Shown here: positions 1 through 36,064 of the stretch, one piece after another
Position numbering within the stretch: the stretch's first letter is position 1
Layout of the letters: each line of letters starts with the position of its first letter
DNA from: an uncultured Rhodobiaceae bacterium
GTDB taxonomy: Bacteria > Pseudomonadota > Alphaproteobacteria > Parvibaculales > Parvibaculaceae
Assembly: GCA_913057645.1 (NCBI GenBank)
Contig: CAJXOU010000032.1
Location: 1 to 36,064 of the forward strand
Length of the DNA stretch: 36,064 nucleotides
Direction of reading: 5' to 3'
Notes under the pieces: generated by a model
What the model saw: only the letters and a program-made list of their open reading frames with translations
Database searches by the model: none
What the model was told of the DNA's origin: nothing
Made by a program: the position numbers and the translations under genes

Positions 1-23
1 CATACCGTATTTGCCGAACGGCA

Positions 24-52
24 CATGGATCCCGGCTTTCGCCGGGATGACA
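24..52 (+). repeat. Short palindromic intergenic repeat, family A
   Basis: This stretch reads catggATCCCGGC-ttt-cGCCGGGATgaca: an 8-bp GC-rich stem with a short loop and conserved flanks. The same unit recurs at 5216-5244 and 6866-6894, and inverted at 6785-6813 and 5136-5180. It lies just past the stop of the helicase gene. Repeats of this kind are common between genes in proteobacterial genomes. No function can be read from the sequence. Confidence 0.75.
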
Positions 53-97
53 TTGTGGTGGTGGAAAATGTTACGTCGATCGCCGGCACCGCCACTC

Positions 98-2428
98 TCA
101 CGCCCGCTCCAGAAAACTGTCGATCACCTTCTTTCGGCCCGCCTTGTCGAAATCGACGGTGAGCTTGTTGCCGTCGATTTCGGCGACATGTCCGTAACCG
201 AATTTCTGGTGGAAGACGCGCTCGCCTTCGCCGTAGCTCGCGGCGGAGGGATCGGAAGTTGCGACGAGTTCGGCATGCGTTTCATAGGCGGGCGGCTTCG
301 TGCGCATGTCCGAATTCGCCTGCGCGCGGCGCCAGCCGGGGCTCGAATAGTCGCTGCCGCGCGCGAAGTCCTGCGCGAAGCGGCTCTGGCTGTAGTTCTG
401 ATAGCTCGCGCCCGCCATTGCCGTTTCCGTCACCTCGACATGATGCTTCGGCAGTTCGTCCACGAAGCGCGACGGGATCGAGCTTTGCCACAGCGCATGG
501 ATGCGGCGGTTCGCTGCGAAGGAAATATAGGCGCGCAATTTGGCCCGCGTGATCCCGACATAGGCGAGGCGGCGCTCTTCCTCCAGCCCCGCGAGGCCGT
601 TCTCGTCCAGCGAGCGCTGGTGCGGGAACAGGCCCTCTTCCCAGCCGGGCAGGAACACCGTGTCGAATTCGAGCCCCTTGGCGCTGTGCAGCGTCATCAG
701 GTTGATCTTGTCGGCGGTGTCGTTCTGCTCGATCTCCATCACGAGCGAGATATGTTCGAGATAGCCGGCAAGGTTCTCGAAATGCTCCATCGAGCGCACG
801 AGTTCCTTGAGGTTTTCGAGCTTGCCGGGCGCGTCCGCCGATTTGTCGTTCTGCCACATCTCGGTATAGCCGGACTCGTCGAGGATGATCTCCGCGAGTT
901 CCGTGTGCGGCATGCCGGGCACCAGCGCGCGCCAGCGTTCCATCATCTCGATGAAACCTGCGAGCGCGCGGCGGGCGGCGGGCTTCAGTTCCTCGCTCGC
1001 GACGAGCATTTTCGAGGCGCGGTAGAGCGATGTGTTCTCCGCCCGCGCGAGCTTGTGGATCGTCTGCACCGCGACATCGCCCATGCCCCGGCGCGGTTTG
1101 TTGACGATGCGCTCGAAGGCGAGATCGTCGTCCGGCTGCGCAACGAGGCGCAGATAGGCGTTGGCATCGCGAATTTCCGCGCGCTCGTAGAAGCGCGGCC
1201 CGCCGACGACGCGGTAGGGAATGCCGAGATTGATGAAACGGTCTTCGAATTCGCGCATCTGGAACGAGGCGCGCACGAGGATCGCCATGTCGCGCAGCAG
1301 GTGATCCTGCCGCTGCAACTGCTCGACTTCTTCCGCGATGGCGCGGGCTTCTTCCTCGCCGTCCCAATAGGAGGCGATCTTGATCTTCTCGCCTTCATTG
1401 TCGTTCGCTTCGGTCCAGAGCGTCTTGCCGAGGCGTTGTTCGTTGGCGGCGATCAGGCCCGAGGCCGCGCCCAGAATATTCGCCGTCGAGCGGTAGTTCC
1501 GTTCGAGGCGGATCACCTTCGCGCCCGGAAAGTCCTTCTCGAAGCGCAGGATGTTGTCGACCTCCGCGCCGCGCCAGCCATAGATCGACTGGTCGTCATC
1601 GCCGACGCAGCAGATGTTCCTGTGCTTCTGCGCCAGCAGCCGCAGCCACAGATATTGCGCGACATTGGTGTCCTGGTACTCGTCGACCAGCATGTACTTG
1701 AAACGCTCCTGCCATTCGGAGAGCACTTCCGGATGCGTCTGGAAGATCGTCAGCACTTCCAGCAGCAGGTCGCCGAAGTCCGCCGCGTTCAGCACCTTCA
1801 GCCGCGCCTGGTAGGCGGCATAGAGTTCGCCGCCCTTGCCGTTCGCGAAGGCCTGCGCCTCGCCGGCGGGGACCTTCTCCGGTGTCAGCCCGCGGTTCTT
1901 CCAGCCGTCGATATGGGACGCAAGCTGGCGCGCCGGCCAGCGCTTCTCGTCGATGCCTTCGGCCTGGATGATCTGCTTCATCAGCCGCTGCTGGTCGTCG
2001 GCGTCGAGAATGGTGAAGTCGGAGCGCAGCCCCGCCAGTTCCGCGTGCCGCCGCAGCATCTTCGCGCCCAGCGCATGGAAGGTGCCGAGCCACTGCATGC
2101 CTTCGACCGCGCCGCCGATCAGCCCGCCGATCCGGTGGTGCATCTCGCGCGCGGCCTTGTTGGTGAAGGTCACCGCGAGGATCTGCCCCGGCCAGGCGCG
2201 CCGCGTGGCGAGGAGATGGGCGAGCCGCGTCGTCAGCACCCGGGTCTTGCCCGTGCCCGCGCCCGCCAGCACCAGCACCGGCCCGTCGAGGCTCTCCACC
2301 GCCTCGCGCTGTTCCGCGTTCAGCCCCTCGAGATAGGGCGCGCGCATGCCCGCTACCGCCTGCTGGCTGATGGAGCGGGCTGTCGTTTCCTCGGGAATGC
2401 TCCCGAGATCGAAGGGATCACTCGTCAT
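98..2428 (-). CDS. uvrD: ATP-dependent DNA helicase UvrD/PcrA (superfamily 1A)
   Basis: This is a 776-residue 3'-5' DNA helicase expected to act in nucleotide excision and mismatch repair and in removing proteins from DNA. The Q-motif LNAEQREAV is at about residues 36-44 and the Walker A motif AGAGTGKT ends near 62 with Lys61. Further on are VDEYQDTN (Walker B), GDDDQSIYGWRGA (motif III) and VGITRAK (motif VI). The C-terminus (KFGYGHVAEIDGNKLTVDFD) looks like the Tudor-like tail of UvrD/PcrA. The frame is open 42 codons further upstream, but the ATG at 2426-2428 has a purine-rich AAAGAG site before it and gives the usual UvrD N-terminus. The gene is divergent from the CLC gene. At 776 residues it is slightly longer than E. 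coli UvrD (720). Assignment to UvrD rather than Rep rests on overall sequence and the tail. Confidence 0.93.
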   Translation of the reverse strand: MTSDPFDLGSIPEETTARSISQQAVAGMRAPYLEGLNAEQREAVESLDGPVLVLAGAGTGKTRVLTTRLAHLLATRRAWPGQILAVTFTNKAAREMHHRIGGLIGGAVEGMQWLGTFHALGAKMLRRHAELAGLRSDFTILDADDQQRLMKQIIQAEGIDEKRWPARQLASHIDGWKNRGLTPEKVPAGEAQAFANGKGGELYAAYQARLKVLNAADFGDLLLEVLTIFQTHPEVLSEWQERFKYMLVDEYQDTNVAQYLWLRLLAQKHRNICCVGDDDQSIYGWRGAEVDNILRFEKDFPGAKVIRLERNYRSTANILGAASGLIAANEQRLGKTLWTEANDNEGEKIKIASYWDGEEEARAIAEEVEQLQRQDHLLRDMAILVRASFQMREFEDRFINLGIPYRVVGGPRFYERAEIRDANAYLRLVAQPDDDLAFERIVNKPRRGMGDVAVQTIHKLARAENTSLYRASKMLVASEELKPAARRALAGFIEMMERWRALVPGMPHTELAEIILDESGYTEMWQNDKSADAPGKLENLKELVRSMEHFENLAGYLEHISLVMEIEQNDTADKINLMTLHSAKGLEFDTVFLPGWEEGLFPHQRSLDENGLAGLEEERRLAYVGITRAKLRAYISFAANRRIHALWQSSIPSRFVDELPKHHVEVTETAMAGASYQNYSQSRFAQDFARGSDYSSPGWRRAQANSDMRTKPPAYETHAELVATSDPSAASYGEGERVFHQKFGYGHVAEIDGNKLTVDFDKAGRKKVIDSFLERA

Positions 2429-2609
2429 TACTCTTTCTGGACCGTTCCGGCGTGAAGGGCGGGGGCCTCGATGGGGCGAATCCCGTGGGCTCAAGCATAA
2501 CATGGGGAGCGGGGCCCGCCTTGCCCATGCGGCTTGAGCGGTTCCGGGCCCCATGCTAAACAGGTCTCCATGTCTAAGTCATTGTAATTCCTGAAAAAAG
2601 AGGGTGGGC

Positions 2610-4397
2610 GTGAACGGGGCGGCCGATACGCGAGACGACACGCGCGAGGTCAACATGATCGTCCTCTCCGTGCTGGCGCTCGCCGTCGGGCTCGCTACCG
2701 GCATCGGCGCGGTGATCTTCCGCTCCATGCTGGTCGGGCTCCACAATTTCTTCTTTTTCGGCGAGCTCTCCCTCACCCCGACATCGGGTGCGACGGGGCC
2801 CGTCAGTCCGCTGGGCGCGCTCATCATCCTCGTCCCGGTCATCGGCGGCGTCGCCGTCGTCTGGATCACGCGCCGGTTCGCGCCGGAGGCGAAGGGCGGC
2901 GGCATCACCGACGTCATGGATGCGGTCTATCACCGCGAGGGAAAACTCCGTCCCCGCGTCGCCATCGTGAAGACCATCGCGTCGGCGCTTTCCATCGGCT
3001 CGGGCGCGACGGTCGGCCGCGAAGGCCCCATCGTGCAGATCGGCTCGGCCATCGGCTCCGCCGTCGCGCAGTTCTCGCGGCTGCCGTCCTGGCAGCGGAT
3101 CACGTTGCTGGCGGCGGGCGCGTCGGCCGGCATCTCGGCGACCTTCAACACGCCGCTCGGCGCGGTGCTCTTCGCGCTCGAACTGATCTTGCCGGAGGTC
3201 AGTGCGCGCACTTTCCTCCCCGTCGTCATCGCGACCGGCTCCGCCACCTATATCGGCCGCGTCGTCTTCGGTTCGTACCCCGCCTTCGTCCTGCCGCAGA
3301 TGTCGTTCGCGGCCTCGGAAATGGATCACATCTTCAATCTCGGCGCCTTCGTCGTGCTCGGGCTTCTCTCCGGCCTCGTCGCCTGGGGCTTCATCCGCAC
3401 GCTCCTCTTCGCGGGCGAGGTCATGCCGCGCCGCTTCCCGAACGAATATGTCCGCGCGGCGGCAGGCTTCACCGGCATCGGCATCGCGCTCTTCCTGTTC
3501 GCGCATTTCACCGGCCACTACTACATCATCGGCGGCGGCTACGACGCCATCGCCGCCATCCTCGAAGGTCATGTGACGACCTTCGCGCTGCTTGCCGTTC
3601 TCTGCCTTGCGCAGGTGCTCGCGACCTCGCTCTCCATCGGCTCGGGCGCGTCGGGCGGTGTCTTTGCGCCCATGCTCTTCATCGGCGCGGCGCTTGGCGG
3701 CGCCTTCGGTGCCTTTCTGCATCTCGTGGACGAGGGCCACGGCATCGGCATTCCCGATTACGCGATCATCGGCATGGCGGCGGTCGTCGGCGGCGGCACG
3801 GGCGCGGCGATGACCGCCATCACCATGAATTTCGAGATGACGCGCGACTACAACATCATCGTGCCGCTCATCATCGCCGTCGCGATCTCGATCGGCGTGC
3901 GCCGCGGGCTCATGCGCGACAACATCTTCAGTGCGGAACTTGTGCGCCGTGGCCGTCCCGTCCCGAAGGACCGCTATTCCAATCTCTATCTCGTGCGCAG
4001 CGCGCGGGAAGTGATGGACAGCAATATCGCCGTCATGTCGGCGGAACTATCCGTCGCCGACGCCGCGCAATGGGTGACGGAAGCGGGAATGCCGAATTTC
4101 CTCGTGCTGCAGGCGGGCGGGCGCATCCAGGGCGTCGTCTCGCTCGACAGCCGCATCCGCACGCCGGAACTTCTCGGGCGCAAGCCCGAAACCGTCCGCG
4201 ACATGGCGATATCCGATTACATCATCGTGCGCGAGAACAACATCCTCGAGGAAGTCATGCGCCGCCTCGCGCAACGCAACGCCAAGCTCGCCCTCGTCGT
4301 GAAAGACAAACCCGGTGTCCCGCGCCCCGCCGACGTCCTCGGCATCATCGGCAAACCGCAGATCGCGGACGCGATCCTGACGACGCAGATGCGGTGA
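2610..4397 (+). CDS. CLC-family chloride channel/transporter with C-terminal CBS pair
   Basis: This is a 595-residue integral membrane protein of the CLC family, carrying chloride or related anions across the inner membrane. Hydrophobic helices fill about residues 15-440. The motif GREGP near residues 136-140 holds the gating glutamate, and GGVFAPM near 350 is the GxFxP anion-binding motif. The last 130 residues contain two CBS-like halves (from VMDSNIAVM and VRDMAISDY), which usually bind adenine nucleotides. The start is taken as GTG 2610 because AGAGGG ends five bases before it. GTG 2604 and ATG 2655 are in-frame alternatives. The first anion motif is GGGIT instead of GSGIP. The residue equivalent to the internal proton glutamate appears to be leucine, so it may behave as a channel rather than a Cl-/H+ antiporter. 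That last point is inference. Confidence 0.88.
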   Translation: MNGAADTRDDTREVNMIVLSVLALAVGLATGIGAVIFRSMLVGLHNFFFFGELSLTPTSGATGPVSPLGALIILVPVIGGVAVVWITRRFAPEAKGGGITDVMDAVYHREGKLRPRVAIVKTIASALSIGSGATVGREGPIVQIGSAIGSAVAQFSRLPSWQRITLLAAGASAGISATFNTPLGAVLFALELILPEVSARTFLPVVIATGSATYIGRVVFGSYPAFVLPQMSFAASEMDHIFNLGAFVVLGLLSGLVAWGFIRTLLFAGEVMPRRFPNEYVRAAAGFTGIGIALFLFAHFTGHYYIIGGGYDAIAAILEGHVTTFALLAVLCLAQVLATSLSIGSGASGGVFAPMLFIGAALGGAFGAFLHLVDEGHGIGIPDYAIIGMAAVVGGGTGAAMTAITMNFEMTRDYNIIVPLIIAVAISIGVRRGLMRDNIFSAELVRRGRPVPKDRYSNLYLVRSAREVMDSNIAVMSAELSVADAAQWVTEAGMPNFLVLQAGGRIQGVVSLDSRIRTPELLGRKPETVRDMAISDYIIVRENNILEEVMRRLAQRNAKLALVVKDKPGVPRPADVLGIIGKPQIADAILTTQMR

Positions 4398-4418
4398 ATA
4401 TTGTTTCGATGGTTGCTT

Positions 4419-4561
4419 CCCACCCGCCCTTGGGGGCGGGTCGAGAAATTCAAGCTAGCGCAGAATTTCTCGGGGCGGGGGCTGTGCATCGGCGGTTCCC
4501 CCGCCCCGAAATTTGGCGCGCTTCGCTTCCAAATTTCGACCCTCCCCGAGGGGAGGGTGGG
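4419..4561. repeat. Paired intergenic repeat, family B (inverted two-unit element)
   Basis: Between the CLC gene and the thioesterase gene lies a 143-bp inverted repeat made of two related units of about 65 bp facing each other. Each unit has CCCACCC, then a GC hairpin (cCGCCCttgGGGGCGg, or CTCCCCgaGGGGAGg in the other unit). A hairpin built on GAAATT...AATTTC follows, then GGGGCGGGGG. A single unit with the same order is at 36002-36060. The stretch 4398-4583 holds nothing else recognisable. The element could fold into long hairpins in RNA from both flanking genes, which converge on it. Confidence 0.75.
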
Positions 4562-4583
4562 CGGAGAGATAAGACGTTTCCTC

Positions 4584-5075
4584 TTACTTCCGCTTGATCC
4601 CGATAACCCGCCCCGCCTGCTCCGGCTTCGCAAGCCCCGCATGCGCCTTCGTCAGCGCCTCGATCTTCTTCTGCGACGCCTCGGGGAAGGGCGATGCGCG
4701 GCGCGTCTTCATGTCCACGTGAATGCACATCTGCTCGCTCGTTGCGGCGAGGTATCCCTTCTGTGCGTGATACATATGCGCGAAGACGTGGATGCGTTTC
4801 GCGTCCGCGTCGAGCACCTGATAGGTGATGCGCACCTCGTCGCCCTCCAGCAATTCGTCGAGATAGCAGACATGCACCTCCGCCGTGAAGCAGGAGCCCT
4901 CGCCCTGTTTCGTGTAATCCCAGCCGATGCCGAGTTCGTTGAACAGCGTGTCGAGCGACTGGTCGAACAGCACATGGTAATAGGCCATGTTCAGGTGGCC
5001 GTTATAGTCGACCCATTCATGTTCGACGGTGCGCAGCGGACATTCGAAGGGCGCGGCGAGGGCGGTGTCGGTCAT
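4584..5075 (-). CDS. Acyl-CoA thioesterase-like hotdog protein
   Basis: This is a 163-residue single-domain hotdog-fold protein of the 4-hydroxybenzoyl-CoA thioesterase group. These enzymes hydrolyse acyl-CoA thioesters in the cytoplasm. The N-terminal motif EWVDYNGHLNMAYY (about residues 20-33) matches the active-site segment D-x-N-G-H-x-N, with the Asp as the likely catalytic residue. FTAEVHVCYLDELLEGDEV is a typical central strand segment. The start ATG at 5073-5075 has AAGGA a few bases upstream. The gene stands alone on the minus strand, converging on the CLC gene across a family B repeat. The substrate cannot be read from the sequence. Similar proteins occur next to or fused with carnitine-catabolism enzymes, but no such genes are here. 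Confidence 0.82.
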   Translation of the reverse strand: MTDTALAAPFECPLRTVEHEWVDYNGHLNMAYYHVLFDQSLDTLFNELGIGWDYTKQGEGSCFTAEVHVCYLDELLEGDEVRITYQVLDADAKRIHVFAHMYHAQKGYLAATSEQMCIHVDMKTRRASPFPEASQKKIEALTKAHAGLAKPEQAGRVIGIKRK

Positions 5076-5135
5076 GTCGTTCCTTCCCGGTCATTTTTCT
5101 TCGTTCTTCCGACTTTACCCGTCTCCAAAACACGA

Positions 5136-5244
5136 TGTCACCCCGGCCCTCCTTTGAATTCAAGGTGGCCGGGGTCCATGGGCGGACCGGCAATTATGGG
5201 GGCTTGGGCGAGGCACATGGATCCCGGCTTTCGCCGGGATGACA
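5136..5244. repeat. Inverted pair of family A palindromic repeats
   Basis: A diverged copy at 5136-5180 (tgtcaCCCCGGCC...GGCCGGGGtccatg, with a longer insert between the arms) faces a standard copy at 5216-5244. The two copies are inverted relative to each other, so the whole 109-bp block is one large imperfect palindrome. A second pair of the same design is at 6785-6894, on the other side of the flavoprotein gene. Confidence 0.75.
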
Positions 5245-5357
5245 CAGAATGTGGTGAGAGATGGGTTCAATGATGCGAGCCGTTTCCACGGCGAGGTGCG
5301 GTCCCTTACGTGACCTTCTCGTCGTGATAGTCTCTCCTCGCAGGACGGAGGAACCCC

Positions 5358-6749
5358 ATGAGCGAAGCGGCGCGGAAAGAGGGCAGGGAGACGGCGCTGG
5401 CCGAACTCGGCGCGCTGCTCGGCGACCGCTTCACCGTGGCCCAGGCGGTCCGCGAGGCGCATGGCCGCGACGAATCCTGGCATCCGGTCGCGATGCCCGA
5501 TGCCGTCGCCTTCGCCGAGACGACGGAAGAAGTCGCGCAGATCGTCCGCATCTGCGCCGCGCATGGGCTGCCGGTCATTCCCTTCGGCGCGGGCACCTCG
5601 CTCGAAGGCCATGTTTCCGCCGTGCATGGCGGGCTCTCGCTCGACCTCACGCGGATGGACCGCATCGTCGAAGTGAACGCCGACGATCTCGACGTGCGCG
5701 TCGAGGCGGGCGTGACGCGCAAGGCGCTCAACGAGCATCTCCGCGACACCGGTCTCTTCTTCCCCATCGACCCCGGCGCCAACGCGACACTCGGCGGCAT
5801 GGTCGCAACGCGCGCCTCCGGCACCAATGCAGTCCGCTACGGCACCATGCGCGAAAACGTTCTTGCGCTCACCGCCGTCATGGCCGATGGCTCCATCGTT
5901 CATACCGGCACGCGAGCGCGGAAGTCTTCGGCGGGCTACGATCTCACGCGGCTTCTCGTCGGCTCGGAAGGCACGCTCGGCATCGTCACGGAAGTGACGC
6001 TTCGGCTCTACGGCATTCCGGAAGCCGTCCGCTCCGGCGTCGTCCCCTTCGAGAGCATCGAAGGCGCGGTCGATGCCGTCATCGAGACGATCCAGTCGGG
6101 TCTTCCCATCGCGCGCATCGAAATTCTCGATCCCCTGTCCATCCGCGCCTGCAACGCCTATTCGAAACTGACGCTCGCCGAAGTGCCGACCTTGTTCGTC
6201 GAGTTTCACGGCACCGAGGCTTCCGTCGCCGAGCAGGCAGAGCGCTTTGCTGCCATCGCGTCGGAGCATGGTGCGGGCGGCGCGACATGGGCCTCGAAGG
6301 CGGAGGACCGCACGCGTCTCTGGGAAGCGCGGCACAATGCCTATTACGCGGCGCTCGCCTATGCGCCGGGCAAGAAGGGCATGGTGACGGATGTCTGCGT
6401 ACCGATCTCGCGCCTCGCCGAGGCGATTTCCGGCACGCTCGCCGATCTCGAAACCTCTTTCCTCAAGGCGCCCATCGTCGGCCATGTCGGCGACGGCAAT
6501 TTCCACATGCTGCTGCTGATGGACCCCGCCGACCGGAAAGACCTCGCGGAAGCGACCCGCATCCACGACCTCATGGTCGCCCGCGCCCTCGCGCTCGGCG
6601 GCACATGCACCGGCGAACACGGCATCGGCGAAGGCAAGATCAAGTTCCTCGAAACGGAACATGGGCCCGGCGTCGGCGTCATGCGCGCCATCAAGCAGGC
6701 GCTCGACTCGAAGAACATCCTCAACCCGGGGAAGATATTTTCGGCGTGA
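5358..6749 (+). CDS. FAD-linked oxidase, D-lactate dehydrogenase (cytochrome) type
   Basis: This is a 463-residue flavoprotein of the GlcD/LDHD family. These oxidise D-2-hydroxy acids such as D-lactate to 2-oxo acids and pass electrons to cytochrome c or quinones. The PCMH-type FAD-binding domain covers about residues 35-215, with PFGAGTSLEGH near 75-85, the pyrophosphate-contact region DPGANATLGGMVATRASG, and LLVGSEGTLGIVTEVTLR. The C-terminal oxidase domain has VGHVGDGNFHMLLLMD and the conserved GEHGIGEGK near the end. The end (KNILNPGKIF) is complete. An AGGACGGAGGAA site precedes ATG 5358. The gene is alone on its strand and flanked on both sides by inverted pairs of family A repeats. D-lactate is the likeliest substrate, but other 2-hydroxy acids fit equally well. 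Confidence 0.85.
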   Translation: MSEAARKEGRETALAELGALLGDRFTVAQAVREAHGRDESWHPVAMPDAVAFAETTEEVAQIVRICAAHGLPVIPFGAGTSLEGHVSAVHGGLSLDLTRMDRIVEVNADDLDVRVEAGVTRKALNEHLRDTGLFFPIDPGANATLGGMVATRASGTNAVRYGTMRENVLALTAVMADGSIVHTGTRARKSSAGYDLTRLLVGSEGTLGIVTEVTLRLYGIPEAVRSGVVPFESIEGAVDAVIETIQSGLPIARIEILDPLSIRACNAYSKLTLAEVPTLFVEFHGTEASVAEQAERFAAIASEHGAGGATWASKAEDRTRLWEARHNAYYAALAYAPGKKGMVTDVCVPISRLAEAISGTLADLETSFLKAPIVGHVGDGNFHMLLLMDPADRKDLAEATRIHDLMVARALALGGTCTGEHGIGEGKIKFLETEHGPGVGVMRAIKQALDSKNILNPGKIFSA

Positions 6750-6784
6750 CCGTCCATATACTCCGTATAAAGAATAATAGAAAG

Positions 6785-6894
6785 TGTCGCCCCGGCGAAA
6801 GCCGGGGTCCATGAGCCTGTCGCCGGAGGACGGAGCGGAGAGGTTCACTGGATTTGGAACCCATCCATGGATCCCGGCTTTCGCCGGGATGACA
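6785..6894. repeat. Inverted pair of family A palindromic repeats
   Basis: A copy at 6785-6813 (tgtcgCCCCGGCgaaaGCCGGGGtccatg) faces an opposite copy at 6866-6894 (catggATCCCGGCtttcGCCGGGATgaca), with about 50 bp between them. The spacer is unlike the one in the 5136-5244 pair, so the repeats, not the spacer, are what is conserved. Confidence 0.75.
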
Positions 6895-7074
6895 CGCGAT
6901 TTTCCGAGAATCAGCCCCAAAACCGGGGATAAATAATTTTGTGGACGCCTGGCGAGCATCCCGCTCGACGCTTTCGCACCGGGGATAACCACCCGCAAAA
7001 TCATTTGTAACGTTTCAATGACAGTTCGATGACGGTCGGCCCGATTTATCCCCTCTTCCCGCTTTTCAGGTACC
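6895..7074. other. Gene-free stretch between convergent genes
   Basis: I see no reading frame with a ribosome binding site here. The octamer GGGGATAA occurs at 6925-6932 and 6981-6988, and in reverse orientation at 7046-7053. One short AT-rich patch (aaataatttt) lies beside the first copy. No clear terminator hairpin with a T run is visible for either flanking gene. Confidence 0.5.
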
Positions 7075-8211
7075 CTAATCGAGCGTCTGACGGTACCGGT
7101 TGAGAGAGATAATCGACACCGCCGTCAGGAAGGCGAGGAGGGCGAGAAGGTCCGGTGCGATCTCCGTCATGCCGTTTCCTTTCAGCAGAATGCCGCGCAC
7201 GATCCGGAGAAAGTGCGTAAGCGGAAGAACTTCGCCGATCCACTGCGCCCATACCGGCATGCCGCGAAACGGAAACATGAATCCGGAAAGCAGGATCGAC
7301 GGCAGGAAGAAGAAGATCGTCATCTGCACCGCCTGCAACTGATTGCGCGCCAGCGTCGAGAACGTGAAGCCGACGGCGAGGTTCGCGGCGACGAAGAAGA
7401 AAAGCACGAACGAAAGAAGGCCGAGGCTTCCCGTCATCGGCACTTCGAAGAGCCAGTAGGCGGCGGCGAGCACGACGGCCGTCTGGATGTAACCGATGAT
7501 GATGTAGGGCAGGATTTTTCCGAGCATCACCTCGAAGGGGCGCACGGGCATCGTCAGCAGGTTTTCCATCGTGCCGCGCTCCGTCTCGCGCGTCATCGCA
7601 AGTGCCGTAAAGATGATCATGGTCATCGTCAGAATGACGCCGATGAGACCAGGCACGATGTTGAGTTCGGTACGGCCTTCCGCGTTGTAGCGCCGATGAA
7701 CAATGAGGTTCACGGGATCGGGCCGCGGTTTCAGCGTCGCGAGGGGTCCTTCGAAGTCGCGGTTCAGCACCTGTGCTGCCAGCAGCTGAATGCCGTTAAC
7801 GGCGTTTCCGGTTGCGGCGGGGTCCGTGGCGTCGGCATCGAGGAGCAGCTCAGGGCGCTGCCCGCGTTGCAGCTCGCGGCTGAAGTCCGGCGGTATCTGC
7901 AGCACGAACTGCACCTCGCCCGTGCGGATGAGATCGTCCGCTTCTTCCGCCGTTTCGGGCAGGGCGACGACATCGAAATAGTCGGAGTTCTCCATTCCCT
8001 TCACGATGCTGCGCGTGAACACGGAATGATCCTGCGCAAAGATCGCGGTCGGCAGGTGCTTCGGATCGGAGTTGATGGCGTAGCCGAAGAGCACGAGCTG
8101 CATGACGGGCACGCCGATCATCATGGCGAAGGTCAGCCGGTCGCGCCGCATCTGGATGAATTCCTTGCGGATCATCGCGCCGAGCCGGAAAAGCGAGAAG
8201 CGCGCTGTCAT
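7075..8211 (-). CDS. ABC-2 type transporter permease
   Basis: This is a 378-residue membrane subunit of an ABC-2 exporter, related to the YbhS/YbhR/YhhJ permeases of E. coli. One helix at about residues 27-46 (TFAMMIGVPVMQLVLFGYAI) is followed by a large extracytoplasmic segment of about 130 residues. Five further hydrophobic helices follow from about residue 180 to the end. MTRETERGTMENLLTMPVRP is the conserved cytoplasmic loop of this family. The start lies 4 bp after the stop of the ATPase gene, so the two are translated together. It is the last gene of the TetR-HlyD-ATPase-permease operon. E. coli systems of this type have two permeases. Only one is present, so it may work as a homodimer. 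The substrate is unknown; drugs or other amphipathic molecules are likely. Confidence 0.9.
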   Translation of the reverse strand: MTARFSLFRLGAMIRKEFIQMRRDRLTFAMMIGVPVMQLVLFGYAINSDPKHLPTAIFAQDHSVFTRSIVKGMENSDYFDVVALPETAEEADDLIRTGEVQFVLQIPPDFSRELQRGQRPELLLDADATDPAATGNAVNGIQLLAAQVLNRDFEGPLATLKPRPDPVNLIVHRRYNAEGRTELNIVPGLIGVILTMTMIIFTALAMTRETERGTMENLLTMPVRPFEVMLGKILPYIIIGYIQTAVVLAAAYWLFEVPMTGSLGLLSFVLFFFVAANLAVGFTFSTLARNQLQAVQMTIFFFLPSILLSGFMFPFRGMPVWAQWIGEVLPLTHFLRIVRGILLKGNGMTEIAPDLLALLAFLTAVSIISLNRYRQTLD

Positions 8212-8215
8212 GGCG

Positions 8216-9181
8216 TCACCCGAAATTGTCGGAAGCCGATTGCATCATGTGAATGAAGACATCTTCGAGTGTCGGCTCGACCTTGCGCCAGGCGAGATCC
8301 GCGTCGCCGCGAAAGGGCGAGATTGCATTCTGCAGGGCGTTGTCGTTCGCGCCGCTCACATGAAGCGTTGCGCCGAAAGGCGCCACCATCTCGACGCCGC
8401 TCCGTCCCGCGAGATCGCGCGCGAGGCGGTTGATACGGCGCTGCGAGTTGCCGCTGACGAGCCATGTCACCAGACCGGACTGGCGGATCACCTCGTTCAC
8501 GGTGCCTCGCGCAAGGAGCTTGCCGTAAGCGAGGTAACAGATCTTGTGGCAGCGTTCCGCCTCGTCCATGTAGTGCGTGCTGACAAGGACGGTGAGGCCG
8601 TTGTCGGCAAGCTGATGTATCTCGTCCCAGAATTCGCGCCGCGCCTTCGGGTCGACGCCCGCCGTCGGTTCGTCGAGCAGCAGCAGCTTCGGCTGATGCA
8701 TGATCGCGGCGGCGAGCGCGAGGCGCTGCTTCCAGCCGCCCGACAACGCGCCCGCAAGCTGGTTCGCACGCGTTTCAAGGCCCAGTTTTTCGAGCGTTTC
8801 GCGCACCGCCTGTCTGGGTTTCTTCAGTCCGTAGATCGAGGCGACGAAGGCGAGGTTCTCGCGGATCGAGAGGTCTTCATAGAGACTGAAGCGCTGCGTC
8901 ATGTAGCCGACCTTCAGCTTGATGCGGCCGCTCTCGGTGATGATGTCATGACCGAGGCAGGTACCGCTGCCGGCATCCGGCGTCAGCAACCCGCAGAGCA
9001 TGCGGATCGTCGTCGTCTTGCCGCTGCCGTTCGGTCCGAGGAAGCCGTAGATTTCGCCCTCGCGGACCTGCATGTCGATGCCGTCCACCACGGTCGTCGC
9101 GCCGAAGCTCTTGGTGAGCCCATGCACGTCGATGACGAGGGGGGCGTCTTCTGCCGGTTCTGCGCGATGCGTCTGGCTCAT
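8216..9181 (-). CDS. ABC transporter ATP-binding protein (YbhF-like, single domain)
   Basis: This 321-residue nucleotide-binding subunit drives the neighbouring ABC-2 permease. Walker A is GPNGSGKT at about residues 49-56, followed by a Q-loop at YMTQRFSLYEDL. The signature is LSGGWKQRLALAAA, Walker B is LLLLDEPTAGVD, and the switch histidine is in VSTHYMDEAERC. The pattern LTKSF...GFLGPNGSGKTTTIRMLCGL...TPDAGSG is that of DrrA/CcmA-type exporters. About 100 C-terminal residues form the extra domain usual in this class. E. coli YbhF has two fused ATPase domains; this protein has one. The gene starts 7 bp after the adaptor gene stops. An ABC ATPase is certain; a drug or xenobiotic export role is inferred from the operon. 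Confidence 0.93.
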   Translation of the reverse strand: MSQTHRAEPAEDAPLVIDVHGLTKSFGATTVVDGIDMQVREGEIYGFLGPNGSGKTTTIRMLCGLLTPDAGSGTCLGHDIITESGRIKLKVGYMTQRFSLYEDLSIRENLAFVASIYGLKKPRQAVRETLEKLGLETRANQLAGALSGGWKQRLALAAAIMHQPKLLLLDEPTAGVDPKARREFWDEIHQLADNGLTVLVSTHYMDEAERCHKICYLAYGKLLARGTVNEVIRQSGLVTWLVSGNSQRRINRLARDLAGRSGVEMVAPFGATLHVSGANDNALQNAISPFRGDADLAWRKVEPTLEDVFIHMMQSASDNFG

Positions 9182-9188
9182 CTGCGCC

Positions 9189-10001
9189 TCATTCGGCTGC
9201 GGGCGGCGTTGCGAGCGTCACCGTTACGGGCTGACCGGGATGCAGCAATTCGGGTTGCTTGTCGGGTGTCGCCTCCGCCATGTAGACGAGCTTTTCTTTC
9301 GACCGGTCGCTGTAGATCACGGGCGGCGTGAATTCCGCTTGCGTCGAGACGAAACGGATCGTGCCTGTGAGGTTCTGCGGGCAATCGCTGCAGGCGAAGC
9401 GCACCCGGGCGCCTTCCTCCAGATGGCTGAGCTCGGACTCCGGTACGAAAAAGCGCACCTTGATGTTCTGCGGTGGCAGCAGCGAGACGACCGGCTGGCT
9501 CGGATTCACGAATTCGCCTTCGCGGAAGAACACGTCCTGCACGATGGCGTCAGCCGGGGCGTGACCTTCGCGGCGCGAGAGCCGCCACTTCGCCTGGTCG
9601 AGCGCCGACGCGGCGGTGAGCGTTGCCGCGCCCGCGCGGTCGCGCCGTGCGCGCGCCGTGTCGAGTTCGGCCTGTGCGACGTTGCGCTGCTTGCGCAGTT
9701 CGAGCTTGCGCTGGAGATCGAGCTCTGCCTCGCGGAGCGTCGCCTTTGTTTCGGCAAGCGTCGCCCTCGCACCTTCGAGAGCGGCTTCTTCCGATGTGGT
9801 TTCGAGCCTGAAGAGGAGGTCGCCTGCTTTGACGCGATCGCCGCGTTGGACCCCAATCGCTTCGACGAGACCGCCGTCGATCGGTGCGACGCGCACATAG
9901 TCGCCCTCGGCATAGCCCTGCCAGGTATCCTTCGGCGGTTCGTCGCAGCCGGCAAGAAGAAGCGCGGCCAGGCAGGCGGACAGGAGGGAATGGAGGCGCA
10001 T
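9189..10001 (-). CDS. HlyD/EmrA-type periplasmic adaptor lipoprotein
   Basis: This is a 270-residue membrane fusion protein (YbhG-like) that would link the ABC exporter to an outer membrane channel. The start is ATG 9999-10001, with GGGAGG upstream. It gives a signal peptide ending in the lipobox LAGC at residues 16-19, with Asp right after the cysteine. In E. coli Asp at +2 keeps lipoproteins in the inner membrane, which suits an adaptor. The lipoyl/barrel half-motif YVRVAPIDGGLVEAIGVQRGDRVKAGDLLFRLE is followed by a long alpha-helical coiled-coil hairpin rich in Ala, Glu, Arg and Leu (about residues 75-150). The second lipoyl half (APADAIVQDVFFREGEFV) and a beta-barrel domain come last. It lies 4 bp downstream of the regulator gene. 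A longer frame exists upstream but would overlap the regulator and lose the lipoprotein signal. Confidence 0.88.
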   Translation of the reverse strand: MRLHSLLSACLAALLLAGCDEPPKDTWQGYAEGDYVRVAPIDGGLVEAIGVQRGDRVKAGDLLFRLETTSEEAALEGARATLAETKATLREAELDLQRKLELRKQRNVAQAELDTARARRDRAGAATLTAASALDQAKWRLSRREGHAPADAIVQDVFFREGEFVNPSQPVVSLLPPQNIKVRFFVPESELSHLEEGARVRFACSDCPQNLTGTIRFVSTQAEFTPPVIYSDRSKEKLVYMAEATPDKQPELLHPGQPVTVTLATPPAAE

Positions 10002-10005
10002 CGCT

Positions 10006-10641
10006 CTACGCCTCCCTGTCTGCTGCGAGGCCGCGCATGACGAATTCCGCATGGGCGGTGAAGAAACCGTCGGGATCGAGCTGCGGAAGTTCGCCGAACG
10101 TGTTGCGGGCGATGGTGTTCAGGAGGATCGGAAAGGCGATGGCCTGCACGGCAGCGTTGACGTTGCAGGGCCGGAATTCGCCGCGCGCGATGCCTCGTTC
10201 GACGATCCGTCCGATGTTCCTGAAGCCGCGCTCGACGACGTTGTCGCGATAGAAGTCGCGGATCTCCGGGAAGTTGCTCGCTTCGGACAGGATGATCTTC
10301 GCAAGCGAGGGCAGGGGCGTCGTCGCCGTCAGGTCTTTCAGCTTGCCGATCACGAAATTCAGCAACTCGGCGCTCGAGCCTTCATAGCTATCGAGCAGCT
10401 TTTCGATTTCGTCGAAACGGGGCGTGGCGATCTCGCGCACGATGGCGGCAAAGAGGTCCGCCTTGCTCTCGAAATAGAGATAGATCGTTGCCTTGCTGAC
10501 GCCGGCCACCTCCGCGACATCCTCAAGGCGCGCAGCCGCGAAGCCGCGTTCGGAGAAGACCTCAAGACCCGCCGCCATGATCTCGGCCGGGCGGTCTTCC
10601 TTCCGCCGCTGCCATTTCTGTTCCTGGGAGCTCGGATTCAT
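10006..10641 (-). CDS. TetR-family transcriptional regulator (CecR-like)
   Basis: This is a 211-residue regulator. The N-terminal helix-turn-helix spans about residues 17-65 (EIMAAGLEVFSERGFAAARLEDVAEVAGVSKATIYLYFESKADLF). The rest is an all-helical ligand-binding domain with the look of the AefR/CecR C-terminal family (NTIARNTFGELPQLDPDGFFTAHAEFVMRGL). It is the first gene of an operon with a HlyD adaptor, an ABC ATPase and an ABC-2 permease, the same set that E. coli CecR (YbiH) controls. A perfect 14+2+14 bp palindrome 19 bp before its start is the likely operator. I infer autorepression, with derepression of the exporter when a toxic ligand binds. The ribosome binding site is weak. Confidence 0.92.
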   Translation of the reverse strand: MNPSSQEQKWQRRKEDRPAEIMAAGLEVFSERGFAAARLEDVAEVAGVSKATIYLYFESKADLFAAIVREIATPRFDEIEKLLDSYEGSSAELLNFVIGKLKDLTATTPLPSLAKIILSEASNFPEIRDFYRDNVVERGFRNIGRIVERGIARGEFRPCNVNAAVQAIAFPILLNTIARNTFGELPQLDPDGFFTAHAEFVMRGLAADREA

Positions 10642-10659
10642 CGATGGACTTCGCTCTCG

Positions 10660-10689
10660 AATAAATAACTGACCAGTCAGTTATTTATT
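10660..10689. promoter_or_regulatory. Perfect palindrome, likely TetR-type operator
   Basis: Two exact 14-bp arms, AATAAATAACTGAC and its reverse complement, flank a CA centre. The core ACTGACCAGTCAGT is typical of TetR-family operators. The site begins 19 bp upstream of the regulator start codon on the minus strand. A bound repressor would block transcription of the whole export operon. No other gene is within 120 bp. Confidence 0.8.
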
Positions 10690-10816
10690 CATCGGAGCCC
10701 GGGCCGTCAAGAGGGCCGGCGCGGATTTCGCAACCTGTTGGAACAAAAGAGAAAATTTCAACGGCAAGCTCAAACGAAGGCAGTGGACCAGCATCTGCCA
10801 GAGCTCCCGGATGCCA

Positions 10817-11065
10817 TCACGTGCCTGCGCCGTCTTCCGGATCGCCCGAATTTTCGTGCCGCTCGATCTGCTTGCCGTCGAGATCTCGGCGGCGGCGTTT
10901 CTCTTCGTCTTTCGCCCGCTTCTTCGCTGCGCCGCTTCGCCCGAACTTAACCCTGTTCGCGGCGGCCTCGTCTTCGCGTTCCTTTTTCGCGGCGCGCTTC
11001 TTTTCCGCTCGAGCGGTTTTCTTGAATGAGGCGAAATTAACTATATTTCCGCGATCCGAATCCAT
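10817..11065 (-). CDS. DUF4169 family small basic protein
   Basis: This 82-residue, highly charged protein carries VNFASFKKTARAEKKRAAKKEREDEAAANRVKFGRSGAAKKRA and then RRRRDLDGKQIERHE. That matches the short DUF4169 pattern known from alphaproteobacteria: an N-terminal VNLR-like start, an AANR-x-x-x-GR segment and a C-terminal LDGH-like segment. The function is unknown. Most of it would be helical. The ATG at 11063-11065 has a weak GGCAGG site upstream. In many alphaproteobacteria such genes lie beside sspB, fumC and a ribbon-helix-helix gene. Here that set is present, but a 3.4-kb asmA-type gene sits in between on the other strand. Divergent from that gene, with 130 bp between the starts. 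Confidence 0.72.
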   Translation of the reverse strand: MDSDRGNIVNFASFKKTARAEKKRAAKKEREDEAAANRVKFGRSGAAKKRAKDEEKRRRRDLDGKQIERHENSGDPEDGAGT

Positions 11066-11195
11066 AATTTGCCTGCCATATACTCAGAACGGCCCGTCGC
11101 GCATCTTCATTTGCGAGACTAGGACAAAGACGGACGGCAAGGAACGGGGTGGGTGCGCCGGTCCCTTCCCCGGCGTTGCTGAGCTGGAGATACTT

Positions 11196-14100
11196 TTGAA
11201 TTCGATTCTGACCTATATCGCCGGCCTTCTCGTCGTTCTGCTCTTTGCAGCTCTCGTGGGCCCCAGCCTCGTCGACTGGAACCAGTTTCGCGAAGGGATC
11301 GAGGCCCAGGCGTCGGAAGCGGCGGGCCGCCCGGTCAGCATCGGTGGCGATATCAGATTCCGGATTCTTCCGGCGCCGCACATGACGCTCAACAAGATCA
11401 GGATCGGCCATCAGCCGAACGCAAACTCCCTGCCGTCGGAGCTGCATTTTGCGACGTTCGAGGAGATAGATGCCGAGATTGCGCTCGCGCCGCTGCTTGG
11501 CGGTGACGTCAAGGTCACGAGTGTCCGTATCGTCCGTCCCGAGATCAATCTCGAAGTGCTGCCCGATGGGAGTGCGAACTGGCGCGGACTCGACATCGCG
11601 AGCCGCATGCCGGCGGAGGGCATGTTTTCTCTTGCGTCGATCAGCCTCGAAAAGGCGAGTTTCGACAACGGTATCGTCAACTATCGCAATCGCATAAACG
11701 GGCGCAGCTGGCGGGCCGAGGATGTGAACGGTGAAGTTGTTGCAACCTCGCTTCTGGGGCCGTTGCGTTCCGAGGTCAGCGCGACGATCGGAGGCGTGCC
11801 GCTTGTCTTGCGGCTCGGGCTCGGCGCATTCGGCGGAGACAAGGCTTTCCAGGTCACAGCGGAAGCCGAAACGCCCAATTATCCGGTCCAGTTCCTGTTT
11901 TCGGGCGTTGCAACCGAGTTCTCGCTCGCTGCCCGTCTCGACGGCAATGGGCGTTTGCGGATCGGACAGGTCGGCGAGGATGGAGCGACAAGCGAGCCGT
12001 CGCTGCGGGTCGATGCGGCAATGGTCGTCAATGCCCGCCGTGCAAACCTGCGGAGCCTGACGGTCAGGTCCGGCGGTTCGTCGCTTGAAGGATCGGCCAA
12101 CATCCGCTGGGACAGGAAGCCGGACCTCTCGCTGCAGCTCGCGGCGGACAACTTCACGCTCGATCCTTTCCTCGACCGCTTTGTGTCGGCAGCCAGTTCC
12201 GGCGGGCAGGGTTTTCTCGATGCGCTTCTGGTCAGCCAGCCGCCCGAATGGATGAACGGCAATGTCGAAATCGAAACGGGCACGCTGACGGTCCGCGATG
12301 TGCTTGTGCGTGGCATGAGGCTCGACGCCAGGCTGGAAGACGGTCATATCGATATTGCCGAGGCAAAAGGCGAACTCGGCGGTTCGACCGGTGTCGGCAT
12401 TCGCGGCAAGGTGTCGCCGGCGGAGACGGGGTCCCGTTTCGAGGGAACCGCTTCGGTGATGAGCGCGAATATTGCCGCTCTCGCCTATTGGTTGTCGCCA
12501 CCGGGTGACCCGGAAGAGGGCGGCCGGGCGACGCCGCGGGGACGTCCCTTTGCGGCCCGGGCGAAGCTGCGCCTGGAGCCCGGCGTAACCGAGCTGAACG
12601 ATCTCGCGATGGACTATGCGAGCGACCTTGCGAGACCGGCGTTGCGCGGCGATATCTCCCGTCGAAATGGGGAAGATCGCGCCCGCATCAAGGCAAGGCT
12701 CAATGTCGGGGATTTCGATTTCGATCCGCTGATTTCGTTGCTGCCGGCGACGGACGATCCGTTTCGCTTCTTCAATGCGCATGACGTTGCGCTGACCTTG
12801 AAGGCGGACCGGCTTTCTCTTTTCGGCCAGGAAATGAAGGACGTCGAAACGGAAATGTCCCTCGAGGGTGGGAACCTCGATGTGCCGCGCCTCGATATCG
12901 GCGACATTGCAGGTGCCTCGCTCACCTTTTCGGGCAAGCTGGACAATGTCACGACCGGCGATCAGGAAGATGTGAAGGGACAATTCACGAGCTCGATCCG
13001 CGCGGAACGCTTTGGCGGCCTGCTCCAGATCGGCGGCTTCGATGTCCCCGATGTCGAAGGACCTGTCGATGTCGTCGTGACCGGCGCGTCGGGCGAAGCG
13101 GATGACAGCGAGGCGCGCGTCGATACGCTGACGCTTCGGGGAACCATACGCGGAAGCCGCGTCGACGGTGTATTGAAGCGGTTGCATGAAGAGGGGGGCG
13201 GTGTGGACCGTCTCGACATCGTTGCCAATGCGGCCAACGACGAGGGACGGGTTCTCATCGAGCAGCTTGGATTGACCCCGCGAGAAGATCTCGCAGGGTC
13301 GGGCACGGTGTCCGTCCAGCTCAATGGCGATGCTGACAGCGGCTATGGAACGAACTTTCGCGCCAATGTGAGCGGAACGACCCTGACGGCGCGCGGAAAG
13401 GTCGAAAAGCCCTTCGAGGCGCTCCGCTTCACCGGCCGTGCGGATATCGCCGCTTCGGGGGTGATGCATGTCATGGGTTCCTTCGGTGCGCCGGAGCCGC
13501 TGGCGGCATGGATCGGCAATCAGGCCTCGGGGCCGGGTTTCGTTTTTTCGTCGGACGTCGTCTGGGACAAGGAAAGCCTTGCGCTCAACGATTTCGAGAG
13601 CGTGGCGGGGAGCTTCCGTCTTTCGGGGAATGCGGGCTGGCGTGCGGGCGAGGGAGAACAACTGCCGAAGGTGACGGGAACGCTGGAAGCGAATGTCATC
13701 GATCTCACCTCTCTCATTGCCGCCGAGGACGGCGAAAACGGCATGTGGCCCGTCGACGCGCTGGACTGGTCGCTGCTCGCCGGCATGGAAGGCGATGTCG
13801 ATCTCGAGGCAGGTGCCGTTCGGCTCGGTACGCTGCCCATTGGCGATGTATCCACGCATCTCGCGCTTTCGCATGGTGTTCTGACGGCTTCGCCCTTTGT
13901 CGGCACCTATGGCGGAGGACGGTTGTCCGTCGGGGCGCGCATCGAAGGTGGAACGGGCGAGCCCGGCATCGGGTTGACCATTCTTCTCGAGGAAGCCGAG
14001 TTGCGGAAGTCGGTCACTCCCGTCGCGGGCGTGGCACCGGGCAAGGGCCGTCTCGATTTCAGCGCACAGCTGCAGGGGCAGGGACGGAGCTGGTTCGCGC

Positions 14101-14642
14101 TCGTTTCGTCGGTGACGGGGACGGGGACGATCGCGCTTTCGGATGCGGCGTTCGAGCCGCTCGATATAGCCGGGTTTTCCGACGCGCTTGCAGAGATCGA
14201 AACGATAGAAGCCTTTCCCGTTCTGGTGAAGGAGAAGCTTCTCCATGGCGATACGCCGGTGGGCGGAATTTCCGGCGAGTTCTCGGTGAGCGACGGGGTG
14301 ATGCGTTTTGCCGATCCCGAGATAGGTCTGGAAGCCGGAAGCGGGGAAATCGGCTTCGTTTACGATCTCCCGCGTCTGGCCGTAGAGGCCGATCTTGCGG
14401 TGACGCTCGATGAACCGGATGGAGCGCCGCCCTTCAGCGTTTCGGCGGCCGGGCGGCCTGGACGCATTGCCGTCGAGACGCACGTGCTCGCGCTACAGAA
14501 TTTTGTCGCAAAGAATTTGCTCGCCCGCAGCATCGAGGAGACGGGCGCCGAGGTGCCGGGAGAGTTGCGCGACCTGATGGACCTTCCGCCCGAAGCCGAA
14601 GCGCCGATGACGCCAATGCCGAGGCCCTCCCTTCCCGACTGA
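11196..14642 (+). CDS. AsmA-family envelope protein
   Basis: This is a 1148-residue protein with one N-terminal membrane anchor (about residues 4-25, ILTYIAGLLVVLLFAALVGPSLV). A long, beta-rich periplasmic region follows. The N-terminal segment VDWNQFREGIEAQASEAAGRPVSIGGDIRFRILPAPHMTLNKIRIG is the AsmA signature. Repeated units such as LDVPRLDIGDIAGASLTFSGKL and the C-terminal part (KGRLDFSAQLQGQGRSWFALVSSVTGTGTIALSDA) fit the AsmA-like C-terminal domain. The family is thought to form grooves that carry phospholipids to the outer membrane. The start is TTG 11196, with GGAG six bases upstream; the frame is open further upstream but has no signal there. The gene is alone on its strand. It has a long antisense open frame caused by GC-rich codon use, which I do not regard as a gene. 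Confidence 0.88.
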   Translation: MNSILTYIAGLLVVLLFAALVGPSLVDWNQFREGIEAQASEAAGRPVSIGGDIRFRILPAPHMTLNKIRIGHQPNANSLPSELHFATFEEIDAEIALAPLLGGDVKVTSVRIVRPEINLEVLPDGSANWRGLDIASRMPAEGMFSLASISLEKASFDNGIVNYRNRINGRSWRAEDVNGEVVATSLLGPLRSEVSATIGGVPLVLRLGLGAFGGDKAFQVTAEAETPNYPVQFLFSGVATEFSLAARLDGNGRLRIGQVGEDGATSEPSLRVDAAMVVNARRANLRSLTVRSGGSSLEGSANIRWDRKPDLSLQLAADNFTLDPFLDRFVSAASSGGQGFLDALLVSQPPEWMNGNVEIETGTLTVRDVLVRGMRLDARLEDGHIDIAEAKGELGGSTGVGIRGKVSPAETGSRFEGTASVMSANIAALAYWLSPPGDPEEGGRATPRGRPFAARAKLRLEPGVTELNDLAMDYASDLARPALRGDISRRNGEDRARIKARLNVGDFDFDPLISLLPATDDPFRFFNAHDVALTLKADRLSLFGQEMKDVETEMSLEGGNLDVPRLDIGDIAGASLTFSGKLDNVTTGDQEDVKGQFTSSIRAERFGGLLQIGGFDVPDVEGPVDVVVTGASGEADDSEARVDTLTLRGTIRGSRVDGVLKRLHEEGGGVDRLDIVANAANDEGRVLIEQLGLTPREDLAGSGTVSVQLNGDADSGYGTNFRANVSGTTLTARGKVEKPFEALRFTGRADIAASGVMHVMGSFGAPEPLAAWIGNQASGPGFVFSSDVVWDKESLALNDFESVAGSFRLSGNAGWRAGEGEQLPKVTGTLEANVIDLTSLIAAEDGENGMWPVDALDWSLLAGMEGDVDLEAGAVRLGTLPIGDVSTHLALSHGVLTASPFVGTYGGGRLSVGARIEGGTGEPGIGLTILLEEAELRKSVTPVAGVAPGKGRLDFSAQLQGQGRSWFALVSSVTGTGTIALSDAAFEPLDIAGFSDALAEIETIEAFPVLVKEKLLHGDTPVGGISGEFSVSDGVMRFADPEIGLEAGSGEIGFVYDLPRLAVEADLAVTLDEPDGAPPFSVSAAGRPGRIAVETHVLALQNFVAKNLLARSIEETGAEVPGELRDLMDLPPEAEAPMTPMPRPSLPD

Positions 14643-14648
14643 CGGGAA

Positions 14649-14903
14649 TCAGCTTTCCGGGGGGCAGGTCCGGCCGTCCGGATCCTGCAGCGCCTTGAGA
14701 ATGTAGACGCGGATCGCCGAGGAAAGACTGCCCTTGCCGCCGCGGGCCGTATCGATGCGGCGGACGAGTTCGTTTACCGACGTCCTTTCGCTGCAGGCGC
14801 GTTCTTTCAGCGCATCCCAGAACGGCCGTTCAAGCGAGATCGACGTGCGATGCCCGGCGATCGTCACCGAGCGTTTGACGTCTACGATGTCATCGCCCGT
14901 CAT
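14649..14903 (-). CDS. Ribbon-helix-helix domain protein
   Basis: This 84-residue protein carries a predicted ribbon-helix-helix fold of the RHH_4 type. A beta strand at about residues 9-22 (KRSVTIAGHRTSISLE) is followed by FWDALKERACSERTSVNELVRRIDTAR, then a C-terminal helix SLSSAIRVYILKALQ. Such proteins are usually small DNA-binding dimers. No target is known for this subfamily. It starts 14 bp downstream of the fumC stop on the same strand, so it is probably in the fumC transcript. Its stop is 6 bp from the end of the convergent AsmA gene. The same pair (fumC plus RHH protein) is a recurring alphaproteobacterial arrangement. Confidence 0.8.
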   Translation of the reverse strand: MTGDDIVDVKRSVTIAGHRTSISLERPFWDALKERACSERTSVNELVRRIDTARGGKGSLSSAIRVYILKALQDPDGRTCPPES

Positions 14904-14917
14904 TCGGCTCCTCCGGG

Positions 14918-16309
14918 TTATTCCGGCGCGATCATCTTCTCGGGCCGGACCACAGCGTCGAATTCCTCATCCGTCACGTAGCCGCCGCCGACCGCTTCCT
15001 CGCGCAGCGTCGTACCGTTCTTGTGTGCGGTCTTGGCGATCTTCGCGGCGTTGTCGTAGCCGATCTTCGGCGCGAGCGCGGTGACGAGCATCAGCGAACG
15101 TTCGAGCGCGGCCTTGATGTTGTCCTCGCGCGGTTCGATGCCCACGACGCAATTGTCGGTGAAGCTCACCGCCGCATCGGCCATGAGGCGCACGGACTGC
15201 AGGAAGTTGTAGGCCATGACCGGGTTGTAGACGTTCAGTTCGAAATGGCCCTGGCTTCCGGCGAAGGTGAGGGCGGCGTGGTTGCCGAAGATCTGCACGC
15301 AGACCTGCGTCATCGCCTCGCACTGGGTCGGGTTCACCTTGCCCGGCATGATCGAGGAACCGGGCTCGTTTTCCGGCAGCGACAATTCGCCAAGGCCGGA
15401 ACGCGGGCCGGAGCCGAGGAAGCGGATGTCGTTCGCGATCTTGAAGAGCGAGGCCGCGACCGTGTTGATCGCGCCGTGGCTGAAGACCATCGCGTCATGC
15501 GCGGCCAGCGCCTCGAACTTGTTGGGCGCGGTCTTGAAGGGCAGCTTCGTGATCGCGGCTATCTTCTCGGCCACCGCTTCAGCGAAACCGACCGGCGCGT
15601 TGAGGCCGGTGCCGACCGCCGTGCCGCCCTGCGCCAGTTCCATCAGCTTCGGCAGCGTCTGTTCGATGCGGGCAATGCCGTTCTCGACCTGCGCCGTATA
15701 GCCGGAGAACTCCTGACCGAGCGTCAGCGGCGTCGCATCCTGCGTATGCGTGCGGCCGATCTTGATGATCTTCTTCCAGGCTTCCGTCTTGTCGTTGAGC
15801 GCGTTGTGGAGTTTCTGCAGTGCCGGAATCAGGCGGTGGTGGATTTCTTCCGCGCAGGCGACATGCATCGCCGTCGGGTAGGTATCGTTCGACGACTGAC
15901 TCATGTTGCAGTGGTCGTTCGGATGAACGGGCTTCTTCGAACCCATCTCGCCGCCCATGATTTCGATGGCGCGGTTCGAGATCACTTCATTGGCGTTCAT
16001 GTTGGACTGCGTGCCCGAACCGGTCTGCCAGACAACGAGGGGGAAGTGTTCGTCGAGCTTGCCTTCAATCACTTCCTGCGCCGCCTGCACGATGGCCTTG
16101 CCGATACTCGTATCGAGGCGGCCGAGTTCCATGTTCGCTTCCGCGGCGGCGCGTTTCACGATGCCGAGCGCGCGTACCACCGGCAGCGGCTGCTTTTCCC
16201 AGCCGATCCTGAAATTGCCGCGTGAACGCTCCGCCTGTGCGCCCCAGTATCTGTCCGATGCCACTTCGATCGGGCCGAACGTATCCGTTTCGGTGCGGGT
16301 CTTGGTCAT
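14918..16309 (-). CDS. fumC: Class II fumarate hydratase
   Basis: This 463-residue enzyme of the aspartase/fumarase superfamily reversibly hydrates fumarate to L-malate in the TCA cycle. Its length equals the usual FumC size. The superfamily signature [15 protein letters not shown] sits near residues 315-330 and carries the catalytic serine loop. [18 protein letters not shown] and [21 protein letters not shown] are the other conserved blocks, followed by [12 protein letters not shown]-like [21 protein letters not shown]. It is the iron-free, tetrameric type. ATG 16307-16309 is chosen because it gives the normal N-terminus ([13 protein letters not shown]) and has GGAG upstream. The frame runs 81 codons further upstream into low-quality sequence. 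The ribbon-helix-helix gene follows in the same direction. Confidence 0.96.
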
Positions 16310-16803
16310 GGTCAGGCGCTCCAGCAGGGCTTGCCGCCGCAGATCGGGCGGGAGAGGTCGGTTGGGCGCTGATTTAGCATGCGGGGCCGGGTGCGCCAAG
16401 GCGCAGACGAACGGGTCCACGGCGCAGCCGCCAGCGGATTCGGCGTGAAATGGAGGGGACGCGGAGCAGGTCCGGTCGCGATCCTTGGTTGTTTGTGTGA
16501 GCGGCCGAAGCTGCTCCGCGCGCGGTGTTTTTGCCCCGATGCCCTCTGCCACCCAACAGCTTCAGGCGTCTTTCAGCGAAAGAAACGTGAGAGAGGCCGT
16601 CTTGCCGAGCGGATCCTAGTGTCCGCGCCCTTCACGCATCGGGAGCCCCGGGGCGCCGGGATGCGTTACCTTCCCGGCGGCGCAGGCACCGCCCGGCTCT
16701 CCCGCACCGGACGCTCCGGATGCGCCCCTCTCGTGAAAGCCAGTGCCTCACAAGATGGGGGCGTACAAGGAGAGGGGGATAAGTTTTTTTCGCGAGGAGA
16801 AAG
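16310..16803. other. Gene-free stretch of about 0.5 kb
   Basis: Between the fumC start and the sspB stop I find no convincing gene on either strand. The short frames here have no ribosome site and no recognisable protein character. An inverted repeat, ACGCATC...GATGCGT with a GC-rich inner segment, lies at 16634-16666 and could be a hairpin ending the sspB transcript, although it has no T run. The fumC promoter must lie in this stretch. No strong -35/-10 pair stands out. Confidence 0.5.
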
Positions 16804-17277
16804 TTACTTCTTCCGGAACGCGTCGAGGCTCACGACCTCGCCCTGGCCGTCGGCGGCGGGTTCCTCGGACTTCGACGCTTCAGTCGCCTTTTCTTCGGCG
16901 ACATTGGTGCCGGCGCTTACGCCCTCGACCTGGAACTGCAGACCGAACTGGACGCTTGGATCGAAGAAGCCCTGCACCGCCGAGAAGGGGACGACGAGAC
17001 GTTCGGGAATCTTGTTGAAGGTGAGCTCGACCGAGAAACGCTCCTCGTTCACTTCGAGATTCCAGAACTGATGCTGCAGCACGATGGTCATTTCCTCGGG
17101 ATACTGCGATTGCAGTTTCTCGGAAATGTCGACGCCGGGGGCATCGGTGCGGAACGAAATGTAGAAATGATGTTCGCCGGGCAGACCTTCGTCCCGCGCA
17201 ATCTTCAGCGCGCGCCGCACGACACCCCGCAAGGCATCCTGCGCCAGCACATCGTATCGCATCAGGTCATCGGCCAA
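16804..17277 (-). CDS. sspB: SspB, ClpXP adaptor for ssrA-tagged proteins (alpha type)
   Basis: This 157-residue alpha-type SspB (also called DUF1489-independent stringent starvation protein B) binds the ssrA tag and delivers tagged proteins to ClpXP. Conserved segments are DLMRYDVLAQDALRGVVRRALKIA at the N-terminus, GEHHFYISFRTDAPGVDIS, MTIVLQHQFWNLEVNEERFSVELTFN, and IPERLVVPFSAVQGFFDPSVQFGLQF. The acidic and Ala/Glu-rich tail ending LDAFRKK is the usual flexible ClpX-tethering tail. The start is taken as TTG 17275-17277: GGAG lies six bases before it, and it places the N-terminus (MADDLMRYD) where relatives begin. The upstream ATG of the open frame adds 17 unlike residues. The split tmRNA gene lies 169 bp upstream on the same strand. 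Confidence 0.92.
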   Translation of the reverse strand: MADDLMRYDVLAQDALRGVVRRALKIARDEGLPGEHHFYISFRTDAPGVDISEKLQSQYPEEMTIVLQHQFWNLEVNEERFSVELTFNKIPERLVVPFSAVQGFFDPSVQFGLQFQVEGVSAGTNVAEEKATEASKSEEPAADGQGEVVSLDAFRKK

Positions 17278-17445
17278 TTGGTGCTCCGTGGAACTTTGAG
17301 TCGGCTTGCTTTTGTAACAACGATTCAATCAGCGTTTGGATGCGAAATCCAGACGAAGGCGGCAATCCGCAGGTTCCATCCGCCGGATTCTCGCCTATGT
17401 GGCCCGGGCGACACCGCTCCTGAATGGACGACGCTGAATGAAAGT

Positions 17446-17762
17446 GGGGGCTTCTGTTGCCAGGTGCCCCCGAACCCCGCCTTACCCGGCTAAGGGCAAG
17501 GGCTTAAATCGAGGTTGTCGCACCGCTTACGCAGCGAGACGTGCCTCAGCATAGTTGTCGTTGGCAACTATAAAACGGCCCGATAACGGTGGGTACCATG
17601 CCGGGCAAAAAGACTGTCTTTACACCCTCGTCGATCCTGGTTCGCCCCCAGGGTCCCTGCCGCGACAGGGGAAAATGGTGGAGGCGCCGGGTACTGCCCC
17701 CGGGTCCGAATGGCTTATTTCACAGTCCGTTTATCGCCATAGCCGGGCGGAAAACCGCCGGC
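17446..17762 (-). ncRNA. ssrA: Transfer-messenger RNA, permuted two-piece alphaproteobacterial type
   Basis: Read on the minus strand, the acceptor piece comes first, from about 17762 to the CCA at 17678-17676. It includes the T arm CCGGG-GGCAGTA-CCCGG and the 3' acceptor strand GCCTCC-A-CCA. A 26-nt intervening segment (17675-17650) follows. The coding piece begins at 17649 with GGGGGC, which pairs with GCCTCC and leaves the G3-U70 pair that specifies alanine. The conserved CCAGGATCGACG is next. The tag frame runs from 17565 to the TAA at 17527 and encodes ANDNYAEARLAA. The piece ends with a hairpin GGGGGC...GCCCCC (17471-17446). tmRNA with SmpB rescues stalled ribosomes and tags the nascent chain for ClpXP. 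This gene form is known from alphaproteobacteria. The exact mature 5' end of the acceptor piece and the 3' end of the coding piece are estimates. Confidence 0.95.
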
Positions 17763-17768
17763 ACTCCT

Positions 17769-17797
17769 AATATAGGGCGTAATTTCCTTATTTGAAG
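17769..17797 (-). promoter_or_regulatory. Likely ssrA promoter
   Basis: On the minus strand CTTCAA (17797-17792) and TATATT (17774-17769) are separated by 17 bp. The start of the acceptor piece would follow 7 bp after the -10 box, near 17762. The -35 box is only a partial match to CTTGAC, but the -10 box and spacing are good. Confidence 0.55.
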
Positions 17798-17813
17798 TGT
17801 ATTCGGCGCGGGC

Positions 17814-18980
17814 TTACCCCTGCGGCAACTGCTCGCGGAAAAAGCGGATGGCGTTGCCGCCCATCACTTTCGCAATCTCTTCTTCCGTGAAACCCGCTTT
17901 CTGCATTTCCGCCGTCAGGATGGCGAGTTGCGACGTGTCGAAAGCGACGGGCACGGCGCCGTCATAATCGGAGCCGAGCGCGACATGGTCGACGCCGAGA
18001 AAATCCATGGCGTAGCGGATCGATTTCACGATCTCGGCAGGTGCGGGATCGCAGACGGCGCCCTTCCAGTAACCGATGCCGACAAGCCCGCCCGCATCGG
18101 CGATCCGTTTCATCAAGGCGTCCTCGAGGTTGCGGGGGCTGTCGCAGGCGCCGCGGATGCCGGTATGCGAGACGACGACAGGCCGTGTTGCGATGTCGAG
18201 CGTGTCGCGGACGACGGCGGGCGAGGCATGGGCGAGATCGACGATGATATTGAGCCGCTCCATCTCGCGCACCGCTTCGCGGCCGAAATCCGTCAGGCCT
18301 TCGCCGGAGAGCCCGTGCAGCGAGCCGCCGAGTTCGTTGTCGAAGAAATGCGTGAGCCCCATCATCCGGTATCCGGCGGCATACAGCATTTCGACGTTCT
18401 CGATCCTGCCTTCGAGGGGGTGGGAACCTTCGGTGGCGAGAAGGCCACCGACCGGGCGGTTTCCATCGCCGCGCGCCGCGATCAGCCGGTCGATGTCGGC
18501 GGCGCTCCGCACGATCGTCAGGTCGCCGGAGGCGGCGTCCTCCGCGCGGTGGAGCTTTTCCGCCTGGTAAAGCGCGCGTTCGAAAAGGCTGTCCCATGTG
18601 CGCGCAGGCCAGCGCTGCACCATGGCGAGCAGGGTGATGACGTCGCTGTCGCCGCTGGTGCCGGTATAGCGCTGGTCGCGGGGTACCTTGGTCACCACGG
18701 AGAAGACCTGCAAGGTCACATTGCCGTCCACCAGGCGAGGCAGGTCGACATGGCCCCTGTCCGCCCGATCCAGCGGGTCGCGCGCCCAGAGCAGCGTGTC
18801 GGCGTGAAGGTCGACGACTGCCAGTTCGCCATGCCGCGCGCGCGCTTCTTCCGTTATGTCGATGGGGACGCCATCCACGATCCGGTTGATCTGGCCTTCC
18901 AGCACACCCGGCAGCAGGGCGAGGCCGGCGATCAGCACCGCCAGAACGGCTGCCCCGATGCCGATGAAAATGCGCTTCAT
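17814..18980 (-). CDS. Membrane-anchored M19 dipeptidase (renal dipeptidase family)
   Basis: This is a 388-residue zinc dipeptidase with an N-terminal membrane anchor or uncleaved signal ([22 protein letters not shown]), so it should act in the periplasm. Metal-ligand motifs of family M19 are present in order: [10 protein letters not shown] (His and Asp), [10 protein letters not shown] (bridging Glu), VDLAHASP and [11 protein letters not shown] (two His). The substrate segment [18 protein letters not shown] follows. The family cleaves a range of dipeptides, including those with D-residues at the C-terminal side. The start ATG 18978-18980 is preceded by GGAGGAG; the open frame continues 62 codons upstream but without a signal. 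The gene is divergent from thyA. Its 3' end lies next to the ssrA promoter. The natural substrate here is unknown. Confidence 0.9.
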
Positions 18981-19168
18981 GGGTCTCCTCCCATATTCTT
19001 TTGGCCGTCCGATTTTGGGCCGCATTCTGGCGGGGCAGGGCCCGTCCGGCCAGCCTTTCCGTAATTGCCTCACATATATTGTGGACAAGAGCGGCGCCGG
19101 GCGGGGCCGAGGTGGCGGGGCAGGGGCTCCCCGCGCTAGACTGGGAAACCGAATCTCAGGAACCACCG

Positions 19169-19963
19169 ATGCAGCAGTATCTCGACCTCATGCGCCTTGC
19201 GCGCGACACGGGCGTGACCAAGACCGACCGTACGGGCACGGGCACGCGCAGCATATTCGGCCACCAGATGCGTTTCGACCTGGCTGAGGGCTTTCCGCTC
19301 GTCACCACGAAGAAGCTGCACACGAAGTCGATCATCCACGAGTTGCTCTGGTTCCTCTCGGGCGACACCAATACGCGCTACCTGAAGGCCAACGGCGTCA
19401 GCATCTGGGAGGAATGGGCGGACGAGAACGGCGAACTCGGCCCCGTCTACGGGCATCAGTGGCGCTCATGGCCGACGCCGGACGGGGACAAGATCGATCA
19501 GATCAAGAACCTGCTCGACCAGATCAGGAACAATCCGGATTCACGGCGGCTCATCGTCTCTGCATGGAACGTCGCCGATGTCGACAAGATGGCGCTGCCG
19601 CCCTGCCACTGCCTGTTTCAGTTCTATGTCGCCGACGGCAAGCTCTCGTGCCAGCTCTACCAGCGCTCGGCCGACATCTTTCTCGGCGTGCCCTTCAACA
19701 TCGCCTCCTATGCGCTGCTAACGATGATGGTGGCGCAAGTGACCGGGCTCGAAGCAGGCGAGTTCATTCACACCTTCGGCGACGCGCATCTCTATCTCAA
19801 TCATCTCGAACAGGCCGACAAGCAGCTTGCGCGCGAGCCGAAGCCGTTGCCCGCCATGCGCATCAATCCGGATGTGAAGAGCCTTTTCGACTTCACTTAT
19901 GACGATTTCACGCTAGAGGGCTATGACGCGCATCCGCATATTTCAGCGCCCGTCGCTGTCTAG
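19169..19963 (+). CDS. thyA: Thymidylate synthase
   Basis: This 264-residue enzyme methylates dUMP to dTMP using 5,10-methylenetetrahydrofolate, yielding dihydrofolate. Its length equals that of E. coli ThyA. The catalytic cysteine is Cys146 in [13 protein letters not shown], followed by the [18 protein letters not shown] signature that binds dUMP and the [12 protein letters not shown] segment. RTGTG near residue 21 is the phosphate-binding arginine loop. ATG 19169 has AGGAA upstream and gives the family N-terminus; a longer frame begins in the noncoding region. The next genes are a tiny membrane peptide and folA, which recycles the dihydrofolate made here, so the three form a functional operon. 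Confidence 0.97.
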
Positions 19964-19975
19964 GGGCGCGGCGTG

Positions 19976-20143
19976 ATGTGGCGCCGCGACCGAATCGTGG
20001 CCGTATTGCTCACCGTCGCCGTGCTGGCACTCGCCGTCTTTTCCATGTGGATCATCCTTCTGCGCATGCGGCCGCTCGACCCGGAAATGCTGCGCGCACC
20101 CGTGATCACGTCTGACCTTCCGTTTGGCGAGGCTGCCGCATGA
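19976..20143 (+). CDS. Small single-pass membrane protein in the thyA-folA operon
   Basis: This 55-residue frame begins MWRRDRIVAVLLTVAVLALA and continues VFSMWIILLRMRPLDPEM. There is one strong hydrophobic helix at about residues 7-29 with arginines on both sides. The last 25 residues are soluble and end GEAAA. AGGGG lies just upstream, at 19962-19966. A GTG codon directly before the ATG (19973) is an equally possible start. The stop TGA overlaps the folA start in the sequence ATGA, which implies translational coupling. Thus it fills the space between thyA and folA exactly. I do not recognise the protein. It has no cysteine or known motif. Its tight fit, and hydrophobic character followed by a soluble tail, support a real gene. 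Confidence 0.72.
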   Translation: MWRRDRIVAVLLTVAVLALAVFSMWIILLRMRPLDPEMLRAPVITSDLPFGEAAA

Positions 20144-20655
20144 CGCTTCATGTTTCCTTCGTCGTCGCCATTGCGGAGAACGGTGTCATCGGGCGCGACA
20201 ACGGGTTGCCCTGGCGTCTGTCAGGCGACATGGCCTTCTTCAAGCGCGTAACCATGGGCAAACCCGTCATCATGGGCCGCAAGACGTGGGAATCGCTACC
20301 GAGAAAGCCGCTGCCCGGCCGTCCCAACATCGTGGTGACACGCGATCCCGGCTACAAGGCGGATGGAGCCGAAGTCGCCGCCTCGGCGGAAGCGGCGCTC
20401 CTGCGCGGCAAGGAACTGGCAACGGGCCTCGGCGTGGACGAAATAGCCGTGATCGGCGGTGCGCAGCTTTATGCTGAAATGTTCGATCATGCGACACGGC
20501 TCTACATCACCGAGGTGCATGCGGCACCCGAGGGCGATGTCAGTTTCCCGGCTTTCGATGCCGCGCAGTGGCGCGAGGTCTCGCGCGAGCGTCACGAGGC
20601 GGGCGAGAAGGACAGCGCGCCTTATTCCTTCGTGCTGATGGAACGGCGCGATTGA
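20140..20655 (+). CDS. folA: Dihydrofolate reductase
   Basis: This 171-residue enzyme reduces dihydrofolate to tetrahydrofolate with NADPH. The N-terminal [28 protein letters not shown] contains the Met20-type loop and the catalytic acid Asp30. [14 protein letters not shown] and [11 protein letters not shown] bind the cofactor, and [12 protein letters not shown] is the conserved GGxxxY block. [18 protein letters not shown] is the typical C-terminal strand pair. Its start overlaps the stop of the small membrane gene by ATGA. Together with thyA upstream it forms the dTMP-folate cycle. The formaldehyde dehydrogenase gene begins 70 bp downstream on the same strand, so read-through is possible. 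Confidence 0.96.
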
Positions 20656-20725
20656 GTTTCGCGGCTTGCCGCCTCACAATGCGCTCTCATTAGAGATTCA
20701 CGAGATTTTGCGGACGGAGACAGCG

Positions 20726-21834
<1,109 letters not shown>

Positions 21835-21835
<1 letters not shown>

Positions 21836-22674
21836 TGTCTGTCGAAGTCCTCTCCTCGCATCGCTGTTTCGGCGGCACGCTCAGCATCTGCCGCCACGCC
21901 TCGGCGGCAACCGGCACGCCGATGCGTTTCTCGGTCTTCGTGCCCGAAGGGAAGGGGCCCTTTCCGGCGGTCACCTTTCTCGCGGGGCTCACCTGCACGG
22001 AAGAGAATTTCACCACCAAGGCGGGCGCCTATGGGGCGGCGTCGAAGCTCGGCCTTGCCGTCGTTGCGCCGGATACGAGCCCGCGCGGGTCAGGTGTCGC
22101 GGATGACGAGGCCTACGATCTGGGGCAGGGTGCCGGCTTTTACATCGATGCGACGGAGAAGCCTTGGGCGCCGCATTTCGCGATGGAGAGCTATATCATC
22201 CGCGATCTCGCATCGGCCGTGCGAGACAATTTTCCCGTGGATGGCAGGCGGCAGTCGATCGCCGGTCATTCGATGGGCGGGCATGGCGCGCTCACGCTCG
22301 CGCTCAAATATCCGGAACATTTCCGCTCCGTCTCGGCCTTCGCGCCCATTGTGTCGCCCACGCGCTGCCCGTGGGGCGAAAAGGCTTTCACGGCCTATCT
22401 CGGCGACGACCGCTCGGCATGGGCCGCGCATGATGCGTCCGCGCTCATGGCGAGCGGCGGCGCCGTCGGTCATTTCGACGATATCCTGATCGATCAGGGT
22501 CTTGGCGATCAGTTCCTCGATGAGCAGTTGAAGCCCGAGCTCTTCGAGGAAGCCTGCGCGATGCACCGGCAGACTCTCACGCTTCGCCGGCACGAGGGCT
22601 ATGATCATTCCTATTATTTCATCCAGTCCTTCATCGGCGATCACCTCACGTTTCATGCCGAGCGCCTCAAATGA
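21835..22674 (+). CDS. fghA: S-formylglutathione hydrolase
   Basis: This 279-residue serine hydrolase of the esterase D family splits S-formylglutathione into formate and glutathione, the second step of formaldehyde detoxification. The nucleophile is Ser146 in GHSMGGHG, and the catalytic His is in EGYDHSYYFI near residue 258. FLAGLTCTEENFTTKAGA is the conserved oxyanion-hole region, and APDTSPRG is a family hallmark. Its start overlaps the frmA stop by one base, and its stop overlaps the start of the next gene in ATGA. This makes a three-gene, translationally linked unit. Confidence 0.95.
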
Positions 22675-23951
22675 CGGGCGTTGTCGACGTCGCGATCGTC
22701 GGGGCCGGGGCCGCCGGTCTCGCGGCCGCGCGGCGTGCCGGTGAACTCGGTCTCTCCTGTTATCTCCTCGAGGCCAAGCCGCGTATCGGCGGGCGCGCCT
22801 TTACCGATACGGAAACCTTCGGCGTCGCCTGGGACCGCGGTGCGCACTGGTTGCATTCGGCGGACGTCAACCCGCTGACGAAGATTGCCGACGAGCTCGG
22901 TCATCCCTATCTCTCCCGTCCGCGGCCTTTCGATGGGCGTTTCCATCTCGGTTCGCACTGGGGCGAGAGCGCGGACTGGCGCGGCTATCGCGACGAGTTC
23001 GAAAATGCGACGGCGCGCGCCGTCGAAGCGGGCGCGGCCGGCCGCGACATCGCCGCTCTCGATCTCATGGACAGTTCGTCCCGCTGGGCGCGCATGGTGC
23101 ATCACATCTTCGCGGCCGTCTCGGGCATGCCGCCATCCGAAATTTCAACCGCCGACCTTGCCGCCTATCGAGACACGGAAGCGAACTGGCCGCTCGAGCG
23201 GGGCTACGGGGCCCTTCTGGCGGCCCGCTATGCGGGGCTGCCGGTCGAACTCTCCACACCCGTCTCGGCGGTCGATACGAGCGGTACGCATATCCTTCTC
23301 GAAACGCCGCGCGGTACGGCGCGGGCGCGAAGCCTCATCGTCACCGTCTCGACGAATGTGCTTGCCTCCGGTGCGATCCGTTTCACGCCGGAACTCCCGC
23401 CCGCGCTGCAAGCCGCGTTTGCAGGTGTGCCGACGGGCAGCGCAAACAAGGTCGCCTTCCACTTCCGGCGCGACGTGTTCGGTCTCCCCGACACGAGCTA
23501 TGTGAGTTTCATGGACGAGCGCGATGCGGCGCGCCCCGCCTGTTCGTTCCAGATAAGACCCTTCGGCCAGAATCTGGCCATCGCCTATCTCGGCGGCGAC
23601 CTTTCCGCCAATCTCGAGCGCGGCGGGGAGGAAGAGATGAAGGGCTTTGCGCGTGCCGCGCTTGGCGACATGTTCGGATCGGACATTTTCAAGGAGCTTT
23701 CCGGCGTCGCCGCGACGTCATGGACGACGGACCCGCATACGCTCGGCGCCTATTCCTGTGCGCTGCCGGGCCATGCGCATGAGCGCGCGGTGCTGGCGGC
23801 GCCTGTCAGCGATCGTTTCTTCCTCGCGGGCGAGGCCGTTTCCGCCGACTGGTATTCGACGGTGCAGGGCGCGCATGTCACGGGCATCGAAGCGGCGGAC
23901 AAGGCAGCGGCCTATCTCGACCGCGCCGTTGCGGCGGCGCTGCCGCGTTGA
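22671..23951 (+). CDS. FAD-dependent amine oxidase family protein
   Basis: This is a 426-residue flavoprotein of the monoamine oxidase/phytoene desaturase superfamily. The Rossmann motif VAIVGAGAAGLAAARRA is at about residues 8-24, followed by EAKPRIGGRA (the GGR ribose-binding segment) and DRGAHWLH. The C-terminal FAD segment is RFFLAGEAVSADWYSTVQGAHVTGIEAADKAA. Amine oxidases of this type convert amines to imines or aldehydes with release of H2O2 when oxygen is the acceptor. The start overlaps the fghA stop (ATGA), so the product is probably made with the formaldehyde-pathway enzymes. I infer, without proof, that its reaction may release formaldehyde. The true substrate is unknown, and a desaturase role cannot be excluded. 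Confidence 0.82.
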   Translation: MTGVVDVAIVGAGAAGLAAARRAGELGLSCYLLEAKPRIGGRAFTDTETFGVAWDRGAHWLHSADVNPLTKIADELGHPYLSRPRPFDGRFHLGSHWGESADWRGYRDEFENATARAVEAGAAGRDIAALDLMDSSSRWARMVHHIFAAVSGMPPSEISTADLAAYRDTEANWPLERGYGALLAARYAGLPVELSTPVSAVDTSGTHILLETPRGTARARSLIVTVSTNVLASGAIRFTPELPPALQAAFAGVPTGSANKVAFHFRRDVFGLPDTSYVSFMDERDAARPACSFQIRPFGQNLAIAYLGGDLSANLERGGEEEMKGFARAALGDMFGSDIFKELSGVAATSWTTDPHTLGAYSCALPGHAHERAVLAAPVSDRFFLAGEAVSADWYSTVQGAHVTGIEAADKAAAYLDRAVAAALPR

Positions 23952-23997
23952 CAGAATGCAGAACAACAAGAACACGACATAAAACAGGGAGAGAGAA

Positions 23998-24915
23998 ATG
24001 GCGGAGATGAAACTGATCGCCGACGGGTTGAAGTTTCCCGAAGGACCGATCGCGATGCCGGACAGCAGCATCATTCTGGTCGAGATCGCGCGGGGCACGC
24101 TCACGCGGATCACGCCCGACGGCAAGAAGGAAATCGTGGCGGAGCCGGGCGGCGGTCCGAACGGCGCGGCCATCGGTCCCGACGGCGCCTGCTACATCTG
24201 CAACAATGGCGGCTTCGAGTGGCATGACCGCGACGGGCTTCTCTTCCCCGGCGACATCGCGAAGGATTATTCGGGCGGCCGCATCGAACGCGTCGACCTC
24301 AAGACCGGCAAGGTCGAGAAGCTCTACACCGAATGCAACGGCATTCCGCTCAACGGACCGAACGACATCGTATTCGACAAGTCGGGCGGGTTCTGGTTCA
24401 CCGATCTCGGCAAGGGCCGCGGCCGCACGCAGGATCGCGGCGGTCTCTACTACGCGAAACCCGACGGATCGTCGATCAAGGAAGTCGTCTTTCCGATCAC
24501 GTCGCCCAATGGTGTCGGCCTGTCGCCGGACGAGAAGACCGTCTATGTCGCCGACACGATTCCGGGCCGTCTCTGGGCTTTCGACATCGTGGCGCCGGGT
24601 GAGGTGGCGCCGCCGGAAGGGCCGTTGCCCGGGCGCTTCGTCGGCTCGCCCGCGGGGCTCAACTTCTTCGATTCGCTTGCGGTCGACGGCGACGGCAATG
24701 TCTGCGTCGCGACGATCTTCAATGCGGGCATCACGTCCTTTTCGCCGGATGGCTCGAAGATCGTCCATACGCCCACCGACGACGTGATCACCACCAACAT
24801 CTGCTTTGGCGGCAAGGACCTGAAAACGGCCTATATCACGCTGTCGACGACGGGCCGCCTCGTCGCCATGGACTGGCCGGTGGCGGGGCTCGCGCTCAAC
24901 TTCCTCAACAAGTGA
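23998..24915 (+). CDS. SMP-30/gluconolactonase-type beta-propeller hydrolase
   Basis: This 305-residue protein has the SMP-30/gluconolactonase/LRE fold, a metal-dependent six-bladed propeller that hydrolyses lactones. Expected metal ligands are in KFPEGPIA (Glu near residue 15), IPLNGPNDIVFD (Asn) and LNFFDSLAVDGDGNV (Asp). Repeated blade segments such as GGGPNGAAIGPDGACYICNNGG and SPNGVGLSPDEKTVYVADT are clear. There is no signal peptide, so it is cytoplasmic. ATG 23998 follows an AGGGAGAGAG site 46 bp after the amine oxidase stop. It is probably the last gene of the frmA transcript, since a strong hairpin follows. The lactone substrate is not known. Confidence 0.87.
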   Translation: MAEMKLIADGLKFPEGPIAMPDSSIILVEIARGTLTRITPDGKKEIVAEPGGGPNGAAIGPDGACYICNNGGFEWHDRDGLLFPGDIAKDYSGGRIERVDLKTGKVEKLYTECNGIPLNGPNDIVFDKSGGFWFTDLGKGRGRTQDRGGLYYAKPDGSSIKEVVFPITSPNGVGLSPDEKTVYVADTIPGRLWAFDIVAPGEVAPPEGPLPGRFVGSPAGLNFFDSLAVDGDGNVCVATIFNAGITSFSPDGSKIVHTPTDDVITTNICFGGKDLKTAYITLSTTGRLVAMDWPVAGLALNFLNK

Positions 24916-24927
24916 TACATGCGTTTC

Positions 24928-24959
24928 AAAGACACGTTCCGGCTGCGGAACGTGTCTTT
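24928..24959 (+). terminator. Strong hairpin terminator after the SMP-30 gene
   Basis: Two perfect 14-base arms, AAAGACACGTTCCG and CGGAACGTGTCTTT, enclose a GCTG loop. A second small hairpin, GTCCCG-ttg-CGGGAC (24960-24974), follows at once. The T run is only three long, but the A/T ends make it look bidirectional. Confidence 0.75.
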
Positions 24960-25035
24960 GTCCCGTTGCGGGACCGTGCAAACATGCGCCGCCTTTGGGG
25001 TACACGGCGTTCGATTTCATACAGGGAGGACTACG

Positions 25036-25371
25036 ATGCGCCTATTTGTCAGTGTGCTCGTTGCGTTGTTTGCGTTCACCGGAGCGGCTCTGGCCGATCC
25101 TTTTGCGAATTTCTACGGCAACACGGTCAAGGTCGTGGGCCCGGCGGGCGAGCGGTCCGTCTATATCGATGAAGGCGGCACCTACTCGCAGAAACTGCCC
25201 GATGGCAGCACCGCGGAAGGGAAGTACGAGATCGACGGCGATACCGCCTGCTTCCTCGGTGGTGAAGATCCCTATTGCGTGGCCGCCGAGGCGCGCGAGG
25301 TCGGCGAGACCTGGGAACTGACCGCGCCGGACGGATCGACCGAAACGGCGACGCTGGTCGCCGGCCGCTGA
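25036..25371 (+). CDS. Small secreted protein of unknown function
   Basis: This 111-residue protein begins with a clear Sec signal peptide, MRLFVSVLVALFAFTGAALA, with likely cleavage after Ala20 (ALA before DPFAN). The mature 91 residues are acidic and rich in Gly, Asp and Thr. Two cysteines, C72 and C81 (in TACFLGG and DPYCVAA), could form a disulphide in the periplasm. The segment YSQKLPDGSTAEGKYEIDGDTACF suggests a small beta fold. A near-perfect AGGGAGGA site precedes ATG 25036, which argues for strong translation. The gene has its own unit: a terminator lies before it and another after it. I do not recognise the family. Confidence 0.8.
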   Translation: MRLFVSVLVALFAFTGAALADPFANFYGNTVKVVGPAGERSVYIDEGGTYSQKLPDGSTAEGKYEIDGDTACFLGGEDPYCVAAEAREVGETWELTAPDGSTETATLVAGR

Positions 25372-25395
25372 TCCGGTTGTCATCGAAACGACATG

Positions 25396-25423
25396 CGGCC
25401 GGTCCTTCGGGACCGGCCGTTTT
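25396..25423 (+). terminator. Rho-independent terminator, shared by convergent genes
   Basis: CGGCCGGTCC and GGACCGGCCG form a perfect 10-bp stem with a TTCG tetraloop, followed by TTTT. An outer pair, CGACATG (25389-25395) and CATGTCG (25424-25430), can extend it. It ends the small secreted protein gene. It lies 9 bp from the stop of mrp on the other strand and may serve it too. Confidence 0.88.
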
Positions 25424-25432
25424 CATGTCGGT

Positions 25433-26569
25433 CTAGTCTTCTATGACGATTTCAGGTGCCTTGCGGGCACTTCCGCCGAGCGCGCGATCGATGTGCTCGC
25501 CGACGCGGCGCGCGATCTCGATAAAGGGCTTCGCTTCGTCGCTGTCCGGCGCCGTCGCGACCACGGGTTCGCCATTGTCGGATTTTTCGCGGATCGTCAT
25601 GTGAAGCGGCACTTCGCCGAGGAAATCGCAGCCGAGCTTCTCCGCCATGCGGCGTGCGCCGCCTTCGCCGAAGATGTAGGACTTCTCGCCGGAGCCGGGG
25701 CTCACGAAATAGGCCATGTTCTCGACGATGCCGAAAACGGGGACATGCGTCTTCTCGAACATGGCGAAGCCCTTGCGCGCGTCGATCAGCGCGATCTCCT
25801 GCGGCGTCGAGACGACGACGGCGCCGGTCAGCGGTACGCGCTGGGCCATGGTGAGCTGCGCATCGCCCGTGCCCGGCGGCATGTCGACGATCAGCACGTC
25901 GAGTTCGCCCCATTCGACATCGCTCATCATCTGTGTGAGTGCCGACTGCACCATCGGTCCGCGCCAGATCATCGGCGTGTCCTCGGCGACGAGATAGCCG
26001 ATCGACATGGTGCGGATGCCGTATTTCTCTTTCGGCAGGAGCTTCTTTCCGTCCTTGCTCTCGGGCTTGCCGGTGAGACCCATCATGCGCGGAATCGACG
26101 GCCCGTAGATGTCGGCGTCGAGAAGGCCGACGCGGCGGCCGAGTTTCGAAAGCGCGAGCGCGAGGTTCACCGCGACGGTCGATTTGCCGACGCCGCCCTT
26201 GCCGCTCGCGACCGCGACGATCGCCTTCACGCCCGGTATCTGCATCGCGCCCTGCGGCGCACGCTGCTGCTCATGGGCATGAGAATGCCCCTTCGCCGGG
26301 GAGGGCGATTGCGCGGCGCCGCGATGCGCCGTCAGCACCGCCGTCACGCTCAGCACGCCCGGCAGCGCCTTCACTGCCTCTTCGCAGGCCTTGCGCAGCG
26401 GCTCCTTCTCCGCGCCCTTCGCGGGATCGACCTCCAGCGAGAAGCCGACATGGCCCTCGCGGACGACGAGGCCCTGCACCAGGTCCGCGCTCATCACGTC
26501 GCGGCCGCTCTCGCTGTCCGTCACCGTGGCAAGGGCCGCAGCGACATCGTCCCGTGTGACGCGTGTCAT
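25433..26569 (-). CDS. mrp: Mrp/ApbC iron-sulfur cluster carrier ATPase
   Basis: This 378-residue P-loop ATPase of the Mrp/NBP35 family is thought to carry and insert Fe-S clusters. The N-terminal MIP18 (DUF59) domain covers about residues 5-85. A His-rich linker (GHSHAHE, about 94-100) follows, then the deviant Walker A ASGKGGVGKS (122-130). Further motifs are LLDADIYGPSIPRMMG, VDMPPGTGDAQLT and the C-terminal GEVPLHMTIREKSDNGEPVV. The cluster-binding CPxC motif expected in the ENMSYF region is replaced by ENMAYFVSPGSGEKSYIFGEGG, with no cysteines. Some rhizobial Mrp proteins share that loss. It is divergent from hflK and converges on the small secreted protein gene. Function as a cluster carrier is therefore less certain than the family name. 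Confidence 0.9.
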   Translation of the reverse strand: MTRVTRDDVAAALATVTDSESGRDVMSADLVQGLVVREGHVGFSLEVDPAKGAEKEPLRKACEEAVKALPGVLSVTAVLTAHRGAAQSPSPAKGHSHAHEQQRAPQGAMQIPGVKAIVAVASGKGGVGKSTVAVNLALALSKLGRRVGLLDADIYGPSIPRMMGLTGKPESKDGKKLLPKEKYGIRTMSIGYLVAEDTPMIWRGPMVQSALTQMMSDVEWGELDVLIVDMPPGTGDAQLTMAQRVPLTGAVVVSTPQEIALIDARKGFAMFEKTHVPVFGIVENMAYFVSPGSGEKSYIFGEGGARRMAEKLGCDFLGEVPLHMTIREKSDNGEPVVATAPDSDEAKPFIEIARRVGEHIDRALGGSARKAPEIVIED

Positions 26570-26610
26570 GGTCGTTTCTTCATCGTTTGCAAGCCTTTGT
26601 CCGGTTCGCG

Positions 26611-26639
26611 TTGCGTGGCCCCGGCCACTGTCATATAAC
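26611..26639 (+). promoter_or_regulatory. Likely promoter for hflK-hflC
   Basis: TTGCGT (26611-26616) and TATAAC (26634-26639) are 17 bp apart, a good sigma-70-like arrangement on the plus strand. Transcription would begin about 48 bp before the hflK start. The site is in the 124-bp gap between the divergent mrp and hflK genes. Confidence 0.55.
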
Positions 26640-26693
26640 CCCCGGTGTGCGCGTTTCCAACCGGTCCATCACTTCGCAATCAAAGGAATCTTG

Positions 26694-27893
26694 ATGCCCT
26701 GGGATAATCAGAACGGCGGCGGCTGGCAGGGCGGCGGAGGCGGAAATCGGGGTCCGTGGGGACAGGGTCCATCGGGAGGCGGGGGCAACCAGCCCCCCGA
26801 TCTCGATGAACTGATCCGTCGCGCGCAGGAAAAATTCAGGCAGGTGTTTTCCGGAGGCGGCGGCGCGCCGGGCGGCGGAGCCGGCGCGGGAACCGGCGGC
26901 GGACGCGGCCCGATCTTCCTTGTCGCGATCGTGATTGTCGGCTTTCTCGCCTATTCGTCCTTTTTCCGCGTCAATGCGAACGAAAAGGGCATTGTGCTGC
27001 GCTTTGGCGAGCATGTGCGCACGATGGAGCCGGGTCTGCACTTCAAGTTTCCCTATCCGGTCGAAACGGTTCTGACGCCCGCAGTCACGAACATCACCAG
27101 CATCGATATCGGCATGCGCGCGTCCGGCGGTTCGGCGATCAGCGTCCCGGAAGAAAGCCTGATGCTGACCGGCGACGAGAACATCGTCGATATCAGCTTC
27201 TCGGTGCAGTGGCGCATCAAGGCAAGCGAGGCGCCGAGCTTCCTGTTCAATGTCGAAAACCCCGATTTCGCGGTGAAGGCCGTTGCCGAGAGCATGATGC
27301 GCGAAGCCGTCGGCGCCTCGCGAATCGAGGTGCTGCAGACGACGGGCCGTAACGAAGTCCAGAATCAGGTTCGCGAAGGCCTGCAGAAGACGCTCGACGA
27401 ATACGGCGCCGGCATCGAAATCACGGAAGTGAAGCTGCAGAAGGTCGATCCGCCAGCGCAGGTGCTGGACGCGTTCCGCGACGTGCAGGCGGCGCGCGCC
27501 GACCAGGAGCGTCTGCGCAACCAGGCCGAAACCTATGCCAACACGGTGATCCCGCGCGCCCGAGGCGAAGCCGAAAAGATCAAGCAGGCGGCGGAAGCCT
27601 ATCGCGAGCAGATCGTCGCGGAGGCGGAAGGCGCCGCTCAGCGCTTCACCTCGATCTACAACGAGTACCGCAAGGCCGAAGACGTGACGCGCCGCCGCAT
27701 CTATATCGAAACGATGCAGGATGTGCTGGGCGGCACGAACAAGCTCATCATGAGCGAGGGAGAAGGCGGACAGAGCATTCTGCCCTACCTGCCGCTCAAT
27801 GAACTGAAACCGCGCGCAGGCTCGTCGCAACCCTCGTCCTCGTCGGGCGTACCCACTTCGAACGACAACCAGACTTCGACGGGAGGCCGCTGA
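26694..27893 (+). CDS. hflK: HflK, FtsH protease modulator subunit
   Basis: This is a 399-residue SPFH-family membrane protein. With HflC it forms the large cage around the FtsH protease and limits its attack on membrane proteins. A Gly-rich, flexible N-terminus (residues 1-70) precedes the single membrane helix at about 73-91 (PIFLVAIVIVGFLAYSSF). The SPFH domain starts at VNANEKGIVLRFGEHVRTMEPGLHFKFPYPVE. The long helical segment AEKIKQAAEAYREQIVAEAEGAAQRF is typical. The C-terminus is low-complexity and Ser-rich. The start ATG 26694 has AAGGAA upstream. Its stop overlaps the hflC start by one base (TGATG). Confidence 0.95.
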   Translation: MPWDNQNGGGWQGGGGGNRGPWGQGPSGGGGNQPPDLDELIRRAQEKFRQVFSGGGGAPGGGAGAGTGGGRGPIFLVAIVIVGFLAYSSFFRVNANEKGIVLRFGEHVRTMEPGLHFKFPYPVETVLTPAVTNITSIDIGMRASGGSAISVPEESLMLTGDENIVDISFSVQWRIKASEAPSFLFNVENPDFAVKAVAESMMREAVGASRIEVLQTTGRNEVQNQVREGLQKTLDEYGAGIEITEVKLQKVDPPAQVLDAFRDVQAARADQERLRNQAETYANTVIPRARGEAEKIKQAAEAYREQIVAEAEGAAQRFTSIYNEYRKAEDVTRRRIYIETMQDVLGGTNKLIMSEGEGGQSILPYLPLNELKPRAGSSQPSSSSGVPTSNDNQTSTGGR

Positions 27894-28765
27894 TGAACAG
27901 GTCATTCGCCATCGGCGCAGGCGTCGTCGCGGTTATTGCCGCCATCGCCCTTTATCTTTCGGCCTTCACGGTCAGCATGACGCAGCAGGCGATCGTGCTT
28001 CAGTTCGGCGATCCGCGCGCGGTCGTCACGGAGCCCGGTCTTCACTGGAAGCTGCCTGTCGTCCAGAACGTCATCTATATCGACAAACGTATCCTGAACC
28101 TCAACGCTCCGCCGGAGGAGATCATCGCGAAGGACCGAAAGCGTCTCGTGGTCGATGCCTTTGCGCGCTACAGGATCGCAGATGCGCTTCGCTTCTATCA
28201 GGCGGTCGGCGACCCGCGTAATGCGGATAATCGTCTGCGTCCGAACTTCGTATCGTCGCTTCGTAACGTGCTCGGCGATCACACGCTCGAAGAACTCGTT
28301 CGCGACAACCGCGCCGGTCTGATGAAGAAGATCCAGACGGCGTTCGACGAAGCAACGCAGCAGTTCGGCGTCGAGGTCGTCGACGTGCGGATTCGCCGCG
28401 CCGACCTGCCGGAGCAGAACAGTCAGGCGATTTTTCAGCGCATGCAGACGGAACGCGAACGCGAAGCCGCGGAGATCCGCGCGCAGGGCAACGAGGAAGC
28501 CCAGCGCATCCGCAGCCGGGCGGATCGCGAAGTCACGGTTCTCATCGCCGAGGCAGACCGCGATGGACAGATCGCGCGAGGCGAGGGCGATGCGCGCCGC
28601 AGCGAAATCTATGCAAATGCCTATTCGAAGGATCCGGAGTTCTTCGCTTTCTATCGCTCGATGCAGGCCTACAGGGAGAGCATGAAGGGCGACAACACGA
28701 CGATGGTCGTGACGCCCGACAGCGAGTTCTTCCGCTATTTCGGCAATGAAAGCGGCCGCCGCTAG
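27893..28765 (+). CDS. hflC: HflC, FtsH protease modulator subunit
   Basis: This 290-residue SPFH-family partner of HflK has an N-terminal membrane anchor (about residues 5-24, FAIGAGVVAVIAAIALYLSAF). The SPFH domain follows (TVSMTQQAIVLQFGDPRAVVTEPGLHWKLPVVQNV). DVRIRRADLPEQNSQAIFQRMQTERERE is a strong HflC signature. The helical stalk has AEIRAQGNEEAQRIRSRADREVTVLIAEADRDGQIARGEGDARRSEIYANAYSKDPEFFAFYRS. The one-base overlap with hflK indicates coupled synthesis at equal levels. The C-terminus VVTPDSEFFRYF is the usual end. Confidence 0.95.
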   Translation: MNRSFAIGAGVVAVIAAIALYLSAFTVSMTQQAIVLQFGDPRAVVTEPGLHWKLPVVQNVIYIDKRILNLNAPPEEIIAKDRKRLVVDAFARYRIADALRFYQAVGDPRNADNRLRPNFVSSLRNVLGDHTLEELVRDNRAGLMKKIQTAFDEATQQFGVEVVDVRIRRADLPEQNSQAIFQRMQTEREREAAEIRAQGNEEAQRIRSRADREVTVLIAEADRDGQIARGEGDARRSEIYANAYSKDPEFFAFYRSMQAYRESMKGDNTTMVVTPDSEFFRYFGNESGRR

Positions 28766-28777
28766 GCCAGGGAAACC

Positions 28778-28963
28778 GTGATCGACCTTCTCTCGGCGCT
28801 CGGTCTCGCCATCGCTCTGGAGGGCGTGCTCTATGCCGCCTTTCCGGGGCCGATGAGGCGGGCGCTCATGTCGCTCACCGAAATCTCAGACCAGTCGCTG
28901 CGTATGGGCGGGCTCGCGGCGCTGGCGCTCGGCGTTATCGTCGTCTGGCTTGTCCGGGGCTGA
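28778..28963 (+). CDS. DUF2065 (YjeT-like) small membrane protein
   Basis: This 61-residue protein has two hydrophobic helices, about residues 4-22 (LLSALGLAIALEGVLYAAF) and 43-59 (GGLAALALGVIVVWLV). The segment LEGVLYAAFPGPMRRALMSLTEISDQSLRMGGLAALALGV fits the DUF2065 family, of which E. coli YjeT is a member. YjeT also follows hflC, so the neighbourhood is conserved over a long distance and suggests a link with the HflKC-FtsH complex. The start is GTG 28778, with AGGGAAA just upstream, 12 bp after the hflC stop. The biochemical function is unknown. Confidence 0.87.
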   Translation: MIDLLSALGLAIALEGVLYAAFPGPMRRALMSLTEISDQSLRMGGLAALALGVIVVWLVRG

Positions 28964-29053
28964 GACGCAGCGCCTCAATTCGTCCATAATCCAAATCAGA
29001 ATAAGCCGGAAACGACGCAAATCAGCGGCGTCCGGTAGATGGGGAGCGTTTGA

Positions 29054-30508
29054 ATGACATTGACGGCGAGTGGTAGCGGGGCGGCAAGGTCATTTCTGAG
29101 TGGCCTGTGCGGCGTATTTCTCGCAGCCGTTTTCGTGTTTCCCGCTTTCGCCCGCAGCGCGCCCGACAGTTTTGCCGATCTGGCGGAGCGCCTCTCTCCC
29201 GCCGTCGTCAACATCTCGACCTCGCAGGTTCTCGATCCGCGCGAGATGGAAATTCCGGGGGTGCCGGAAGATTCCCCGCTCAACGATTTCTTCGACGAGT
29301 TTCTGGAGCAGCAGCAGGGCGGGCGTCCCCAGCGCGTTCAGTCGCTCGGCTCCGGCTTCGTGATCGATCCCGACGGTATCGTCATCACCAACAATCATGT
29401 GATCGACGGCGCGGACCGGATCGAAGTCACCTTCATCGACGGCACCACGCTGCCGGCGGAGGTCGAGGGCACCGACCCCAAGACCGATCTCGCGGTGCTT
29501 CGCGTGAAGAGCGACAAGAAGCTCCCCTACGTCGAACTCGGCGACAGCGACAAGGCGCGCGTCGGCGACTGGGTCATCGCGATCGGCAATCCGTTCGGTC
29601 TCGGGGGCACGGTGACGGCGGGGATCATCTCCGCGCTCAATCGCGATATTCATGCGGGCAACTACGACGATTTCATCCAGACGGATGCGGCGATCAACCG
29701 CGGCAATTCGGGCGGCCCGCTTTTCGATCTCGACGGGCGCGTGGTCGGCGTCAATTCCGCGATCATCTCGCCCTCGGGTGCCTCGGTCGGCATCGGCTTT
29801 GCGGTGCCGACGAGCACGGTGAAGCCCATCGTCGACCAGATCCTGAAATATGGCGAGACGCGGCGCGGCTGGATCGGCGTGCGCATCCAGACGGTGACGC
29901 CGGAGATCGCCGAGAGCCTGGGGCTCGGCACGGCGCGCGGTGCGCTTGTCGCGGGCGTCAGCCCGGGCGGTCCGGCTGCCGCCGCCGGCCTCGAGACGGG
30001 CGACATCGTTCTTGCCTTCGACGGACGGAATATCGAGACCATGCGCGACCTTCCGCGCGTTGTGGCGGAGGCCACGATCGGTTCGAGCGCTGACGTACAG
30101 ATTTTCCGCGACGGAGAAACGCTGACGCGGCGGATCGAGGTGGCGCGGCTCGAGAATGAAGATGACGAGGAGGCCGATATTTCGGAGACCGGGCCTGCCG
30201 CCCCGGAAAAGACGGTCGTGCTGGGCCTCGGACTTTCCGAACTCGATGACGATCTGCGCCGGCGCTTCGGCGTCTCCGAAGAGACCGAAGGCGTGCTCGT
30301 CACCGATGTCGATCCGCTGAGTGCGGCTGCCGAGAAAGGCGTGCGCCCGGGTGATGTGATCGTTGAGGTCGCGCAGCGCCCGGTATCCTCACCGGAAGAC
30401 GTCGAGGAAATCGTTCTCTCGGAGGAGAAGAGCGGCCGCAACTCCGTGCTGCTGCGGCTTTCGGCGGGCGGGAATATCCGTTTCGTCGCGCTCAGGCTCG
30501 GTGGCTGA
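29054..30508 (+). CDS. degP: Do/DegP-type periplasmic serine protease
   Basis: This is a 484-residue HtrA-family endopeptidase that degrades or refolds damaged periplasmic proteins. A signal sequence at residues 1-34 ends AFARSAP. The catalytic triad is His115 (ITNNHVID), Asp145 (TDLAVLRV) and Ser219 (NRGNSGGP). Two PDZ domains follow: the first from GWIGVRIQTVTPEIAESLGL (about 275-365), the second from GLGLSELDDDLRRRFG (about 396-480). An acidic linker lies between them. The start ATG 29054 follows GGGGAG. It lies 90 bp after the DUF2065 gene on the same strand and may have its own promoter. The pairing with hflKC groups two membrane and periplasm quality-control systems. It could equally be named mucD or degQ. 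Confidence 0.95.
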   Translation: MTLTASGSGAARSFLSGLCGVFLAAVFVFPAFARSAPDSFADLAERLSPAVVNISTSQVLDPREMEIPGVPEDSPLNDFFDEFLEQQQGGRPQRVQSLGSGFVIDPDGIVITNNHVIDGADRIEVTFIDGTTLPAEVEGTDPKTDLAVLRVKSDKKLPYVELGDSDKARVGDWVIAIGNPFGLGGTVTAGIISALNRDIHAGNYDDFIQTDAAINRGNSGGPLFDLDGRVVGVNSAIISPSGASVGIGFAVPTSTVKPIVDQILKYGETRRGWIGVRIQTVTPEIAESLGLGTARGALVAGVSPGGPAAAAGLETGDIVLAFDGRNIETMRDLPRVVAEATIGSSADVQIFRDGETLTRRIEVARLENEDDEEADISETGPAAPEKTVVLGLGLSELDDDLRRRFGVSEETEGVLVTDVDPLSAAAEKGVRPGDVIVEVAQRPVSSPEDVEEIVLSEEKSGRNSVLLRLSAGGNIRFVALRLGG

Positions 30509-30514
30509 GCCGTC

Positions 30515-31396
<882 letters not shown>

Positions 31397-31422
31397 CGCG
31401 AAAACCGGATCGGAGCCTTTTC

Positions 31423-32382
31423 TTGAGTGAGCCTGTCGGCAGAGCCGTCCTTATTGCAGGGCCGACCGCCAGCGGCAAGTCGGCGCTGGCGCTGGCGCTC
31501 GCCGAAAAAGTCGGCGGCGAGATCGTGAATGCCGATTCCATGCAGGTGTACCGCGAGATGCGGGTGCTGACGGCGCGGCCTTCGGCGGCGGAAGAGGCGC
31601 GGGTTCCCCATCATCTCTATGGCGTGACGGATGCCGCTTCGCCGCTCTCGGCGGGCCTCTGGGCCGTGCGCGCGGCGGCGGCGATGCGCGAGATCGCCGC
31701 ACGGGGGCGGCTCCCGATCGTCGTGGGCGGTACGGGTCTCTATTTCCGTGCGCTTGTCGAAGGGCTCGCGCCGATCCCGCAGATCCCGGCCGAAATCCGC
31801 GAGGCCGTGCGGGCCGAGGTTGCCGAGGCCGGGCCTCACGCCCATGCGCTGCTGGCTGAAACAGATCCCACGCTGGCCGAGACGATCCGTCCCTCCGATC
31901 TTCAGCGCATCGCCCGGGGCATCGAGGTCTTCCGCGCCACCGGCCGCCGCTTGAGTGCCTGGCAGCAGGAGCCCGCCGCGCCCCTCGTCACCGGCGATTT
32001 CGTGAAGCTCGTGCTTGCGCCGGAGCGCCAGTGGCTCAGGGAGCGGATCGACCGGCGCTTCGATCTCATGCTGGCGGAGGGGGCTCTCGGCGAAGCGGAA
32101 GCGATGGCCGCGCTCATGGAAGGTGAAAGGGGGCTCGACCCCTCGCTCCCGGCCATGAAGGCGCTGGGGCTGCGCCCTCTCATCCGCCATCTGGCGGGCG
32201 AAATTCCGCTGGAAGAGGCGGCGGAGCTCGGAAAACGGGAAAGCCGGGCCTATGCGAAAAGACAGGAAACCTGGTTTCGGACACAAATGATTTCGTGGAA
32301 TGCCATTTCCACGCAAGATTCGGAAAGTATAAATGAGAAAATCTTTCCGTTTATTGACGATTTGGGGTTGACCCGGTCCTGA
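31423..32382 (+). CDS. miaA: tRNA dimethylallyltransferase
   Basis: This 319-residue enzyme adds a dimethylallyl group to N6 of A37 in tRNAs that read UNN codons. The P-loop GPTASGKSALALALA is at about residues 11-25, followed by VNADSMQVYREM, ARVPHHLYGV and IVVGGTGLYFRALVEGL. Later blocks are RPSDLQRIARGIEVFRATGRRLSAWQ and the tRNA-binding YAKRQETWFR near residue 290. TTG 31423 is chosen as start: GGAG lies seven bases upstream, and the frame upstream of it runs antisense into serB. The gene is divergent from serB, with only 26 bp between the two starts. Confidence 0.94.
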   Translation: MSEPVGRAVLIAGPTASGKSALALALAEKVGGEIVNADSMQVYREMRVLTARPSAAEEARVPHHLYGVTDAASPLSAGLWAVRAAAAMREIAARGRLPIVVGGTGLYFRALVEGLAPIPQIPAEIREAVRAEVAEAGPHAHALLAETDPTLAETIRPSDLQRIARGIEVFRATGRRLSAWQQEPAAPLVTGDFVKLVLAPERQWLRERIDRRFDLMLAEGALGEAEAMAALMEGERGLDPSLPAMKALGLRPLIRHLAGEIPLEEAAELGKRESRAYAKRQETWFRTQMISWNAISTQDSESINEKIFPFIDDLGLTRS

Positions 32383-32510
32383 GGCGCGGCTAGGTTGCGC
32401 GCGCTTTAGGCGGCAATGCGCGGAAAATGCCCGGGATTCCGGGGCTCGCGCGGGCCGCTTTGTTGTTTTTGCCGCCCGGGCGATCCCGGCGGCATACAGG
32501 GACCGGAACA
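32383..32510 (+). promoter_or_regulatory. ilvB leader region with two GC hairpins
   Basis: Between miaA and ilvB are a hairpin GCCCGG-gatt-CCGGGGC (about 32428-32444) and a T-rich stretch (ttgttgttttt, near 32460-32470). A second hairpin, GCCGCCCGGG-cgat-CCCGGCGGC, follows at about 32471-32493. The arrangement recalls a transcription attenuator. I find no leader peptide rich in Ile, Val or Leu codons. A regulatory role is only a possibility. Confidence 0.3.
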
Positions 32511-34268
32511 ATGGCGGCTCAGGAACTGACAGGCGCGGAAATCGTCATCAAGGCGCTGGTCGATCAGGGCGTGGACACGATCTTCGGCTATCCCGGCGGC
32601 GCCGTGCTGCCGATCTACGACGCGCTATTCCAGCAGAACAAGATCCGCCACATCCTCGTCCGGCACGAGCAGGGCGCGGTCCATGCCGCGGAAGGCTATG
32701 CGCGCTCGACGGGCAAGCCCGGCGTCGTTCTCGTCACCTCCGGCCCCGGCGCGACCAACGCCGTCACCGGCCTCACCGATGCGCTGATGGATTCGATCCC
32801 GATCGTCTGCCTGACGGGTCAGGTCGCGACGCATCTGATCGGTTCGGATGCCTTCCAGGAAGCGGACACCGTCGGCATCACGCGCCATTGCACCAAGCAC
32901 AACTGGCTGGTGAAGTCCGCGCCGGAGCTCGCGCGCGTCATGCATGAAGCCTTCTATGTCGCGACGCATGGCCGTCCGGGCCCCGTCGTCATCGACATCC
33001 CGAAGGACGTCCAGTTCCAGAAGGCGGAATACACCGTCTCGCCGCACATCACGCACCGCACCTATCGCCCGAAGGTCAAGGGCGACATCGAGAAGATCAA
33101 GGAAGCGGTCGATCTCATCGCGAATGCGAAGAAGCCCATGTTCTACACGGGCGGCGGCGTCATCAATTCCGGCACGGTCGCGAGCCAGTTGCTGCGCGAA
33201 TTCGTGCGCCTCACCGGCTATCCGGTCACCTCGACGCTGATGGGTCTCGGCGCTTACCCCGCGTCCGACAAGCAGTGGCTCGGCATGCTCGGCATGCACG
33301 GCACCTATGAAGCCAACAACGCGATGCATGATTGCGACGTGCTCATCAATATCGGTGCGCGCTTCGATGATCGCGTCACGGGCCGTCTCGACGCCTTCTC
33401 GCCGGGCTCGAAGAAGATCCATGTCGATATCGACGCCTCGTCCATCAACAAGAACGTCCATGTCGATGTCCCCATCATCGGCGATTGCGCCCATGTGCTC
33501 GAAGACATGCTGCGCATCTGGAAGTCGAAGGCGCGCCGGCCCGACAAGGCCGCGCTTGCCGACTGGTGGAAGCAGATCGATCTGTGGCGGGAGCGCAAGT
33601 CCCTCAGCTACAAGACGAATGACGAGGTCATCAAGCCGCAGCAGGCGATCCAGCGTCTGTTCGAGATGACGCGCGGCCGCGAGACCTACATCACCACGGA
33701 AGTCGGCCAGCACCAGATGTGGGCGGCCCAGCACTTCCATTTCGACGAGCCGAACCGCTGGATGACGTCGGGCGGCCTCGGCACGATGGGCTACGGCATG
33801 CCGGCCGCCATCGGCGCGCAGATCGCGCATCCCGATGCGCTCGTCGTCGACATTGCGGGCGAAGCGTCGATCCTGATGAACATGCAGGAACTGTCGACCG
33901 CCGTTCAGTTCATGCTGCCGATCAAGATCTTCATCCTGAACAACGAATATATGGGCATGGTCCGGCAGTGGCAGCAGCTCCTCCATGAGGGCCGCTATTC
34001 GCACTCCTATTCGGACTCGCTGCCCGATTTCGTGAAGCTCGCCGAGGCCTATGGCGCGACGGGCATCCGGGCCGAAAAGCCCTCCGAGCTCGATGCCGCC
34101 CTCAAGAAGATGATCGAAACGCCGGGCCCCGTCATGTTCGACTGCCGGGTCGACCAGCTCGAGAACTGCTACCCGATGATCCCCTCCGGGGCGGCCCATA
34201 ACGAGATGATCCTGGGCGACGACGCGGACGGCGCGAGCGTCTCGGAAGAAGGAAAGATGCTGGTCTGA
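32511..34268 (+). CDS. ilvB: Acetolactate synthase large (catalytic) subunit
   Basis: This 585-residue thiamine-diphosphate enzyme condenses pyruvate with pyruvate or 2-oxobutyrate in the first common step of valine, leucine and isoleucine synthesis. The N-terminal domain has IFGYPGGAVLPIYDAL and the catalytic Glu53 in RHEQGAVHAAEGYAR. The central FAD-binding domain contains the segment INIGARFDDRVTGRL. The C-terminal ThDP/Mg domain has GEASILMNMQELSTAVQ, then FILNNEYMGMVRQWQ. The first residues of the metal motif are Gly-Glu, where many enzymes have Gly-Asp. ATG 32511 has GGGACCGGAA upstream; the longer frame from 32427 lacks a signal. The regulatory subunit gene follows after 70 bp. Confidence 0.96.
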   Translation: MAAQELTGAEIVIKALVDQGVDTIFGYPGGAVLPIYDALFQQNKIRHILVRHEQGAVHAAEGYARSTGKPGVVLVTSGPGATNAVTGLTDALMDSIPIVCLTGQVATHLIGSDAFQEADTVGITRHCTKHNWLVKSAPELARVMHEAFYVATHGRPGPVVIDIPKDVQFQKAEYTVSPHITHRTYRPKVKGDIEKIKEAVDLIANAKKPMFYTGGGVINSGTVASQLLREFVRLTGYPVTSTLMGLGAYPASDKQWLGMLGMHGTYEANNAMHDCDVLINIGARFDDRVTGRLDAFSPGSKKIHVDIDASSINKNVHVDVPIIGDCAHVLEDMLRIWKSKARRPDKAALADWWKQIDLWRERKSLSYKTNDEVIKPQQAIQRLFEMTRGRETYITTEVGQHQMWAAQHFHFDEPNRWMTSGGLGTMGYGMPAAIGAQIAHPDALVVDIAGEASILMNMQELSTAVQFMLPIKIFILNNEYMGMVRQWQQLLHEGRYSHSYSDSLPDFVKLAEAYGATGIRAEKPSELDAALKKMIETPGPVMFDCRVDQLENCYPMIPSGAAHNEMILGDDADGASVSEEGKMLV

Positions 34269-34338
34269 GGGGCTCCCATCCGGCATTCGGGCCAAAAAGA
34301 GCTTCCCCCCGCGACCCATTCGCAATACAGAGACGCGC

Positions 34339-34851
34339 ATGACCCAGGACGAGAAAATCGAGCGGCACACGATCTCCGTGCTCGTGGACAACGAGGCGGG
34401 CGTGCTTGCGCGCGTGGTCGGGCTCTTCTCGGGCCGGGGCTACAATATCGAGAGCCTGACCGTTGGCGAGGTCGACCAGTCGGAGCATACGTCGCGGATC
34501 ACGGTCGTCACCGCGGGCACGCCCATGGTGATCGAGCAGATCAAGGCGCAGCTCGACCGGCTGGTGCCGGTCCACAAGGTGATGGACCTCACCGTCGAGG
34601 CGAATTCGGTCGAGCGCGAAATGGCGCTGGTCAAGGTCGCCGGCACGGGCGAGCGGCGCGTCGAAGCGCTCCGTCTCTCGGATGCCTTCCGCGCCCGCGT
34701 GATCGACACGACGCATACCTCGTTCGTGTTCGAGGTGACGGGAACGCCCTCGAAGATCGATGCCTTTATCGGATTGATGAGGCCGCTCGGCCTTGTGGAT
34801 GTGTCGCGGACAGGCGTGGTGGCAATCGCCCGCGGTCCCGAGGCGATGTGA
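34339..34851 (+). CDS. ilvN: Acetolactate synthase small (regulatory) subunit
   Basis: This 170-residue subunit activates the catalytic subunit and confers feedback inhibition by valine. The N-terminal ACT domain (about residues 9-85) begins HTISVLVDNEAGVLARVVGLFSGRGYNIESLTVG and contains the glycine-rich loop that binds the inhibitor. The C-terminal domain (about 90-165) has VEREMALVKVAG and DTTHTSFVFEVTGTPSKIDAFIGLMRPLGLVDVSRTGVVAIARG. Its length is that of the long IlvH/IlvN form. The ribosome binding site before ATG 34339 is weak. It lies between ilvB and ilvC on the same strand. The name ilvH would serve equally well. Confidence 0.95.
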   Translation: MTQDEKIERHTISVLVDNEAGVLARVVGLFSGRGYNIESLTVGEVDQSEHTSRITVVTAGTPMVIEQIKAQLDRLVPVHKVMDLTVEANSVEREMALVKVAGTGERRVEALRLSDAFRARVIDTTHTSFVFEVTGTPSKIDAFIGLMRPLGLVDVSRTGVVAIARGPEAM

Positions 34852-34856
34852 TTTAA

Positions 34857-35900
<1,044 letters not shown>

Positions 35901-35932
35901 CGCGATCTCGCACTCAGCCCGACCAGACATGG

Positions 35933-35964
35933 GGCCCTCCGCGAAGATCGCGGGGGGCCTTTTT
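35933..35964 (+). terminator. Rho-independent terminator of the ilv operon
   Basis: GGCCCTCCGCGA and TCGCGGGGGGCC form a 12-bp stem (one T-G pair) with a three-base AGA loop, followed by TTTTT and then CTTT. It lies 32 bp after the ilvC stop. Confidence 0.92.
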
Positions 35965-36001
35965 CTTTGTCGAGGGTTGCCATTGACCTTTGTGCTCCCT
36001 T

Positions 36002-36060
36002 CCCACCCGCCCCTGGGGGCGGGTCGAAATTCACGAAGGGAATTTCGGGGCGGGGGCGCT
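36002..36060 (+). repeat. Intergenic repeat, family B, single unit (cut by window edge)
   Basis: CCCACCCGCCCCTGGGGGCG is followed by GGTCGAAATT...AATTTCGGGGCGGGGGC. It has the same order and spacing as each half of the element at 4419-4561. The window ends four bases after it, so a second, inverted unit may lie beyond the edge. Confidence 0.72.
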
Positions 36061-36064
36061 GACT

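Follow-up and report, generated by a model that had tools for sequence, protein, structure and literature searches.

In Escherichia coli, ssrA, the gene for tmRNA, is adjoined by smpB, and an SspB adaptor of the Alphaproteobacteria was reportedly described by Lessner et al. in 2007. The delivery of tagged proteins to ClpXP by SspB has been reviewed for proteobacteria, worded with a "perhaps" for alphaproteobacteria in the available passages of that review (PMC3985003), and a cell-cycle role of tmRNA has been described in Caulobacter in the accessible part of another report (PMC8119881). In Pelagibacter, the tmRNA gene is flanked by thyX and COG4696 according to the available text of PMC2704228, and from that text no match of these flanks to sspB could be made. 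The abstract openings and passages of the openly licensed literature yielded no mention of a linkage between ssrA and sspB, and neither did the available passages of PMC3985003, PMC2704228 and PMC11915505; an earlier report is possible.

The locus considered here lies in a window of 36,064 nt (the whole stretch of DNA that was analysed), in which an earlier note had described a split tmRNA gene on the minus strand followed in the same direction by sspB. The tmRNA gene was borne out by the covariance search that had been proposed as a check: RF01849 (alpha_tmRNA) scored 300.9 bits against a cut-off of 50 at 17800-17443(-), with the match spanning the whole model (positions 1-355), RF04321 (permuted tmRNA) scored 136.3 bits at 17738-17527(-), and ARAGORN called a permuted tmRNA at 17436-17771(-). 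No other ssrA match was found in the genome. The proposed order of acceptor piece, 26-nt spacer and tag-bearing coding piece could be followed directly in the sequence, as could the acceptor/coding pairing with its G-U at the third position; the acceptor piece ends in GCCTCC-ACCA at 17676, with CCA encoded at 17678-17676, and the coding piece begins with GGGGGC at 17649 and closes with a terminal stem formed by GGGGGC (17471-17466) and GCCCCC (17451-17446). The tag frame given by ARAGORN, ANDNYAEARLAA, ends in Ala-Ala and a stop; ARAGORN, which gave a tag for 62 of the named loci (the best 80 of 262), read this same tag in 20 of them. With the Caulobacter crescentus ssrA and RF01849, as far as the available passages of PMC3985003 describe them, the gene shares the permuted order, the G-U in the acceptor helix, an ANDN-type tag and a full-length model match, and nothing notable sets it apart from the two-piece tmRNAs of alphaproteobacteria. 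The first ~30 nt of the RF01849 match look like promoter rather than RNA: TTCAAA-N16-TATATT, the sole promoter-like site called in 16750-17900 by a consensus scan (0.3 predicted from shuffles), coincides with the start of the match, where UAUAUU is conserved in the model consensus. The coordinates of all features are collected in the table.

Features of the ssrA-sspB locus in the window (all on the minus strand; promoters are predictions)
Feature	Position	Strand	Basis
ssrA, permuted two-piece tmRNA gene	17443..17800	-	RF01849 300.9 bits; ARAGORN 17436-17771
Predicted ssrA promoter TTCAAA-N16-TATATT	17769..17796	-	promoter-consensus scan
tmRNA acceptor piece: T arm, acceptor strand GCCTCC, encoded CCA	17676..17738	-	RF04321 alignment; sequence
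Acceptor/coding spacer, 26 nt	17650..17675	-	sequence
tmRNA coding piece, start GGGGGC, terminal stem then ACTTT	17446..17649	-	sequence; Rfam; folding
Tag reading frame ANDNYAEARLAA and stop	17527..17565	-	ARAGORN
Conserved block GTGTCG..N..GCCACA, imperfect inverted repeat	17398..17414	-	13-sequence alignment
GANTC site 1 (GAATC)	17386..17390	-	sequence scan
Predicted sspB promoter TGGATT-N17-TTGAAT	17323..17351	-	22/28 sequences, fixed 29-nt length
GANTC site 2 (GAATC), overlaps predicted -10	17322..17326	-	sequence scan
GANTC site 3 (GACTC), about +15 to +19 of predicted start near 17316	17298..17302	-	scan; alignment
sspB ribosome binding site GGAG	17284..17287	-	invariant columns, 13-sequence alignment
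sspB, adaptor to ClpXP for tmRNA-tagged proteins (role assigned by family)	16804..17277	-	PF04386 164.1 bits

ARAGORN gave two further calls worth recording. At one related locus (L030, 5397-5770) the predicted tag, AKNNMASVAANDNAPVAFAIAA, is unusually long. In the window itself, a tRNA-Met was called at 22442-22527, inside an S-formylglutathione hydrolase ORF (21835-22674); this call is probably false, since Rfam had no tRNA there at its cut-off.

The second gene was also identified correctly as sspB. Its product matches PF04386 (SspB) with 164.1 bits against a Pfam cut-off of 27 over most of the domain, and the match is the only one in the genome; NCBIfam assigned no family to the product. 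The ORF taken mechanically opens at TTG 17328, a triplet that belongs to the predicted -10 (TTGAAT) described below. The start is probably TTG 17277, because homologs match from its first residue and the GGAG upstream is invariant, and with this start the gap between ssrA and sspB comes to 165 nt (17442-17278) instead of the 169 bp first given. The closest sspB among the best 80 of 262 loci is from Parvibaculum, with 93% identity, and the window is therefore placed in or near that genus. The gene shares with other alphaproteobacterial SspB genes the family match, the single match per genome and, in most sampled genomes that have both, ssrA as a neighbour; it differs in having a predicted promoter of its own in this genus, and its tag and ClpX binding are putative. 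As with smpB-ssrA in Escherichia coli, a gene for a protein of the tmRNA pathway is placed by ssrA, here sspB, whereas smpB is on a different contig of this genome.

The distance between the two genes was compared, as had also been proposed, across a class sample of 133 alphaproteobacterial genomes (132 family labels, with the window's own family represented twice). tmRNA exceeded the cut-off in 123 of these and SspB was found in 120, leaving 118 genomes with both. Of the 118, 81 have sspB downstream of ssrA in the same orientation at a distance of up to 300 nt, measured from the tmRNA end to the start of the SspB domain. A short gap on one strand that recurs in relatives is what would be looked for in an operon, although shared ancestry means that these counts are not independent events. 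The gap is at most 150 nt in 64 genomes, and at most 80 nt to the SspB domain in 32. Five of the remaining pairs are 301-1000 nt apart, six are 1-10 kb apart, three are further apart or reversed, and two are on opposite strands; in 21 genomes the genes lie on separate contigs, where draft assemblies leave the spacing undecided. Rows with a sub-cut-off tmRNA (G083, G058), a second tmRNA (G096, G026, G109) or a weak second SspB (G072) were dropped or set by hand. A second, larger and overlapping set gave 80 of 107 pairs within 300 nt, counted over the best 150 listed placements and thus in a biased subset, so that the class sample, with its 118 genomes, is the fuller count. The link between ssrA and sspB is real and widespread in the class sample, and every part of it is of a known kind.

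Individual loci were followed in a set of named loci, which are the best 80 of 262 found and therefore lean toward close relatives. ssrA lies upstream of sspB on the same strand in 65 of these 80, and in 27 of the 80 the gap to the sspB match is 60 nt or less. Among the 15 others, the sequence upstream is shorter than 6 kb in five, ssrA lies just beyond 6 kb in two (L009 and L026, at 6284 and about 7158 nt upstream), and two from Zavarzinia (L038 and L045) belong to genomes that carry a tmRNA elsewhere. For 18 of the 80, ARAGORN made no tmRNA call. Rfam, applied to those 18, recovered three: L037, L023, which is truncated at the contig end, and L059, which is above the RF04321 cut-off and below that of RF01849. 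For the gap counts the tmRNA ends of these three were set by hand, that of L059 being estimated from the 3′ motif. In four Microvirga loci (L049, L053, L058 and L079) Rfam found no tmRNA on the stretch around sspB, and the genome of L049 has a weaker match, of 152 bits, elsewhere. Gaps such as those in Microvirga and Methylorubrum seem too short to accommodate a usual promoter that lies outside the tmRNA, and transcription reading through from ssrA would be the simplest way to make sspB there; judged by spacing, read-through is likely in the loci with gaps of up to 60 nt. The co-regulation that had been suggested from the closeness of the genes fits these short gaps (27 of 80), but is weaker for Parvibaculum, where a conserved promoter-like block stands between the genes.

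Of 28 close sequences (the window and L006-L032), 22 have this block, TGGAYN-N17-TTGAAT, 55 to 94 nt upstream of the sspB start and six lack it, a descriptive count because the pattern was written post hoc. The block contains invariant columns in 13 aligned sequences, and we read it as a predicted promoter of sspB, in which TTGAAT is a weak -10; the consensus scan of 16750-17900 made no promoter call at this place. Followed by C, the pattern occurs once in the 3.75 Mb genome. A regulon sharing the block was considered and set aside: GCTGNTTGAATC has two occurrences genome-wide, one of them here and the other with flanks that look coding-like by eye, and so nothing points to a regulon. The block is present in L009 and L026, with ssrA at the distances given above, in L020 and L021, with about 830 nt between the genes, and in L023, L027 and L031, where a gene for an M19 dipeptidase stands between them. 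It is also present in L007 and L008, where Rfam had no tmRNA match on the stretch around sspB and a genome-wide search returned a fragment only in one and no match in the other, so that these assemblies may be incomplete. This persistence of the block beside sspB, even where ssrA is no direct neighbor, is independent of how the pattern was drawn up; it weakens the idea of a shared transcript in Parvibaculum and makes a shared operon that lacks a separate sspB promoter unlikely there. L022 and L025, which do not have the TTGAAT block, share TTGACA-N17-TAGCTC before sspB, perhaps a replacement promoter. A second conserved block, GTGTCG..GCCACA, sits between the tmRNA and the predicted sspB promoter and is recognisable also where ssrA is non-adjacent. 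Neither the promoter-like site of ssrA nor the conserved block of sspB had appeared in the earlier note.

That note had seen no T-run terminator between the genes, and a terminator scan of 16750-17900 indeed called no intrinsic terminator after ssrA; a T-rich tail does, however, follow the 3′ stem of the tmRNA. The 14 nt past CACT average 0.39 T compared with 0.19 further downstream, as counted on 45 distinct tails from 57 sequences having the 3′ motif exactly once, and 17 of the 45 contain four consecutive T (the T of CACT included). The fold of 17500-17300 (201 nt, covering the tmRNA 3′ end and most of the gap) has a z-score of -2.19, with 4 of 200 shuffles as stable. The T-rich tail would be consistent with either a leaky terminator or a processing end.

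The reading that we prefer, to which we give a probability of about 0.74, is that an ordinary two-piece tmRNA gene and sspB lie together in an old neighborhood, and that in Parvibaculum sspB is expressed mainly from its own promoter in the gap, with some read-through. It builds on the observed gene identities and order, the observed widespread linkage and the conserved promoter-like block that is kept with sspB. The ssrA promoter would give rise to a precursor that is presumably cut into an acceptor RNA and a coding RNA, which together would tag proteins on stalled ribosomes. In Parvibaculum, the putative promoter in the 165-nt gap would provide most of the sspB transcription, and some read-through from ssrA may add to it, because no strong terminator was seen. 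SspB would then pass the tagged proteins to ClpXP, a role assigned from characterized relatives. In other lineages the gaps appear too short for a separate promoter, and read-through from ssrA may therefore be the ancestral state.

The two genes may also be passive neighbors that lack functional coupling, their order being kept because the region is old and slow to change; this is possible, though we hold it to be the lesser probability, and it is compatible with the preferred reading. The pair is indeed part of an older gene neighborhood. In the window, the M19 dipeptidase gene is upstream of ssrA, followed by thyA and dhfr on the other strand, and fumC is downstream of sspB. Among the named loci (the best 80 of 262), 56 keep dhfr upstream in the opposite orientation, 58 have fumC downstream in the same orientation and 26 have asmA downstream; several Parvibaculaceae retain ssrA and sspB while having them parted. 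All of this would suit passive neighbors. However, the gap between ssrA and sspB (median 89 nt, quartiles 49 and 178, 65 loci) is tighter than that between sspB and fumC (median 784 nt, quartiles 140 and 1858, 58 loci) or between dhfr and sspB (median 2879 nt, 56 loci), and most sampled genomes having both genes show them as neighbors. In L023, L027 and L031 the position of the M19 gene differs from that in the window, as noted above, and L027 has in addition a metal-dependent hydrolase gene (Metal_hydrol, PF10118) between ssrA and sspB; the interval of about 830 nt in L020 and L021 is filled by an ORF in L020.

A refinement of the preferred reading, which we offer tentatively, is that sspB is a target of GcrA and CcrM and that GANTC methylation switches it as the cell cycle proceeds. 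Three GANTC sites fall in the 165 nt preceding sspB, a number reached by 0.2% of equal-size windows in the 36 kb, at two places in total, and the 27 related loci L006-L032 have 48 sites before sspB where 5.4 are expected from local density. Genes for GcrA and for a CcrM-type methyltransferase that carries a RAMA domain are present in the genome. GANTC site 3 fits, on the other strand, the extended GcrA motif YGAKTCK (available text of PMC7987155) in 10 of the 13 sequences of the alignment (a count by eye), and sites 2 and 3 are within 40 nt of the sspB start of transcription, itself a prediction. Like the GcrA/CcrM promoters of Caulobacter and Brevundimonas, as described in the accessible parts of PMC3667746 and PMC7987155, the locus has GANTC sites no more than about 40 nt from its predicted start, and both regulators are encoded, but its -10 site is not of the extended type and its start, methylation and GcrA binding are putative. 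On the other side, the sequences counted are related, 3 of the 27 loci have no GANTC before sspB, site 2, at the -10, does not fit YGAKTCK, and GANTC is generally denser in intergenic regions, motif presence being a poor proxy for GcrA control (both in the available passages of PMC7987155). GANTC as a general feature of sspB was rejected, since many of the 53 loci L033-L085 are free of such sites over the 165 nt that precede the match. According to the accessible text of PMC3667746, which reports a drop for mipZ and podJ, mutation of GANTC cripples four tested Caulobacter promoters and spares a fifth, so that the mutation test is an established one. Given the cluster of sites and the encoded GcrA and CcrM-type methylase, cell-cycle control of sspB would be a testable lead.

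A more far-reaching history, which seems to us rather improbable, would have a single ancestral precursor in the Alphaproteobacteria, in which the sspB message was the tail cut from the tmRNA, with Parvibaculum later acquiring a separate promoter governed by GcrA and CcrM methylation, so that cell-cycle tuning of delivery to ClpXP would be uncoupled from tagging. We consider it least likely that the genes at this locus form one operon in which sspB is promoterless and depends wholly on read-through from ssrA, with a cut in the precursor behind the tmRNA coding piece, since the Parvibaculum gap has a conserved promoter-like block that persists with ssrA kilobases away, and the T-rich tail after the tmRNA stem (0.39 vs. 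0.19 T) suits partial termination, even though the tight and widespread linkage (gaps of up to 80 nt in 32 of 118 genomes and up to 60 nt in 27 of 80 named loci), the missing terminator call after ssrA and the failure of the consensus scan to call the sspB block would agree with such an operon.

In many alphaproteobacterial families, the RNA that tags proteins and the adaptor that delivers them are encoded side by side, which raises the question of whether their supply is matched. Parvibaculum, with its predicted own promoter for sspB, offers a natural contrast to the lineages in which the gap seems too short for one, and the GANTC cluster gives a concrete handle on cell-cycle control of the turnover of tagged proteins.
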